From Bacteroidota bacterium (GTDB taxonomy: Bacteria > Bacteroidota > Bacteroidia > UKL13-3): 64,000 nucleotides of DNA. Shown here one piece after another: positions 1 through 64,000 of the stretch. Location: positions 1-64,000 of the forward strand of contig CANGVA010000001.1 of the NCBI GenBank assembly GCA_947457395.1, given 5' to 3'. Within the stretch, counting starts at the first letter, position 1. Each line of letters starts with the position of its first letter. The notes under the pieces are model-generated. The model saw only the letters and a program-made list of their open reading frames with translations, was not told the DNA's origin and did not search any database. Position numbers and translations under genes: made by a program.

Positions 1-105
1 ATTTCTTTACGCTCGGCCGTGCGAGAGGAGAGTCCCCGATTGCGCAGCTGTTGCTCGTACCTCGCACATCTGCTGCATCGGGGTAAACTTCTACTCTTTT
101 TGTTG

Positions 106-138
106 CACAAAAAAACCTGTACGTTGCCGCACAGGTTT
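106..138 (-). terminator. Intrinsic terminator of tRNA-Leu
   Basis: On the minus strand an 8-bp stem (AAACCTGT/ACAGGTTT, positions 113-120 and 131-138) is followed by a run of seven T, 15 nt downstream of the tRNA 3' end. This is a classic Rho-independent terminator for the tRNA transcript. Confidence 0.75.
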
Positions 139-153
139 CTCTCGCTTACTGCG

Positions 154-237
154 TGCGCGAGAGGAGAGTCGAACTCCTACAGGTGTTACCCCACTGGCTT
201 CTGAGACCAGCGCGTCTACCAATTTCGCCACCCGCGC
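154..237 (-). tRNA. tRNA-Leu (anticodon CAG)
   Basis: Read on the minus strand, the 84-nt sequence folds as a class II tRNA: acceptor GCGCGGG pairing with CTCGCGC (one G-T wobble), a D-arm containing TTGGTAGACGC, an anticodon stem with loop CTCAGAA giving anticodon CAG, a long variable arm (GGGGTAACACC), a T-arm with TTCGACT and discriminator A. No CCA is encoded. It decodes CUG leucine codons. Its 5' end and 5' flank are partly duplicated upstream at 335-406. Confidence 0.95.
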
Positions 238-406
238 AAAAAAATTAAACTTCCCTACTCAACTTTCGTCTACCTCCCGACAAGTCGGGATTGTTCGTCT
301 AGCTGTTTTTCTTCGAAAAGCAGAGACTCACGAAAATTTCGCCACCCGCGCAAAAAAAATTAAACTTCCCTACTCAACTTTCGTCTACCTCCCGACAAGT
401 CGGGAT
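221..406. repeat. 71-nt direct repeat including the tRNA-Leu 5' end (221-291 and 335-406)
   Basis: The last 17 nt of the tRNA-Leu gene as read on the plus strand (aatttcgccacccgcgc) plus about 54 nt of flank occur twice, 114 nt apart. They are identical except for one extra A in a poly-A run. Each copy carries a perfect 6-bp inverted repeat, TCCCGA-CAAG-TCGGGA (275-290 and 390-405). The 43-nt spacer holds another imperfect hairpin (GCTGTTTTTC/GAAAAGCAG). This looks like a duplicated tRNA-Leu gene of which only the 5' end and leader survive. Confidence 0.85.
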
Positions 407-461
407 GCAAATGTACATGAGCCTGTTTAGCTATGCAAATATGGGGTGTATTTATGGCTAA

Positions 462-2675
462 TTATATTTTCCAGCTAAGGGTGATAAAGAAATTACGCGG
501 GGGTGCTGCAAAAAACACAGGAGTAATGATGCCGGCTGTGGTTCCGTCCGGGCGGTAGTCCACTACATTGCTGAACATACCTGCATTACCCCACGCATTG
601 TAAGTTTGATTGAAGAGGTTATTGACATGAAACGTAAGTGCTACTTGTTGCTTTAGCCATTGTTTAAGCTGTAATCCCAGTCGTAAATCCGTAACCGTGT
701 ATTCCGCAACTGCTGCCGTTTTTGATGAACTGTTGTCTACAAACTGTTGTGATACATACCGTGCGTTGATTTCGGTATACAACCATTCAACCGGGTTAAC
801 TCGTATGCCTTGGTTCACTATTACTGAAGGTGTAAGTGCAGGCGTGGTTTCTTTATATGTAAATCCGGCACTGCTAAAAGTACTGTCGGTGTAAAATTGT
901 GTAATCTCTTGTATGCGGTTATGGCTGTAGTTGCCTGCATGTATTAGTGTAAAATACTTATTTATTTTCCAGGTCACATCAAGCTCCAATCCGCTGCGCG
1001 TGCTGGCTGCCACGTTTGTAGTAATCGGATAACCAAAAGCATTAACCTGGCCGGTATTGATAATGGCATTGGTAAAATCCATGTAGTACACATTCGCATT
1101 CAGTTGCAGTGAACGCGTATTCATGCGCACACCGGTTTCCATATCGGTTACATACTCCGGTTTTATGTCATCCTGCTTTACGTTACGTGTGGCATAATCA
1201 TCCTGAAAATAATCAAAACGGGTAGGTTCACGCCCTGTCATTCCTGCCATTGCATAAATATCTGTGTACTCATTGATGCTGAACTTACCACCCACTTTCG
1301 GATTTATAAAGGTCCACTGCATATTTTCAGAAGTAAAAGGTGGTGCCGCATATTGCATGGTTTGTGCGCTATAACGGAAAAAGGCCGAACGCACCTGCAC
1401 ATCTCCGAAAACGGAGGCGCGGGCTGTTAGGTTATAACTTGCTTTTACAAACGCTGATGCCTCTTGCTTATAACCGGTATTAAAATATACACGATGTCCG
1501 CCTGAAAAACCTGAAGGAAATACATCCATGCGTTGTACCTCCATAAAATGATCAGCAGTAAAACTGTTTACATGAATACCTGCATCTACTTTTAACTTTT
1601 CGCCATGATAGTAGTAGTTGGCAAACCCGCCATAAAATTGTTGGTCAAGCCGGTAAGAAACCAATGCATTGGTTTCGCGTATGGTATCTGCACCAACAAT
1701 GGGCTCAGGCATATTGTAAAACGAGTAAGTGAATAACGATGATGCCGGAAAATACACCTGAAATTGTGGAGCATTGCCCCTCACATAATAAGCCGAGGCA
1801 TTGATTCCTGACTTCAGTGAGAAACTGCGCTGATATTGCAATTGGAAAAAATGCTGCTGAAAATGATCACGCTCGCCTTGCGTGAGTGTGTTGGCTCTTC
1901 GGTTGGTTTTTAAAGTGGCCTCATCCGCTCCGATGTAGGCCAGTTGAGACCGTGCATCACCACCCCATGCGTTCAGTTTAAGAACCGACTTGGTACCAAA
2001 ACGTGCAGCGCTAAACATATAAGAAGTTATTTGGCTGCCCGAACGCTCGCGGAAACCATCAGTTGCCAAATTGGATAGACGCACATACATGGCATATTTA
2101 TCTTTTATTCTTCCGCTCTGTGCTTCGGCTGTTATTCTGCGTGTATTAAATGATCCATAGCCTATGTTCATTTCGGCCTCAGCTTTATCGGTCAACGTAC
2201 GTGTTAGGATATTAATACTGCCACCGAAAGCTGCCGTACCGTTGGTAGATGTGCCCACGCCCCGTTGAATTTGAATGGAATGAGCACTGCTAGCCAAATC
2301 AGCAAAGTTGTTAAAAAAAGTGCCTTGATTTTCGGGGTCGTTCACAGGCACACCGTTAACGGTAAGGTTAATACGGCTTTGGTCCATGCCCCTTAGCCTG
2401 AAAAAGCTGTAGCCTACTCCGGTGCCATTATCACTATATGCATGTATGGCGGGCGTATTTTGCAATACATTCGGCAAATCGGCCCCGTAGTAAATTTGTT
2501 TTAATTGTGCGGCTGTAATATTGGTATAGGTAACAGGTATATTTTTTCCGGCCCGAATACCTACGAGCACTACTTCCTGAATGGTTTTACCGGTTAATGT
2601 GTCGGCAACAGGTTGTGAGTGGCCAATCTGAATAAGGAAGTAACTCACACACATCAATAATGAAAAACGTAACAT
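462..2675 (-). CDS. TonB-dependent outer-membrane receptor, probable thiamine(-derivative) transporter
   Basis: A 737-residue TonB-dependent receptor. It has a signal peptide (about residues 1-20, ending at a GHSQ site), a short TonB-box-like segment (TIQEVVLVG), a plug domain (about 45-160, with RLRGMDQSRINLTVNGVP and the GTAAFGGSINI plug end) and a 22-strand barrel ending in aromatic-rich LSWKI. It lacks the N-terminal carboxypeptidase-regulatory domain found in the other two receptors here. The leader carries a TPP riboswitch with a terminator hairpin between switch and ATG. Riboswitch-controlled receptors of this kind (called OMR1 in comparative work on Bacteroidetes) are predicted to import thiamine or its precursors across the outer membrane. 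The family call is firm; the substrate is inferred from the riboswitch. Confidence 0.9.
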   Translation of the reverse strand: MLRFSLLMCVSYFLIQIGHSQPVADTLTGKTIQEVVLVGIRAGKNIPVTYTNITAAQLKQIYYGADLPNVLQNTPAIHAYSDNGTGVGYSFFRLRGMDQSRINLTVNGVPVNDPENQGTFFNNFADLASSAHSIQIQRGVGTSTNGTAAFGGSINILTRTLTDKAEAEMNIGYGSFNTRRITAEAQSGRIKDKYAMYVRLSNLATDGFRERSGSQITSYMFSAARFGTKSVLKLNAWGGDARSQLAYIGADEATLKTNRRANTLTQGERDHFQQHFFQLQYQRSFSLKSGINASAYYVRGNAPQFQVYFPASSLFTYSFYNMPEPIVGADTIRETNALVSYRLDQQFYGGFANYYYHGEKLKVDAGIHVNSFTADHFMEVQRMDVFPSGFSGGHRVYFNTGYKQEASAFVKASYNLTARASVFGDVQVRSAFFRYSAQTMQYAAPPFTSENMQWTFINPKVGGKFSINEYTDIYAMAGMTGREPTRFDYFQDDYATRNVKQDDIKPEYVTDMETGVRMNTRSLQLNANVYYMDFTNAIINTGQVNAFGYPITTNVAASTRSGLELDVTWKINKYFTLIHAGNYSHNRIQEITQFYTDSTFSSAGFTYKETTPALTPSVIVNQGIRVNPVEWLYTEINARYVSQQFVDNSSSKTAAVAEYTVTDLRLGLQLKQWLKQQVALTFHVNNLFNQTYNAWGNAGMFSNVVDYRPDGTTAGIITPVFFAAPPRNFFITLSWKI

Positions 2676-2696
2676 AATTTAGAACAAAACGGTTAA

Positions 2697-2725
2697 ACAA
2701 AAACAGCAACCGGGGTTGGTTGCTG
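2697..2725 (-). terminator. Riboswitch-linked intrinsic terminator
   Basis: On the minus strand a perfect 8-bp stem (CAGCAACC/GGTTGCTG, 2704-2711 with 2718-2725) is followed by TTTTTGTTT, 22 nt before the receptor ATG. Its place between the TPP aptamer and the start codon suggests premature termination when TPP is bound. Confidence 0.7.
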
Positions 2726-2749
2726 CAGATAATTGTTTACCACTTGGAA

Positions 2750-2794
2750 GTGAATACGCATTGTTGTGCATTCACCGAAAAGCTATGCTTTTCG
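2750..2794 (-). promoter_or_regulatory. Two expression-platform hairpins between TPP aptamer and terminator
   Basis: Just downstream of the aptamer on the minus strand are a perfect 7-bp hairpin (CGAAAAG/CTTTTCG, 2776-2794) and a longer near-perfect one (GTGAAT...ATTCAC, 2750-2775). They sit where anti-terminator or linker structures would be expected. The pairing is visible; which structure competes with the terminator is not resolved by eye. Confidence 0.4.
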
Positions 2795-2795
2795 T

Positions 2796-2867
2796 CTTAT
2801 CCCTTCGCGGGCATTACCCCGATCAGGTTCCAAGGGTATTATCTCAGACTTGTTACAGCCACCCCTA
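2796..2867 (-). promoter_or_regulatory. TPP riboswitch (THI element)
   Basis: The minus strand carries the conserved TPP aptamer blocks in order: GGGGTGGC, then CTGAGATAATACCC, then GAACCTGATC, then GGTAATGCC and GCGAAGGGA. These match the thi-box consensus almost base for base. The aptamer lies about 120 nt upstream of the TonB-receptor start on the same strand, followed by two hairpins and an intrinsic terminator. It should repress the receptor when intracellular thiamine pyrophosphate is high. Confidence 0.95.
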
Positions 2868-2979
2868 AAGACAGCTGCAAATGTATAAGCAGGTCTGAAA
2901 AAAACAAATAAGGAAATATTATTGCGTAAAATACGAATCGGAATGCCTTGCGTTGAGCAATTTTGGTTAAGGCAAAAAA

Positions 2980-3005
2980 AATCCCGATAACTAACTATCG
3001 GGATT
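2980..3005 (-). terminator. Intrinsic terminator after secG
   Basis: A perfect 10-bp stem (AATCCCGATA/TATCGGGATT, loop ACTAAC) lies 11 nt beyond the secG stop. On the minus strand it is followed by seven T. It closes the gltA-lptE-secG run of genes. Confidence 0.85.
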
Positions 3006-3016
3006 TTAATTATTTT

Positions 3017-3388
3017 TTATTGAGCGGGCGCTGCATTTGGATCAGGTTGAGCACCCTGTTGAGCAGGTGCTGCTGCCGGAGCCTGTTGCTGTGGCGCTGC
3101 CGGAACAACCGTGTTTTCAATATTTTCTTTTATTCTGCTGTCAACCGTGTTTGTGGTTGCCTCACCGTAAGGGCGAAAGAAATTGCTTCCTAAGGCTAAA
3201 ACAATGAGTGTTGCTGCTAAAATCCAGGTGGCTTTTTCAACCACATCAGTACTTCTTTTTACTCCCATAATCTGGTTGGGCGCAACAAAGTTGGCGGCAA
3301 TACCTCCACCTTTTGGGTTTTGAATTAAAACAATCAGGGTGAGTAAGATACACGCTGCAATAATTACTATAGATACAAATACAAACAT
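3017..3388 (-). CDS. secG: Preprotein translocase subunit SecG
   Basis: A 123-residue inner-membrane protein with two transmembrane helices (about residues 1-22 and 52-72) flanking the conserved cytosolic segment LIQNPKGGGIAANF and the GVKRSTDVVEKATW motif. These are diagnostic of SecG, the small non-essential subunit that helps SecYE/SecA export unfolded proteins. The C-terminal tail is rich in Ala, Pro and Gln, as is common in Bacteroidota SecG. It follows the TPR-like gene by 2 nt, so the two are co-transcribed; a strong terminator follows. Confidence 0.93.
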   Translation of the reverse strand: MFVFVSIVIIAACILLTLIVLIQNPKGGGIAANFVAPNQIMGVKRSTDVVEKATWILAATLIVLALGSNFFRPYGEATTNTVDSRIKENIENTVVPAAPQQQAPAAAPAQQGAQPDPNAAPAQ

Positions 3389-3390
3389 AA

Positions 3391-4248
3391 TCAGTCTTTA
3401 TTTTCGGTTTTTATTTTTTGAATAAGGGATGCAAAGTAAGCCATTTTGTGAGGATAAATCAAGCATAATTTTTCGTAGGTTCTGATGGCTTTTTTATAGT
3501 GCCCCTGCTTGTAGTAAATATTTGCAAGTGTTTCTGTTACAAGGTCTTCATCTTCTTCAACACTTTGCTTGGCCACATTAACCGGGTTATAAAATTCTGC
3601 TTTAGGTCGGCTTATGCTGGGGTTTTCACGAATAAATTTATCTAATATGTTTTCAAAATCATGAACATTGGAAACCGGCCTAGCCATGCTTTCCTTTATT
3701 TCTTCAGCTATTTGGTTGTTTTCAATGCCCGCATCTGATTCGGGCAGGATTTGTTTGCCATCATCAGTGTTAACATCAACCTCTTCTGCCGTAACCGCTT
3801 CCTGATTTTCGCTGCGCTGCAGCCACTCTAAAAACGTTAATTCCTGAATGGTTTCTTCGGTTACCGGTATTAATGTTTCAATGGCTTCTGTCTTTTCTAC
3901 TTCTCGGTTGGCAGGGGCATCCTCGACCGGCAATTCAATTAAAACCGGGTCTTCTGTTTTAACAGGTATGCTTACCTCAGGCAAAACAGAAATGGCGGGG
4001 GCGTTTTTCTCTGCCTTAATATCATGAATATAGGCATATAGCACCTCTCTGTCGGGCACAATTAATGCCGTGTTTTTTAGCTGTTTTTCAAACTCATAAT
4101 GCTTTTGGGAGTAAAGCGCTTTAGTTAAAATGCTGTGTGCTTGTTGCAGGTAAGGAAAATCTGTAATAATACCTTTCAGTGCCTGTATATGCACTTTCTC
4201 CAGATTTTCGGGATGCTCAACTAAGGTAATGAATTCTGACTTGTTCAC
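3391..4248 (-). CDS. Conserved Bacteroidota protein with C-terminal TPR-like motif
   Basis: A 285-residue soluble protein. The N-terminal 75 residues are helical (DFPYLQQAHSILTKAL and DREVLYAYI segments). The middle (about 85-185) is acidic and low complexity. The C-terminus has FIRENPSIS, KAEFYNP and one tetratricopeptide-like helix pair (LANIYYKQGHYKKAIRTYEK). The same C-terminal block recurs in proteins encoded between lptE and secG in other Bacteroidota, so it probably has a conserved but unknown envelope or secretion role. No catalytic motif is visible. It ends 2 nt before secG. Confidence 0.75.
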   Translation of the reverse strand: MNKSEFITLVEHPENLEKVHIQALKGIITDFPYLQQAHSILTKALYSQKHYEFEKQLKNTALIVPDREVLYAYIHDIKAEKNAPAISVLPEVSIPVKTEDPVLIELPVEDAPANREVEKTEAIETLIPVTEETIQELTFLEWLQRSENQEAVTAEEVDVNTDDGKQILPESDAGIENNQIAEEIKESMARPVSNVHDFENILDKFIRENPSISRPKAEFYNPVNVAKQSVEEDEDLVTETLANIYYKQGHYKKAIRTYEKLCLIYPHKMAYFASLIQKIKTENKD

Positions 4249-4302
4249 TTTTGGCCTGCTTCAACCCACGAAGTAAATAAAAAAATATGAATACAGGTAG
4301 CC

Positions 4303-4824
4303 CTACCAATTAATAAAAGCTTTGTTAAACACATCAGTTACCATCATATCGGTTACCTTTGTAATTAATTCGTTTTCTACGGCTGCAAAATTCTGTGAGG
4401 AGGGAAAGTCTACAAAGTTGGTAAAGGTTTGCGTAAAATTCTTTGTTTCATCCTTTTTGTTCTCAAAAGTTATTTCAGCGGTAATGGTTAGTCTGTTTAC
4501 AGCATTTGCTTGATTGCCCTGAACGGCCACAGGAGCAGTGCGGTAATCCGTTATCTTACCACTAAACTGCAAGTCACCGTCTGCTTGTGCCAGTTTTAAT
4601 TGTGTTTCGTTAATAAACTTAGTTTTCAGTTTTTCTGTAAGTATCTGGCTCAAGGTTGGAGCCACAATACTTGCAGTGTTTGAAATATAGCTTACAGAGA
4701 AAGTCTTCGCATCAGGCGGCACGGACGCTCCGGTATGAGAATAGAATCCGCAACCTGAAAGCGTTAGCGACAAAACAGCCGCTGCACTAAAAATGGTGAT
4801 CAGATAAATGACCGAACGCATCAT
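4303..4824 (-). CDS. lptE: LPS-assembly lipoprotein LptE-like
   Basis: A 173-residue lipoprotein: hydrophobic leader with lipobox LSGC (lipidated Cys about 25) followed at once by GFYS, the typical mature start of Bacteroidota LptE. The body matches the family: SYISNTASIVAPTLS, then LTEKLKTKF, then GDLQFSGKITDYR. LptE plugs the LptD barrel and helps place lipopolysaccharide in the outer leaflet. It starts 6 nt after the citrate synthase stop and precedes the TPR-like gene and secG. The assignment relies on motifs and on the usual lptE-secG neighbourhood. Confidence 0.82.
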   Translation of the reverse strand: MMRSVIYLITIFSAAAVLSLTLSGCGFYSHTGASVPPDAKTFSVSYISNTASIVAPTLSQILTEKLKTKFINETQLKLAQADGDLQFSGKITDYRTAPVAVQGNQANAVNRLTITAEITFENKKDETKNFTQTFTNFVDFPSSQNFAAVENELITKVTDMMVTDVFNKAFINW

Positions 4825-4830
4825 GAATGC

Positions 4831-6153
4831 TTAGGCCGAAGCTTTTGATTTTGCTATCTGGGCTTTAAGCCAATCAGTAGTTACTGATTTTGGTCTTTCA
4901 AGTGGCAATCCAAGAGCACGATCCCAAATAAGCGATGCCAACACACCCAAGGCTCTAGATACGCCAAACAATACTGTATAAAAATCGTATTCCTTCATGC
5001 CATAGTGCACCAGCAAAGCACCGGAGTGTGCATCTACGTTAGGCCATGGGTTTTTAATTTTTTTGATGTTTCCTAAAATACCAGGAGTTACATCATAAAT
5101 ATCCCAAACAATATTCACCAACTCATCTGTTGGCATATGTTTTTTGGCAAATTCCATTTGTGCAGTAAAACGTGGGTCGGTTTTGCGCAATACGGCATGG
5201 CCATAACCAGGAACTACTTTACCGGATTCAATTGTTTTGTTGAGGTAATCTTCTATTTGTTTTTTGCTTGGTTTGCCACCACCCAGTTCATTTTGCAATT
5301 CCAAAACCCAGCGGATTACTTCCTGATTGGCTAACCCGTGTAAAGGTCCTGCAAGACCATTCATGGCAGCAGAGAAAGCAAGATAAGGATCACTCAGCGC
5401 TGAACCTACCAGATGTGTGGTATGCGCAGATACATTGCCTCCTTCGTGGTCGGCATGAATTACCATATACAAACGCATTAACTCCTTGAATCCATCATCA
5501 TCTCCATACCCAAGCATATGAGCAAAGTTTGCAGCCCAGTCTAATTTTGGATTTGGCTCAATATGCTCATTATTTTTATACATTCTTCTGTAAATGTAGG
5601 CCGCAACGCGCGGCAGGCGAGCAATCAGATTCATTGAATCTTCAAAGGTGTAAATCCAGTAATCTTTTTTATTAACACCTTTGCGGTAAGCAGCCGCAAA
5701 CTCCGATTCTGTTTGCATAGCCATAATGGCTGCAGAAAACTGAGTCATTGGGTGTGTATTCACCGGGAATGCATCAATTACATTAAAAACGTGCTTAGGC
5801 ACCACTGCTCTTTTGGTCCAGTTGCTGCCTACTTCATACATCTCATCATAAGTAGGAATTTCTCCCATTAACATCAGGTAAAACAGGCCTTCGGGCAATG
5901 GTTCATCGGTTCCTTCCAGGCGTGGTAATTTTTCTTTCAACTCAGGAATGCTATAACCCCTGAAACGAATGCCTTCTTCTGCATCCAGTAAGGATGTTTC
6001 GGTAATCAGGCCTATCATACCCTTCATACCTGAAGAGACAGAATCCAATGTGTAGGAGCCAAGCGGATGGGCAGCATTTTCTTTTAAAAACTCTTTAATT
6101 TCCTGTGCTTTTGGTAGCGCAACTTCTGCAAATTTGTTTTTAATATGATCCAT
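4831..6153 (-). CDS. gltA: Citrate synthase, eukaryotic-like (Si) type
   Basis: A 440-residue enzyme that condenses acetyl-CoA with oxaloacetate to citrate. The catalytic motifs are present: [14 protein letters not shown] (first His), [15 protein letters not shown] (second His) and [10 protein letters not shown] (Asp). [10 protein letters not shown] near the N-terminus and [18 protein letters not shown] fit the mitochondrial-type family; the usual bacterial NADH-sensitive type is shorter and differently spaced. It lies 6 nt upstream of lptE on the same strand, so the TCA-cycle gene is read together with envelope genes. Confidence 0.94.
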
Positions 6154-6281
6154 GTTTGATTGAAAAAAATTGTTTTTTAAATGTTTTGGTTAAATATAAT
6201 ATTCAAAACCGCCCAAAATTAGTATTTGTTTTTAAGAAAACGGCATTGCATATAAAATATTCATAGCAATGAATGAAACAC

Positions 6282-6635
6282 CTACTTTTTATCTGATTTA
6301 TTATAGGTTAGTAAACGATGAATAAAAAAAGAGCTAATGGTTAATATGCCTGCAAAAAAGAAAATTAATGCCGGGGTTTCAAAGTTGAATAAAAAGAATT
6401 CACCAAGCATCCATGTGCCATTAGCTGCAATCCAAAGGCATACCGCCACATTGGGTAAAAAGAGTCGCTTGTTATGGCGGGTTTTCCAGGCCAAATGTAA
6501 AGCCACAATAACAGTAGGTGCAACCATTAATACTGCACCCGCTTTAAATTTAATGAGCCAGCACGCATCTTTAAGCAGCCACAAAATAATGTGGAGGTTT
6601 TCATATTGCCGGAGGTTTTTCATAACAGCGTGCAA
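6282..6635 (-). CDS. Small four-helix membrane protein of unknown function
   Basis: A 117-residue protein with about four hydrophobic segments (roughly 14-30, 36-52, 60-80 and 84-108). Patterns LWLLKDACW and WIAANGTWMLGEF recur in short Bacteroidota membrane proteins of unknown role. A second in-frame ATG (MKNLRQYE, residue 5) is an alternative start. It is monocistronic, convergent with nothing and divergent from the TonB receptor. I infer no function beyond an inner-membrane location. Confidence 0.7.
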   Translation of the reverse strand: MHAVMKNLRQYENLHIILWLLKDACWLIKFKAGAVLMVAPTVIVALHLAWKTRHNKRLFLPNVAVCLWIAANGTWMLGEFFLFNFETPALIFFFAGILTISSFFIHRLLTYNKSDKK

Positions 6636-6729
6636 TATGCAATATTCTTTTGTTTTATAAACAGGGTATTGCTAAGGATGCAGAGTTTATGCTATTCTGA
6701 AGTTTTTATGTAATTTCGGTTTTTAAACC

Positions 6730-9072
6730 ATGAATATACGGCTTCTCTGCATGTTTGTTTTCGCCCTACCGGCCGCCTTGAAGGGGCAGCAGGCCATCGT
6801 TAGTGGACTGGTAAAGGATATTAAAACAAATGAGCCCGTTAAAATGGTTTCTGTTAAATCTGATGATGGCAAAACTACAATTGCAGATTCCAACGGATAT
6901 TTCAAGATAAAGGTTGCGCCCGGCAAGCGTATGCTCCGGTTCAATTCTGTTGGCTATGTAACCACAGAGCAGTTTGTGCGTGTTGCAGAGGAAGATCAGA
7001 TAACAGTTAGGGTTTATATGGAGCCTTATATTAATGAATTAAACCGAACTGTAATTACAGCCAGCAAGCACGAAAAGGAAGTGGCCAGAGAAGCAGTATC
7101 TATTAACATTATCAAACCATCCTTAATCAGGAATACCAATGCTAATACCTTATCCGATGTAATGAACCGTGTGCCGGGTGTAAGCGTAGTAGAGGGTCAG
7201 GCGCTAATCAGAGGAGGTGTGGGCTGGTCCTATAATGTAGGCAGCAGGGTTATGGTGTTATTGGATGATATGCCCATGATGGGAGGAGATGTTGGAGATG
7301 TGCAATGGGATTTAATGCCCATTGAAGCGGCTGAGCAAATAGAAGTTATTAAAGGCCCAAGCTCTGTTTTGTATGGTAACTCTGCTTCCAGCGGCACCAT
7401 TGCATTGCAAACCGGGTGGCCCACCAACAAGCCGCAAACTTATATACAAACCTATCAGGGTATATTTGACAACCCCAGACGTAAATCAGCTATTTGGTGG
7501 GAGCGTACCTCTCAACCATTTACAACAGGGGCCTTTTTGGTACACAAGCAAAAATTTGGTCAGTTTGATTTGGTGGTGAGCACGAACCTGAATGCCGAGC
7601 GAAGTTATATTGAACAGAATGACCAATACAGGGCCAGAACATATTTTAAAACACGCTATAGGTCACAGAAAATACCTGGCTTAGCCACCGGTGTAAACGG
7701 CACATTTATGCTTAAGAAAGGTGGAAGGTTTTTTCTTTGGGAAGATGCCGACAGCAATATACTCAGGCCATTTGCCGGATCAACCGGCCAGGATTTTTAC
7801 CGTATTTGGTCATTAGACCCTCATCTGACTTACACGCACGGCAACAAATATACCCTTTCATTAAAAATGCGTCATTACAATATTACCCGGTTTGTTGATA
7901 CGGTAGCTTTTCCGGGCGAGAATGATGCTGTAGCCAATCTGCAGGCTTATGATGTGAATTTTAATCGCAGGTGGTTTAAAGGTTTCAACACCATTAGTGG
8001 GGTTTATATAACAAGGGTTTGGGCCGTTGGCAATGTTTATCCGGGCAATCAGACAGCATATTCGGCAGCTGCCTTTACACAATTGGAGTATCAGCATGGT
8101 CGCTGGAACACATCTGCAGGTTTACGCTATGAGTTTAATGCACAAGGACCGATAGAAGAAACCCAACGCCCTTTGTTCAGGGCAGGCTTAAACTATCAGG
8201 CCAGCAAAAACACTTTTTTTAGGGCTTCCTATGGCGAGGGGTTTAGGTTTGCAACCATTGCCGAAAGGCTGGTTGAAGATCGTGTAGCATCTCTGGAGGT
8301 CTTGCCAAACCCAAATCTGCAAAGCGAAAGAGGCTGGTACACTGAAATAGGCATTAAACGTGGATTTAAAATTAGTAATTTTAATGGTACGTTAGATGCC
8401 TGTTTTTTCTGGCAAGAGTATCAAAATCTAATTCAGTTTCAGTTTAAGCAATGGGTAAGAGATAGTTTTTATATTGATTACAGCGTAATTCCTCCGCAGT
8501 TCTATTCATTCCCAGGTAAAATAGGTTTTAAAGCCACCAACTTCCCCAATACCCGCACAGCAGGGATGGAGTTTGCAATAGATGGCGAGGGCAGTATAGG
8601 CGAGTTTTATATTAGCACCCTCTGCGGCTATACCTATACCTTTCCGGTTGATTTGGACTCCGCATCTAACCTTAAGGCTTTTGGTCCTTACATGCGGGCT
8701 TTCTTTAATGGCCTTGACGGACTTTCTGCCAACGAAAGAACGGCCATCCTCACCTACCGTAACAGGCATTTGGTTAAGACGGATATTGAAGTAAGGTATA
8801 AAAAACTGAGTATTGGTTATAATTCTCAATACTACAGTGTATATGAAAAAATAGATGCACCATTATATACGCTCATACCCGGCATTGATAATTTTTTAAA
8901 TAATGTTGGCGCAGGAGATTGGATACACAATATCAGAACATCTTATCAGGCTAGCCAACAAATTACAATTGCACTGCTGGTGAATAATATTGCAAACCGT
9001 GAGTTTGGCACAAGGCCTGCCCGGCTTGATCCGCCAAGAAGCATTAACCTGCAGGTAAGAATTAGCCTATAA
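6730..9072 (+). CDS. TonB-dependent receptor with carboxypeptidase-regulatory-like N-domain
   Basis: A 780-residue outer-membrane receptor: short signal peptide (about 1-20, ending KGQ), a carboxypeptidase-D-regulatory-like beta-sandwich (about 21-100, GLVKDIKTNEPVKMVSVKS and SNGYFKIKVAPG), a plug domain (about 115-235; IRGGVGWSYN, VLLDDMPMMGGDVG and EVIKGPSSVLYG) and a TonB barrel ending IALLVNNIANREFG...LQVRISL. The substrate is not evident and no SusD partner is adjacent. The leader has TAATTTCG at 6711-6718, close to the Bacteroidota -7 element, very near the ATG. Confidence 0.9.
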   Translation: MNIRLLCMFVFALPAALKGQQAIVSGLVKDIKTNEPVKMVSVKSDDGKTTIADSNGYFKIKVAPGKRMLRFNSVGYVTTEQFVRVAEEDQITVRVYMEPYINELNRTVITASKHEKEVAREAVSINIIKPSLIRNTNANTLSDVMNRVPGVSVVEGQALIRGGVGWSYNVGSRVMVLLDDMPMMGGDVGDVQWDLMPIEAAEQIEVIKGPSSVLYGNSASSGTIALQTGWPTNKPQTYIQTYQGIFDNPRRKSAIWWERTSQPFTTGAFLVHKQKFGQFDLVVSTNLNAERSYIEQNDQYRARTYFKTRYRSQKIPGLATGVNGTFMLKKGGRFFLWEDADSNILRPFAGSTGQDFYRIWSLDPHLTYTHGNKYTLSLKMRHYNITRFVDTVAFPGENDAVANLQAYDVNFNRRWFKGFNTISGVYITRVWAVGNVYPGNQTAYSAAAFTQLEYQHGRWNTSAGLRYEFNAQGPIEETQRPLFRAGLNYQASKNTFFRASYGEGFRFATIAERLVEDRVASLEVLPNPNLQSERGWYTEIGIKRGFKISNFNGTLDACFFWQEYQNLIQFQFKQWVRDSFYIDYSVIPPQFYSFPGKIGFKATNFPNTRTAGMEFAIDGEGSIGEFYISTLCGYTYTFPVDLDSASNLKAFGPYMRAFFNGLDGLSANERTAILTYRNRHLVKTDIEVRYKKLSIGYNSQYYSVYEKIDAPLYTLIPGIDNFLNNVGAGDWIHNIRTSYQASQQITIALLVNNIANREFGTRPARLDPPRSINLQVRISL

Positions 9073-9100
9073 ATGCAAATAGGTTTTGCCCAATCAGGTT

Positions 9101-9844
9101 TTATTCAACCAAAATTTTATTCAGGGCTATTTTATCACCACTGCTTAGCCTGATAATATAAAGTCCCGGAGAAAAAGAATCGATAGCTATTTCTTCTGTG
9201 ATGTAGTAATCTGCCGGCTTATCAAATACTTTTTTATAAACTGCTTTTCCCTGCATATCCAGCATTTCTAGGGTGCTTAGTTCTGATTGTAAATTCTCCA
9301 AATCAACCTTTACAAAATGTTTGGCAGGATTGGGATATACTTTTAATGTTTGTGCCTTTTCTATTTCTATGCCACCGTTATAAGCCAAGACCCTGAAGTT
9401 ATAATTAGAGCTTGAGTCTACCCGTATAAAATCTGTTCCTGCCGCTTTTATCCATGATTGGATGTATATTTTAATCGGATATTTACCTGCTACTGAAGGG
9501 CTGTCGGTGCGACCAAAAAATGTGGCACAACCAAGCGTACCGCCTTTCCACGTGCAACTTGCTGGGGTGCACTCATAACTGAATCCCGGGGGTATACCAC
9601 CCATGAAAATCAATCTGGCTGAATCTACCGTTGCTTGCACAGGGAACCCATTATAAACCAGTGTTGAATCTTTTGGAACCCTGAATGTAAGCACCTGATA
9701 GTATTTATAACCAACCATTGCAAACGGAAGCGTATCGGGATGCATAAGACCGCTACCTATAGCAGGATTAGGTGTGCAAGGCTGTGCCCACAAGCTGCAA
9801 TTTAGGGCTAAGGCAAAGGATAACAACACAAGTAATTTTTTCAT
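9101..9844 (-). CDS. Secreted protein with T9SS type A C-terminal sorting domain
   Basis: A 247-residue protein. The chosen ATG at 9844 opens a clean signal peptide (MKKLLVLLSFALAL...LWAQ); the longer open frame upstream runs into the small CxxC gene. The mature part has four Cys and no recognised catalytic motif. The last about 75 residues are a type A sorting domain (LKVYPNPAKHFVKVDL, then a MLDMQGK beta-turn, then GLYIIRLSSG and final NKILVE). Such domains direct export through the type IX system with C-terminal processing. It probably stays at the cell surface or is released; the function is unknown. Confidence 0.85.
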   Translation of the reverse strand: MKKLLVLLSFALALNCSLWAQPCTPNPAIGSGLMHPDTLPFAMVGYKYYQVLTFRVPKDSTLVYNGFPVQATVDSARLIFMGGIPPGFSYECTPASCTWKGGTLGCATFFGRTDSPSVAGKYPIKIYIQSWIKAAGTDFIRVDSSSNYNFRVLAYNGGIEIEKAQTLKVYPNPAKHFVKVDLENLQSELSTLEMLDMQGKAVYKKVFDKPADYYITEEIAIDSFSPGLYIIRLSSGDKIALNKILVE

Positions 9845-9903
9845 AAGTAAGTAAATCGTAAATCGAATATAGAAAAATATCTCTGTAATTGAAAACATGC
9901 GCA

Positions 9904-10059
9904 CTAGTTGCTGCATGAATTGGTTTCGTGTATTTGCTTTACCCAATCTTGTGTGCTAATGGTTGTTGTTGCCTCCAAAGAGCAGTATTCGCAAGAGTTT
10001 CCGGATTCATCATAACCCTTGCCTTCACATACCGGACAAACATAGCCACAACCCGCCAT
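9904..10059 (-). CDS. 51-residue CxxC zinc-ribbon-like protein
   Basis: A small open frame starting ATG at 10059 and ending TAG at 9904 encodes MAGCGYVCPVCEGKGYDESG followed by NSCEYC. Residues 4-26 contain CxxxCxxC and CxxC pairs around a GKGY turn, like the CxxCxGxG zinc-binding modules of DnaJ-type proteins. It starts 7 nt after the miaA stop on the same strand, so translation is probably coupled to miaA. The Cys and Gly spacing, which random sequence would not give, supports a real gene. A zinc-binding role is inferred; a protein or RNA partner is unknown. Confidence 0.75.
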   Translation of the reverse strand: MAGCGYVCPVCEGKGYDESGNSCEYCSLEATTTISTQDWVKQIHETNSCSN

Positions 10060-10065
10060 AAGATA

Positions 10066-11010
10066 TTAAGCTAAATTTTGTATAAAATAATGGTAGTGTT
10101 GTGTAAACGTATAGAGTTTTTCATCTTCAGGCAAAGATGCATCCACCCAAATAATTTCACAACCTTCTCTCTCTATTTTTCTGAAATAAGTCATTTGTCT
10201 TTTAGCAAATTGCTGTATGGCAGTTGTTAGTTGCATCATTAACTCATCTTTATTTATCCGCCCCATCAGGTAATAAGTGATAAATTTATACTCCAGGCCA
10301 AAATAAATGAGTTGATCTTGGTTTAAGCCTTTTTCCATAAGTAATTGAACTTCGTCAATTAACCCATTTTCTATCCGCTGCTTGAGGCGTGTGGCAATGT
10401 TTTTTCTTCGCTCTTCTACACTATTTTTTAGCCCTAACACCAGGGTTTTTCTTTTAATACTTTCAGGCTTCGGCAATGTATGTTGTTCAAGCCAGACTGC
10501 AATCTCTATTGCTCTTATACAGCGTTTAATGGTGCTTAAATCTGCAATTACCTTGTATGCATTTTCGGGTAATTGATTAAAGAAGGATTGTAATTCAACC
10601 AATGGTTTATCCCCAATCTCCGCTCTTAGATTATGGTTTATCGGAACAGCCGTGTATTGATAGTTTTTTAACACAGCTTGTATGTATAAACCACTGCCAC
10701 CACACATAATTGGAATGCAGTTTTTGGCAGTAACTTGTTCAATGGCATCTTCGCAATCTTTCATAAAGCGATGAACATCATACCGCTCGGTTGGCTCAAC
10801 AATATCTATCAAATGAAAAGGCACAGGTATTCCGTTAACCACATATGCATCATAATCTTTGCCTGTGCCAATATTCATGTGTTTATATACCTGTCTGGAG
10901 TCGGCACTAATGATTTCACCATTTACAAGATGGGCTATTTGCGCTGCAAATATTGTTTTACCTATAGCTGTAGGTCCCAGCACAACAATTAAAGGAGATG
11001 CTGATTGCAA
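10066..11010 (-). CDS. miaA: tRNA dimethylallyltransferase
   Basis: A 314-residue enzyme that adds a dimethylallyl group to N6 of A37 in tRNAs reading UNN codons. Visible motifs are the P-loop GPTAIGKT, the catalytic ISADSRQVYKHMNIGTGK, HLIDIVEPTERYDV and GGSGLYIQAV. Later come GLEYK and the QFAKRQMTYFRK tail that binds tRNA. The start is TTG at 11010: no ATG lies upstream before an in-frame TAA, and it places the P-loop at the usual distance. A small CxxC protein gene follows 7 nt downstream. Confidence 0.95.
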   Translation of the reverse strand: MQSASPLIVVLGPTAIGKTIFAAQIAHLVNGEIISADSRQVYKHMNIGTGKDYDAYVVNGIPVPFHLIDIVEPTERYDVHRFMKDCEDAIEQVTAKNCIPIMCGGSGLYIQAVLKNYQYTAVPINHNLRAEIGDKPLVELQSFFNQLPENAYKVIADLSTIKRCIRAIEIAVWLEQHTLPKPESIKRKTLVLGLKNSVEERRKNIATRLKQRIENGLIDEVQLLMEKGLNQDQLIYFGLEYKFITYYLMGRINKDELMMQLTTAIQQFAKRQMTYFRKIEREGCEIIWVDASLPEDEKLYTFTQHYHYFIQNLA

Positions 11011-11134
11011 TGTTTTGAAGAATTTATTTTATACAAAGGTATTGGGTATATGGCATATTTTAACAAGCAACCAAATATGAACAAAGGTGCTGCATAATTG
11101 AATGGCGGTTATCTGACAATAATATAAAGTAGCT

Positions 11135-11932
11135 TTATAATTGGTTTAGCACATATTTAAATGCACCGCTGTTGTATGCAAGCAGGCAGTGGTTTTTATT
11201 GATATGCGTGGGCAGGCGGTTTGCAGCATAACGTTTATTGTTTATACAATAAAACAGCTGTGGTGAAGTATATCCGGTATAAGAAAAGCCGAGTTTTATA
11301 TAACTATGTCCAGTGCCCCAATCAGCATCTGCATAGGTCATGAGATGTTTAGCCTGGTGCTGATGCAAAAAATGCGAAAGAAGTTTACTTAGTCCTCCCA
11401 CTATTCGATATCCGGTTGCCGCACAAAATCTTTCTAATTCATATGAGCGGTAATACACCGGTCCGTCTGTCATTACCCTGCTTTTACCGAAAGTAGCAAC
11501 AGCTACCAATGCATCATTATGTATAAGTCCGTATTTATAGTAAGCTGATGTACCTCCTTGCAGGTGATGTGTTTCCAGAAAACTTTGGGTTGTTTGTTTG
11601 TCAAGCCTCACACAATCGGTATCTCTGCCATGCATATGCCGGCCGTTTCCTGCATAGGCTTGCAAGCGAGATATAATAATGGAGCGATTGTTGTTCCACA
11701 CATCGCTCCATAATTTTATTCTGGTAAAATTTGTATCTACTGTACTGTTAAAATAGGTAGTATCCGGAAATGCTTTATTTATTTCTGCAAGATCAATACA
11801 CTCAATAAAAATATCTTTTGATAGGGCCTTTATACAAGGAAACAAAGCAGTAAAAGGAGTTTTATCTGCACGTATCCAGTTATTGTCAAGGGTAGATAAT
11901 ACTTGCTCAATAAATGGTAAATCAGGCATCAA
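11135..11932 (-). CDS. Mom/GNAT-like protein of phage-associated type
   Basis: A 265-residue soluble protein. The C-terminal half has the signature seen in Mom-like acyltransferase-fold proteins often carried by phages: LETHHLQGG, GLIHNDALVAVATFG, YELERFCAATGYRIVGG followed by SKLLSHFL, then TYADADWGTGHSYIKLGFSYTG. The N-terminal about 110 residues are not recognised; in phage relatives this half often carries an endonuclease, but no nuclease motif is visible here. Possible roles are nucleic-acid base modification or another N-acyl transfer. It is isolated between miaA and the FKBP genes. Confidence 0.6.
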   Translation of the reverse strand: MMPDLPFIEQVLSTLDNNWIRADKTPFTALFPCIKALSKDIFIECIDLAEINKAFPDTTYFNSTVDTNFTRIKLWSDVWNNNRSIIISRLQAYAGNGRHMHGRDTDCVRLDKQTTQSFLETHHLQGGTSAYYKYGLIHNDALVAVATFGKSRVMTDGPVYYRSYELERFCAATGYRIVGGLSKLLSHFLHQHQAKHLMTYADADWGTGHSYIKLGFSYTGYTSPQLFYCINNKRYAANRLPTHINKNHCLLAYNSGAFKYVLNQL

Positions 11933-11966
11933 CTCAGTTGCGTTTTGTTTACCTAATTAATATTGG

Positions 11967-12800
11967 CTATTGAACACCTACGAGTTCACAATCAAAAAGT
12001 AAGGTTGCATTTTGAGGAATAACCGGTGGTCTTCCTGCAGCACCATAGCCTAACTCAGCCGGAATGATGAGGCGTATTTTATCACCCGTTTTCATCAGGC
12101 TGATGCCTTCTTCCCAACCTTTAATTACGTTGCCTTGGCCTAAAGGGAAAGCTATGGGTTGGCCCCTGTCGTATGATGAATCGAATACTTTGCCATTAAG
12201 TAAAAATCCGGTGTAATGCACACTTACGGTTTTGCCTGCCTGTGCCTGAGTGGCATTGGCATCAGCATTTTTGCTAACTATAATATATTTGAGTCCGCTT
12301 GGTGTAGTAACCGTATCGGTGTTGCTTAGTTTCCATGGCTGGGTTGGCATTTTTATGTCCATTAGTTCCACTTCAAAAATCAGGGTTGAATTTGGAGGAA
12401 TCGTTCCCATATCCATCTCTCCATAGCCAAGCTGAGGGGGCACGGTAAGCACTGCTTTATCGCCCACTTTAAGCATGGCAATGCCCTCATCCCATCCTTT
12501 AATTACCCCACCTGTTCCAAGTTTAAAGGAAAAAGGCTGGCCCCTATCTCTTGAGCTATCGAACTTGGTGCCATTGGTAAGCGTTCCCACATAATGCACA
12601 TAAACCATGGCACCGGCTTCGGCTTTTGGTCCGTTTCCTTTTTGTATAATCTTATACTTAAGACCCGATGCGGTGGTATACTCCTTGTTTAATTCAGGAT
12701 TAAAAGGTTTTACTTTTTTTGGAGCTGCTTTTTTTTGGGCATGAGCGCCAATGGCAGCAAAAAGGAAAAACAGGAAGGCTGCTTTCTTCATAGTTAGCAT
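11967..12800 (-). CDS. Periplasmic FKBP-type prolyl isomerase with two FKBP domains
   Basis: A 277-residue exported protein with two tandem FKBP domains (about 38-150 and 160-277). Each has the pattern VHYxGxLxNGxxFDSSxDRGQP, then VIKGWDEG or VIKGWEEG, then LGYG. These catalyse cis-trans isomerisation at proline and help fold envelope proteins. The first ATG overlaps the upstream stop as TAATG; a second ATG three codons on (12791) gives a tighter signal peptide (MKKAAFLFFLFAAIGAHAQ). It is translationally coupled to the FKBP lipoprotein gene upstream. Confidence 0.92.
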   Translation of the reverse strand: MLTMKKAAFLFFLFAAIGAHAQKKAAPKKVKPFNPELNKEYTTASGLKYKIIQKGNGPKAEAGAMVYVHYVGTLTNGTKFDSSRDRGQPFSFKLGTGGVIKGWDEGIAMLKVGDKAVLTVPPQLGYGEMDMGTIPPNSTLIFEVELMDIKMPTQPWKLSNTDTVTTPSGLKYIIVSKNADANATQAQAGKTVSVHYTGFLLNGKVFDSSYDRGQPIAFPLGQGNVIKGWEEGISLMKTGDKIRLIIPAELGYGAAGRPPVIPQNATLLFDCELVGVQ

Positions 12801-13636
12801 TAATTTACTTTAACCAGTTCTACATCAAAAATAAGGCTGGTGCATGGTAAAATAGGCCCGGTACCTCTTTCTCCATAAGCCAGTGGCCATGGTATAATTA
12901 GCTTATAACGTGCACCTTCTTTCATGAGAGACAGACCCTCATCCCAGCCTGGAATTACCTGGCCAAGACCTACCACGAACTCAAATGGCTCGTCTCTATC
13001 CATATTCTGATCAAACACTTCGCCATTCATAAAATAACCTTTGTACTTTACATTAACACGACTGCCTTTTGATGCTTGTTTGCCTGTGCCTTCTTTTTCT
13101 GCAACATAACGCAATCCGCTTGCTGTTTGTTGTACGTTTTGTAAAGTTGAAACATAGCTTGAAAGGGCTAATGAATCTTTTGTTTTAAGTTCATTAATTT
13201 GCTCCATGCGCTTCTTTTCCATCTCGCCCTGATTAAACACATCAACCAGTTTCATAATCATTTTAACGCGTTCGCCATCTTTCAGGTTTGCCGGCTTAGG
13301 CATACCAAAACTTTTTTGATACAGGGTGTCTGCATTAATATATGCAACAGCACTATCTCCTTTGGCAAGCAGGGCAAATACTTCTTTGAGAGAAGCCTCA
13401 TCAGCTGGAATGTAACGTGGTTGGTTATCTGTAAAAGTTTCCATCATCAGTGAATCATTTGATTCAATGGTCATTTTGAAATTAAGCAGGAGTATTTCAC
13501 CGGCTTGAGGCATGCGCTCATTTTCATTATGGTCAAAAATCTGATATTGCACACCAGACTCTGTTGTTTCCAGTTTGTTGCCGCAAGAGGCAAAAAAAGC
13601 TGCTGCTGCAGCCAAAAGGTAAATTGATTTTTTCAT
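12800..13636 (-). CDS. FKBP-type prolyl isomerase lipoprotein
   Basis: A 278-residue lipoprotein with lipobox FASC (Cys 18). The N-terminal half (about 25-150) resembles a degenerate FKBP-like domain. A helical linker (MEKKRMEQINELKTKDSL) leads to a C-terminal FKBP domain (about 170-278; VNVKYKGYFMNGEVFDQN, QVIPGWDEGLSLM, LAYGERGTGPILPCTSLIFD). The layout resembles FkpA/Mip-type chaperone-isomerases, with a spacer helix before the active domain. Its stop overlaps the start of the two-domain FKBP gene (TAATG). Confidence 0.9.
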   Translation of the reverse strand: MKKSIYLLAAAAAFFASCGNKLETTESGVQYQIFDHNENERMPQAGEILLLNFKMTIESNDSLMMETFTDNQPRYIPADEASLKEVFALLAKGDSAVAYINADTLYQKSFGMPKPANLKDGERVKMIMKLVDVFNQGEMEKKRMEQINELKTKDSLALSSYVSTLQNVQQTASGLRYVAEKEGTGKQASKGSRVNVKYKGYFMNGEVFDQNMDRDEPFEFVVGLGQVIPGWDEGLSLMKEGARYKLIIPWPLAYGERGTGPILPCTSLIFDVELVKVN

Positions 13637-13679
13637 GTATTTATAAGTCGTGTTTGTATTATTAATGGCTGCAAGTTAA

Positions 13680-14633
13680 TTAAACAAGCAGGTGTTTGTA
13701 TGCTTTGAGTGCAGATTTAAATTGCTGCTCAACTTCTTCTAGGGCAGCTGTGCTTTCGCCACCGGCAGCGCTAAAATGGCCTCCGCCATTAAAATACTGC
13801 CTTGCAAACTCATTTGCCGGAAAACTGCCCTTGGCTCTGAAAGACATCTTGCGCAGCACGGTCCTGTCAACTATTAGCACAGAGAGCTTAATTCCTTTAA
13901 TACTTAAACCATAGTTTACAAGGCCCTCAGTATCTCCTGTAATAATTTCAAATTTTTTCAGCTCTCCGGCACTTACACAAATCAATGCTGTATTATACTC
14001 CTCAAGTATCTGAAGTTTTTCACTCAGGCAATAGCCAATAAAGCGGGTTCTGTTTGCCGAGTAATTATCATAAATGGATTCAAATATTTTATTAGGCATG
14101 GCGCCTTTTTCAAGCAAAACAGCAGCCACCCGGTGCGTGCTGGGATAGGTGCTGTTATGTTTAAAAGATGCGGTGTCTGTCATGATACCGGCATATAAGC
14201 AGGAAGCTACATCGTCTGTTATTTTGTCAACTTCGCCCAATTGTTCAATGAAATGAAAAACCAGTTCACAGGTAGAACTTGCCTTAATGGTATGCAGACC
14301 AAATTCAGCAAAAGCCTCAGGTTCCAGGTGGTGATCTATCATAACCTTTTTGGCTGCAGCGGCTTGTACCAGTGCACCTAAATCATTGATGCGTTTAAGG
14401 GCATTAAAATCCAGACAAAAAATGATATCTGCTTTCTCCACCAATTCAGCCCCGCGTATTCTGTCATCTTCAAAATTAATAACCGTATTTTCTCCGGGTA
14501 GCCATTTTAAAAAGCTGCCATAATCTGTTGGCGTTAGAACAGTTGAGCGTATGTTTAGTTGCAGCAAGAAGTTATATAAACCCAAAGAAGAACCTAATGC
14601 ATCGGCATCTGGCTTGTGATGTGTTGTAATCAC
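13680..14633 (-). CDS. nrnA: DHH/DHHA1 phosphoesterase, NrnA-like (nanoRNase/pAp phosphatase)
   Basis: A protein of at least 317 residues with the DHH family motifs: HHKPDADALGSS (motif I), FCLDFNA (II), IDHHLEP (III, the DHH triad) and the DHHA1 signature NGGGHFSAAGG near the C-terminus. Homologues degrade oligoribonucleotides of two to five bases and dephosphorylate pAp. The first standard start is GTG at 14633, but this removes the usual N-terminal helix and strand. The frame stays open to an in-frame TAA at 14703-14705 and encodes a family-like segment (NIIDIKPLLLASKAPNVV). Translation may therefore begin at a non-standard codon such as ATT 14702 or CTG 14690. Confidence 0.88.
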   Translation of the reverse strand: MITTHHKPDADALGSSLGLYNFLLQLNIRSTVLTPTDYGSFLKWLPGENTVINFEDDRIRGAELVEKADIIFCLDFNALKRINDLGALVQAAAAKKVMIDHHLEPEAFAEFGLHTIKASSTCELVFHFIEQLGEVDKITDDVASCLYAGIMTDTASFKHNSTYPSTHRVAAVLLEKGAMPNKIFESIYDNYSANRTRFIGYCLSEKLQILEEYNTALICVSAGELKKFEIITGDTEGLVNYGLSIKGIKLSVLIVDRTVLRKMSFRAKGSFPANEFARQYFNGGGHFSAAGGESTAALEEVEQQFKSALKAYKHLLV

Positions 14634-14745
14634 AACATTTGGGGCTTTAGATGCCAGCAGAAGCGGCTTTATATCAATAATATTATTCAGCGGTATAAAA
14701 ATTTAGCGGGTGCAAATGTCGATAAAAATCACACATTTCAAAATC

Positions 14746-15888
14746 TTAAAAAGCCTCATTCATAGTGATATAAATAGCGCGGCTGCCATCGCCCATCCAG
14801 CCCATATCCAAACGCATGTTCATCCGCTCTCTGGGTATGGCTTTCATGCGCACGCCCAGTCCTAAATTTAGTTGTTGCCGGTTAAAAATATCTCTTGCAT
14901 TTGCGCTTACTCCTCCAAAGCCACCAAAGGCCGTAACAGAAACAGGGCCCCAAACAGTTTTGCGAAATTCCGCCTGAGTAGCCATTAGGTTTTTGTCCCT
15001 AAAACGTCCGTTGTAATATCCGCGCATAAAATTTTCGTTGCCTACAGCAGGCAGCATTCTAAAAGGTACGATGCCCTCTGTGGTTTGCCAGATGAGTTGC
15101 ATGGCCAGCACGTTTTCGTTCCACAGGCGAATGTATTTGCGCGCATCAAGCGCTAGGCTTGTAAATTCGTAATTGCTGCCCATAGCCGGATGATAAAAGC
15201 ATGTAGACAGCTCAACGAAACTACCCTTAAACGGAAAAAAGATATTGTCTCTGCTATCATAATAAATGGTGGGGCCAATGCCTGAAGCAAGGTAGCCACC
15301 TGCTCCTTTAAAATTGCCTGAGCGCAAAATGCCTGCCATGGGCGCATCAATGCTATACATTTGCTCAAAATGGTATTGCAGGCCGGCATAAAGCGATGTG
15401 GCAAGCAAATAGCCGGCCCTGATGTTTAAGCGGTGAAGTCTAAAACTGTAAAGTTCTCTGGCTTCCAATGGCATTTTGTTTCCTACGCCCCAGAAGTATT
15501 CTGTAAAATCGGTAAACAAATACTGACCCCTGATATTGATTTTATTTGTCCTTGAAAAATACTCAACCTGTGGCCTTACTGAATATTGGTTGTTTTGTGT
15601 ATAGGCCATATTAACCCTGATTGCCGAAGGCCGGGTTAGCGAATCGTTATTTTTTGATCGGAAAATAAAAGAGGTTGAAACACCTATATTCCAGCGTGTT
15701 TCAGGCCTGTAAGAAAATAGCGGAATAACCAGTAAATACTTTTTATGTGGCTTAGCCGAATCGCCCTGCACAATATTATATCCCCAATCTAAGGTTCGCC
15801 TGATAAAGTCTTTTCTCTGAGCAAACAAGCTATTGCCGCATGCAATAAGCAACAAAAGAGCAAAGCAATATTTTCTGTTTACAACCAT
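14746..15888 (-). CDS. BamA/TamA-like surface-antigen beta-barrel protein
   Basis: A 380-residue outer-membrane protein with signal peptide (about 1-23, ending LFAQ) and a barrel like the C-terminal half of BamA/TamA. It has GIGPTIYYDSRDN followed by IFFPFKGSF, NENFMRGYYNGRFRDKN and GLGVRMKA. No POTRA domains are present, so it is a barrel-only member of unknown function. Its start overlaps the end of the DUF4421 gene by 10 nt, and both follow asnS, so the three form one transcription unit. Confidence 0.85.
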   Translation of the reverse strand: MVVNRKYCFALLLLIACGNSLFAQRKDFIRRTLDWGYNIVQGDSAKPHKKYLLVIPLFSYRPETRWNIGVSTSFIFRSKNNDSLTRPSAIRVNMAYTQNNQYSVRPQVEYFSRTNKINIRGQYLFTDFTEYFWGVGNKMPLEARELYSFRLHRLNIRAGYLLATSLYAGLQYHFEQMYSIDAPMAGILRSGNFKGAGGYLASGIGPTIYYDSRDNIFFPFKGSFVELSTCFYHPAMGSNYEFTSLALDARKYIRLWNENVLAMQLIWQTTEGIVPFRMLPAVGNENFMRGYYNGRFRDKNLMATQAEFRKTVWGPVSVTAFGGFGGVSANARDIFNRQQLNLGLGVRMKAIPRERMNMRLDMGWMGDGSRAIYITMNEAF

Positions 15889-16871
15889 TTAATTCGGAAA
15901 AAACTATTTAAGCGAACACCTAAATTAACGCCATAACTGATGGTTTGCAATGATACCTGTTTGGTATTAAATACATTCAGGCTGCGGTCATAAACCACAA
16001 ACATACTGGCAAACCAATTATGGTGGTTAATGCCTGCGGTTAGTTTAGCATGAAAATCAAAATCGGCACTAAAGCCATCAAATCGGCCGGCTTTCGCCAA
16101 ATACTCGTATGTTCCGATACCGGCACCCGCAAATACAGAAGGTGAAATAAAGTACAGACCGTTTTTGCTCACAAAATTATAGCCATATCCGGGACGAATA
16201 TTGAGTGTAAAAAACCGAATATCAATTAAGCCGGTAAGGCTTTCGAAATTATCAGCAGAGTCGATTACTGCCGGGATAACAGAACTGCCGGAAACCATGC
16301 TGCGGTGATGCATATTTCCAAGTAATACAAATGAGCCGGAGGAAATGCGTTGTTGTTCCTGCTGAGAAATAGCAGAGCGATAAGAGAACCGCTTATTCAG
16401 TGCATAAAATAAACTAAGGCCATAGTTTGTTAGCCTTGTATTGGGTAGGGCCTGAATGGGCGAAGCATCGGTGGCAGCTCTGTAAAGGCCATCAAAATTG
16501 CGAAAATAAATTTCACCTCCCCAGCGGTTTTTAAAGTATCCGAATGATAAATCTACAAAACGGGTTCTACCATATGAATTGGTATTTAAATCAGTGCCGG
16601 GTATTTGGCCACCAATAAATAAAGTTACCTTTTTTAAGCCAAAAGAAAACCCAATTTGGTTGCGCACATTTGGTGAAATGCGCACAGAGAAATCTTTGTT
16701 TTTTAGCTGTGGGTTAAGTATAAAGCCAACATCGGTATTCCAGGCATTGACCTGAATATTGTTTTGTTTTTGAAATTGTTTAATATACAATGTATCTGCA
16801 TTGCCGGCCGTTTGCGCAGCAGCCACCATTGCACTAAATAACAAAACCGGTATTAAGCAATGCTTGATCAA
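15879..16871 (-). CDS. DUF4421-like outer-membrane protein
   Basis: A 330-residue exported protein. The start is a TTG at 16871 forming a TTGA overlap with the asnS stop; the signal peptide ends VAAAQ. The body matches DUF4421 outer-membrane proteins: VRISPNVRNQIGFSFGLKK, then a predicted strand with GQIPGTD, then YGRTRFVDLSFGYF and a GLYRA turn. Alternating hydrophobic strands suggest a beta-barrel. No function is established for the family. It lies between asnS and the BamA-like gene and overlaps both. Confidence 0.75.
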   Translation of the reverse strand: MIKHCLIPVLLFSAMVAAAQTAGNADTLYIKQFQKQNNIQVNAWNTDVGFILNPQLKNKDFSVRISPNVRNQIGFSFGLKKVTLFIGGQIPGTDLNTNSYGRTRFVDLSFGYFKNRWGGEIYFRNFDGLYRAATDASPIQALPNTRLTNYGLSLFYALNKRFSYRSAISQQEQQRISSGSFVLLGNMHHRSMVSGSSVIPAVIDSADNFESLTGLIDIRFFTLNIRPGYGYNFVSKNGLYFISPSVFAGAGIGTYEYLAKAGRFDGFSADFDFHAKLTAGINHHNWFASMFVVYDRSLNVFNTKQVSLQTISYGVNLGVRLNSFFRIKWL

Positions 16872-18382
16872 GGCAATAATCTTCCATACATGCGTGGAAA
16901 AGGAATGCTTTCGCGCACATGAGGCAATTTACAAATCCAGGTTACCAATCGCTCCAGCCCAAGTCCAAAACCTGCATGGGGCACAGCTCCATAGCGCCTT
17001 AGGTCCAGATACCATTCAAAGGCTTGCATGGGCAGTCCATGTTCGTTAATTTTTTCAATAAGCAGCTGTTCATCTGTTTCACGCTCTCCTCCGCCAACAA
17101 TTTCGCCATATCCTTCGGGTGCAAGGGTATCTACACCGCGGGCAAAGCGGCTGTCATTCGGGTCGCGCTTTAAATAAAATGCCTTCACAGCATGTGGCCA
17201 GTTGTATACCATAATGGGTACATCAAACAAGCGCGTAAGCACGGTTTCATCACTACCGCCAAAATCATTTCCGTATTCAAAAGTTCTGGCACTATTTAGC
17301 CATTGAGGAATATTGCGTGCCTGCTCCTCCATATCATCCAGCTCCTGCTTTAATTTATCAATCTTAGCCTGATTAAAACCTATTTCACCCTTTTTCATTC
17401 CGGGCGTTTTAATTTTTTCTTCACGCTCTTTTATTTCTGTATGTATTTCATCAATACGTTTTTTTACCACCTCTAACTCCGTCTCAAGTGATGTAATGGC
17501 ATTTTTACCGTTCACCTCTTTTTCTCCTTTAATAATACTCACAGCTTCATCGTATGTTAAGCGCGGAAAAGGCTTAACAATATTTTCTAAAATGGCGGTA
17601 TCCCTGCCAATAATTTCTAGTTCTGTTTTGCACGTTTGCAGTACTTCACTTACCACCCTTCTTAGGAAGCGCTCAATAAGATCCATATTATCAAATATGT
17701 CGTAAAAAGCCATTTCGGGTTCAATCATCCAAAATTCAGAAAGATGTCTGCGTGTTTTCGATTTCTCTGCCCGGAATGTTGGTCCAAAAGTGTAGATTTT
17801 TCCCATTGCCATCGCCATCGCCTCACCATAAAGCTGGCCAGACTGAGAGAGGTAGGCAGCTTCGCCATAATACTCCGTTTCAAATAAGTTGGTTGTTCCT
17901 TCACACGCATTACCGGTAAAAATGGGTGCATCCATCTGCACAAATCCATCTTCCTGAAAAAACTGATGAATAGCGTAAATAATTCTGTTGCGTATGCGCA
18001 TAATGGCCCATTGCCGTTGGCTTCGCAGCCAAAGGTGGCGGTGGTCCATCAAAAAATCAACCCCGTGTTCCTTTTTTGCAATCGGGTAATCTACAGCAGT
18101 TTGAAGAATCTCAACGGCACTTACCTGAACTTCATAACCGCCAACCTGACGCTCATCTTTAACCACTATTCCTTTAATAATCAGGGATGTTTCCAGCGTT
18201 ACTTTTCTTGCGGCCTCAAATAATTCTTCGGCCACTTTACCGGCATCTACCACGGCCTGACACAAGCCTGATCCGTCTCGCATGATAATAAAAACCAGGC
18301 CTTTACTTTCTCTTTTATTTGCGGCCCAGCCTTTTAGGGTAACCTCTTTCCCATCATATAAACCCAAATCTTTGATATACAT
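16868..18382 (-). CDS. asnS: Asparaginyl-tRNA synthetase with coiled-coil insertion
   Basis: A 504-residue class IIb synthetase that charges tRNA-Asn. It has an N-terminal OB-fold (about 1-105; GWAANKRESKGLVFIIMRDGS), class II motif 2 (FRAEKSKTRRHLSEFWMIEPE) and motif 3 (GFGLGLERLV), ending IPFPRMYGRL. Between YDEAVSIIKG and FEYGNDFGGSDE lies an insertion of about 80 residues (288-366), rich in Glu and Lys with heptad-like spacing. E. coli AsnRS (466 residues) has only about a dozen residues there. The start at 18382 (MYIKDLGLYDG) is preferred to an upstream ATG because it opens the OB-fold at the usual place. Confidence 0.95.
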   Translation of the reverse strand: MYIKDLGLYDGKEVTLKGWAANKRESKGLVFIIMRDGSGLCQAVVDAGKVAEELFEAARKVTLETSLIIKGIVVKDERQVGGYEVQVSAVEILQTAVDYPIAKKEHGVDFLMDHRHLWLRSQRQWAIMRIRNRIIYAIHQFFQEDGFVQMDAPIFTGNACEGTTNLFETEYYGEAAYLSQSGQLYGEAMAMAMGKIYTFGPTFRAEKSKTRRHLSEFWMIEPEMAFYDIFDNMDLIERFLRRVVSEVLQTCKTELEIIGRDTAILENIVKPFPRLTYDEAVSIIKGEKEVNGKNAITSLETELEVVKKRIDEIHTEIKEREEKIKTPGMKKGEIGFNQAKIDKLKQELDDMEEQARNIPQWLNSARTFEYGNDFGGSDETVLTRLFDVPIMVYNWPHAVKAFYLKRDPNDSRFARGVDTLAPEGYGEIVGGGERETDEQLLIEKINEHGLPMQAFEWYLDLRRYGAVPHAGFGLGLERLVTWICKLPHVRESIPFPRMYGRLLP

Positions 18383-18483
18383 TTTGTATGTTTGTTTGAA
18401 TTTTAAAGTGCGAAAATACAAATATTTAGCAAGCCAAGTGCGCTGAAAAAGGTATTTGGCATTATTTTTAGTGTAGCAGGGAT

Positions 18484-19968
18484 ATGTTAAAACAGGGACT
18501 ACAGCAGAAACTTCTTCAGAAACTGTCTCCTCAGCAGATTCAGTTTATTAAGTTATTGCAACTTAACTCCATTGATTTGGTGCAGCGGGTAGAGGAGGAA
18601 TTAATAGAAAACCCCGCTTTGGTTAAGGCAGATGATATAGATGCCCATGAAGATGTTTCCAAAACGGAGGCGTTAAAAGACAATGAAATCAGTGAAGATA
18701 CCGGTGATGATGAAAATGTATCTGTTGAAGATTATCTGGTTGATGAAACACTGGATGTAAAGGAATATGTAAATGATGATTATGATGCAGAGGGTTTTCA
18801 CCTGAGTGATGAAGGTGATGAAGAGCGTAAAGAAACCCCGCTGGCCGAAACGGCTACTTTTCATGAAGCGTTGCTGGAGCAGTTTAATGCCATTGCCGAT
18901 GATGAGCGGGAGGAAATGATTGGTAAGCAAATTATTGGTACCATAGACGATGATGGTTACCTCCGCAGATCGCTGGAGGCTATACAAAACGACCTTGCTT
19001 TTTCTATGAATATCGAGGCTTCGAATGAGGAGATGAAAAGTTGCTTGCTTAAAATACAGCATCTTGATCCGGCAGGTATAGCAGCCACCTCATTACAGGA
19101 GTGCTTGCTGCTGCAGCTTAAACGCAAAGATCATCAGAAAAAAGAAGTGCGCCTTGCCGAAGAAATACTAACAGATTATTTTGATGACTTTACCAAAAAG
19201 CATTATGATAAACTTTGTAAGCAGCTTAAAATATCAGATGATGAACTGAAAGATGTGATACATGTGATTACACACCTCAATCCCAAACCGGGTGAGAGTA
19301 TGTCTGATTCAAAGCCGCAGTATATTATACCAGATTTTATATTGGTAGAGCATAATGGCAAGCTGGAGGTGCAGCTCAACTCGCGCAATGCACCCGATCT
19401 TCGCATTAGCCGAAACTACATGGAAACGTTGAAGAGTTATGACGAAGCATCCAGGCCATCAAAAGAACTAAAGGAAACGGTGCAGTTCATTAAACAAAAA
19501 CTGGACAGTGCGCGTTGGTTTATAGATTCCATTCGGCAGCGGCAGCAAACGCTGCTATTAACCATGAATGCTATTCTGCGTTACCAGTATGCCTACTTTG
19601 AAACCGGTGATGAAACCCGTTTGCGGCCCATGATTCTTAAGGATATTGCCGAGCAGGTTGGTTTGGATATTTCAACCATTTCTCGTGTGGCAAATAGCAA
19701 GTATGTACAAACAGAATTTGGTGTTATACCATTAAAATTTTTCTTTAGTGAGGGCATACAAACCGAAGACGGTGAAGAAGTGAGCAGCAGGGAGGTAAAA
19801 AAGATTTTGAAAGATGCTATTGAAGCCGAAGACAAACGAAAGCCGCTTCCAGATGAGAAGCTGATGGAAATATTAAAAGAGAAAGGCTATAATATTGCCC
19901 GCAGAACAGTGGCCAAATACCGCGAGCAAATGAATATTCCGGTTGCCCGATTGCGCAGAGAAATTTAA
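18484..19968 (+). CDS. rpoN: RNA polymerase sigma-54 factor
   Basis: A 494-residue alternative sigma factor. Region I (about 1-50) is Gln/Leu-rich (QQKLLQKLSPQQIQFIKLLQL). An acidic region II follows (about 55-120), then the core-binding domain, the HTH (DIAEQVGLDISTISRVANSKYVQ) and the C-terminal RpoN box ARRTVAKYREQMNIP. It directs core polymerase to -24/-12 promoters that need AAA+ activators; no activator is encoded in this window. Its stop codon overlaps the stop of the convergent gene by 4 nt (TTAA). Confidence 0.97.
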   Translation: MLKQGLQQKLLQKLSPQQIQFIKLLQLNSIDLVQRVEEELIENPALVKADDIDAHEDVSKTEALKDNEISEDTGDDENVSVEDYLVDETLDVKEYVNDDYDAEGFHLSDEGDEERKETPLAETATFHEALLEQFNAIADDEREEMIGKQIIGTIDDDGYLRRSLEAIQNDLAFSMNIEASNEEMKSCLLKIQHLDPAGIAATSLQECLLLQLKRKDHQKKEVRLAEEILTDYFDDFTKKHYDKLCKQLKISDDELKDVIHVITHLNPKPGESMSDSKPQYIIPDFILVEHNGKLEVQLNSRNAPDLRISRNYMETLKSYDEASRPSKELKETVQFIKQKLDSARWFIDSIRQRQQTLLLTMNAILRYQYAYFETGDETRLRPMILKDIAEQVGLDISTISRVANSKYVQTEFGVIPLKFFFSEGIQTEDGEEVSSREVKKILKDAIEAEDKRKPLPDEKLMEILKEKGYNIARRTVAKYREQMNIPVARLRREI

Positions 19969-20720
19969 ACCGCTTGATAACGCTTTACTACCAACGACTC
20001 TAGCTCTTTAACAAGGGCATTGCTTTCTTCCCAGTTGTAGTTATACTTCAACTCACTGAATATACGCAGCGCATCTGTTAAATCAATGGCATTGTTTAGC
20101 GCTTCAATAGCTGTTGCATACTCAACCGTATTTTCCTTGAATAATTCATTTACAAAAGCAATTTTTCTGTTAAGGGTTATGGCAGCTTTAAGACTTTCTA
20201 CCTTAGACTGAAATTTTTGCGAAAGGTCTGTTTGTGTGCTTACAGTTTTTGCAATTTTCTCATGAAGCAATTCGTCTTCTGCTTTAATCAGGTTTAACTC
20301 TTGCGCCAATGGTGGTGTTACTTCTTCTTCTTTTTCGGTGGCAGGTGTTGTGGCAATTTGTTCTTCAATTACAGGCAAGGGGTTTTCTGTTTCTTCAGGT
20401 AATTGAGGAATATCATTGATTAGGCTCACCGAAGACTCATGCAATTGTTCATTTGCAAAAATATGTAGGGTTTCCTGTATATCTGTTTCATCAGCTGCAG
20501 CTATGTTTTCTTGTGGGTTTTGTGCAGCCGGTGTTTTAATAAAAACTGTTTCCTGCGGTTTTTCAGCCTGCAAAATTAATTCATACAACTCAACACAAGT
20601 TTTGCGCAGCAGAGCCGCATCTATTGCGCTTACAGGATGTTGTGCCGACATACTTCGAGTGAGTTGATCCATGTTAGCTAGTTTTTCCAAAATTTGTGTG
20701 GTGATGTATTTTTCCTGCAT
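19965..20720 (-). CDS. Conserved Bacteroidota hypothetical protein
   Basis: A 251-residue cytosolic protein without signal or membrane segment. The N-terminus (1-55) is helical, the middle (about 58-160) is a Glu/Pro/Thr-rich disordered stretch, and the C-terminal about 85 residues form a helical domain (LKAAITLNRKIAFVNELF, then YATAIEALNNAIDLTDAL and KELESLVVKRYQ). That domain resembles the C-terminus of small conserved Bacteroidota proteins of unknown function. It is transcribed divergently from tdk and convergently with rpoN, with overlapping stop codons. Confidence 0.75.
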   Translation of the reverse strand: MQEKYITTQILEKLANMDQLTRSMSAQHPVSAIDAALLRKTCVELYELILQAEKPQETVFIKTPAAQNPQENIAAADETDIQETLHIFANEQLHESSVSLINDIPQLPEETENPLPVIEEQIATTPATEKEEEVTPPLAQELNLIKAEDELLHEKIAKTVSTQTDLSQKFQSKVESLKAAITLNRKIAFVNELFKENTVEYATAIEALNNAIDLTDALRIFSELKYNYNWEESNALVKELESLVVKRYQAV

Positions 20721-20787
20721 GGGTTTAAATTAATTGTTCAAATTTGTACAAATTTCTGTTTTATTTTACTGCCGCAAGTAAATTTAC

Positions 20788-21384
20788 ATGTTTTTAGAAC
20801 CAAGATTTCATAATACATACAAAAAAGGATGGATAGAGGTGATTTGCGGCTCTATGTTTTCAGGCAAAACAGAGGAGCTCATACGCAGGCTTAACCGTGC
20901 ACGTATTGCCAATCTAAATGTAGAAATATACAAACCAACCGTTGACACGCGCTACCATGATACCGAAATTGTTTCGCACAACGCAAACTCTATTCCCTCA
21001 ACCCCGGTGCATACATCATTAAATATTTTACTCATGAATAGCGAGGCGGATGTAATTGGTATAGATGAAGCCCAATTTTTTGATGAAGAAATTGTGTATG
21101 TATGTCAAACCCTTGCCGAAAAAGGAGTGCGTGTGGTTGTTGCGGGGCTTGATATGGATTATCTGGGCAAACCTTTTGGCCCTATGCCTGCGTTGATGGC
21201 AGTTGCCGAATATGTGACCAAGGTAAATGCTATTTGTATGGTTTGTGGCGATTTGGCCACGCACTCTTTTAGAAAAGCAGCCGATATTGATTTGATAATG
21301 CTTGGCGAAAGGGAAACTTATGAAGCACGCTGCCGCCATTGTTTTAATGAGGGTATGAAAAGCTTGCAGGCCAATAAATCATGA
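20788..21384 (+). CDS. tdk: Thymidine kinase (type II)
   Basis: A 198-residue kinase that phosphorylates thymidine in nucleotide salvage. It has the P-loop GSMFSGKTEELIRRL (about 21-35), the DEAQFF Walker-B-like motif, the lasso region and two zinc-binding Cys pairs (CMVCGD and CRHC). The length is typical of the TK1-like family. Its TGA overlaps the ATG of the LolC/E-like permease gene by 4 nt (ATGA), implying coupled translation. Confidence 0.96.
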   Translation: MFLEPRFHNTYKKGWIEVICGSMFSGKTEELIRRLNRARIANLNVEIYKPTVDTRYHDTEIVSHNANSIPSTPVHTSLNILLMNSEADVIGIDEAQFFDEEIVYVCQTLAEKGVRVVVAGLDMDYLGKPFGPMPALMAVAEYVTKVNAICMVCGDLATHSFRKAADIDLIMLGERETYEARCRHCFNEGMKSLQANKS

Positions 21385-22610
21385 TTGTATCACTTGGTAT
21401 AGCAAAACGATATTTTTTCTCACGCAAGAGCGGGGGGGCTTTTAATTTAATCAGCATTATTTCCGGCATTTCACTGTTGGGCTATTTTATTGGAGCTGCG
21501 GCACTGGTTGTGGTACTTTCAGTTTTCAATGGATTTGAAAACATGTTTCAGGGCATGTATAATCGGTTTGATCCGCAGGTAAAAATAGCACCGGCTTCGG
21601 GTAAAGTTTTTGAGCCGGACGCCATCATCAAGCAACTGGAAAAAATAGATGGCATTGAAACCTTTTCCTTGGTTTTAGAAGAAAATGTATTGCTAAAGTA
21701 TGCCGATAGGCAAAATATTGCAACCATTAAAGGGGTTGATGAGCAGTATTTAAACATGACCGATTTGGATAGTTGCATGGTTGCCGGAGATTTGCTCCTG
21801 CAATCAAATGATGTTTCTTATGCACTATTGGGTCAGGGAGTTGCTTGGCAGCTTGGTGCAGATCCGCAGGATATATTTCAACAAATGGTGGTTTATGTGC
21901 CTAAGCGGGGTGAAACAGACGTATTAAACCCGGAAGGTTCTTTTACCAAAACACCTGTAAGACTTGCCGGTGTTTTTAGTGTTCAGGAAGAAATAGATAA
22001 TAAAGTAGTATTGGTGCCTTTGCAGTTTTTACGCCCTTTGCTGGAACGCCAAACAGCAGTTAGCGCAATTGAAATTAGGTTAAAACTAAAGGCGTCAGAT
22101 GATAAGGTTGTGCAAGCAATAAAAAGTGTTGCAGGAACGGAGTTAAAAGTGCTGGGCAGATATGAACAGCGAGAAGGATTTTACAAAGTATTGAAGTCGG
22201 AAAAATTAATGAGCTATATTATTCTGTTCTTTATTCTGCTCATTGCATCTACCAATGCCATTGCCTCTTTATATATACTGGTGATGGAGAAAAAGAAGGA
22301 CATTAAAATGCTTTCTGCATTGGGTTTAACAAACAGCCAGATAGCTTCTGTTTACAAATGGAACAGCTTGTTTATCGCAATTACAGGAGGCGGCTTAGGT
22401 ATGCTTGCCGGTATCTTCATTACAAAAATACAGGAGGTTTATGGGTTTGTTAAACTCAGCAGGTCGGCAGACTTTATTTCCATAGCCTATCCGGTGCAAT
22501 TAAGACCGGCAGATTTGTTACTGGTAGCAGCAACCATTGTAGCCATTGGCTTTTTGGCTGCTATTTATCCTGCAGCAAAAGCAAGACAAATGGCTCAGGT
22601 AAATCAATAA
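21381..22610 (+). CDS. FtsX/LolC-E-family ABC permease
   Basis: A 409-residue inner-membrane permease with the MacB/FtsX topology: one N-terminal helix (about 25-50, SIISGISLLGYFIGAAALVVV), a large periplasmic domain (about 55-270) and three C-terminal helices (about 275-300, 320-350 and 378-400). The KKKDIKMLSALGLTNSQIASVY segment is the FtsX coupling region. Bacteroidota members are annotated as LolC/LolE lipoprotein-release permeases. The ATPase partner is not adjacent. It overlaps tdk by 4 nt and the convergent T9SS gene by 7 nt. Confidence 0.88.
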   Translation: MIVSLGIAKRYFFSRKSGGAFNLISIISGISLLGYFIGAAALVVVLSVFNGFENMFQGMYNRFDPQVKIAPASGKVFEPDAIIKQLEKIDGIETFSLVLEENVLLKYADRQNIATIKGVDEQYLNMTDLDSCMVAGDLLLQSNDVSYALLGQGVAWQLGADPQDIFQQMVVYVPKRGETDVLNPEGSFTKTPVRLAGVFSVQEEIDNKVVLVPLQFLRPLLERQTAVSAIEIRLKLKASDDKVVQAIKSVAGTELKVLGRYEQREGFYKVLKSEKLMSYIILFFILLIASTNAIASLYILVMEKKKDIKMLSALGLTNSQIASVYKWNSLFIAITGGGLGMLAGIFITKIQEVYGFVKLSRSADFISIAYPVQLRPADLLLVAATIVAIGFLAAIYPAAKARQMAQVNQ

Positions 22611-23674
22611 ATAAATATCTTTTCAAAACTCCCTGACGGGGTTTGTATAAAATACACGCCCGGATTAAAATCGGCTACATCAATTTTGTCTTCACCAATT
22701 ATAGTTTTAACCAAGGTGCCGTTATGTTTCAATACTTGCAGCGTTTGTGAATGGTGCATGCCGGTAACCTCAATAAGTTTTGATTCCGGCTTATAAACAA
22801 GTTGACGTGTGCCATCATTTACAGCAGCAAATACCACACTTGAATAGGCATATGAACCATCAAAGTCTGTTTGCTTTATCCTGTAATAAGCAGCTGTTTT
22901 TTCTTCATCAGCAAACATGTAATGATTTATGTCATCGCTGTTTCCTTTTCCGTCTAATCGGCCAATGCTTCTCCATTCTTTCAGGTTATCACTTTTCTCA
23001 ATATCAAAATGGCTGTTATTGGTTTCTGATGCAGTAGCCCATGCTATGATATTTTCATTATTGGTTGTATTTACTTTGGTATAAAGCCATTTAACAGGTA
23101 AAACTGTAGCACCAAAAGTTCTGGCATATATAATATCTCCACTACTGCTAAAATTATTATTAGAAGAATTTATGACCACATAAAAAGTAACACCGCCATT
23201 AAATGCTGCCGGTGTGGTCCAGTCAAATTCCCATGTTCTGCTATTGCCGGGTGCCGCTGTTCCACTGTTGGAGTGGCTTACATAAGAACGATTGCCTGAA
23301 GTATTTACAGTTACCGATGCATTGGTAGCCGCCAATGTGCCTACACTTGCACTGGATGCATTGGCAGCGGCCGGTAGCACCAGCAACTGAAAACCATACT
23401 TGGTGCGCAAGGGATCTGCAAATGCAAGGGTCATGGTGTATGTGGTATTGGGTTGAAACGAGCCAAGCGGCACAGATGATGTAAGGCTTATATTATTCCA
23501 TAAACTACCTGAGGTTACCAAGGAGGAACTGTTATGACATATCGAAGCACAATTGCCATTGCCCGGGGCATTTGTATTTCCTGCCGGAGGCGCAGAGTTT
23601 GAATTAGTAAATGCCAGTTGTGAAGCAGTGGCCAGCAGTGCCAGCACAAAACCAAAGGAAATTATTTTTTTCAT
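22604..23674 (-). CDS. Secreted choice-of-anchor/Reeler-like protein with T9SS sorting domain
   Basis: A 356-residue protein: signal peptide (about 1-22), an N-terminal domain of the kind seen in choice-of-anchor proteins (SAPPAGNTNAPGNG, then Cys 42, Cys 46, His 47, then a beta-sandwich to about 190), a beta-rich middle (YYRIKQTDFDGSYAYSSV) and a type A T9SS sorting domain (about 285-356, ending GSFEKIFIY). Relatives usually have CxxCH near the N-terminus, a potential c-type haem site; here the spacing is CASICH, one residue longer. Secretion is confident; the role is unknown. Confidence 0.82.
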   Translation of the reverse strand: MKKIISFGFVLALLATASQLAFTNSNSAPPAGNTNAPGNGNCASICHNSSSLVTSGSLWNNISLTSSVPLGSFQPNTTYTMTLAFADPLRTKYGFQLLVLPAAANASSASVGTLAATNASVTVNTSGNRSYVSHSNSGTAAPGNSRTWEFDWTTPAAFNGGVTFYVVINSSNNNFSSSGDIIYARTFGATVLPVKWLYTKVNTTNNENIIAWATASETNNSHFDIEKSDNLKEWRSIGRLDGKGNSDDINHYMFADEEKTAAYYRIKQTDFDGSYAYSSVVFAAVNDGTRQLVYKPESKLIEVTGMHHSQTLQVLKHNGTLVKTIIGEDKIDVADFNPGVYFIQTPSGSFEKIFIY

Positions 23675-23730
23675 AGGTATAACATTAAAGAAAAATTATG
23701 TTGATTCAAACATGTGAACAGATAAAAAGT

Positions 23731-26541
23731 TTAATGCGCTTCCAGCCAGTTGTCTCCGGTTCCGGCTTCTGCAATTACAGGAACATTTAGTGGCATGGCT
23801 TTCTCCATTTCTTCTTTAACCAGTTTTTTCATCAAGTCAATTTCTGATTTGTGCACATCAAACAGCAACTCATCATGCACTTGTAAAATCATTTTTGATT
23901 GCAGCGTGGTTTCTTTTTTCATGCGCTGGTGTATATGAATCATGGCAAGCTTTATCATATCTGCAGCACTGCCTTGTATGGGCGCATTAATGGCGTTGCG
24001 TTCGGCAAAACCACGCACCGTAAAGTTTGCTGAATTGATATCTCGCAGATACCTGCGCCTGCCCATGAGTGTTTGCACGTAGCCATTTTCTTTTGCAAAC
24101 TGTATGGTATCATTCATATACTGTTTAATGCTGGGATATTGCTTAAAGTATTCTTCTATGATGGCTCCTGCTTCTTTACGCGGAATACCCAAACTCTGAG
24201 ATAAACCAAATGCAGATTGACCATAAATAATACCAAAATTAACTGCTTTGGCATTTCTTCTTTGTTCGGGCGTAACATCAGCTACGGCTACACCATACAC
24301 TTTAGCGGCAGTGGCTGTATGAATATCAATGCCCTGCCTAAACGCTTCAATCATATTTTGCTCATTGGCAATAGATGCTACAATGCGCAGTTCAATTTGC
24401 GAGTAGTCGGCACTGAGTAGCACATAATCATTGTTTTTGGCAATGAAGGCTTTTCTTACTTCGCGGCCCTTATCTGTTTTAATGGGGATGTTTTGTAAAT
24501 TAGGATTGGTTGAACTTAATCTGCCGGTTGCTGCCACTGCCTGATTAAATGACGTGTGCACCCGACCTGTAGCAGGATGAATAAGCTCAGGCAATGCATC
24601 TACATAGGTTGATTTTAGTTTTTGCAGTTGCCTTGCTTCCAAAATACAGCGAACAATTTCATGTTCACTCAACCCCTGCAATACATCTTCACCCGTTTGG
24701 TATTGTCCTGTTTTGGTTTTTTTTGCTTTGGGGTCAAGTTTCAGTAACTCAAACAATACTTCTCCCAATTGCTTTGGCGAAGCAATGTTAAAGGAAACAC
24801 CAGCCAGCTCAATAATACGTTTTTCAAGTTGTGCAATTTCCTGCTCCAACTCTTTGGAGTACACATTAAGAAAGGGTTTGTTTATGCGCACGCCTTGTGC
24901 TTCCATATCTGCCAGCACGGGCACAAGTGGTTGCTCCAGTTCATACAGTAATTTTTCAGCTTCTCTTGCCTTTAACTCGGGCTCCAGTTTATGTTTTAGC
25001 TGCAGGGTTATGTCTGTATCTTCAACGGCATACTCTTTTATTTTAGCTGTTTCCACATCGCGCATGCTCAACTGATTTTTGCCTTTTTTACCAATAAGTG
25101 TTTCTATGCTTACCGGCTCGTAGTTTAAATAGATGCCTGATAAGTAATCCATGCCATGCCTTAAATCGGGCTCTATCAGGTAGTGTGCCAGCATGGTATC
25201 AAACCAGGGGTCTTTTAAATCAATACCATATCTGTTAAGTATGGTTAAATCGTATTTAATATTTTGTCCAATTTTTATGATGTGCTCATGCTCAAACAAG
25301 GGCTTGAATAAGTGCAACAATCTTTTGGCCTCATCAAAATTATCCGGGCAGGCAATATAATAACCATGGTGAGGTTTGTAGCTAAAACTAAAGCCTACAA
25401 TATCATTATCAATTTTGTCAAGGCTTGTTGTTTCGGTATCAAAGCAAACTTCTTTTTGTTCCAGTAAAACTTGTAGTGCTTCCAGTATTTCAGTATCGCT
25501 GTTAAGCAATATATAGGTATGCGGCACTTCATGTATCTGAAGCATGGTGGCTGCTGGCTCTTCTGCAGGCATACTTTGCTCTACTGCCACACCCTGGTTA
25601 AACAAATCAAATGCACCCGGTGCAGAGCCTGCAATTTTATTTTCAATGGCACTGCTTTGAGGTTCGCTGCCAAACAGTCTTTTTCCAAGTGTTTTAAACT
25701 CCAGTTCGGCAAATAGTTTTTCTACGGCTTCCTTATCCGGCTCTTCCAATATTAGTTCTTCTTCAATTAAATCAATCGGCACCAGGGTATCAATGGTTGC
25801 CAGCCGCTTGCTAAGAAACGCCTGATCGCGGTTGTTTTCCACGTTTTCTTTCTGCTTTCCTTTTAGCTCATGCACATGCTCATATAAGCCCTCTATGCTT
25901 CCGTATTTTTGTACCAGCGTTTTGGCTGTTTTTTCACCAATGCCCGGTATACCCGGAATATTATCTACCGCATCGCCCCACATACCTAAAATATCTATTA
26001 CCTGTTTAATATCGGTAATCTCCCATTTCTTCAATACTTCAGGCACTCCCAAAATTTCATATTCGTTTCCCTGCCTGCCCGGTTTGTAAATAAAAATATG
26101 TTCACTCACCAACTGGCCAAAGTCTTTGTCGGGGGTCATCATATACACATCAAAACCTTGCAGCTCTGCTTTTTTTGCAAGTGTGCCAATAATATCGTCT
26201 GCCTCGTATCCATCTTTTACCAAAATGGGTATGCGCATGGCCTGGGTTATTTGCATAATATAAGGCAATGCTTTTGTAATGTCTTCCGGCTGCTCCTGTC
26301 TGTGGGCCTTGTAGTGTTCATATTCCTCATGCCTGGCTGTGGGTGCAGCCGTATCAAATGAAACACCTATATGGGTTGGCTTTTCTTTTTTAAGCACATC
26401 AAGTAGGGTGTTTACATAACCAAAAATGGCAGAGGTATTAAATCCGTAAGAGGTAATTCTTGGGTTTTGGCTAAATGCAAAATAGGCACGGTAAACCAAA
26501 GCCATGCCATCTAATAAAAATAATTTCTTGCGCGCAGTCAT
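23731..26541 (-). CDS. polA: DNA polymerase I with 5' nuclease and 3'-5' exonuclease domains
   Basis: A 936-residue family A polymerase for Okazaki-fragment processing and repair. The 5'-3' exonuclease domain spans about 1-290 (LFLLDGMALVYRAYFAF, YEADDIIGTLA, GIPGIGEKTA). The proofreading domain spans about 345-520 and keeps its acidic residues (DTETT, GQNIKYDL, YAVEDTDITL). The polymerase domain spans about 560-936 with motif A DYSQIELRIVAS, motif B RRNAKAVNFGIIYGQSAFG and motif C QVHDELLFDV. The ATG at 26541 (MTARKKLFLLDG) is preferred; an in-frame start six codons upstream also exists. Confidence 0.96.
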   Translation of the reverse strand: MTARKKLFLLDGMALVYRAYFAFSQNPRITSYGFNTSAIFGYVNTLLDVLKKEKPTHIGVSFDTAAPTARHEEYEHYKAHRQEQPEDITKALPYIMQITQAMRIPILVKDGYEADDIIGTLAKKAELQGFDVYMMTPDKDFGQLVSEHIFIYKPGRQGNEYEILGVPEVLKKWEITDIKQVIDILGMWGDAVDNIPGIPGIGEKTAKTLVQKYGSIEGLYEHVHELKGKQKENVENNRDQAFLSKRLATIDTLVPIDLIEEELILEEPDKEAVEKLFAELEFKTLGKRLFGSEPQSSAIENKIAGSAPGAFDLFNQGVAVEQSMPAEEPAATMLQIHEVPHTYILLNSDTEILEALQVLLEQKEVCFDTETTSLDKIDNDIVGFSFSYKPHHGYYIACPDNFDEAKRLLHLFKPLFEHEHIIKIGQNIKYDLTILNRYGIDLKDPWFDTMLAHYLIEPDLRHGMDYLSGIYLNYEPVSIETLIGKKGKNQLSMRDVETAKIKEYAVEDTDITLQLKHKLEPELKAREAEKLLYELEQPLVPVLADMEAQGVRINKPFLNVYSKELEQEIAQLEKRIIELAGVSFNIASPKQLGEVLFELLKLDPKAKKTKTGQYQTGEDVLQGLSEHEIVRCILEARQLQKLKSTYVDALPELIHPATGRVHTSFNQAVAATGRLSSTNPNLQNIPIKTDKGREVRKAFIAKNNDYVLLSADYSQIELRIVASIANEQNMIEAFRQGIDIHTATAAKVYGVAVADVTPEQRRNAKAVNFGIIYGQSAFGLSQSLGIPRKEAGAIIEEYFKQYPSIKQYMNDTIQFAKENGYVQTLMGRRRYLRDINSANFTVRGFAERNAINAPIQGSAADMIKLAMIHIHQRMKKETTLQSKMILQVHDELLFDVHKSEIDLMKKLVKEEMEKAMPLNVPVIAEAGTGDNWLEAH

Positions 26542-26809
26542 TGCCTCAAATGTAATCATTGCATTGATTATTTAAGGTGGTGTTCTTTCATTGGAAATGA
26601 TTATTCAATCAGCATTGGCTTTTACAAATTCTTAGAAGCAGTTTTGGGTCATTGCATCCAGCCAATAATCATAACAGATGATATCATTTGAGTATGCTAA
26701 CTGCAGGTATTTTAAGCGCTTACAACAATAACCACCATCTAAAAAAGCATAACCACTTGCAGTTTTGCTTTTTTTTTACCGATAATTGAAAAAAAGAACC
26801 AATTAGCCT

Positions 26810-29635
26810 TTGATTCAAATTAACAGCCGTTTATTATGTGCCTGCATTGGTGTGCTGCTTTGCTGCCACGCATTTGCACAAAATATAATTACCATAAAAG
26901 GTAAAATAAGGGATAAAAAAACCAACGAACCATTAATTGGCGTTGCTGTAAATGTAAAAGGTACCACAAACGGTGCCACCACAGATTTTGATGGCGAGTA
27001 TACCCTGCGCACATCTCAACCCCTGCCTTTGGTGTTGCTGGTAAGATATGTTGGGTATGAAAATCAGGAAATAAATGTGAGCAGCAATGCCAAACCCATT
27101 GATATTAAACTGGTAGAAAATACCAAAATTCTGAAGGACGTAGAGATACGCGATACACGCATTACAGAAAAGCAAAAACAGCAACCCCTTTCGGTTGAAA
27201 CCATGGATGCCATTGCCATTAAGGAAACACCGGCAGCCAACTTTTATGAGGGACTTGCGCACCTGAAGGGGGTGGATTTAACCAGTGCCAGTATAGGTTT
27301 TAAAATTATTAATACCCGCGGTTTTAACAGCACTTCACCTGTGCGCTCCCTGCAATTAATTGATGGGGTAGATAACCAGGCTCCTGGATTGAATTTTTCA
27401 TTAGGAAATTTTTTGGGTGCCAGTGAGCTTGACTTGCAACGGGTAGATTTAATTGTGGGTGCCAGCAGTGCCTACTACGGACCCAATGCATTTAATGGGG
27501 TAATAAACATGCAAACCAAAAGCCCGTTTTTGTTTCCGGGTTTAAGCGCACAGGTAAAAGTGGGTGAGCGTAATTTGCTGGAAACAAGCGTGCGCTGGGC
27601 ACAAGTATTTAAAAATAAAAAAGGCGAAGACAAATTTGCCTACAAGTTTAATGCCTTTATGATGCGCGCCCGTGATTGGGAAGCTCGCAACTATAACCCC
27701 ACCATGCAATCGCCTACCGACCAAACCAACCCGGGTGGCTATGATGCAGTTAACAGATATGGGGACGAGTACACCGATAGAATCTTGTATACACCTCCTG
27801 TTAATCTGCCAAGTATTGGCAGGGGATATTATCTTAGAGATGGATATAATGAAGAAGATTTGGTTGATTACAATACAAGAAATTTATTGCTATCAGGAGC
27901 CTTGCATTATAAATTTTATAAAGACCACGAAATAGTTTATACGTCCCACTATGCAACCGGCACCACCATTTATCAGGGAGACAACCGATTTAGCCTGCGT
28001 GATATTCAATTTTATCAGAACAAACTGGAGGTTAGAAAAGAAGGTAAATACTTTATTAGGGCCTATGCCACCCAGGAAGATGCAGGAAGAAGTTTTGATG
28101 CTTATTCAACAGCAATTATATTGCAAAATGCGGCCAAGTCAAATTCTGATTGGGGTAAAAATTATAACGATTATCTCTCAGCAAGACTTTCGCCTTTAGT
28201 TGCCTCTTGGTATTTTGAAAATGTTGATGGCAAAGGTCTGAAGTTAAATGAACGTTTTCCGCCTGGCACTAATGACAGGATTAATTTTATAGAAGCATAT
28301 TGGCGACAAAACTTTTCCGATACGTTAAGAAGAATTCATGATGAGGCTAGGGAACGAGCTAATAATGATCCGACAGTTAATAACACAGGACTTCCACGTT
28401 TTGATCCAAATACTGCAAGGTTTGATTCAGCAGTTAATGCTATTACAACCCGTACCAAAAGAGATGGGGGCTCCATGTTTTTTGACCAATCGGCATTGTA
28501 TCATATTGCAGGCGAGTATAAATTTACCATAAACAAAGTGGCTGATTTTATAGCAGGAGGTAATTACCGCCTGTATGCCCCCTTCTCGCGCGGTTCTATA
28601 TTCTTAGATACGGCTGCCAATCAGCGCATATACAACAGGGAGTTTGGGCTTTATTTGGGTATTGAAAAAAAGGTGCTGAACGAAAAGCTTAAAATAAGTG
28701 TAACCAACCGCGTTGATAAAAATGAAAATTTTAACTGGCTATGGTCGCCCGCGGCTACCGGTGTTTACACGCATAAGGCACATGTTTTCAGGGTTTCCCT
28801 ATCATCTGCCATACGCAACCCTACATTAACCGATCAGTATATTAATTTAAATGTGGGCAGGGCTACACTTTTAGGAAATTTGCAGGGTTTTGATAGCCTC
28901 GTATATATAGGCTCACTTATTGATGCGTTTAACAATGGCAGGCAGTTCTTGCAGTATTTTAATGTTGATCCTATACGCCCGGAAAGGGTTAGAACCATTG
29001 AGTTCGGCTATCGTGCCACGTTTGCAGAAAAAGTATTTGTAGATGCCAGCTATTACCACAGTTGGTACACGGATTTTATTGGCTACAAGATTGGAGCAAG
29101 AGTGGTTTGGGTAGAAACGGCTTTTTTCCCAACAAGTGTAGACGTATTTCGTGTAGCAACTAATTCAGCATCAGAGGTGCAAACACAGGGCTTTACCATT
29201 GGGGCACAGTATTTTTGGCAAAAATGGCTCGGCTTTAATGCCAACTATTCCTGGAATAGGTTGATACAAACCAATGAGGCCGACTCCATTATACCGGCAT
29301 TTAATACACCAGAACATAAATACAATATTGGTATAAGTGGCAGAGACATCACAACCAATATTGGTTCTTTCGCGCTGCGCCATTGGGGCTATGGTATTAA
29401 TTACAAATGGCAAACCGGTTTTATGTTTGAAGGTTCGCCCCAGTTTACCGGAGAGGTACCTGCCTATGGCATGATGGATGTTCAGGTAAACAAACGTTTT
29501 CCGGTATACCGCTGCACCCTCAAGCTTGGTGCCACCAATGCATTGAATAACAGGGTTTTTCAGGTATACGGAGGGCCTGTGGTGGGTCGCTTAATTTACT
29601 TCTCAATCTTGTTTGAGCTGAATGCCAACCAGTAA
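26810..29635 (+). CDS. Large TonB-dependent receptor with carboxypeptidase-regulatory-like domain
   Basis: A 941-residue outer-membrane receptor. Translation probably starts at TTG 26810: an in-frame TAG lies two codons upstream and no ATG precedes the signal peptide (RLLCACIGVLLCCHAFAQ). An N-terminal CarboxypepD_reg-like domain (about 25-105; GKIRDKKTNEPLIGVAVNVKG) is followed by a plug (about 125-235; NTRGFNSTSPVRSLQLIDGVD, LIVGASSAYYGPNAFNGVI) and a barrel ending GRLIYFSILFELNAN. No SusD partner follows. A T9SS-secreted hydrolase-like gene begins 59 nt downstream on the same strand, suggesting a joint surface function. Confidence 0.88.
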   Translation: MIQINSRLLCACIGVLLCCHAFAQNIITIKGKIRDKKTNEPLIGVAVNVKGTTNGATTDFDGEYTLRTSQPLPLVLLVRYVGYENQEINVSSNAKPIDIKLVENTKILKDVEIRDTRITEKQKQQPLSVETMDAIAIKETPAANFYEGLAHLKGVDLTSASIGFKIINTRGFNSTSPVRSLQLIDGVDNQAPGLNFSLGNFLGASELDLQRVDLIVGASSAYYGPNAFNGVINMQTKSPFLFPGLSAQVKVGERNLLETSVRWAQVFKNKKGEDKFAYKFNAFMMRARDWEARNYNPTMQSPTDQTNPGGYDAVNRYGDEYTDRILYTPPVNLPSIGRGYYLRDGYNEEDLVDYNTRNLLLSGALHYKFYKDHEIVYTSHYATGTTIYQGDNRFSLRDIQFYQNKLEVRKEGKYFIRAYATQEDAGRSFDAYSTAIILQNAAKSNSDWGKNYNDYLSARLSPLVASWYFENVDGKGLKLNERFPPGTNDRINFIEAYWRQNFSDTLRRIHDEARERANNDPTVNNTGLPRFDPNTARFDSAVNAITTRTKRDGGSMFFDQSALYHIAGEYKFTINKVADFIAGGNYRLYAPFSRGSIFLDTAANQRIYNREFGLYLGIEKKVLNEKLKISVTNRVDKNENFNWLWSPAATGVYTHKAHVFRVSLSSAIRNPTLTDQYINLNVGRATLLGNLQGFDSLVYIGSLIDAFNNGRQFLQYFNVDPIRPERVRTIEFGYRATFAEKVFVDASYYHSWYTDFIGYKIGARVVWVETAFFPTSVDVFRVATNSASEVQTQGFTIGAQYFWQKWLGFNANYSWNRLIQTNEADSIIPAFNTPEHKYNIGISGRDITTNIGSFALRHWGYGINYKWQTGFMFEGSPQFTGEVPAYGMMDVQVNKRFPVYRCTLKLGATNALNNRVFQVYGGPVVGRLIYFSILFELNANQ

Positions 29636-29694
29636 GCTATTGTTTATTTATAAAAATACTTTATTTTGGCCAACTCTTATAACTAAAAAAACAT

Positions 29695-31554
29695 ATGAAA
29701 AAACTATTACTATGTTCTATGCTTTTTGTTGCCTTGATGTTATCCGGCAGCAAATTGTTTGCGCAGCGTTATGTAAATGACATTTTTAGCGCAGTAAACA
29801 GAACCACCAATGTGGTGTATGACAGTAACCGTGCGGTAAATATTATTCCGCCAAGCAACCCTCCCATTGTTACCCAAAACCTGATTTGCGATATTTACCA
29901 ACCTGCAGGCGATAGCCTTTGCAAGCGCCCACTGGTAATATTATTGCATACAGGAAGCTACCTGCCAACCATTGCCAACCGCCAAACAACCGGTAGCAAA
30001 AACGACAGTAACGTGGTTGAATTAGCCAACCGTTTTGCTAAAAAAGGTTATGTGGTTGTTGCCATGAACTACCGCTTAGGGTGGAATCCTGCAACGACAA
30101 ATCAGGAGGTTGCTTCTGAGCAATTGATTAAGGCAACCTATCGTGCCATCCAGGATGTGCGCAATTGTGTGCGTTTTATGAGAAAAAATGCTACTACATA
30201 CCGTATAGACACTGCAAAAATTATTGTAGGTGGACAAGGTACAGGTGGATATGTGGCACTTGGCCTTGCGGCAGTTAACAAGCGTTCAGAAATTGAAACC
30301 AATCCTAAGTTCCTTCGTGGCGATTTTACACCAATGGTAAATGTTGATACGCTTGGTGATTGGAATGGCTTGGGTGGTGTTCCTTTCTTCAATTATGGTG
30401 GCGAACCTGAACTTTCAGGTGATGTGCACATGGTATTTAACTTTGGTGGTGCCATGGGTGATAGTACTTGGATGGATAAGGCAACGCTTCCTATTGTGAG
30501 TTTACATTGTATTAAGGACCCTTTTGCTCCTTACCGCACAGGTAATGTAATTGTGCCTACAACAGGTATTACCGTTATTCCAAGTGCTTCCGGAGGAGGA
30601 GCAGTTGTTCCTTATGCAAATAGCCTGGGCATTAATAATAAAATTAACTCAAGAACTTATACCGATCCTATCAGCACCAGAGCTGCGGCATTTTCCGGTG
30701 GGGTAAATAACCTTTATCCTTTTTGGACCGTTACGCCTGAAGGTTCACCATGGGAGTGGTGGGACAGAGCATTTGTTCAGTCAATCAATTTCCCTTCACC
30801 TGGTGCAGGTCGTCAAGCCGACTCACTTTCTATGCTTACCAATCCATTTATGTCGGCTGCAAGAGGCAGGGCATATTGCGATACCATTGTAGGTTTTGTG
30901 AATCCTCGTATTGTTGCACAATTTGATTTAGATGCCGATGGTGCTGACAGTATTGTTGTAGGAAGTTTAATTGGTCCTGCAAACAATGCCTCTGTTAGTG
31001 TTACCAACGATTCAACCAAAAATATCACCATCAGCTGGTCTGCTGCTTGCAGCTACCCTGGTGCAAACCTCTCTTACTCTTGGGCTATTACAGACACTAC
31101 TGGAGACTTCTCAGATCCAATTCTTGAAGTACCAACCGGTAGCAGCACCAGCTTAACCTTAACTGAAAAAGCAGTTTGGGATTTATTGGGTACCTTAGGC
31201 GTTCCTGTTGGCGGCACAGCAAAAGCAACATGGACTGTATTTGCCAATAATGGGGGTACAGAAGCTCAATACAGCACTTGGAACATTACCTTAACCCGTG
31301 CCAATACTGTAGGTGTAATGGAAGTAGATAACAAAGCTGCTTTCAATGTATACCCTAACCCTACAAGTGGAGTAGTTAATATTGCTTCAGCTCAAAAAGT
31401 ATCAGCAATAAGAATTATTGATTTAACAGGTAAATCTGTTGTTGAAACCAACCAAACCAAAATTGATGTAAGCGCACTAACCAAAGGAATTTACTTTGTA
31501 GAAGTAACCCTTGAAAATGGTGCCAAATCAACCAAGCGTTTATTGGTAAACTAA
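29695..31554 (+). CDS. T9SS-secreted alpha/beta-hydrolase-like protein lacking the nucleophile serine
   Basis: A 619-residue exported protein: signal peptide (about 1-23, LFAQ), an alpha/beta-hydrolase-fold domain (about 35-420; RPLVILLHTGSYLP, VVAMNYRLGW, AIQDVRNCVRFMRKN, DTAKIIVGGQGTGG), an Ig-like beta domain (about 430-540) and a type A sorting domain (about 545-619; NVYPNPTSGVVNI, GIYFVEVTLENGAKSTKRLLVN). The nucleophile elbow, normally GxSxG, reads GQGTG (residues 180-184), with Gly in place of Ser. It may be a binding protein rather than an esterase. It lies just downstream of a TonB receptor and ends in a strong terminator. Confidence 0.87.
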   Translation: MKKLLLCSMLFVALMLSGSKLFAQRYVNDIFSAVNRTTNVVYDSNRAVNIIPPSNPPIVTQNLICDIYQPAGDSLCKRPLVILLHTGSYLPTIANRQTTGSKNDSNVVELANRFAKKGYVVVAMNYRLGWNPATTNQEVASEQLIKATYRAIQDVRNCVRFMRKNATTYRIDTAKIIVGGQGTGGYVALGLAAVNKRSEIETNPKFLRGDFTPMVNVDTLGDWNGLGGVPFFNYGGEPELSGDVHMVFNFGGAMGDSTWMDKATLPIVSLHCIKDPFAPYRTGNVIVPTTGITVIPSASGGGAVVPYANSLGINNKINSRTYTDPISTRAAAFSGGVNNLYPFWTVTPEGSPWEWWDRAFVQSINFPSPGAGRQADSLSMLTNPFMSAARGRAYCDTIVGFVNPRIVAQFDLDADGADSIVVGSLIGPANNASVSVTNDSTKNITISWSAACSYPGANLSYSWAITDTTGDFSDPILEVPTGSSTSLTLTEKAVWDLLGTLGVPVGGTAKATWTVFANNGGTEAQYSTWNITLTRANTVGVMEVDNKAAFNVYPNPTSGVVNIASAQKVSAIRIIDLTGKSVVETNQTKIDVSALTKGIYFVEVTLENGAKSTKRLLVN

Positions 31555-31578
31555 TCGGTTATAAAAAACGAATAAAAA

Positions 31579-31610
31579 AAAAGGAGGCCTTGCGCCTCCT
31601 TTTTTTATGC
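31579..31610. terminator. Bidirectional intrinsic terminator
   Basis: A perfect 10-bp stem (AAAAGGAGGC/GCCTCCTTTT, loop CTTGC, 31579-31588 and 31594-31603) is flanked by A-rich and T-rich runs. It lies between the stop of the T9SS hydrolase-like gene (+) and the stop of the convergent thioredoxin-like gene (-), so it can serve both. Confidence 0.88.
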
Positions 31611-31623
31611 AGTTAACTGTGGG

Positions 31624-32163
31624 TTACTGCAATAATTTGCCGGTAATTTCATCCAGTTTTTCATCACTGTATTTTCCTGAGGTATAATAGATGGTGCGCC
31701 CCTCTTTGTCCAGCACAAAAAAATGCGGTTCATCTGTATTACTGATGTTGGCATCAACCATAAACGCTTTCACATCCTTCTCCGTAATCATATAGTTATC
31801 CCACAATTTTTTATCAATGTTTTGCCTGGCCTTATCCTTAATTTCTGATGGGGCCAGTTTGGCCACACCTTTTAGCATGCCCACAAAACAAACATTGGCC
31901 TGATATAAATTTCCTCCCATTAAACCGCCCATACCCGGTGCAAGCAAACTGTTATAAAGCGGGGTGGTCCAGTTTCTTAGTTCTTTCTCTGCCTTTAAAG
32001 ACATGGCTAACACAACTACAGTTTTTTTACCCTTTACATCAGCAGGCAACTCAATGGTTTTAGCGCTAAGCGTTTGGCAGGTAATAGCTGGCAGGACATT
32101 TGTTTGCGCATAAACCTTAAGCATGCTTAATGCAACAATTGCTGTGATCATTATTTTTTTCAT
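31624..32163 (-). CDS. Exported thioredoxin-fold-like protein
   Basis: A 179-residue protein; the ATG at 32163 (MKKIMITAIVALSM...VYAQ) gives a clean signal peptide and is preferred to an upstream in-frame ATG. The pattern LPAITCQTLSAKTIELP, then KGKKTVVVLAMS, then HFFVLDKEGRTIYYTSGKYS resembles peroxiredoxin-like or ATP10-like thioredoxin folds. There is no CxxC redox pair, so it is unlikely to be a disulfide reductase. It is monocistronic and convergent with the T9SS hydrolase-like gene. Confidence 0.65.
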   Translation of the reverse strand: MKKIMITAIVALSMLKVYAQTNVLPAITCQTLSAKTIELPADVKGKKTVVVLAMSLKAEKELRNWTTPLYNSLLAPGMGGLMGGNLYQANVCFVGMLKGVAKLAPSEIKDKARQNIDKKLWDNYMITEKDVKAFMVDANISNTDEPHFFVLDKEGRTIYYTSGKYSDEKLDEITGKLLQ

Positions 32164-32234
32164 GGTTTGTAATAAATTGGCTTTAAACGCAAATGTAAAT
32201 TGAAACAAATATAATAAGGACTGTAATATAACCT

Positions 32235-32333
32235 TCGTTTTCGCGGACAGCCAGCCCCGAAACCTCGGGGTGCCGTCCGTGACTTTTCATCAACTAAACA
32301 GATCTATTCCAATAGTTGAATGCCTAGATAAAA
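32235..32333. repeat. 99-bp structured direct repeat, copy A
   Basis: It matches copy B (33316-33414) at 96 of 99 positions, and weaker similarity continues for about 25 nt downstream. It contains two inverted repeats: a compound hairpin (CGGAC...CCCCGA-AACC-TCGGGG...GTCCG, 32244-32279) and TCAACTA...TAGTTGA around a 16-nt loop. Nothing in it looks coding. Otherwise the stretch 32164-32676 holds only AT-rich sequence and an unconvincing 62-codon frame. Confidence 0.85.
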
Positions 32334-32676
32334 CACAACATTTTTTCAATGAACTTATATTAAGCTTATTATTTCTCGTACCTCGATTGTTATAAATATA
32401 CGTGAGAAATAGTATACTTCTTAAAGCCATAAAAACACAAAACCAAACTACTAAAATGCAGAGCAGTATAACCCCCAAAAAATATAGAATGAGGTTTTAT
32501 AATCTTCCAATCTTCTAATACCTAACCCGCAATACCAAACCCGTAATAAAAAAACCTCCCACCACTACTATAGTACTTACAAATTGTTACTTTTTTTTGG
32601 TTGTTATTCGATAAAGGATTATTGCTTGGAATTGTCGAATTGTTGGCTAAACTTTGAGAATACATGAATCCTGATT

Positions 32677-33300
32677 ATGAATACGAAACAACTTAAAAAG
32701 GCATATATTCAAGATTTTGTTCTATTGCTGATGTTCTTTGCAACCCTTACCCTCACCTCCTGCAACCAATGCGATGACAAACAGGAAGGCCCAAATTTAG
32801 GAGGGTTTCGACCTAGTGCCTATGGCGCTTTTATGCCTTCAAATCCTTTTACTACTCTTAAGTTATTAAAAAATGGGAAAGATACTATTCAGTTTGTAGG
32901 GCAAGGTAGGGAAGAATGGGTAGAAGAGGAGTTTTGGGGTGTAGAAGGCTGTCCCATATATTATAAGCTCCTTAACCATCGGGTTAATTTTACTAATATT
33001 ACAGAAGGCACCAATCATTTAGTGCTTAGGTATAACCAGTATGGAGATGCTTTTAGCATTGATGACCATATTGAATATAAATTTGGCAATTCTGTATTCC
33101 CCAATTATAGATTAGTTTATCTCGGTGACACATCGACTCTTATTAAAAATTTTAAAAATATAAACGGAACTGAACAAGATGCATTACTAATAAGGTATAA
33201 GAAAGATACAATATATATATTTAGAAATAACGTATTACCTATAAATATGAATATAGCCAAAATTAAATATGGAACCGATGTTTACGAACTAATACCTTAA
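32677..33300 (+). CDS. Putative lipoprotein of unknown function
   Basis: A 207-residue protein with hydrophobic leader and lipobox LTSC (Cys 29), followed by NQCDDK. The mature part is rich in aromatic, Asn and charged residues and has no motif I recognise (VGQGREEWVEEEFWGVEG, NHRVNFTNITEGTNHL). It is lower in GC than its neighbours and is the only gene between two near-identical 99-bp direct repeats; copy B begins 16 nt after its stop. This suggests a recently gained or duplicated segment. Confidence 0.65.
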   Translation: MNTKQLKKAYIQDFVLLLMFFATLTLTSCNQCDDKQEGPNLGGFRPSAYGAFMPSNPFTTLKLLKNGKDTIQFVGQGREEWVEEEFWGVEGCPIYYKLLNHRVNFTNITEGTNHLVLRYNQYGDAFSIDDHIEYKFGNSVFPNYRLVYLGDTSTLIKNFKNINGTEQDALLIRYKKDTIYIFRNNVLPINMNIAKIKYGTDVYELIP

Positions 33301-33315
33301 TAATATACCCCCCCC

Positions 33316-33414
33316 TCGTTTTCGCGGATAGTCAGCCCCGAAACCTCGGGGTGCCGTCCGTGACTTTTCATCAACTAAACAGATCTATTCCAATAGTTGA
33401 ATGCCTAGATGAAA
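33316..33414. repeat. 99-bp structured direct repeat, copy B
   Basis: Second copy of the element at 32235-32333, same orientation, offset 1081 nt. The three differences are C to T, C to T and A to G. Both C-to-T changes fall in the first hairpin and leave G-U wobble pairs in a plus-strand RNA. The rest of 33415-33618 contains no gene I can support. Confidence 0.85.
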
Positions 33415-33618
33415 ATGTAACAGATTTTTTCAACAAACGTAGATCTGGATTATACCATTATTCACTCATTATCGATGGGATGATCATAGACAGTAAAGCG
33501 ATGGCGGTGGAAAGGTAGCCCCCGAAATAATTAATAACGCTATGGCATGAAATATAGTCCATTGTCAATTTCACTCAACTGAATTATATTTTATGTTGTA
33601 GTGGCGTTTACCTCTGTA

Positions 33619-34263
33619 TTACTTTTTCCTTACCAACATCAACCCATCTCTTATGGGTAACAAAATATTTTCAACCCGCTCGTCTTGTTGTATAAATGCA
33701 TTAAGCGCATGAAGCGTTTTTGTGTCTTTATCTTTTTCGCGCTCTTGCTCATCCAACACTTTGCCACTCCACAGTACATTATCAATCAGAATAAATCCAC
33801 CGGGCCTTAGCTTTTCCAATGCCTGCTCATAGTACTTTGGATAATTGGGCTTATCGGCATCAATAAAAACCAAATCAAATAGTTGCGGCAGTGTTTTGAT
33901 AATATTGTATGCATCGCCCACAATAAATTGTATCTGATTTGATTTGCCTGCTGCTGATATATATTGGTTAATTCTCTCTTCCTGTTCCGGATTAATATCA
34001 ATGGTAATGAGCTTTCCGTTTTGTGCCAGGCCTTCTGCAAGGCATAAGGCAGAATAGCCCGTATAAGTGCCAATTTCAAGAATAAAAGTTGGCTTAATCA
34101 TGTGGCTAATCATGCTTAGCAGCCTGCCCTGAAAATGACCACTCAGCATACGGGGCTTCAGCACATTGGCATGTGTATCGCGGTTCAGTTGTTTTAATAA
34201 TTCATTTTCAGCAGTGGTATATTGGCTGCAATATTCATCAACCGGTTTGGGTAAAAAATCCAT
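33619..34263 (-). CDS. O-methyltransferase (caffeoyl-CoA OMT family)
   Basis: A 214-residue SAM-dependent class I methyltransferase. SAM-binding motif I is ILEIGTYTGYSALCLAEGL; then ITIDINPEQ, FIVGDAY, the metal-binding LVFIDADKPNY and LIDNVLWSGKV follow. Members methylate catechol-type hydroxyls with a divalent metal; the bacterial substrate is unknown. Start choice: ATG at 34263, 2 nt after the nucleotidyltransferase stop; an in-frame TTG at 34272 would overlap that gene by 8 nt. It is co-transcribed with the nucleotidyltransferase. Confidence 0.92.
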   Translation of the reverse strand: MDFLPKPVDEYCSQYTTAENELLKQLNRDTHANVLKPRMLSGHFQGRLLSMISHMIKPTFILEIGTYTGYSALCLAEGLAQNGKLITIDINPEQEERINQYISAAGKSNQIQFIVGDAYNIIKTLPQLFDLVFIDADKPNYPKYYEQALEKLRPGGFILIDNVLWSGKVLDEQEREKDKDTKTLHALNAFIQQDERVENILLPIRDGLMLVRKK

Positions 34264-34264
34264 A

Positions 34265-35254
34265 TCAGCCAAAGTTTATTTCTGTGCTGTCGCCAATGTT
34301 TAAACTCTGTTTCATACCTTTTAGTAATGCATCATTACCGATTAAGGAGCGATCGAGAATGGCATATTCTATTTGTGCATACGGCCCAATGATAGATTCT
34401 TTAAGTACTGCATAATTCAATATCACATTGTCTCCAACAGAAACATTGGGACCAATGATGGAATTGCTGATGCGACAATTTTCGCCTATAAATACAGGAG
34501 GAATAATGATGGTATTTTCAAACTTATAACTATCGGCAGGGTAGTTTAATCGTTTCAGCAAAGTTGCGTTGGTATCCAGCAAAATTTCTTTTTTACCGCA
34601 ATCAAACCAGCTGTCGGCATCCATGGTTTTCATTACTACGCCCTGCTCCACCATTTTCATTAATGCATCGGTAAGGTGGTATTCATTTTGCGTGGTAATT
34701 TTATGCTGAATATTAAATTCAATAGAATCAAGCAGCTTATCGGTTTCTTTTATTTTATAAATACCCACCAGTGCTTGATTTGATTTAGGTATACCGGGTT
34801 TTTCAACCAATCGGGTAATGCGCCCATTTTCATCTGTTTCTGCTACACCAAACTGTCGGGGGTCATCAACTTTTTTCACGCAAAGTGTGCTGTGTTCTGC
34901 AGCAAGTAGTTTTTGCAAATCAAGGTCGGCAATGGTATCGCCCAGCACAATAAGTAACTCTGAATGTTGCAGGTGCTCTTTGGCCAGCCAAATGGCGTGC
35001 CCCGTGCCTTTGCCCGTGGTTTGAATAACAAAATGGGTGGTAATTTGCGGATAGGTTTTGGTAATATAATCTTCTATCTTATCTCCCATGTAGCCTATAA
35101 TAAACACATATTCTTTGATGCCGGCAGCAATCAGTGATTCTATGATATGTGCCAGAATAGGTTTGCCCGCTATGGGTATTAATGCTTTGGGTTGCGTATG
35201 GGTATGCGGGCGCAAACGCGTGCCAATGCCTGCTACAGGAATTACTGCTTTCAT
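34265..35254 (-). CDS. Sugar-1-phosphate nucleotidyltransferase with left-handed beta-helix tail
   Basis: A 329-residue enzyme. It has the nucleotidyltransferase signature PVAGIGTRLRPHT, then QPKALIPIAGKP, the VLGDTI metal site and VEKPGIPKSNQALVGIYK. A C-terminal hexapeptide-repeat segment (about 255-325; PPVFIGENCRISNSIIGPNV) forms a left-handed beta-helix. It activates a sugar phosphate (UDP-, dTDP- or GDP-type) for glycan synthesis. The substrate cannot be settled by eye; the layout is nearest to glucose-1-phosphate thymidylyl/uridylyltransferases of the longer class. The ATG at 35254 (MKAVIPVAGIG) is the proper start. Confidence 0.88.
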   Translation of the reverse strand: MKAVIPVAGIGTRLRPHTHTQPKALIPIAGKPILAHIIESLIAAGIKEYVFIIGYMGDKIEDYITKTYPQITTHFVIQTTGKGTGHAIWLAKEHLQHSELLIVLGDTIADLDLQKLLAAEHSTLCVKKVDDPRQFGVAETDENGRITRLVEKPGIPKSNQALVGIYKIKETDKLLDSIEFNIQHKITTQNEYHLTDALMKMVEQGVVMKTMDADSWFDCGKKEILLDTNATLLKRLNYPADSYKFENTIIIPPVFIGENCRISNSIIGPNVSVGDNVILNYAVLKESIIGPYAQIEYAILDRSLIGNDALLKGMKQSLNIGDSTEINFG

Positions 35255-35357
35255 CAGGTGCGAAGATAAACATTTGAGGTGTTTGGCAGGCGGTTTGGTA
35301 AACTTTTTACGCTTTACCTGCATGAAATAATTTGTATTTTGCGCCCCGAACAAAAAA

Positions 35358-36632
35358 ATGATGATAAAAGATAAAGTAATATTCGACCTGATTAACCGCG
35401 AACAAGCGCGTCAGGAGCACGGACTGGAACTAATTGCTTCAGAAAATTTTGTAACACCTCAGGTAATGCAAGCAATGGGCAGTGTACTTACCAATAAATA
35501 TGCCGAAGGACTTCCCGGCAAAAGGTATTATGGCGGTTGCGAAGTGGTTGATGAGGTAGAGAACCTTGCCATTGATCGTTTAAAGAAATTGTTTGGTGCT
35601 GCCTGGGCAAACGTGCAGCCACACTCAGGTGCGCAAGCCAATGCCGCAGTTATGCTTGCCTGCCTGCAACCGGGTGATAAAATTTTAGGATTTGATTTAA
35701 GCCATGGTGGACATTTAACACATGGTTCGCCTGTTAATTTTTCGGGTAAATTGTATAGCCCCAGTTTTTATGGTGTAGAGAAAGAAACGGGCCTCATTAA
35801 TTATGATAAAGTAGAAGCAACTGCCAAAGCAGAAAAGCCCAAACTCATGATTTGCGGTGCATCTGCCTACAGCCGTGATTGGGATTATGCACGCCTGCGT
35901 GCCATTGCAGATTCTGTAGGGGCATTGCTGCTGGCAGATATTGCACATCCGGCAGGATTAATTGCAGCCGGCTTATTAAATGATCCTGTTAAACACTGCC
36001 ATATCATTACCTCTACCACACACAAAACATTGCGTGGGCCACGTGGTGGTATTATTATGATGGGTAAAGATTTTGAAAATCCGTTTGGACAAAAAACACC
36101 TAAAGGAGAAATTAAGCCCATGAGCGCTTTGCTGGATGCTGCTGTTTTTCCCGGTACACAGGGTGGCCCCTTGGAGCATGTGATTGCAGCCAAAGCTGTG
36201 GCTTTTGGCGAAGCCCTGAGTGATGATTTTAAAGTATATGGCAAACAGGTGCAACAAAACGCACAGGCCATGGCCGCAGCCTTTGTAAAAAGAGGTTACC
36301 AAATTATTTCAGGCGGAACCGATAACCATTTAATGTTAATTGATTTAAGAAACAAAAACATTAGCGGTAAGGCAGCAGAAAATGCGCTGGTAAAAGCTGA
36401 TATAACGTTAAACAAAAACATGGTTCCGTTTGATGATAAATCACCTTTTGTTACTTCGGGCATACGTGTTGGCACGGCAGCCATTACTACACGTGGGTTA
36501 AAAGAAAACCACATGGAGCAAATTGTTTCATTAATTGATCAGGTGCTGATGAATCATGAAAACGAAGCTACCCTGGCACAAGTAAAAAAAGAAGTAAACA
36601 CCATGATGGAGCAGTTTCCGTTATATAGGTAG
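35358..36632 (+). CDS. glyA: Serine hydroxymethyltransferase
   Basis: A 424-residue PLP enzyme that interconverts serine and glycine and makes 5,10-methylene-THF. Motifs are [36 protein letters not shown], the DIAHPAGL cofactor contact and the PLP lysine in [13 protein letters not shown]. It is transcribed divergently from the nucleotidyltransferase gene. It starts with two consecutive ATG codons (35358 and 35361); either is possible. Length and motifs are standard. Confidence 0.97.
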
Positions 36633-36793
36633 CACCTTGCAAAAAAAGGCCACTCACCTAACAGCATATATTCTTGATTTGATGCATAAGCCATATTCCA
36701 TATTAAGATGGTAATGCCGATGCCGTGTAATAATATGAAGGATTGGATTGCTGATGAAAGGTAAGTATTAAACACCTTCATTGTCAAAAGCAT
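36554..36793 (-). CDS. Possible 79-residue membrane peptide at the end of the barrel/Cys-rich cassette
   Basis: An open frame whose ATG overlaps the stop of the preceding barrel gene as TAATG. It encodes one likely transmembrane helix ([20 protein letters not shown]), and its last 79 nt run antisense into the glyA 3' end. The TAATG coupling argues for it; the long antisense overlap and odd composition at the end argue against. Treat it as an unproven fourth gene. Confidence 0.22.
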
Positions 36794-37515
36794 TATTGAA
36801 ACTTACCAAATGAATACAGATTCAAATAAATGCCCAATAAATACACATGATTTCTTTTGATATCAGAGTAATTTATATCTGTAATTAGATTATCAATGGC
36901 ATTAAAGTGCTTTTGTACTTGTGCTCTAAATCCAATGTGTTGATTTAATTGATACTGAACATAACTTATAATTCCTGTATCCCATTTTTTAAATCTTTCG
37001 TCATTGATTTTGGTATTTGAAGAACTGGGTAATACTGAGTTGCTTCCGGTGCCTGAAATATATGTAATATCATAATATGTGCGGCCTGCATCGTATAGAT
37101 AAGAAATAACACCTCCAAATCCAACCGAAAAAGACTGATATTGATAGGATGCACTTATAGGTAGCTCTAAATAATTAAGTCTGTAGCTATAGCGAACAAT
37201 ATTACTTACTTTTCTGCTGGGCATTTGCGTATTGTCTGCCTCAAATTTGAATCCCTTTTCAATGTGCTGTAAGCCAACTTCTAAAGAAAGGTGTTTGTTG
37301 ATTTTTGTTATTGAGGACATTCCAATAAAATAGGAATGAATATTATTCGCATCATGTAAACTTGAAAAGGAGGTGATAGAGTTAGTTATCTGTGACGATA
37401 TTGAGTAGCCCGAGAAAATGCTCATTAAGTACTTATGATTTATACGCTTACCCTGCGCTGAAACAACCATTACATCGAATATAAAATAAATAAGTAGGAT
37501 TCTGAACCTAATCAT
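36793..37515 (-). CDS. Outer-membrane beta-barrel protein, accessory cassette gene 3
   Basis: A 240-residue exported protein: signal peptide (about 1-20, VVSAQ), then alternating amphipathic strands typical of the small outer-membrane porin-like family (FIGMSSITKINKHLSLEVGLQ, YLELPISASYQYQSFSVGFGG, IGFRAQVQKHF), ending in aromatic FGKFQ. It begins directly after the Cys-rich lipoprotein stop with no gap. The codon use is AT-rich compared with core genes nearby. The function is unknown; it probably assembles with the other two products of the cassette. Confidence 0.72.
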   Translation of the reverse strand: MIRFRILLIYFIFDVMVVSAQGKRINHKYLMSIFSGYSISSQITNSITSFSSLHDANNIHSYFIGMSSITKINKHLSLEVGLQHIEKGFKFEADNTQMPSRKVSNIVRYSYRLNYLELPISASYQYQSFSVGFGGVISYLYDAGRTYYDITYISGTGSNSVLPSSSNTKINDERFKKWDTGIISYVQYQLNQHIGFRAQVQKHFNAIDNLITDINYSDIKRNHVYLLGIYLNLYSFGKFQ

Positions 37516-38154
37516 CTAATTTGGAATTAAATCACCTTCACAACAATATCTCTCTTGAAATCCATTTGCCCCCATTTTTTGACAGCAAATTTTTATCACT
37601 GGGTCACCATCAATGGTAACGCTCCAAGTGGTACCGGATTCACTAGAAAGATCCGGGTCGTCTGCTTCTAGCGATAGGTAGCCTGTTCCATCTCCATTAA
37701 CATTACACCAGGCTTTAAAAGTTATACATCTTGGAAATGTTGTAATACAAGCAATGCATGTTGGCAACCTGTCAACTTGCATTAACAAAGAACATCCATT
37801 AGAATTAGGATCTGAGCTTTTTTGGTAGCAGAATGTTACATTAGATGTTAATGGTAATCCAGGCGTAGGTTGAAAATTACAGTTAAAGTAATTAGGATCT
37901 GAAGTATTACATGAATTCCAAATTATTTTGAAAGATCGGCTATTATTCCCATTCATAAATTGTTCGGTGCATTGATCTGTGCACCATGATTGTGTCCGAG
38001 TACCACAATCACAATTACCCGGTCTTTTTCCGAATGAATTTGATTTGTTTGTTTTATATGCCTCTAGAGAAGTTTTCTCATCTTTGTGGCATGAATAGCA
38101 AAATATTAATAGCGCAAATATGAGCACTGTGATTGTTCCATTTACTTTTTTCAT
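37516..38154 (-). CDS. Cysteine-rich lipoprotein, accessory cassette gene 2
   Basis: A 212-residue putative lipoprotein: hydrophobic leader ending FCYSC (lipid-bearing Cys about 22). The mature part holds about 17 more Cys, several in pairs or close spacing (NCDCG, CIAC, KICCQK, RYCCEG). There is no haem CxxCH and no clear metal or Fe-S consensus. The even distribution suggests a disulfide-knotted surface domain. It is sandwiched between two beta-barrel genes, with gaps of 4 nt upstream and 0 nt downstream. I do not recognise a family. Confidence 0.72.
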   Translation of the reverse strand: MKKVNGTITVLIFALLIFCYSCHKDEKTSLEAYKTNKSNSFGKRPGNCDCGTRTQSWCTDQCTEQFMNGNNSRSFKIIWNSCNTSDPNYFNCNFQPTPGLPLTSNVTFCYQKSSDPNSNGCSLLMQVDRLPTCIACITTFPRCITFKAWCNVNGDGTGYLSLEADDPDLSSESGTTWSVTIDGDPVIKICCQKMGANGFQERYCCEGDLIPN

Positions 38155-38158
38155 GTAA

Positions 38159-38887
38159 TTATTTTTTTAGTATTTTAAAATCTATTCCAAAATTTATTAA
38201 ACTGAGACTAAAGTCTTCTAAGTATAAATCATCATTATTGGTTATTGATTTTATTGGTATGGCGAAATTTATTTCTGTTGAAATCCTATTTGATAACTGA
38301 TAAATAAATCCAACAACAGGAAATGGATTTGTTTTGTTAAATGAATAGGTATTGATTTGGTTATCTCTATTGTAAAACATAGCGATTGATTGATTGAACC
38401 TTTCCCAATCACTGTTAGAAACGTTATACTTATCAATTACATAATATCCCTGTACGTTTTGGCTTATTTTTGATTGTAAAAGTATCAAACAATTAACGCC
38501 TGTGATTATTGTAACCTTTTCTGTTATTTTCCAGTTGACTCTTATGGGAAAAAGAAGATTAAATTGACTTAGGGAAGTTTTTAAATTAACTTCTGAATAT
38601 TCAGGACCACCTATCCAATTAGAAACATAGGAAATTGAACTTTTATATTGATTAAGGCAAATAAAATAAAAGCCCAATCCAGCGCTTAGACTTATTTCAT
38701 CATCTACATCTTTTGTCAACTCTAAAGTAACCCCAGTGCCAATACCATTAAGTTGGATATTTGAAGATATGGGGAAAAGCAAATTTGAACCATACAATAT
38801 TTTAAAATCGATATGAGTGTTTTCTTGTGATAGTAGTCTTGTTGAAGTGATAAAAAAAATTATAGAAAAAACAAATACTTTAAACAT
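38159..38887 (-). CDS. Outer-membrane beta-barrel protein, accessory cassette gene 1
   Basis: A 242-residue exported protein with signal peptide (about 1-20, RLLSQE) and barrel-like alternating strands (DEISLSAGLGFYFICL, LLFPIRVNWKITEKVTIITG, ISTEINFAIPIKS, LINFGIDFKILKK). It is similar in size and layout to the barrel at 36793-37515 but not obviously a recent duplicate. It is the first gene of the minus-strand cassette. AT content is high. The upstream gap to the methyltransferase gene (38888-39136) is very AT-rich and contains nothing I can name apart from a doubtful plus-strand frame. Confidence 0.72.
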   Translation of the reverse strand: MFKVFVFSIIFFITSTRLLSQENTHIDFKILYGSNLLFPISSNIQLNGIGTGVTLELTKDVDDEISLSAGLGFYFICLNQYKSSISYVSNWIGGPEYSEVNLKTSLSQFNLLFPIRVNWKITEKVTIITGVNCLILLQSKISQNVQGYYVIDKYNVSNSDWERFNQSIAMFYNRDNQINTYSFNKTNPFPVVGFIYQLSNRISTEINFAIPIKSITNNDDLYLEDFSLSLINFGIDFKILKK

Positions 38888-39136
38888 GGTTCAAAGGTTT
38901 ATGGTTTGTAAACTATAATAATTGCTATTTAAAAATAAATTATTATTTTTTAATATACAAATTTATTTAAAGGACTCCACGATTACTAACAAAATTAATA
39001 TAACTGCCGTACCGCTTTATTTAATTATTAAAAACAACACTAATTGTTATAATGGACATTTACCTTTGCTTAGAAAATCGTTTCAGCGTGATTTAACTGA
39101 TAAAATTGATAAGGCGCTAGCTAATTTAAAAATAAT

Positions 39137-40321
39137 TTACTTGTTGTCTTCATCATATTTACCACCGCCCTTTTTACTTCCCGCATAAATGTCATAAGCA
39201 TGAAACTTGCATTCCAGCGGTCCATTCCATACCGTATATTTTTTGTATGTAGCCAAACCAATATGTTTCATGGCCTCTTTGTTAGATGATAATATCCAAA
39301 CCTTATATCCTTGAAAATCTTTTTTCAGTTTATCGCCTATGCTCTTGTAAAAGGCATTGATTTCGGCCACGGGTAGGCGCTCCCCATAAGGTGGATTCAT
39401 GATAACAATACCTCCTTCGGCAGGTGGTTTTTGTTCTTCAAATTGTTTGTTGGAAATACGTATGTCTTCATCCAGTCCTGCAAGCATCACATTGTTGCGT
39501 GCAATTTCAGTAACTTTAAAAACCTTATCGCTTCCAATAAATTTGGTATCGGTTTCTTGTATGGATTTATAGGCTTCATCTTTTAAAGTTTGCCATAGTG
39601 CGGCATCAAAATGATTCCAGGTTTCAAAACCATACCTTTTTTTGAGCAGGCCGGGCGCCATATTTTTGGCAAACATGGCAGCTTCAATCAATATGGTTCC
39701 GCTGCCGCACATGGGGTCCAGGAAAATACCTTTACCATCCCACCCGCTGAGTTGAATAAGTGCAGCTGCGGTTACTTCATTTAACGGAGCCAAATTGGCA
39801 TCAGCCCGGTAGCCCCTGCGGTGCAAAGACTCTCCGGAACTGTCTAATGATACCGTGCAATCATCTTTAAAAATATGAATATTAATTCTTACATCGGGCC
39901 AGGTAATATCTACACTGGGGCGTTTGCCATATTTATCTCTAAACTCATCTACAATGGCATCTTTGGTTTTGAGTGCCACATATTGTGAGTGGTTAAAAAA
40001 ATCTGATTTAACAATGCTGTCAACAGCCAGCGTTTGATCCACTTTTAAATATGTTTCCCAGTTTATGCGCCTCAACTCTTCATACAAATCTCTTTCACCA
40101 GTTACTTTAAAACGTGCAATGGGCACCATCACGCGCAATGCAGTGCGCAGCCACAAATTAGAGCGATATAATATTTCCCAATTTCCCTGATAGCTTACTG
40201 CTCTGTTATGTTGTGTAATATGGGTTGCGCCAAGCGCTTTTAGTTCTGCTGCCAGCAATGGCTCCAGCCCTTGCTGCGTTGTTGCGGTAATGGCAAAAAC
40301 CGGTTTGGAAAAAACGTTCAT
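39137..40321 (-). CDS. THUMP-domain class I rRNA methyltransferase (RlmL N-terminal-like)
   Basis: A 394-residue SAM-dependent methyltransferase. It has an N-terminal ferredoxin-like/THUMP region (about 1-165; FAITATTQQGLEPLLAAELK, VSLDSSGESLHRRGYR), SAM motif I (FLDPMCGSGTILIEAAMFA) and the N-methyltransferase motif NPPYGERL. It corresponds to the m2G2445 half of RlmL-type 23S rRNA enzymes, without the RlmK half. The start at 40321 (MNVFSKPVFAITATT) fits the family. The Gly/Lys-rich C-terminus (KKGGGKYDED) may aid RNA binding. Confidence 0.9.
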   Translation of the reverse strand: MNVFSKPVFAITATTQQGLEPLLAAELKALGATHITQHNRAVSYQGNWEILYRSNLWLRTALRVMVPIARFKVTGERDLYEELRRINWETYLKVDQTLAVDSIVKSDFFNHSQYVALKTKDAIVDEFRDKYGKRPSVDITWPDVRINIHIFKDDCTVSLDSSGESLHRRGYRADANLAPLNEVTAAALIQLSGWDGKGIFLDPMCGSGTILIEAAMFAKNMAPGLLKKRYGFETWNHFDAALWQTLKDEAYKSIQETDTKFIGSDKVFKVTEIARNNVMLAGLDEDIRISNKQFEEQKPPAEGGIVIMNPPYGERLPVAEINAFYKSIGDKLKKDFQGYKVWILSSNKEAMKHIGLATYKKYTVWNGPLECKFHAYDIYAGSKKGGGKYDEDNK

Positions 40322-40527
40322 TGTTTCAAATGTATTTAATTGCTTTGCCGCTAACAAATATGCCGAAGTAAACTAAGCTTAAAATGAAAGTTGCATGGCT
40401 TGCTAATGATGGTGAGTTACTTTTAATTTACAACATTTATAACAATATGAAGTGTTCAAGTTAAGTATATATTGCTTCAGCGCTAGCTGAGCCTGCTATA
40501 AAATTATTTGTAATACAATATTGTGGT

Positions 40528-41430
40528 TTAGTGGCTAAAGAAAGAAAAGGCCCTTTTAATTTTATCTTTGAATCTTTTGGCAGAAAAACCCCCTTCATTA
40601 GGTGCAGATGTGTAGCCCTTAAAGGGTTTTCCCATGCGCAGGTAATATTTAAAAAAAGTAGAACTGGCTATTCCCCATTTCTGAAGAAATTGCATGTAGC
40701 CATTGTTTTTCTTTACGCGTGAAACACTTTTAGAAATGAAGTGATAAACCCTGCTCTCAGAAACACCTTTATAAAACCTCACTCCTGATTTCCATAGTTT
40801 CATCATCATATCCGGGTCGCTGCCAAGTCCGGGTGTAAACTCAATACTCAGCCCACCTATCATTTGCCAAACATATTTGTGCAACAGCATGGGATACCAA
40901 TTTCCTCCGGTCCAATCTTTACATGGCAAAGATTGGTAAGATTGTAGCAATCCTTGTTCATCAAAATATTTTATACGGTCGCCAAAATCATAAGGGGCTA
41001 TCACACAAGGATTGGTGGTTAGTTTATGTTCTATTGCAGTTGCATTGATGCAGTAATAGATATGATTCAACTTCTTTACTTCATCCAACAACGGCTTATC
41101 CCAGCCGGGGCAATAATACTTATCATCATCGGTTAATAGCAAGAGTTCTGAGTTTGCCAAGGCAGCTGCCGCATTAAATGCATAGCACACGCCTACGTTG
41201 GTTTGGCTATGTGTATAGCTAAATCCTTGTTGCCTTACCCAATCCAAGGTGCCATCATTGCCTTCGTTTACATGAATTACAAACTCATGTGTGTACACAG
41301 AGTTTTTTTGAATGCTGTTGATGAGGCATTGCAGGTAAGGCAAATTATTCCATGTAGGAATAAGTATACTAAATACTCCTTTGATATTTTGGTTTGAGGG
41401 ATGAAATGTAATAAGAGGTTGGTAACTCAT
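40528..41430 (-). CDS. Family 2-type glycosyltransferase
   Basis: A 300-residue GT-A fold transferase: SILIPTWNNLPYLQCLINSI (nucleotide-sugar site start), NVGVCYAFNAAAA, the metal-binding TDDDKYY motif and a WTGGNWYPMLL acceptor-side segment, with a basic C-terminus. It lies 22 nt downstream of rbfA on the same strand. Donor and acceptor are unknown; a role in cell-surface glycan synthesis is likely. Confidence 0.85.
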   Translation of the reverse strand: MSYQPLITFHPSNQNIKGVFSILIPTWNNLPYLQCLINSIQKNSVYTHEFVIHVNEGNDGTLDWVRQQGFSYTHSQTNVGVCYAFNAAAALANSELLLLTDDDKYYCPGWDKPLLDEVKKLNHIYYCINATAIEHKLTTNPCVIAPYDFGDRIKYFDEQGLLQSYQSLPCKDWTGGNWYPMLLHKYVWQMIGGLSIEFTPGLGSDPDMMMKLWKSGVRFYKGVSESRVYHFISKSVSRVKKNNGYMQFLQKWGIASSTFFKYYLRMGKPFKGYTSAPNEGGFSAKRFKDKIKRAFSFFSH

Positions 41431-41452
41431 GTAACGATTGGTAAAAGAATAC

Positions 41453-41809
41453 TTATTTGCCTTCTTTGTCTTTTATATCTTTAAATACCTTCTCCATATG
41501 AAACACATAATCCAGGCTATCGTCAATATAAAATGCCAGCTCCGGAATGATACGCACCTGCTTGCGGATTTTAGCAGCCAGCTCTTGCCGGATATGTTTG
41601 TTATGAAAGTTAATGATATTGAGAAGCTCTTCTTTGTTATTCACCTGAAGCATACTCAAATATACCTTGGCATGACCCAAATCGGGCGACACCATGACCT
41701 TGGTTATAGTAATAAAGGCGTTCTCAAAATACTCAGCCCGTTTTTCCATTAAAATAGCAGCCAGCTCTTGTTGCAATAAACTGGCAAACTTTTCCTGCCT
41801 GATGCTCAT
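41453..41809 (-). CDS. rbfA: Ribosome-binding factor A
   Basis: A 118-residue KH-fold protein required for 16S rRNA maturation and 30S assembly. Family pattern: MSIRQEKFASLLQQELAAIL, then ITITKVMVSPDLGHAKVYLS, then IRQELAAKIRKQVRIIPEL and FYIDDSLDY. The ATG at 41809 is the family start; the longer frame upstream has no support and would run into the divergent ABC transporter promoter region. Confidence 0.93.
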   Translation of the reverse strand: MSIRQEKFASLLQQELAAILMEKRAEYFENAFITITKVMVSPDLGHAKVYLSMLQVNNKEELLNIINFHNKHIRQELAAKIRKQVRIIPELAFYIDDSLDYVFHMEKVFKDIKDKEGK

Positions 41810-41898
41810 GCCACAAATATGTTGATTAATTTTGAGAGGCAAACACGAATTCGGAATTAATTCTGAATTAATTCTGATATTTGCCTGTATACCCAAAC

Positions 41899-43725
41899 AT
41901 GAAAGGTTTTATAAAAATTATCCGTTATGTGGCGCCATACAAAGGATTGGCTTTCCTAAATATCCTTTTTAATGTTATGAGCACCATTGCCGGGTTATTC
42001 TCTATTACGCTTATAGTGCCGTTTTTAAAGTTGCTTTTTGACCCTACAGAACTTGTGCACGTAAAACCAGAGTTTGCTTTTAATTTTAAAACACTTTCCG
42101 GCATTTTCATGTATCATATCTCCAGCATCATTTCAGAAAATGGGCCCCAGGCGGCACTCGCCTTTATTTGTATACTGGTAGTTATTGTCATCTTTCTCAA
42201 AAATTTATTTCGTTATCTAGGCTCCTACTTTATGGTACCGCTGCGTACACGTGTCGTAGCCGACCTCCGAAATGCCATGTATCAGCGCATTTTGGTTCTG
42301 CCGCTTTCCTATTTCTCTGATGAGCGCAAGGGTGATTTGATAACGCGGATGTCTAATGATGCAAAAGAAGTAGAAGTATCGGTTATGAGTACGTTGGAGG
42401 CTTTATTCAAAGAGCCGGTTACCATTATTGTTTCTTTAATTGCGCTTATATGGATGAGCCCCGTGCTTACCCTTACTGTTTTTGTGATGCTGCCGGTTAT
42501 TGGCTTATTATTGGCACGGGTAAATAAAAAACTTCGCAGGCAAACACAACATGGGCAGCAAAAGCTTGACGAATTAATGAGTTTATTTGAGGAAACACTG
42601 GGTGGTGTGCGTATTATTAAAGCTTTCAGTTCGCAGGCTTTTTTCATGAATCGTTTTCGTAAACAAAACGAGTTATTTACAAGAAGTTTTATTCATGGAA
42701 ACCGCTTGCTGGATGCTGCTTCTCCTCTCTCTGAAACGGTAAGTGTTGCTATACTCGCCTTGCTGCTGTATGCAGGAGGCAAAATAGTTTTGTCGGGCTC
42801 CTCTGATCTCACGGCCGAATCATTTATTGGATTTATTGCCGTTTTTTCACAGATTATTCCGCCCGTTACTGCTTTTTCTTCAGCCTTTAGCAAGGCTCAA
42901 AAAGGACTTGTATCCATTAGCCGAATTGAGGAAGTGCTGAAAAGCGAAGAGATTATTACAGAAAAAATAAATGCGGCCGGTATTCATGCATTTAATCATT
43001 CTATAGTTTTTAAAAATGTAAGTTTTTCATACAATAACGAGCCGGTTCTAAAAAACATTAACCTATCCATTGAAAAAGGCAAAACAGTTGCATTGGTTGG
43101 CCCCTCCGGTGCAGGCAAATCAACCTTAACAGATCTTATACCTCGTTTTTATGATCCAACAGACGGACAGGTTTTAATTGATGGTGTAGATATTAGGGAA
43201 TATAAAATACTGGAGTTACGCAGACTTATGGGAATTGTAACACAAGAATCTATTTTATTTAACGATAGTATATATAATAACATCGCCTTTGGTAAGCCAG
43301 GGGTATCTGCGGAACAAATTGAGAGTGCTGCCAAAACAGCAAACGCACATGAGTTCATCATCGACACGGAGCAAGGTTATCAAACCAATATTGGCGACAG
43401 GGGCAATAAGTTGAGCGGAGGCCAGAAGCAACGAATCAGCATTGCGCGCGCCATAAATACCAATCCTGATATTTTAATTTTGGATGAGGCTACTTCTGCT
43501 TTGGATACCACCTCTGAAAGATTGGTGCAGGAAGCCCTTTCTAATATTATGAAAGGTCGCACCACAGTGGTAATTGCACACCGCTTAAGTACCATAAAAA
43601 ATGCCGATCTAATTGTGGTTATGAATAAAGGTGAGGTGGTTGAGCAGGGTACACATCAGCAGCTAATCATGAAAGGTGGTTTGTATAAAGAGCTGCACGA
43701 TATGCAAAGATTAACCGAAGGGTAA
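41899..43725 (+). CDS. ABC exporter, MsbA-like (fused membrane and ATPase domains)
   Basis: A 608-residue half-transporter: six-helix membrane domain (about 1-330) and C-terminal ATPase with Walker A GPSGAGKST, Q-loop VTQES, signature LSGGQKQR, Walker B ILILDEATSALD and switch VIAHRLST. It works as a homodimer, probably flipping lipid A-type lipid or another amphiphile across the inner membrane. Start: ATG 41899; a TTG six codons earlier is less likely. The short divergent region with rbfA contains a tandem GAATTAATTCT repeat. Confidence 0.92.
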   Translation: MKGFIKIIRYVAPYKGLAFLNILFNVMSTIAGLFSITLIVPFLKLLFDPTELVHVKPEFAFNFKTLSGIFMYHISSIISENGPQAALAFICILVVIVIFLKNLFRYLGSYFMVPLRTRVVADLRNAMYQRILVLPLSYFSDERKGDLITRMSNDAKEVEVSVMSTLEALFKEPVTIIVSLIALIWMSPVLTLTVFVMLPVIGLLLARVNKKLRRQTQHGQQKLDELMSLFEETLGGVRIIKAFSSQAFFMNRFRKQNELFTRSFIHGNRLLDAASPLSETVSVAILALLLYAGGKIVLSGSSDLTAESFIGFIAVFSQIIPPVTAFSSAFSKAQKGLVSISRIEEVLKSEEIITEKINAAGIHAFNHSIVFKNVSFSYNNEPVLKNINLSIEKGKTVALVGPSGAGKSTLTDLIPRFYDPTDGQVLIDGVDIREYKILELRRLMGIVTQESILFNDSIYNNIAFGKPGVSAEQIESAAKTANAHEFIIDTEQGYQTNIGDRGNKLSGGQKQRISIARAINTNPDILILDEATSALDTTSERLVQEALSNIMKGRTTVVIAHRLSTIKNADLIVVMNKGEVVEQGTHQQLIMKGGLYKELHDMQRLTEG

Positions 43726-43786
43726 TTACCTGCACTTTTATATTTAAGCCTGCGATGTATATTCGCAAATTCATACCACCTCAAAT

Positions 43787-45070
43787 ATGAATATTTTAAT
43801 AATTGGTTCAGGAGGGCGCGAACACGCTTTTGCCTATAAATTAAAACAGAGCCCGCTTTGCGAAAAACTGTTTATCATGCCTGGCAATGCCGGCACCGCT
43901 GAGCTGGGAATGAATGTGCCGCTGGAGCCCAATGATTTTACCTTGGTGGGCAAATTTTGTTTAGATAATGAAATTGGTTTGGTGGTAGTTGGCCCGGAGG
44001 AACCGCTGGTAAAAGGCATTAAAAATCATTTTGATGCAGATGATAAGTTAAAGCAAATTCCCTTTGTAGGTCCGGATAAAACCGGTGCACAATTAGAGGG
44101 TAGCAAGGATTTTAGCAAGGCTTTTATGGCCAGACACAATATACCAACTGCTGCCTATAAAACTTTTACGTTAGAAAATATACATGAGGGTATTGCATAC
44201 GTAAAAACGCATGCACTGCCTGTGGTATTAAAAGCAGATGGGCTTGCCGCAGGCAAAGGGGTACTTATTTGTGAATCCAATGAAGAAGCCGTGGCAGAGC
44301 TGGAAGCCATGATCAAAAATCAAAAGTTTGGTGCATCCGGAAGCAAGGTGGTGGTTGAAGAATTTTTAAAAGGAATAGAGCTATCTGTATTTGTGCTTAC
44401 CGATGGGCAATCCTATAAAATACTGCCGGAGGCAAAAGACTATAAACGTATAGGCGAAGGAGATACCGGACTTAATACCGGTGGCATGGGTGCCATTTCT
44501 CCTGTTCCTTTTGCCGATGCATCTTTTATGCAAAAAGTAGAAGAGCGCATTGTAAAGCCCACCATAAAAGGGTTGAAGGCAGAAGGAATACATTACACAG
44601 GATTTATTTTTATAGGGCTGATGAGTGTTGCAGGTGAGCCCTATGTAATTGAATACAATTGCCGCATGGGCGATCCGGAAACGGAGGCGGTATTACCGCG
44701 TATAACATCTGACTTTGCCGAATTGATGCTGGCAACAGGTGATTGCAGATTGAATCAGGTAGAAATTCAAATTTCTGCGCAACATGCGGCAACCGTTATG
44801 CTTGTTTCCAAAGGATATCCTGGCGAATACGAAAAAGGTAAAGTTATTTCAGGAAGCGATGGGGTAGTAAACAGTCTGATATTTCATTCGGGTACAAAAA
44901 GAAATGAGCAGCAACAACTTGTCACAAATGGCGGGCGTGTAATTGCTGTTACCTCGCTTGCCGATGATTTAGCAACAGCCATTGAACTATCAAAACAAAA
45001 TGCAGAAACCATTTTATTTGAAGGAAAATATTACCGAAGTGATATTGGTTATGAGTTTGTAAAAAAATAA
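43787..45070 (+). CDS. purD: Phosphoribosylamine-glycine ligase (GAR synthetase)
   Basis: A 427-residue ATP-grasp ligase that joins phosphoribosylamine and glycine in purine synthesis. Visible motifs are the N-terminal MNILIIGSGGREHAFAYKL, VVGPEEPLVKGI, the ATP-grasp core VLKADGLAAGKGV, GLNTGGMGAISP and NCRMGDPETEAVLPR. Length and motifs are standard. A TATATTCG element at 43758-43765 resembles the Bacteroidota -7 box with one mismatch. Confidence 0.97.
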   Translation: MNILIIGSGGREHAFAYKLKQSPLCEKLFIMPGNAGTAELGMNVPLEPNDFTLVGKFCLDNEIGLVVVGPEEPLVKGIKNHFDADDKLKQIPFVGPDKTGAQLEGSKDFSKAFMARHNIPTAAYKTFTLENIHEGIAYVKTHALPVVLKADGLAAGKGVLICESNEEAVAELEAMIKNQKFGASGSKVVVEEFLKGIELSVFVLTDGQSYKILPEAKDYKRIGEGDTGLNTGGMGAISPVPFADASFMQKVEERIVKPTIKGLKAEGIHYTGFIFIGLMSVAGEPYVIEYNCRMGDPETEAVLPRITSDFAELMLATGDCRLNQVEIQISAQHAATVMLVSKGYPGEYEKGKVISGSDGVVNSLIFHSGTKRNEQQQLVTNGGRVIAVTSLADDLATAIELSKQNAETILFEGKYYRSDIGYEFVKK

Positions 45071-45117
45071 CACCACTCATTTTCCGTTCATACCGGTTTT
45101 TACATGAATTGTAATAC

Positions 45118-45939
45118 ATGCGTATTGTACTCTGTTTTGCGTGGCCTGCAGAAGCCAAACCTTGGCTTGAAAGGGTAAACTGCAAATTGCGGTTTCAGGT
45201 TAAACATGTGCGCTATTATCAGGGAGCTGATTATGATATACTCATAGCAGGCATGGGCCCTTATCATTTACCGGCAGCCATTGGCTGGATTCAGGGTCTG
45301 ATACCGGAAGATAAAATCTGGTGGAATATTGGAATTGCCGGAGGCAAAGAAAATCAACTACATCAATGGTTTTATATTTCATCTGTAACCAATGAAACAG
45401 GTGCTGATTTTTTTTATCCCGAAATTAGCATCTTGCCTAATATGCCACTTGGTATGCTGCAAACGTCAGCACAGCCTGTTTCTAAAACCGTTCTTGCTGC
45501 TGCTGATAACTTAGCAGATATGGAGGGCTTTGCTTTTTGCATGGCTGCGCAATTGTTTGCATCCACCAGCCGGATACAGTTGCTAAAGTGGGTAAGTGAT
45601 AACGGGGTAGAGAACTTTGATAAACACAGTTGGCAAAAAAAATATGCAGATTCAATTGATGAGCCTTTACAATTAATACAGGCGCATCATGAAAAAATAG
45701 CGTCTATGGTTGTTGCAACAAAGCCTGATATTGATGTTTATTTACAACCGTTGCTGGATGTATTGAGGCCAACATTTAGTCAGCAGGTAATGATTAAAGA
45801 TGCGCTTTATTTTGCCAGGCAATATCATGGTAATGACTACATACAAAAAAAGATTGCTGCCATTCCGCAGGACCTGAAACAGAAAAAGGAAAAAAATGTC
45901 TGGTTGCTTCAATTACTAAATGAATTAAGGAATGTTTAG
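45118..45939 (+). CDS. Nucleoside-phosphorylase-like protein
   Basis: A 273-residue protein resembling the purine nucleoside phosphorylase/MTAN superfamily: LCFAWPAEAKPW near the N-terminus, an ILIAGMGPYHLPAAIG glycine-rich strand-turn, WWNIGIAGGKENQLHQ, and DMEGFAFCMAAQLF, which corresponds to the ME(A/G) ribose-binding region. The C-terminal about 100 residues (HHEKIASMVV onward) are helical and not recognised. Its last 8 nt overlap the radical SAM gene, so the two are translated together. Possible roles are nucleosidase/phosphorylase action or binding of a damaged nucleoside. Confidence 0.75.
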   Translation: MRIVLCFAWPAEAKPWLERVNCKLRFQVKHVRYYQGADYDILIAGMGPYHLPAAIGWIQGLIPEDKIWWNIGIAGGKENQLHQWFYISSVTNETGADFFYPEISILPNMPLGMLQTSAQPVSKTVLAAADNLADMEGFAFCMAAQLFASTSRIQLLKWVSDNGVENFDKHSWQKKYADSIDEPLQLIQAHHEKIASMVVATKPDIDVYLQPLLDVLRPTFSQQVMIKDALYFARQYHGNDYIQKKIAAIPQDLKQKKEKNVWLLQLLNELRNV

Positions 45940-46921
45940 CGGATTGGTTTATATAGAGGAGGATATACTAACGCATCCCGGTACGCTGCAAATATTAAGC
46001 AAACTCGCTAATCCTCAGGTGGTGCCCATTAAGCATTATAAGGATGTATTTAACCAGGCAGGCAGCGATTGGCGTTTGCAAAAAGCTGCTCAAAAAATTA
46101 TTCTGGCATCGCGCAGAAGCCATTTTTATTATCAAGGATCAGATATTACTCCTGCTTTTGGTTTCAAACACTTTTACTACAACACCCTTGCATTAAATTG
46201 TGTTTATGATTGTGATTATTGCTACCTGCAGGGCATGTTCTCTTCTGCACACCTGGTGCTGTTTGTAAACAATGATGATTTTATGGAACAAACAAAAGTG
46301 TTGCTGCAGCAGTTACAGGAGCCCGTATATCTGGCACTTTCCTATGATACAGATTTGCTTGCCATTGAGCATTGGTATCCATACTGCAAGGAGTGGATTG
46401 CATTTGCATCTGAGCAAACCAACCTTACCATTGAGATCAGAACAAAAAGTATCAATATAAAGGCGTTGCAACCTATTAAACCTGCAGACAATATTATACT
46501 GGCATGGACACTCTCTCCTCAGGAGGTAATAAATTTGCATGAGCCCAAAACACCTTCTGCACAAAGCAGGATTGCAGCTATTAAAAAGGCGGTTGAACAA
46601 GGCTGGCGCGTGCGGATTTGTTTTGACCCCATTCTGCATATACCAAATGCTGAGATGGCTTACATGAAATTAGTTGATGAGCTGGCTTCACAAATTCAGT
46701 TAACATCAATCGATTCTTTTAGTCTGGGCGTTTTCAGAATGAATCAAGATTTTTTAAAGCGGATGCAGCACCAGCGTAAAGACAGTGCATTACTTTTTCA
46801 TGTTTTTGAAAAGACAGATGATACGGTTTCCTATGCAAAGGATATAAAGAAAAAGTTAATTGATGTGGTTACCAATCGCATTACCCATCATGAAAAACGT
46901 GCGCATATTGTCATACTGTGA
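45932..46921 (+). CDS. Spore photoproduct lyase-like radical SAM protein
   Basis: A 329-residue radical SAM protein. The 4Fe-4S motif CxxxCxxC is Cys 90, Cys 94 and Cys 97 (LNCVYDCDYCYLQ), with TIM-barrel-like segments VYLALSYDTDLLAIEHW and RIRICFDP-like strands. The YCYLQ context is typical of spore photoproduct lyase (SPL), which reverses thymine photoproducts. True SPL has a hydrogen-donor Cys about 43 residues after the last cluster Cys; here that area (about 135-145) has none, the next Cys being 152. Members in non-sporeformers have unknown substrates. It overlaps the phosphorylase-like gene by 8 nt. Confidence 0.85.
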   Translation: MFSGLVYIEEDILTHPGTLQILSKLANPQVVPIKHYKDVFNQAGSDWRLQKAAQKIILASRRSHFYYQGSDITPAFGFKHFYYNTLALNCVYDCDYCYLQGMFSSAHLVLFVNNDDFMEQTKVLLQQLQEPVYLALSYDTDLLAIEHWYPYCKEWIAFASEQTNLTIEIRTKSINIKALQPIKPADNIILAWTLSPQEVINLHEPKTPSAQSRIAAIKKAVEQGWRVRICFDPILHIPNAEMAYMKLVDELASQIQLTSIDSFSLGVFRMNQDFLKRMQHQRKDSALLFHVFEKTDDTVSYAKDIKKKLIDVVTNRITHHEKRAHIVIL

Positions 46922-46944
46922 GCAGCAAAACAATTGGCAAAAAA

Positions 46945-47823
46945 TTATAATGGTGTGTAGTTTTTATATTCAAACAGGTGCTTACCTGTTAGCTGCTCAA
47001 TTATTTTTAATACATATTCTTTTAGAGGCAACTTTTTTTTGCTTTGATCCCACTCAAAGTGCCAGTTCATCCTTGCCAGCCTTTCTTTCATTACAAGTGG
47101 ATGTGTTCCTGTAAATTTTTTTAAGGAATCGATGTTGGCATAATCAAACGCATCGGCTTGCGCCACATTATTTTTAACCCACTCATCATCATGCCACATT
47201 TTATGAAAGCTTTTTTGCTTTTCCTGCTGTGATCTCGGATCTTTCACCCATCCATAATGATAAACTTTTGCCGGAATGGCCTTAACCTGTAGCTTTCTGC
47301 CATTTATTCTAAATCCTTGCGCATCGCGGTAGCTGCTGATGTTTTTATTGTTGCGCACCACACGTATTTCATTTCGGTACCATTTGCGAGAGTCTCCAAC
47401 ATAGTCATAACTGCCGTAAAAATGTTCGTATGCAAATAGCAAACCTTCCACACGTGCATCATGGAGGTATTGCGCACAAGCATGTAAGATTGCATCATGG
47501 TATTGCTCATGTATTACCTCATCGCCTTGCAAATAAAAGCACCAATTTGCTTTGGGGCTTATAGCAGCAAATGCCTTATTGGTTTCAACTGCCAGTACTT
47601 GGCCTCCTTCCCGCAAGGTATCATCCCAGATGGTTTCAATAATTTTTATTTTGGGCGATTGGATAGATCTGATTAATCCTAAAGTGTCGTCATCACTTTT
47701 GCCAACGGCTACAATATACTCGTCTACAACAGGCAAAATACTTTTTATAGATTCCACAATGGGGTAATCATATTTGATAGCATTACGCACAATGGTAAAC
47801 CCGCTGATAAATGGCTTGGACAT
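46945..47823 (-). CDS. Glycosyltransferase family 2-type protein
   Basis: A 292-residue GT-A-like transferase: ISGFTIVRNAIKYDYPIVES at the N-terminus, DEYIVAVGKSDDDT, and a YLQGDEVIHEQYH segment where the metal-binding acidic motif is expected. A VYHYGWVKDPRSQQEKQK block near residue 210 recurs in related bacterial transferases. It is convergent with the radical SAM gene and divergent from feoA. Donor and acceptor are not known. Confidence 0.82.
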   Translation of the reverse strand: MSKPFISGFTIVRNAIKYDYPIVESIKSILPVVDEYIVAVGKSDDDTLGLIRSIQSPKIKIIETIWDDTLREGGQVLAVETNKAFAAISPKANWCFYLQGDEVIHEQYHDAILHACAQYLHDARVEGLLFAYEHFYGSYDYVGDSRKWYRNEIRVVRNNKNISSYRDAQGFRINGRKLQVKAIPAKVYHYGWVKDPRSQQEKQKSFHKMWHDDEWVKNNVAQADAFDYANIDSLKKFTGTHPLVMKERLARMNWHFEWDQSKKKLPLKEYVLKIIEQLTGKHLFEYKNYTPL

Positions 47824-47931
47824 GGTGCTAATAACGCTGATTTTTATGAATTATTCATCAAAAGGAAAAATCCTTTACATTCGTAGCCTTAACTGTAAAG
47901 GCCCCTCAGGCTTTTCTGCTATTCAAAAAAA

Positions 47932-48153
47932 ATGAAACTGTCTGAATTGCAATTTGGTCAAACCGCTGTGGTTTCTAAAGTGTTGGGAGAAGACCTTTCG
48001 CTTAAACTTTTTGAAATGGGTTTATTGCCCGGTGAAGAGGTAGCGCTTGAAAATATTGCCCCTTTTGGCGACCCTATTGCCATTCGCGTAGGCGAGTATA
48101 AAATGTGTCTGCGCCTGCAGGATGCTGAAAATATTGAAATAAAACTGAATTAA
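47932..48153 (+). CDS. feoA: Ferrous iron transport protein A
   Basis: A 73-residue SH3-like protein (LSELQFGQTAVVSKVLGEDL, then LFEMGLLPGEEVALENIAPF, then GDPIAIRVGEYKMCLR). It matches FeoA, the small cytosolic partner of FeoB. It is separated from feoB by 7 nt, so they form the feoAB operon. No clear Fur box stands out by eye. Confidence 0.92.
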   Translation: MKLSELQFGQTAVVSKVLGEDLSLKLFEMGLLPGEEVALENIAPFGDPIAIRVGEYKMCLRLQDAENIEIKLN

Positions 48154-48160
48154 GTAAAAC

Positions 48161-50269
48161 GTGAAGCAGGAAATAACCGTAGCACTGGTAGGAAATCCCA
48201 ACAGCGGCAAAACATCTTTGTTTAATGCCCTTACCGGCCTTAACCAAAAAGTAAGCAATTTTCCGGGCACCACGGTGGATAAGAAAACCGGCTATACCAG
48301 GCTTAACGCAGATACACGGGCGCAAATCATTGATTTACCCGGAACATATAGTCTCTATCCCAAATCAGCAGATGAACTTGTAACGTATGAAATTCTGCGT
48401 AACAAAGCAGAAACCGATTTTCCTGATATCGTTCTTTTTATTGCCGATGCCTCTAATCTGAAACGCAACCTGCTATTGCTTACCCAGGTTGCCGATCTGG
48501 GTGTGCCGGTGATATTGGCACTAAACATGACAGATATTGCGGAGCGCAGGGGTGTTTTTTATGATGTTCAACTGTTATCAGATGCGTTACAGGTGCCTGT
48601 AGTGCCCATCAATGCCAGGCAAAGAAAGGGCATAGCTGAAATTAAAGCGCATTTGCTAAACGAGAAGAATTACAGCAAACACACCTACTTTTCTTTGAGC
48701 GGAGTAAATGAGCAGTTGCTAAATGAGGTGTGTGAAATAACTGATAAAAGAAATACATATGCAGCTTTGCAATATGCGATTAACGCATCGGTATTGCTAA
48801 ATACCAAAGCCAGGCAAATTCGTACCTGTTTTGAGAAATATGCTTTTGATACACGGGGTTTTCAGGAAAAAGAAATACTGGCGCGCTATCATATCATTGA
48901 TGAGGCTGTGCGTAAAAGCCGCAGGGAAAAATCAAGCGTAAAAATAAAATCGATTACTGCACAAGCTGATAAAATACTTACCCATCGCATTTGGGGTATT
49001 GCCATTTTTCTGGGACTGCTGTTTTTGGTATTTCAGGCTATCTTTTCATGGAGCACTTACCCAATGGATTGGGTTGAAAAAGGCTTTTTAATCTCCTCTC
49101 AATGGGTAGAAGACACCCTGCCCGCAGGCGTGCTTAATGATTTGCTGGTGCATGGCATACTTGCAGGCCTTAGTGGGGTAATGGTGTTTTTGCCTCAAAT
49201 CATTATCTTGTTTGCCTTTATTGCCATACTGGAAGATGTTGGATACATGGCCCGCGTTGGCTTTATCATGGATCGCATCATGCGCCCATTTGGTATGAAT
49301 GGGAAATCCGTTGTGCCTCTTATCAGTGGCATGGCATGCGCTGTGCCCAGTATCATGGCCTCTCGTAGTATTGAAAACAAAAAAGAACGACTCATTACTA
49401 TTTTGGTTACTCCGTTAATGAGTTGCTCAGCGCGGTTGCCTGTTTATACCTTATTAATTGCCATGCTTGTGCCGGAAGAAGCCAAGTGGGGCCCCTTTAA
49501 CCTCCATGGTATTGTAATGATGCTGATGTACCTGGTTGGCTTTGGTGCGGCCCTGTTTAGTGCTTTTTTATTTAAGCAGTTTATTAAATCAGAAACAAAA
49601 AATTATTTCATGATGGAACTACCAGGCTATAAGCTGCCGCTGGCCGGTAATATTCTAATTACCTTGTTTGATAAAGGAAAGGCTTTTGTTTGGGGTGCGG
49701 GCAAAATTATTGTTGCAGTTTCGGTGATTCTGTGGGCATTGGCCTCTTTTGGGCCAAGAGATGACATGCGGGCCGTGGAAGCCAAGTATTTGCAAATGGC
49801 CATGGATGCCAACTCAGGTAAGACTGTAGAAGAATTGGCAGCGATGAAAGATGCTGAAAAACTGGAGGTTTCGTATGCAGGTGTGTTTGGTAAATGGATT
49901 GAACCCGTAATAAAACCGCTGGGGTTCGACTGGAAAATAGGTATTGCCCTTATTACCTCGCTGGCAGCCAGAGAGGTTTTTGTAGGCACCATGAGCACTA
50001 TTTACAGTGTGGGTGGTGATATTGAAGACCTCAACAATATTCGTGCAAAAATGGGTAGCGAATTTGATAATCAGACAGGTAAGCCCAAATACTCATTAGC
50101 CACAGTTTGGTCGCTTATGATTTTTTATGCCTTTGCCTTGCAATGCATGAGTACCATATCCGTTGTACAAACCGAAACACGCAGCTGGAAGTGGGCCTCC
50201 ATACAGTTTGTGTATATGACCGCCCTGGCTTATTTGAGCAGTTTAGCTGTATTTCACCTGTTTAGCTAA
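48161..50269 (+). CDS. feoB: Ferrous iron transporter B
   Basis: A 702-residue inner-membrane Fe(II) transporter beginning with GTG. The N-terminal G domain (about 1-170) has G1 GNPNSGKTSLFN, a switch I threonine in PGTTVD, G3 DLPGTYSL and G4 NMTD. A helical guanine-dissociation-like region follows, then the membrane domain with two GATE-like repeats (VGFIMDRIMRPFGMNGKS, ISGMACAVPSIMASR, and SLAAREVFVGTM later). Co-operonic with feoA. Confidence 0.96.
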   Translation: MKQEITVALVGNPNSGKTSLFNALTGLNQKVSNFPGTTVDKKTGYTRLNADTRAQIIDLPGTYSLYPKSADELVTYEILRNKAETDFPDIVLFIADASNLKRNLLLLTQVADLGVPVILALNMTDIAERRGVFYDVQLLSDALQVPVVPINARQRKGIAEIKAHLLNEKNYSKHTYFSLSGVNEQLLNEVCEITDKRNTYAALQYAINASVLLNTKARQIRTCFEKYAFDTRGFQEKEILARYHIIDEAVRKSRREKSSVKIKSITAQADKILTHRIWGIAIFLGLLFLVFQAIFSWSTYPMDWVEKGFLISSQWVEDTLPAGVLNDLLVHGILAGLSGVMVFLPQIIILFAFIAILEDVGYMARVGFIMDRIMRPFGMNGKSVVPLISGMACAVPSIMASRSIENKKERLITILVTPLMSCSARLPVYTLLIAMLVPEEAKWGPFNLHGIVMMLMYLVGFGAALFSAFLFKQFIKSETKNYFMMELPGYKLPLAGNILITLFDKGKAFVWGAGKIIVAVSVILWALASFGPRDDMRAVEAKYLQMAMDANSGKTVEELAAMKDAEKLEVSYAGVFGKWIEPVIKPLGFDWKIGIALITSLAAREVFVGTMSTIYSVGGDIEDLNNIRAKMGSEFDNQTGKPKYSLATVWSLMIFYAFALQCMSTISVVQTETRSWKWASIQFVYMTALAYLSSLAVFHLFS

Positions 50270-50373
50270 ACCAACTTTCTTTTTTGGATGGTGCAACTTT
50301 TGCCCTTCCAAAGCGTTTACATAAGAAATATAAAATTCGGTTGCCGTTTAATGAAAATCTTTTATATTTCCCC

Positions 50374-50381
50374 TAAATTTG
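50374..50381 (+). promoter_or_regulatory. Putative rpoD promoter -7 element
   Basis: TAAATTTG exactly matches the Bacteroidota -7 consensus TAnnTTTG, 36 nt upstream of the rpoD ATG. No good TTTG -33 element is visible at the expected spacing, so the call is tentative. Confidence 0.4.
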
Positions 50382-50416
50382 CAATCCTTTAGAAAAGAAG
50401 AGGCGATTAATACAAT

Positions 50417-51280
50417 ATGAGACAGCTTAAAATATCAAAACAATTTACCAACCGCGAAAGCAAATCGCTTGATAAATACTTGAACGAGATTTCCAAAGTT
50501 CCAATGATTGATGCACAGGAAGAAGTGGAATTGGCGCGCAGGATACGCGAAGGCGATCAGGTAGCTTTGGAGCGCTTGGTAAATGCCAATCTGCGTTTCG
50601 TGGTTTCGGTATCAAAACAATATCAGAATCAAGGTTTAACACTGGGCGATTTAATTAACGAAGGCAATTTGGGCCTTATAAAAGCAGCCAAAAGATTTGA
50701 TGAAACCCGTGGTTTTAAATTCATTTCTTATGCCGTTTGGTGGATTCGTCAGTCCATTCTTCAGGCGTTGGCCGATCAAAGCCGTATTGTGCGCTTGCCT
50801 TTAAACAAAGTAGGTTCCATTGGTCGTATTGGAAGTGTGGCTGCTAAATTAGAGCAACGCTTAGAGCGTGAGCCAACCGTAGAAGAAATAGCCGTTGAAA
50901 TGGATTTGCCTTTGCAGGAGGTAGAAAACGCCCTGCGTTCAACCGGTCGCCATTTGTCTATTGATGCACCATTAACCGATGGTGAAGACAATACCTTATT
51001 GGGTATTTTAGATAGCAATGATGAGCCACGCCCGGATGTGCAACTGATTAATGAATCATTACAAAAAGAAATTAACCGTGTTATTTCTACCCTTTCTGAA
51101 AAAGAGAGAGATGTACTGAAATACTACTACGGCTTAGATGGAGGCCCTGCGCATACATTAGAAGATATCAGCGAGAAAATTGGTTTAACACGTGAGCGTG
51201 TGCGCCAAATAAAAGAAAAAGCGCTCAGAAGGTTACGCAAATCATCTAAGAGCAAAATATTAAAAGCGTATCTGGGTTAA
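50417..51280 (+). CDS. rpoD: Primary RNA polymerase sigma factor, short Bacteroidota type
   Basis: A 287-residue sigma-70 factor with regions 1.2 ([20 protein letters not shown]), 2 ([51 protein letters not shown]), 3 ([15 protein letters not shown]) and 4 ([38 protein letters not shown]). It lacks the long region 1.1 of proteobacterial RpoD, as is normal for Bacteroidota primary sigma, which recognises TTTG/TAnnTTTG promoters. A clear terminator follows. Confidence 0.95.
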
Positions 51281-51301
51281 TACAACCCTTACAAATAGTT
51301 G

Positions 51302-51340
51302 AAACATCTGTCGATTGTCTTCGGCAGATGTTTTTTATTT
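51302..51340 (+). terminator. Intrinsic terminator after rpoD
   Basis: The stem AAACATCTG/CAGATGTTT, extended inside by CGA/TCG, is followed by a run of T ending in TTTTTATTTTTG, 22 nt after the rpoD stop. Confidence 0.8.
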
Positions 51341-51374
51341 TTGTAAATAATCAGCAGGCATAAATCAACAGCAC

Positions 51375-52208
51375 ATGAGCAATTACAGATTATCTAATTT
51401 TTCCATTTTACCTACGGTAGTAAAAAACCTGCTTATTATAAATGGCTTGTGTTTTTTAGCTTATGTGGTGCTGGCTGGTAGGGGCCTGATTAATCTGAAT
51501 GAAACATTGGGCCTATATTATCCTGAATCCAAATTATTCAAGCCTTATCAACTCATCAGCCATGTGTTTATGCATGGTTCATTCATGCATTTGTTCTTCA
51601 ATATGTTTTCGTTGTGGATGTTTGGCAATGTGTTGGAAAACTATTGGGGACCCAAACGTTTTTTCATTTACTATTTTGTTACAGCATTTGGAGCGGCTGC
51701 TTTGCATATAGGTGTAAATGCTTATGAAGTCATGCACATGAAAGATGCCATTGCCGCTTATATTTCTGCACCGGGCTATGATGCCTTTTTGGCGTTGCAG
51801 GATAAGCTAGACCCCTCCTTAATGGATAACAGCTACTTTCAATCCTTTATGCGCGAGTGGCAATTGCAAAAAGATAATGTGCAATATATTCAAGGTTCTG
51901 TTGAGCTAACCGATGCCATGATTCAACGTAAAATTAATATACCTACCGTTGGGGCATCTGGCGCAGTGTTTGGATTATTATTGGCATTTGGCATGTTATT
52001 TCCCAATACAGAACTCATCATGCTGTTTTTTCCTTTCCCCATTAAAGCCAAATATTTTGTAATGATTTACGGTGCATTGGAGTTATACCAAGGCATTTCT
52101 AACAACCCGGGAGATAACGTGGCGCATTTTGCCCATTTGGGTGGTATGTTGTTTGGTTTTATATTGATTAAAATATGGAATAAAACCAACAGACATACGT
52201 TTTATTAA
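51375..52208 (+). CDS. Rhomboid-family intramembrane serine protease
   Basis: A 277-residue polytopic protein with the rhomboid core: HVFMHGSFMHLFFNMFSLW (HxxxHxxxN oxyanion region), catalytic Ser in VGASGAVFG and catalytic His in HFAHLGGMLFG. An insertion of about 75 residues (roughly 115-190, soluble, helical) lies between the third helix and the GASG helix and is longer than in typical rhomboids. It cleaves transmembrane substrates; the target is unknown. A broken T9SS mini-gene and a second rhomboid follow. Confidence 0.92.
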   Translation: MSNYRLSNFSILPTVVKNLLIINGLCFLAYVVLAGRGLINLNETLGLYYPESKLFKPYQLISHVFMHGSFMHLFFNMFSLWMFGNVLENYWGPKRFFIYYFVTAFGAAALHIGVNAYEVMHMKDAIAAYISAPGYDAFLALQDKLDPSLMDNSYFQSFMREWQLQKDNVQYIQGSVELTDAMIQRKINIPTVGASGAVFGLLLAFGMLFPNTELIMLFFPFPIKAKYFVMIYGALELYQGISNNPGDNVAHFAHLGGMLFGFILIKIWNKTNRHTFY

Positions 52209-52360
52209 AGGCGCATATTACGCAGTAAATTCTATATTTCCATCATCAAACCCTCTATAAGGCGGGTAATTGCTAATTGCACGTAGTTAGCTTGAGCTTT
52301 AATACACCATTAATACACTTTTAAGTTTTCTAATCAGTTTATCTAGTTTAATTTCACGTT

Positions 52361-52682
52361 ATGAGAAGGTATATTTTATTGCTCTTTGTTTTTGTAGGTT
52401 TGAGCGCCCAGGCAAGGTAATAAAACGATTGAACCGGAAATTACAAACAATGTAGTTATTTTACCTAATCCTTCTAAAGGTGTTTTTCGCGTAGAAAACA
52501 GCAACAGAATCAAATCGGTTGAGATTTATGACCTGACAGGCAAATTAGTTTGGAGTAATTACTTGAATATTGCAGAATATACTACTATTATTGACACAAA
52601 GTTGCGTAATGGGATGTACTTACTTAATGTAACTTGCGAAGGTGGGGATATTATTAAAAAGAAAATACTGGTTTCCCAATAA
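52361..52682 (+). pseudogene. Frameshifted mini-gene: signal peptide plus T9SS sorting domain
   Basis: ATG at 52361 starts a good signal peptide (MRRYILLLFVFVGLSAQ), but the frame stops at TAA 52418. In the +1 frame, from about 52413, the sequence continues without a stop to TAA 52680-52682. It encodes a type A sorting domain: NNVVILPNPSKGVFRVEN, VEIYDLTGKLVW, GMYLLNV and final KKKILVSQ. Only about 10 residues separate the two parts, so there is no cargo domain. A 1-nt indel near the CCCAGGCAAGG stretch would explain it; a sequencing error cannot be excluded. The rest of 52209-52360 holds nothing recognisable. Confidence 0.75.
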
Positions 52683-52727
52683 ACAAGAGCAAGCAATACA
52701 TGTTGTGATTTTAAACGCAACTTGTTT

Positions 52728-53597
52728 ATGTCTATCATGGGATTGCTGAATGATTTAAAATATACGTTTACCCAACACAATCATGCCATTAAGCGCATTA
52801 TTATCATCAATGTGGCGGTATTTCTAACCTTCGCCATCTTTCATGTATTTGCATTTTTATTCAGGCTAGATGCAATGGCTGTTCATCATTTTAAAACGCA
52901 TTTAATGCTGCCTGCTTCCTTTACTACTTTTATTAGCCAACCATGGAGCCTGTTAACCTGCATGTTTTTACATGATGGCTTTTTTCATATCCTGTTTAAT
53001 ATGTTGTGGCTGTTTTGGATTGGTAGCTTGTTGCATGAGTACTTAGGAAACCGCAAGGTATACGAAGCCTATTTTGCCGGAGGTGTTTTTGGCGGTCTGG
53101 TTTTTATGTTGTGTTATCAATTGTTGCCGGTTTTTCAAAACCAACTTAGTACCACTTATGCTTTGGGAGCCTCTGCAGGAGCATTGAGTGTAGTTGTTGC
53201 TGCAGCAACTTTATTGCCCAATTATCCTTTTCAATTATTGTTTTTTGGTACGGTTCGGCTTAAATACATTGCTTTAATAAGTGTGTTACTCGATTTTATT
53301 AGTATACCTTCAGGTAATGCAGGTGGACATATTGCGCATATTGGTGGTGCCTTGTTTGGATATTTATACATCAAATACATTTATAAGTATGGAACACTGC
53401 TGCCCGATAAATTGTGGAGCATTTTCAGGGGTAAGTCAAAAGTAAAGATTCACTACCAGCAAACACAGTCTAAAACATGGAAGGCAAAGCCTTCGCAGGA
53501 TGAGATTGATCGTATTCTGGATAAAATTTCTAAATCCGGATATGACAGTCTTACCAAAAATGAAAAGGATATGTTATTTAAAGCCAGTAAAGAATAA
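52728..53597 (+). CDS. Rhomboid-family intramembrane serine protease (second copy)
   Basis: A 289-residue polytopic protein with CMFLHDGFFHILFNMLWLFW (HxxxHxxxN-like), catalytic Ser in LGASAGALSV and His in GGHIAHIGGALFG. The N-terminal about 25 residues are cytosolic, and the soluble C-terminal tail (about 225-289) ends in a helical segment, DEIDRILDKISKSGYDSLTK, common in Bacteroidota rhomboids. Start: ATG 52728 (MSIMGLLNDL); an upstream TTG and a later ATG are alternatives. Its TAA overlaps the next ATG (TAATG), coupling it to the EEP gene. Confidence 0.92.
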   Translation: MSIMGLLNDLKYTFTQHNHAIKRIIIINVAVFLTFAIFHVFAFLFRLDAMAVHHFKTHLMLPASFTTFISQPWSLLTCMFLHDGFFHILFNMLWLFWIGSLLHEYLGNRKVYEAYFAGGVFGGLVFMLCYQLLPVFQNQLSTTYALGASAGALSVVVAAATLLPNYPFQLLFFGTVRLKYIALISVLLDFISIPSGNAGGHIAHIGGALFGYLYIKYIYKYGTLLPDKLWSIFRGKSKVKIHYQQTQSKTWKAKPSQDEIDRILDKISKSGYDSLTKNEKDMLFKASKE

Positions 53598-54676
53598 TGT
53601 TTATAGTTCATCGCATTGTATTTGCCTTTAATGGAATTGCATTATTGCTGCTGCTATTATCTTATGCAGCACCTTATATCAGCCCGGCTGTGTTTTGGCC
53701 AATTGCTTTTTTAGGATTGGCCTACCCGGTATTGCTTATTATCAATATTCTTTTCAGTATTTACTGGATTTTATTTTTTAAGGTTAAGTTTTTAATGTCT
53801 CTAATGGTTATTGCCATGGGTTATTCTTACATCCCTAAATATGTTCAACTCAATGCCAAAAAGCTTAGTGAAAAAGAAGGTACCCTGGAAGTAGTTAGTT
53901 TTAATATGAAATATTTTGGCGCATATGAAGGAAAGAAACCGGAAGATGCAGATCACTTTTTTGAAGTATTGGATAAGGTGGCTCCGGATATTTTGTGTTT
54001 GCAGGAATGTGAGAATTTTAATACCAAAGCCGAAGGAGCGGCATTTAAAAAATTATATAAAAAAATAGGAACTTATTATACGTATAATCTTAGTCAGAAA
54101 GATGGTTATAAAAGTGCAGATGGACTTATGATTGCAACCAGGTTCCCAATTATTGATTCCGGCATAGTAGAGCGTGATGACCGCAGCGATAACTATACCA
54201 TATTTGTGGATATAAAGGTGGGCGAGCAAACGTATCGCATCATTAATACCCACTTGCAATCAATTAGGTTTGAAGAAAAGGAATACAAGGCTGTAAAGGA
54301 ATTTGATTTCGAAAATGATACGGTGGTATCCGGTTATAAGAGTATTACGCACAAATTAAAAAATGCTTTTCTAAAAAGAGCCAAACAAGCTGAAACCATT
54401 CAATTGTTTATTGAACAATCTCCATACCCGGTTATTGTTTGCGGTGATTTTAATGATTCGCCCACATCATATGCATATCATCATGTAAGAGGGAATTTAA
54501 AAGATGCCTTTATTGAAGCAGCCAGCGGATTAGGCAGAACATACACAGGAGCTGCTCCTTCTCTCAGGATAGATTATATTTTATTTGATGCCACCCTTAG
54601 TGCCTATAATTACTATGCAAAACCATTTGAATTTAGCGATCATAAAATGGTAACGTGCACATTAAAGGCCAATTAA
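53597..54676 (+). CDS. Membrane-anchored endonuclease/exonuclease/phosphatase-family protein
   Basis: A 359-residue protein with two or three N-terminal transmembrane helices (about 8-85), then an EEP (DNase I-like) domain with its metal and catalytic motifs: VVSFNMKYFG, LCLQECEN, IINTHLQS, VICGDFNDSP and FSDHKMV. EEP proteins hydrolyse phosphodiesters of nucleic acids or phosphoinositide-like head groups; the anchor places it at the inner membrane. It is translationally coupled to the second rhomboid gene. Confidence 0.9.
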   Translation: MFIVHRIVFAFNGIALLLLLLSYAAPYISPAVFWPIAFLGLAYPVLLIINILFSIYWILFFKVKFLMSLMVIAMGYSYIPKYVQLNAKKLSEKEGTLEVVSFNMKYFGAYEGKKPEDADHFFEVLDKVAPDILCLQECENFNTKAEGAAFKKLYKKIGTYYTYNLSQKDGYKSADGLMIATRFPIIDSGIVERDDRSDNYTIFVDIKVGEQTYRIINTHLQSIRFEEKEYKAVKEFDFENDTVVSGYKSITHKLKNAFLKRAKQAETIQLFIEQSPYPVIVCGDFNDSPTSYAYHHVRGNLKDAFIEAASGLGRTYTGAAPSLRIDYILFDATLSAYNYYAKPFEFSDHKMVTCTLKAN

Positions 54677-54686
54677 TATAACGAAG

Positions 54687-56474
54687 TTATTCTTCTGTTT
54701 TGCTCATTAATTGCTCTCGATATTTGCTTAGCAAACCTGATTTAGAAATAAAACCTGCATAACGGTTTTCATATATCACCGGAATATTCCAAATCTGATG
54801 GTCTTCAAATTTCTTCATAAGCTGCAGAACATCTTCATCTTGGTAAGCAATGGCAGGTGGTGCGTTCATCAAATCTTTCACTTTTAACTTATCATACTTA
54901 TCTCTTTCAAACATAATACTGCGAATATCATCCAGTGTGATGATGCCTTCCAGCTCACCGCTTGTTGATGCTACCGGAAACAAATTTCTTTTTGATGATG
55001 CAACAATTTGTACCAGCTCTCTAAGGCTTTGTTCAGGGTGCAGCACAGAAAAATCTTTTTCAATCAGCGTGCTCATATTAATTTGGTTCAGCAGCTCCTC
55101 ATCTTTATCTTTTTTGAGCATACCTTTTTGTGCCAATACCTTATAATAAATGGAATTGGGCTCAAAGTAGCGGGTTGTAAAATAAGCTATGGAGGAAACC
55201 AGCATCAGTGGAACAAATAATGCATACCCACCTGTTATTTCAGCAATTAAAAAGATACCTGTAAGGGGTGCATGCAATACGCCACTGACGAGTCCGCACA
55301 TGGCAACTGCAATAAAGTTAGCCTCATTCAATGTAACAATATTCAGGCTATTAATGAAATGGACGAAAACAAAACCCAGTGTGGCACCCGTAAATAAGGC
55401 AGGTCCAAAAATACCTCCGTTACCACCGGCACCTATGGTAATAGCTGATGCTACCACTTTTATGAATATAATGGCTAATGCAAACACGAGAATAAAGTTT
55501 TCATTTTGCTGTTGTTTAAAGAATAAACCCCGTTCCAGCAATGATTCATAATTCCCGGCCATTAATTCGTTAATCACACCATATCCTTCACCATAAAGTG
55601 GGGGGAAAAGAAAAAGGAGCACACCCAATCCAATGGCACCTAAAATGGCTTTGTGCCAGATATTTTTTCTGCGATGAAAAAAGTTTTCAATCCTAACAGC
55701 TGTGCGGATCATGTATGCGGAAGAGAGGCCGCAAACTCCGCCTAGCAGCAAATAAAAGGGCACAGCATTTAATGCCCAGCTATTGGTGGTAAGGAAAAAA
55801 AGTTGTTGTTCACCAAATAGTTTAGATACCAGTGCACCGCATGCCGATGCAATGAGAATGGGTACAAATGCAGGAATACTTAGCTCACTCAGCAATACTT
55901 CAAAAGAAAAGATAACACCTGCAATTGGGCTATTAAATATTGCGGCAATTCCTGCTGCTGCGCCACCGGCCAGCAATAAGGTTCGGTCTTGCCGGCTCAT
56001 CCATAAATTTTTAGCCGTGTTTGAGCCAAGCGCAGAACCTGTAACGGCAATGGGGGCTTCTAATCCGGCCGAGCCGCCAAAACCCACAGTAAGTGCACTG
56101 GTAATTAAATGAGAGTAAGTTTTGTGAAGTTCTACACGGGAGGCTTTGTGTGTAATGGCATAAATAATACTGCTCAGTCCTTTATCAAAATTAAGTTTAT
56201 AATGAAAAAGACGCAGGTAGAGCATGGAGAGCAGTATGCCCACAAGCGGATACATGAGATACAAGTAGTTTTCATATTTGATATCAAAACCACTTTGGCA
56301 TATCCATTGAAAAAAGTGTACGAGGTATTTAAGTAATACTGCAGCCAGACCGGATAAAATGCCTGTTATGCCGCTTGCAATCAGTAAAAAGTTTTTATCG
56401 CTGATGTATTTTCCCCGTTGCTTAATAAATTCATGAAAGAGGATATTAGCTTTTATGCGGAGTATTTTAAGCAT
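54687..56474 (-). CDS. ClC-family chloride channel/transporter with CBS domains
   Basis: A 595-residue membrane protein. The ClC core (about 25-440) has the gating segment GSAGLEAPIAVTG (Glu of the GxEGP-type motif kept), IAAIFNSPIAGVIFSFE and GNGGIFGPALFTG. A C-terminal pair of CBS domains (about 460-590; DFSVLHPEQSLRELVQIV, VKDLMNAPPAIAYQDEDVL) may sense nucleotides. It conducts Cl- or exchanges Cl-/H+. It is convergent with the EEP gene (10 nt apart) and lies 6 nt downstream of gldH. Confidence 0.94.
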   Translation of the reverse strand: MLKILRIKANILFHEFIKQRGKYISDKNFLLIASGITGILSGLAAVLLKYLVHFFQWICQSGFDIKYENYLYLMYPLVGILLSMLYLRLFHYKLNFDKGLSSIIYAITHKASRVELHKTYSHLITSALTVGFGGSAGLEAPIAVTGSALGSNTAKNLWMSRQDRTLLLAGGAAAGIAAIFNSPIAGVIFSFEVLLSELSIPAFVPILIASACGALVSKLFGEQQLFFLTTNSWALNAVPFYLLLGGVCGLSSAYMIRTAVRIENFFHRRKNIWHKAILGAIGLGVLLFLFPPLYGEGYGVINELMAGNYESLLERGLFFKQQQNENFILVFALAIIFIKVVASAITIGAGGNGGIFGPALFTGATLGFVFVHFINSLNIVTLNEANFIAVAMCGLVSGVLHAPLTGIFLIAEITGGYALFVPLMLVSSIAYFTTRYFEPNSIYYKVLAQKGMLKKDKDEELLNQINMSTLIEKDFSVLHPEQSLRELVQIVASSKRNLFPVASTSGELEGIITLDDIRSIMFERDKYDKLKVKDLMNAPPAIAYQDEDVLQLMKKFEDHQIWNIPVIYENRYAGFISKSGLLSKYREQLMSKTEE

Positions 56475-56480
56475 GGGCTG

Positions 56481-56966
56481 CTATTCTTTTTCCTGTTTCC
56501 ACTCTTCCACACGTATTCCGGTACTTTTAATATGCATGAGTGTGTCTTCGCGCATGTTTTGTTCTATTTCAAATCTGTAAAAGCCGCTTTTGGGAAATTT
56601 AATACGATTGTAAACAGGGAATTGATAATCATATAAATCACCCAGCCCGTTTCCAAGCCATTTACCGCGCTCATCGGCCAGTTTCATTTCAATTCTTCGC
56701 TTGTCTGTTTGTTTATCAGGACTGGTTGTGTGCACCCATAAAAAAATATTACTGTATTTATAGTCGGCTGCTACACGAACATTCACCAATACATTATAAT
56801 ATTTGGTAGTGTCGGTCATTTGCACATCAAACGGAATGCGATTTTGATAATGCCAACCTCCCGGCTCAATGCTTTTGTTTACTTCATATAATCTGCCCGG
56901 ATCACATGAGGAAAGAAGGGAAGCCAGGCACATTAAACAAATGATATGTAAATACCGATATTTCAA
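56481..56966 (-). CDS. gldH: Gliding motility lipoprotein GldH
   Basis: A 161-residue lipoprotein with lipobox LSSC (Cys 21). The family pattern is clear: CDPGRLYEVNKSI, then GWHYQNRIPFDVQMTDT, VRVAADYKYSNIFLWVHT, ERGKWLGNGLGDLYDY and a closing FEIEQNMREDTLMHIKSTG. In Flavobacterium, GldH is needed for gliding and works with the T9SS-linked machinery. It starts with TTG inside a TTGA overlap with the ricT stop. The order holB-ricT-gldH is common in Bacteroidota. Confidence 0.9.
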   Translation of the reverse strand: MKYRYLHIICLMCLASLLSSCDPGRLYEVNKSIEPGGWHYQNRIPFDVQMTDTTKYYNVLVNVRVAADYKYSNIFLWVHTTSPDKQTDKRRIEMKLADERGKWLGNGLGDLYDYQFPVYNRIKFPKSGFYRFEIEQNMREDTLMHIKSTGIRVEEWKQEKE

Positions 56967-58111
56967 TTTTTGGGTTTATTCTGGTTGTTGTTGCGATTGC
57001 GGTGTCTGTTGTTGCGATTTTTGTTTTTATTTTTAGGCTTGTTTTTATTACGCTCATCCAGCCTGTTAAGATCGCCCGTTCCCATATCGTTTTTAAACTC
57101 AAATTCAACCACTTTCTTCTGCTCTTTTTTGGGCGCTGTAATTTCAGGCTTTTCACCTCTGCGATTTTGTTCCTGAATAGTTTTTACCTGTTCTGTATTT
57201 AATGAGAGCCATTCGCCACCGTATTCAAATTCCGGCACAAACCACATCTGACGTTTCAGTATATCTGTTTTTATAAGTTTATAGAAACCGTTGGCCAATT
57301 CAATTTTGATATGATCGCCCTCGGGAAAATCTTTGGCGGCTTCCATATAATTATCTAACTCAAAATTAAGGCAGCATTTTAGCCTGCCGCACTGACCTGA
57401 CAGTTTAAGCGGATTGAGTGAAAGATTTTGGTATCGTGCGGCACTGGTATGCACCATTTTAAAATCTGTAAGCCATGTTGAGCAACAAAGCTCACGACCA
57501 CATGATCCAATGGCACCTAACCTGCCTGCCTCTTGTCTGTAACCTATTTGGCGCATTTCAATGCGCACTTTAAAAGCATCTGCCAGTTTTTTAATGAGCT
57601 CTCTGAAATCAACGCGCTCTTCTGCTGTATAGAAAAACGTGGCTTTACGCCTGTCGCCCTGATATTCCACATCGCTTAATTTCATGCTTAAGCCCAATTG
57701 CAACGCTATGGTGCGAGCTTTATACATGGTGGGCACTTCCAGTTCCTGGTTTTCTTTCCAGCGCTGAACATCTGAATCGTTGGCACGTCTGATAATTTTT
57801 CTGAACTCATCATCCTCTCTAAGGCCATTTTTTTTGAGTTGCAGTTTAACTAACTCGCCTTTCATGGAAACTTTACCAATATCATATCCATTTTCCAGTT
57901 CTACTACCACTACATCATTAAGGGTAATATCAAGGTTATGCGTGTTTCTGTAATATTCTTTCCGGGTTCCTTTAAACCTAACCTCAATTACATCAAAAGG
58001 TTTCATATAGGCCGGCAGTTCCATCATGCCCAGCCAGTCGTAAGTATTTAATTTATTGCACCCTCCGGTACTGCACCCTCCGGAAGCGCATCCTCCAGTT
58101 CCACAACCCAT
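56963..58111 (-). CDS. ricT: RicT/PSP1-family protein with repeated-Cys N-terminus
   Basis: A 382-residue PSP1-domain protein. Core motifs are VIEVRFKGTRKEYYRN, GYDIGKVSMKGE, GQCGRLKCCLNFELDNY and a GSCGRELCCSTW cluster typical of RicT. In Bacillus, RicT with RicA/RicF binds Fe-S clusters and adjusts RNase Y. The N-terminus has four Cys exactly five residues apart (3, 8, 13 and 18) in a Gly-rich stretch, an addition to the PSP1 core. The last about 35 residues are a basic Asn/Lys/Arg tail that could bind RNA. It is in an operon with holB (48 nt upstream) and gldH (4-nt overlap). Confidence 0.9.
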   Translation of the reverse strand: MGCGTGGCASGGCSTGGCNKLNTYDWLGMMELPAYMKPFDVIEVRFKGTRKEYYRNTHNLDITLNDVVVVELENGYDIGKVSMKGELVKLQLKKNGLREDDEFRKIIRRANDSDVQRWKENQELEVPTMYKARTIALQLGLSMKLSDVEYQGDRRKATFFYTAEERVDFRELIKKLADAFKVRIEMRQIGYRQEAGRLGAIGSCGRELCCSTWLTDFKMVHTSAARYQNLSLNPLKLSGQCGRLKCCLNFELDNYMEAAKDFPEGDHIKIELANGFYKLIKTDILKRQMWFVPEFEYGGEWLSLNTEQVKTIQEQNRRGEKPEITAPKKEQKKVVEFEFKNDMGTGDLNRLDERNKNKPKNKNKNRNNRHRNRNNNQNKPKN

Positions 58112-58159
58112 GTGTTATTTTTGTATTAAACGTATAAGTAAATGATAATCAATTGCCGA

Positions 58160-59287
58160 TTAAGCCTGTTTAGGCTTTATCATGCGTTGGGCAATATACA
58201 AAGAAAGATTCAAAAAGGTGATGCGCAGGTCGGCATTCCTTTCCAGATGAAAGGTGCTTTGGTTCAACGCTTTGGTAATGTGTTCAATATTGTCATTATT
58301 AAATGCAATGGAAAATTTCACAATAAATTGCCTTTCTTGTTCGCTTAGCTTAATAAGTTGGTGATCGGCATTTTGATATAAAAATACTGCCCTAAGCATA
58401 TGCAAGCTGTATCCGGTAAAGCTTTTAATAAACTCACGACCTGTACCAATAATTTTTTCAATGGCTAGATTCATGGCATCCACTTTTCGTCCATAGCAAG
58501 CACGCATCCACTCTACAAACAAATCATGATAATCTGATCTGCCTGCACCGGCAAGGCTGTTTGCCAGTGCTAAATTTCCCTCACTCACCCTTGCAATGGT
58601 TTCCGCTTCAGCAGCATCAACCCCTGCCTGCCTTATAAGTACTTCTGCTATTTCCTCATCTTTGAGTCTGGGTATTTTAAGGGTTTGTGCCCTGGATAAA
58701 ATGGTTGCAATTACTTTATCAGCGTCTTGTGCCACAAGAATAATGAGTGTTTTTTCAGGTGGCTCCTCAAGGAGTTTTAGCAAAATATTTCCTTCAAGTC
58801 TTAAATACTCGGGTAGCCAGATTATAACCGTTTTAAATTTTGCCTCATAAGACTTGAGGCTTAACTTTCTAATGATATCCCTGCATTCTTCTGCTGTAAT
58901 ATTACCTTGTTTTTTTCCTTCTTCATCCAGTTGCAGTAACCATTGTAATTCACTGATGTATGGGTTTTGGGTAAAAGTGCTGCGCCATTCCTCTATAAAT
59001 TCATTGCTTAACTTTTTCTTTTCAGTGTTGGTAATGGTGGGAAAGGTAAAATGTATATCGGGATGTATGAGTTTTTGAATTTTGATGCAAGATACGCATT
59101 GTCCGCAGCTATCTGTTTCGGTTGGTTGAAGACAATTAATAAACTGTGTATATGCAACAGCCAACGCAAGAGTACCGCAGCCTTCGGGCCCCAGGAACAA
59201 TTGCGTATGGCTAATGCGCCCGGTTTGGACGCTTTTAATAAGCCGCTGCTTTATTTCTTCCTGTCCAACAATATCTTTAAACTGCAT
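58160..59287 (-). CDS. holB: DNA polymerase III subunit delta-prime (clamp loader)
   Basis: A 375-residue AAA+-fold clamp-loader subunit: DIVGQEEIKQRLIKSVQ, a degenerate P-loop GPEGCGTLAL lacking the Walker A Lys (delta-prime does not bind ATP), four zinc-binding Cys (CLQPTETDSCGQCVSC), sensor-like ILLKLLEEPPEKTLIIL and ILSRAQTLKIP. It assembles with delta and tau/gamma to load the sliding clamp. First gene of the holB-ricT-gldH operon. Confidence 0.9.
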   Translation of the reverse strand: MQFKDIVGQEEIKQRLIKSVQTGRISHTQLFLGPEGCGTLALAVAYTQFINCLQPTETDSCGQCVSCIKIQKLIHPDIHFTFPTITNTEKKKLSNEFIEEWRSTFTQNPYISELQWLLQLDEEGKKQGNITAEECRDIIRKLSLKSYEAKFKTVIIWLPEYLRLEGNILLKLLEEPPEKTLIILVAQDADKVIATILSRAQTLKIPRLKDEEIAEVLIRQAGVDAAEAETIARVSEGNLALANSLAGAGRSDYHDLFVEWMRACYGRKVDAMNLAIEKIIGTGREFIKSFTGYSLHMLRAVFLYQNADHQLIKLSEQERQFIVKFSIAFNNDNIEHITKALNQSTFHLERNADLRITFLNLSLYIAQRMIKPKQA

Positions 59288-59348
59288 CGTGCTTCAAATA
59301 AACAAAAAAATAAAGGAAGATAATCCGGTGTGAGTAAGTTGTAGTGGG

Positions 59349-59822
59349 CTAATGCTGTATGCTATCCTTTGGTGCTTCTAACTTAGCTTTGCTATGCAGC
59401 GCCCAGACTGCCAGCAATTCCATTTCATCATTACTTAGACGCGCCTGACTGTGCACAAGCGTGTATGAATAAAGGGGCATTTCTTTTTCTCTAACCATTT
59501 CTGCTATTTCATCCAGTTTGTGTTTTTGCCTTTTTAATGAATAGTCTTTGAAGGCCGAGAAGTTTAACTCGCTTTTGCCTTCTTCAATGTGATGATTTAG
59601 CCACCATGCCAATGGTTGAATATGGCTATACCACGGATAAATGGTTTGGTTGCTGTGGCAATCATAACACGCATTTTCCAGTAACGTATTTACTTCCGAA
59701 GGCGTATGAACAACATGGCTGATATGGCTATTTGTATAAATTTCACCATCATTTTGTTGTGGTTGAAACAGCTGTAGGAGCAATATAGCAGACAGTAAAA
59801 AAATTACAAGTTTCTTTTTCAT
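59349..59822 (-). CDS. Haem-binding domain protein (single CxxCH)
   Basis: A 157-residue protein with an N-terminal signal or anchor helix (about 3-20), then the haem-binding domain: ENACYDCHSNQTIYPWYSHI (Cys 52, Cys 55, His 56), QPLAWWLNHHIEEGKSELNF and a MPLYSYTLVHSQARL segment that could supply the distal ligand. Matches the Bacteroidota Haem_bd family, an exported c-type cytochrome-like domain of unclear redox role. Monocistronic or loosely linked to exonuclease III (34 nt). Confidence 0.88.
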   Translation of the reverse strand: MKKKLVIFLLSAILLLQLFQPQQNDGEIYTNSHISHVVHTPSEVNTLLENACYDCHSNQTIYPWYSHIQPLAWWLNHHIEEGKSELNFSAFKDYSLKRQKHKLDEIAEMVREKEMPLYSYTLVHSQARLSNDEMELLAVWALHSKAKLEAPKDSIQH

Positions 59823-59856
59823 ATGGGGTGTGATGGATGTTAAATAATTAGGTTAG

Positions 59857-60612
59857 TTAGGTTGTCTCAACCCATACCGGACAATGATCGCTGTGCACCA
59901 CCTGTTGTAAGATGCCTGCATCTTTTATAGCTACTTCGGGGGTGGTCATGCAGTAATCAATGCGCCAGCCTTTATTGCGCTCACGTGCACCGGCTCTGAA
60001 AGTCCACCAGCTATACTGATGCGGACCTGTATGAAATTGCCTGAAAGTATCTATAAAACCATTATCAATAAACTTGCTCATCCACGCTCTTTCTTCAGGT
60101 AAAAACCCTGAGCTGTTTTTGTTGCTGATTGGGTCATGTATATCAATTGGTTGATGACAAATATTATAATCACCACATACCACGAGTTTTTTCTTTTGTT
60201 TTTTAAGGTTGTGCATATAATCATAAAAAAAGTCGAGCCATTTCATTTTATATGCTTGCCTTTCATCTCCGCTGGAACCTGAAGGAATGTAAACACTGAT
60301 TACCGAAAGATCTCCGAAATCAGCTCTGATAATTCTTCCTTCCACATCGTAGTTCTCATCCCCAAATCCATATACAACCGCATCAGGCTTGTGACGGGTA
60401 AATATGGCTACGCCACTGTAACCTTTTTTCTGTGCAGAAAACCAGTAACTATTGTAGCCCAGCAAATCAAATACACTATGGTCTACTTGCTCGCGTGCTG
60501 CTTTGGTTTCTTGAAAGCAGTAAACATCTGCCTTCTGCAACTCCATCCAGTTAAGTAATCCTTTATTGAGAGCAGAGCGTATGCCATTTACATTATATGA
60601 AACAATTTGCAT
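59857..60612 (-). CDS. xth: Exodeoxyribonuclease III family (AP endonuclease)
   Basis: A 251-residue EEP-fold nuclease: SYNVNGIRSALNKGL, the catalytic CFQETKA, SVYIPSGSS, GDYNICHQPIDIHDP, WTFRAGARERNKGWRIDYCM and HSDHCPVWVE. This is the ExoIII/AP-endonuclease pattern for base-excision repair. It begins 5 nt after the cyclophilin gene ends on the same strand. Confidence 0.94.
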   Translation of the reverse strand: MQIVSYNVNGIRSALNKGLLNWMELQKADVYCFQETKAAREQVDHSVFDLLGYNSYWFSAQKKGYSGVAIFTRHKPDAVVYGFGDENYDVEGRIIRADFGDLSVISVYIPSGSSGDERQAYKMKWLDFFYDYMHNLKKQKKKLVVCGDYNICHQPIDIHDPISNKNSSGFLPEERAWMSKFIDNGFIDTFRQFHTGPHQYSWWTFRAGARERNKGWRIDYCMTTPEVAIKDAGILQQVVHSDHCPVWVETT

Positions 60613-60617
60613 GAATA

Positions 60618-61220
60618 TTATTTGTTTCTCAGTTCTTCAAACACTTTATCTGCCTTAAATTTTTTAGCAGGCCTGCCTTTACGGATGATTTTTACTTTTA
60701 TAATTTTATCACCTTGCTGTATGGCGTTAACCACATCCTGACCACTTACCAAATGACCGAAAATAGTATGCCTATTATCAAGCCATGGAGTAGTGACATG
60801 CGTAATAAAAAACTGGCTGCCATTGGTGCCGGGTCCTGCATTGGCCATTGCCAGTATGCCCGGTCCTGTAAATTTAAACTCAGGCACAAATTCATCTTTA
60901 AAAGAATACCCAGGCCCGCCTGTGCCATTGCCAAGCGGGTCACCACCTTGAATCATAAAGTTTGCAATTACACGGTGAAAGGTGAGTCCATCAAAGTAAG
61001 GAGTTCCTAACTCTTTGGCAGAGTTTTTAATTTTTCCTTCTGCAAGTCCAACAAAGTTGGCAACAGTTAATGGTGTTTTATCAAATGCAAGTTTAATCAG
61101 AATATTGCCTTTGGATGTTTCAATCTGTGCATACAATCCTTTTTCAAGTTTTGGTTTTTTTTCTGCATGCACAACAACTATCAGCAAAAAAGTACAAAGT
61201 AAGACTGTGAGTTTTTTCAT
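60618..61220 (-). CDS. Cyclophilin-type peptidyl-prolyl isomerase, exported
   Basis: A 200-residue protein with signal peptide (about 1-19, VVVHAEKK) and a cyclophilin domain: TSKGNILIKLAFDKTPLTVA, FHRVIANFMIQGGDP, GNGTGGPGYSFKDE, ANAGPGTNGSQFFITHV and HTIFGHLVSG. The active-site Arg/Phe/Gln set is present. A basic C-terminal tail (KIIRKGRPAKKFKADK) follows. It acts in the periplasm or outer envelope; co-transcribed with exonuclease III. Confidence 0.93.
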   Translation of the reverse strand: MKKLTVLLCTFLLIVVVHAEKKPKLEKGLYAQIETSKGNILIKLAFDKTPLTVANFVGLAEGKIKNSAKELGTPYFDGLTFHRVIANFMIQGGDPLGNGTGGPGYSFKDEFVPEFKFTGPGILAMANAGPGTNGSQFFITHVTTPWLDNRHTIFGHLVSGQDVVNAIQQGDKIIKVKIIRKGRPAKKFKADKVFEELRNK

Positions 61221-61286
61221 AAAAGATAAGATTAACTATGCTGCAAATTAAGAAAAGTTTGATTCAAAGAATATGGCTTGTTTCGT

Positions 61287-62267
61287 TTACAGGAACTTAA
61301 AGTATAAACTCATGAGAATAAAGAGGAAGAAAATAGCCTCTTTGAGCAGAAACCTTTTTTCACTGATAAAGAAATAACCCATTATAATAGCTGATGGCAC
61401 ATGCAAGTAATACATGGCATAAGCAAAGTTTGTGTTTTCTATAAATAGGCCTGCTACACCAAAGAGCAACATCAGTGCAAGACTTTGAATAATTCTTCGT
61501 GTTTTTACCTTATTTCTAAAGAAGTTTTGCTGTAGGTTGAATCCGGAAACTACACTAATGGGAACAATCATTACAAATATCAGTAGGTAATCATAACGCG
61601 CAATGGCAGCGCGCAGTATATCTTTTTCGAAACTTTGTTTTACATAACCCATCAGCTCGTCTAAATGGTCAGTAAGATAAAATATGCCGGTAGTTAAATA
61701 GATGGGTAAAGCAATGCCCAGCAGAGAGACAATCAGATAGCGCAAGTTAAATGAGGTAAAAATGATAACACTAATAAGAATAAATGGAAGAAAAATAATT
61801 AAATCATAATTAAACAACAGACCAACGCCCAGATAAAAACCTGCATCTAGCATGAGCAGTAGTGGGTTAGATGATTCATATAAATAACAAAGCCTGAGCA
61901 ATAGAAGCATCACAAAAAGGTTGGATACCAGTTGAGGTGTTAACTCGGTTTGCTCAGGGAAAATACTGCTCAGCAAAACAAACATAAGGCCGGGCATGTA
62001 TGTATCCTTATAGAGTATATCGTGCCTTGAGCTTATGTAATTGATGAGAACAGCCTGAACGGAGATAAAGATAATATTAGCTATTAAAGCCCATAATCCG
62101 GGAGTACCAAGTGTTTCAAAAAAATTAAAAAGCAATGCGGAGAAAGGCGCACTCTTTATAAATCTATAGCTATGCGGTTGTATAAACTCCGGAATACGCA
62201 AGGCTGCTGCCAGAAGAATGGTTAGTATGGCAGCAATAAGTGTATTACGTCTGAATAAGTTTAACAA
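61287..62267 (-). CDS. Polytopic membrane protein, DUF6427-like
   Basis: A 326-residue protein with about nine to ten hydrophobic helices spread over its length and short loops; the first segment is LFRRNTLIAAILTILLAAALRIPEF broken by charged ends. The arrangement and N-terminal pattern resemble Bacteroidota DUF6427 proteins, whose function is unknown. It follows the 494-residue hypothetical by 10 nt, suggesting one operon and related envelope roles. No enzymatic motif seen. Confidence 0.65.
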   Translation of the reverse strand: MLNLFRRNTLIAAILTILLAAALRIPEFIQPHSYRFIKSAPFSALLFNFFETLGTPGLWALIANIIFISVQAVLINYISSRHDILYKDTYMPGLMFVLLSSIFPEQTELTPQLVSNLFVMLLLLRLCYLYESSNPLLLMLDAGFYLGVGLLFNYDLIIFLPFILISVIIFTSFNLRYLIVSLLGIALPIYLTTGIFYLTDHLDELMGYVKQSFEKDILRAAIARYDYLLIFVMIVPISVVSGFNLQQNFFRNKVKTRRIIQSLALMLLFGVAGLFIENTNFAYAMYYLHVPSAIIMGYFFISEKRFLLKEAIFFLFILMSLYFKFL

Positions 62268-62277
62268 CGCTTTATTA

Positions 62278-63762
62278 TTAGTAAGTGATACGCAGCAAAG
62301 AAAAGCGTTTATCTTTTAAAGTTGAAATGATAACCGAATTGCCTGATACTTGCTTAGACTCGGGTGGCATAATGCTTACATAGTAGCTGAGCGATTTGAT
62401 TAAGATTCTTGTATCGATTTCGCCTTTTGGATTAATTGTACTTATCATTACATCGCCATCTTCTCCTGTGTCGCTGTTATAAATAAAAGCAACCCGCTCA
62501 TTGCTATTAAGCAGTACAAATGAGGAATAGTAGCCGGCATCAGCAATAGAACTTTGTTTCTTTTTTATAAAATCTCTGAATTGTGTTGTTCCATCACCAT
62601 TCTTTGATACAATCACAACTTCATCATAGTTAAATACCATACGCGATTGATTTTGCGGAATGCCATTTACATAATAGGTATACATCTGCTTTGATTCATA
62701 ATATTTTTCTCCAACTATCAGACATCCGCCATCACTTCTGGGCAAGATGCGTTTAATTTGCAGATCAGTAATGTTGGCGGCATTTTCATTTTGCATACTA
62801 CCGGAAACCTTTGCAACAAAATACTTATCAAACTCCTCAAATGATTTAATCTTTAGCTCATTGGTTTGCAAATCAATTACGTATTGAAAATGCCCGGCTA
62901 TTTTATTGTCGTCTTTTTCTTTAGAGTAATAACCTGCAACGCAAACACTCTTATGATAATTATTAACAACCAATGCCAAATCATAAATATGTAATGAGTC
63001 TTTTCCTAACTCATAGCTTATTGGTTTTTTTTCATCTGAGTAAAAGCTATACAGGAAAAAACTTCGTATGGCTTTTTCTTTGCTTCGTCTGAATATATTT
63101 TTAGGATAATCCAAAAGTAAGTGGGCATTGCCGTTGTTATCAGTTTCTGCACCTGAAATAAAAATATCCTCCACCTCATAGTTTAGTACTTGTTCTTTTT
63201 TGTAGGTTTGAACCAGTTGGTCGTTAAAACCATATACATGAAGCATGCTGGTAAACTTATCGTTTCCGTTTGTGGTAATGAATGCAAGCGAAATAAATTT
63301 TTTATCTGCTGACACGCGCAGATAAAATTCTGTATTTTCACTAAAAACAGAGGACGGTAATTGAAGCAGCACGCCTGATGTTACAGGATTCAGGTTGTCA
63401 TCAAGCGTGTAATATAAAAACTCCATCTTCTCCAATTCATAATTTTTTTTGCTGGCAAACATGATTAATCCTGCTTCTTTAAGCATCATCTTTTCAAGGT
63501 ATGTGCCACTATTTATAGGTAGATCTTTTGATAACTCCAGCGTCAGGTTAGCTTTATATCTTTCTATGGTCAGGTCTTTTGCAAAGTCATTTGTTCGGGA
63601 GCGTAACAGAAAAATACCTGATGCATTCTGACCCAGTACTTGCGAGTAATAGGTTTTTGATTTTACTTTTTGCTGATTAGACCACTCTATCATTTGGCCA
63701 CGAGCGTAGCCAAACATGCCTAAAAAAATAAAAAATGGTAGAAGGGGTTTGAAATTTGCCAT
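62278..63762 (-). CDS. Exported hypothetical protein, probably beta-rich
   Basis: A 494-residue protein with signal peptide (about 1-22, FGYARGQ) and alternating short strands with YxxDxxLNPVTSGVLLQ-like turns (YTLDDNLNPVTSGVLL, HVYGFNDQLVQTYKK, HFQYVIDLQTNELKI, IKRILPRSDGGCLIVGEKYY). This looks like a beta-propeller-type repeat, but I cannot assign a family. It is divergent from hflX and upstream of the DUF6427-like gene. Confidence 0.65.
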   Translation of the reverse strand: MANFKPLLPFFIFLGMFGYARGQMIEWSNQQKVKSKTYYSQVLGQNASGIFLLRSRTNDFAKDLTIERYKANLTLELSKDLPINSGTYLEKMMLKEAGLIMFASKKNYELEKMEFLYYTLDDNLNPVTSGVLLQLPSSVFSENTEFYLRVSADKKFISLAFITTNGNDKFTSMLHVYGFNDQLVQTYKKEQVLNYEVEDIFISGAETDNNGNAHLLLDYPKNIFRRSKEKAIRSFFLYSFYSDEKKPISYELGKDSLHIYDLALVVNNYHKSVCVAGYYSKEKDDNKIAGHFQYVIDLQTNELKIKSFEEFDKYFVAKVSGSMQNENAANITDLQIKRILPRSDGGCLIVGEKYYESKQMYTYYVNGIPQNQSRMVFNYDEVVIVSKNGDGTTQFRDFIKKKQSSIADAGYYSSFVLLNSNERVAFIYNSDTGEDGDVMISTINPKGEIDTRILIKSLSYYVSIMPPESKQVSGNSVIISTLKDKRFSLLRITY

Positions 63763-63843
63763 TTACTTTGCAGCACAAAATAAGTAAGAGTGTGCTAATT
63801 TTTATATCAATGTGTATTTAAATTATTGCATGTTTAAACCTTT

Positions 63844-64000
63844 ATGGCAAAATTAACGGAAACCGCTAAAAAGCAGGAAAAAGTTGCACTGGTTGGAGTA
63901 ATCAATCAGCACCAGCGCTCAGAACAGGCAGAAGAATATCTGGACGAGTTGTCTTTTTTAGCTTATACTGCAGGTGGCCGCGTGATAAAAAGGTTTTTAC
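63844..64000 (+). CDS. hflX: GTPase HflX, N-terminal part (runs off the window)
   Basis: The ATG at 63844 opens a frame that continues to the window end (52 codons). VALVGVINQHQRSEQAEEY followed by LDELSFLAYTAGGRVIKRFL matches the N-terminal HflX domain (LDEL...TAGG). HflX is a ribosome-associated GTPase that rescues or splits stalled ribosomes under stress. The GTPase domain lies outside the window. Confidence 0.88.
   Translation, partial: MAKLTETAKKQEKVALVGVINQHQRSEQAEEYLDELSFLAYTAGGRVIKRFL

Follow-up and report, generated by a model that had tools for sequence, protein, structure and literature searches.

A conserved gene pair of a nucleosidase-like protein and a radical SAM enzyme of the spore photoproduct lyase fold, candidate core of a three-gene module

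Two overlapping genes in the window, a 64,000-nt stretch of the Bacteroidota bacterium contig CANGVA010000001.1, encode a nucleosidase-like protein (P1) and a radical SAM enzyme with the fold of spore photoproduct lyase, SPL (P2). We propose, giving the proposal about an even chance, that P2 is a radical SAM enzyme served by a nucleosidase of its own, P1, and that the two form the core of a three-gene module, the third member being a short-chain dehydrogenase (SDR). The data point to a conserved metabolic module of many anaerobes, apparently undescribed so far: literature searches on the pair, on its parts and on nearby terms, which covered open-access papers and few subscription journals, turned up no account of it. 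The first-pass annotation of the window had likewise supposed an undescribed step. The novelty lies in the combination; P1 and P2 themselves belong to known superfamilies.

The pair is located between purD upstream and an opposite-strand gene downstream (46945–47823). The two ORFs and their 8-nt overlap are as noted earlier. The products had also been described as fused in translation; at the window locus there is only this overlap, and fusions in a single ORF occur elsewhere. The features discussed below are as follows.

45118–45939, plus strand: P1 ORF, ATG start, 273 aa
About aa 1–195 of P1, plus strand: MTAN-type nucleosidase domain
45151–45153, plus strand: P1 Glu12, matching the Glu12 that activates water in MTAN, invariant (32/32) in the alignment of relatives
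45412–45423, plus strand: P1 FYPE loop (aa 99–102), mostly YPD among relatives and still present in partners whose nucleosidase site is lost
45517–45525, plus strand: P1 Asp134-Met135-Glu136, counterpart of the ribose-binding motif Met173-Glu174 of MTAN
45595–45600, plus strand: P1 Ser160-Asp161, counterpart of MTAN Ser196-Asp197 (adenine N7 contact)
45715–45936, plus strand: P1 C-terminal helical domain (about aa 200–273), the proposed P2-docking part, also found in partners without the nucleosidase core
45932–45939, plus strand: 8-nt overlap of P1 and P2, ATGTTTAG, holding the P2 start and the P1 stop
45932–46921, plus strand: P2 ORF, SPL-fold radical SAM enzyme, ATG start, 329 aa
46199–46222, plus strand: P2 CX3CX2C motif for the [4Fe-4S] cluster and SAM (C90, C94, C97; with Y96, Y98)
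46343–46345, plus strand: P2 Tyr138, aligned to the SPL H-donor Cys140/141
46619–46621, plus strand: P2 Cys230, a cysteine typical of this clade and without an SPL counterpart

P2 relatives were collected by scanning GTDB genomes with a P2 alignment, the best 80 of 450 relatives being used, and by added sampling of Bacteroidota, Bacillota, one Bacillota family, one Campylobacterota class and Fusobacteriota. The resulting core set comprises 159 P2 loci found by P2 alone, with some loci repeating one genome. P1 is adjacent or fused to P2 in nearly all of the best 80 of 450 relatives, and a P1-type gene is adjacent, overlapping or fused at 147 of the 159 core loci, in Bacteroidota, Bacillota, Campylobacterota and Fusobacteriota. 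Chance pairing is excluded, since the P1–P2 order recurs at so many of these loci, and the neighborhood survey thus finds the conserved phosphorylase partner that the first-pass annotation had proposed to look for; the pair is not unique to this genome, nor does P1 fall outside the phosphorylase superfamily.

Eight loci (L046, L058, L061, L066, L154, L158, L162 and L185) carry P1 and P2 as a single ORF, and as these fusions are spread over three or more distinct regions of the P2 tree, the fusion arose at least three times. The overlap geometry of the window is common to seven of the 123 de-duplicated loci, among them L002, L020, L024, L029 and L032. For the same 123 loci the P1 and P2 distance matrices are strongly correlated (Mantel r = 0.83, permutation maximum 0.15). 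Out of 299 sampled Bacillota genomes, P2 is present in 18: fourteen with P1, one with a degenerate partner and three without. A search for viral carriage yielded no P1 relatives on viral contigs; locus L005 (MT835514) is labeled bacteriophage, yet ordinary bacterial genes surround its P2, and it is probably a misassigned gut bacterial contig.

P1 is modeled as an MTA/SAH nucleosidase (MTAN) fold with all catalytic residues and an added helical C-terminal domain. Its AlphaFold2 model has pLDDT 92.5, and the top structural matches are MTANs with bound adenine or MTA, residues 1–193 matching CT263 with MTA/adenine at Z 22.1 and bacterial MTANs at Z about 21. A profile of 32 P1 relatives retrieves many MTA/SAH nucleosidases from PDB (best E 3e-9). 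By sequence the window P1 is very divergent, with no useful Pfam match and none to PF01048, while several relatives exceed the 25.1-bit cut-off of that family; NCBIfam gives weak nucleosidase matches (PRK05634, 34.3 bits at a cut-off of 129). The active site comparison with MTAN finds equivalents of Glu12, Met-Glu and Ser-Asp, and E12, E136 and D161 are invariant among P1 relatives (alignment, n = 32) and lost in some wider relatives. Hence, "phosphorylase-like", as P1 had been called, is correct at the superfamily level, and "nucleosidase-like" is more exact.

P1 shares with MTAN (Pfs/MtnN, PF01048; e.g., CT263 of Chlamydia) the fold, these residues and the loop region facing the neighboring subunit; in MTANs the region of the YPD loop reaches the active site of the neighboring subunit. 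It differs from MTAN, beyond the divergence and the extra C-terminal domain, by the operon or fusion tie to P2 and by repeated decay to a non-catalytic partner.

The P2 model (pLDDT 93.7) has the SPL fold over 318 of 329 residues at Z 34 and 22% identity, with the C-terminal hairpin region covered as well; other radical SAM structures follow at no more than Z 15, and MqnE at Z 13. P2 scores above the cut-off of the Pfam SPL family PF20903 (61.2 bits against 27) and well under that of the NCBIfam SPL equivalog TIGR04070 (74.7 bits against 400). In the PDB set, which may lack QueL, the P2 profile matched only SPL chains. The cluster motif is conserved throughout the core: C94 and C97 in 159/159, C90 in 158 with one gap, Y96 in 159, and Y98 mostly Y. 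SPL (SplB; PF20903, TIGR04070; PDB 4FHC–4FHG) thus shares with P2 the full-length fold, the CX3CX2C motif, Tyr96 and Tyr98, and the TK motif.

What is not shared is the catalytic cysteine. SPL recycles SAM via a cysteine/tyrosine relay, and to our knowledge it is the only enzyme of this radical SAM branch that has been studied well. Its H-donor cysteine is C141 in Bs and C140 in Gt, and mutating it abolishes SAM regeneration, with one 5'-deoxyadenosine formed per repair (PMC3742179). The corresponding position in the P2 core is Y in 155 sequences, F in four and C in none (n = 159), Tyr138 of the window P2 being aligned to Cys140/141 in both single-sequence and profile alignments. Position 230, on the other hand, is C in 144 of the 159, S in eight, A in six and V in one; E168, R170 and R269 are conserved charged residues. 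In the tree P2 forms one group (support 84/84), true SPLs being on another branch (97/99), and three genomes of spore-former lineages hold a true SPL (229–455 bits) in addition to P2 (52–74 bits).

Judging from its residues, P2 is not an SPL: the H-donor cysteine is absent, and P2 coexists with true SPL. Along with these features, the low identity and the nucleosidase partner set it apart from SPL. The first-pass annotation was therefore right about the fold and family of P2 and wrong in so far as it implied an SPL orthologue; its suggestion of a repair enzyme borrowed from a spore former is rejected, as P2 forms a separate clade, occurs together with a true SPL in spore formers' genomes and has no such cysteine.

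Our preferred mechanism is the following. P2 would bind SAM on its [4Fe-4S] cluster and generate the 5'-deoxyadenosyl radical, which would attack a polar substrate other than a thymine dimer. SAM would be consumed, with one 5'-deoxyadenosine released per turnover, because the cysteine relay that regenerates SAM in SPL is absent from P2. P1, docked on P2 via its C-terminal domain and YPD loop, as their conservation suggests, would hydrolyze 5'-deoxyadenosine to adenine and 5-deoxyribose and so relieve product inhibition, and SDR would oxidize or reduce the product or the substrate of P2. Inhibition of radical SAM enzymes by 5'-deoxyadenosine has been described (PMC8102628). The nucleosidase activity of P1 would be dispensable where a general MTAN takes over; removal of 5'-deoxyadenosine by a coupled nucleosidase, which can be spared in the presence of a general MTAN, would account for why P1 and P2 go together, why they fuse and why P1 decays.

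In evolutionary terms, an SPL-fold enzyme may have lost the SAM-recycling cysteine and gained a dedicated, coupled 5'-deoxyadenosine nucleosidase, with SDR as the third enzyme and the nucleosidase having decayed to a non-catalytic scaffold in several lineages, and P2 would catalyze a new reaction of the SPL family; we hold this fuller scenario tentatively, at slightly less than even probability. Among the points against the preferred mechanism, Cys230 of P2 might be an alternative H donor allowing for SAM recycling, and a dedicated nucleosidase is unusual alongside a general MTAN, as in most Bacillota sampled.

The loss and decay of P1 bear directly on its role. Catalytic residues are absent from the P1-type partners at L005/L129, L151, L152, L154 and L192/L193, and Asp161 is replaced by Gly in the homologues at L043, L069 and L072. 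All of the former retain the YPD loop, and those at L005/L129, L151, L152 and L192/L193, the helical C-terminal domain. These site-less homologues look like pseudoenzymes still coupled to P2, and the persistence of the YPD loop and the C-terminal domain after loss of the nucleosidase site suggests that both may contact P2. A general MTAN, assigned by motif and length, is present in all twelve tested genomes with a degenerate or missing P1, compared to 11 of 17 with an intact one (one-sided Fisher p = 0.026, a weak correlation in a test that ignores kinship).

In the window genome no other MTAN was recognized among PF01048 proteins, the sequences, judged by eye, being PNP-, AMP-nucleosidase- and uridine-phosphorylase-like. 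The sister species G001 has only a P1 remnant of 43 codons, 91% identical, beside purD (L003 1501–1629, minus strand; L137), and P2 was not found in the stretch of G001 that was read; the loss of the pair is apparently recent. A main role of P1 as the housekeeping MTAN is unlikely: P1 and P2 disappeared together from G001, whose PF01048 matches include no other of MTAN size.

SDR adjoins the pair or P2 at 98 loci, and among the best 80 of 450 relatives, at 52 of 80; Bacteroidota loci with SDR include L002, L020, L024, L029 and L032. It is also kept beside P2 where P1 is missing, in Campylobacterota L171 and L173–L175. The window genome carries an SDR orthologue away from P1–P2, on contig C13 (L232 4509–5195; 54% identity to the SDR of G015), and in G344 an SDR relative (34% identity) is located about 6 kb from the pair. 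Several SDRs of the module have a common C-terminal motif, (I/V)xPQxFxLxRK. SDR can also exist independently, since G001 retains it without P1–P2, a point against the preferred reading. In the Campylobacterota loci L172, L174 and L175 the P2 matches contain in-frame stops, possibly an ongoing decay of P2 with P1 already gone.

An alternative is sequential biosynthesis, in which P2 would add 5'-deoxyadenosyl to its substrate as MqnE does, P1 would remove adenine from the adduct as MqnB or MTAN does, and SDR would reduce the exposed sugar. The MTAN type of P1 with its adenine-binding residues, a weak resemblance of P1 relatives to futalosine hydrolase at the profile level and the third step supplied by SDR agree with this scheme, and an MTAN substituting for the P1 step would explain the loss of P1 in MTAN genomes. 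MqnE and MqnB of the futalosine menaquinone pathway likewise combine a radical SAM enzyme with an MTAN-type hydrolase. However, P2 is closest to SPL and not to MqnE, the window P1 scores 14.4 bits with the futalosine hydrolase model TIGR03664 (cut-off 124.7), and the futalosine pathway itself is ruled out by the absence of PF02621 (MqnA/MqnD) from the window genome. On balance we find this scheme unlikely.

Slightly less probable still is salvage, close to the initial suggestion that both proteins serve the repair or salvage of a modified nucleoside, with P1 freeing a modified base and P2 cleaving its side chain. Such a pair of a nucleosidase and a radical lyase is known in queuine salvage (PMC11477304; PMC11130926), where QueK and QueL of Clostridioides difficile are also encoded in one operon, and the charged residues E168, R170 and R269 of P2 suggest a polar substrate. 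Yet QueK, of the inosine-uridine nucleoside hydrolase type, comes from a different family (IPR023186; PMC11130926), a Pfam search found no match of this type in the window P1, the operon partners differ, and the P2 profile matches only SPL among the solved structures of a set that may lack QueL, so that despite the same logic the pair was rejected as QueK/QueL. The neighborhoods of the pair show no conserved queuosine gene, base transporter or preQ1 riboswitch, and in 22 loci no conserved riboswitch of any kind was observed.

Catalysis by P1 is lost in several lineages with P2, and usually SDR, kept, which would fit the removal of 5'-deoxyadenosine better than a step on a modified nucleoside, leaving the latter as one option among several. 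We consider it very improbable that P2 is a DNA photoproduct lyase of vegetative cells helped by P1 in base or nucleoside processing: the full-length SPL fold with the C-terminal hairpin region is what such an enzyme would have, but the H-donor cysteine is missing in 159/159, spore formers have a true SPL besides P2, and no DNA-repair neighbor is conserved.

If 5'-deoxyadenosine removal is indeed the role of P1, a radical SAM by-product would here have an enzyme dedicated to its clean-up, and P2, a widespread sister family of SPL with the fold but not the cysteine, would show how the modes in which SAM serves as cofactor and as substrate interconvert. The pair would also mark a new step in the metabolism of gut and thermophilic anaerobes, where P2 is liable to be annotated as "spore photoproduct lyase".

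A second SPL-like radical SAM subfamily, without P1 or SDR, was observed in Fusobacteriota (L195–L205, at about 1430–2520 in each). Both the SPL cysteine and the P2 motif are missing from this subfamily, and the members inspected adjoin a DNA polymerase III delta-like gene.
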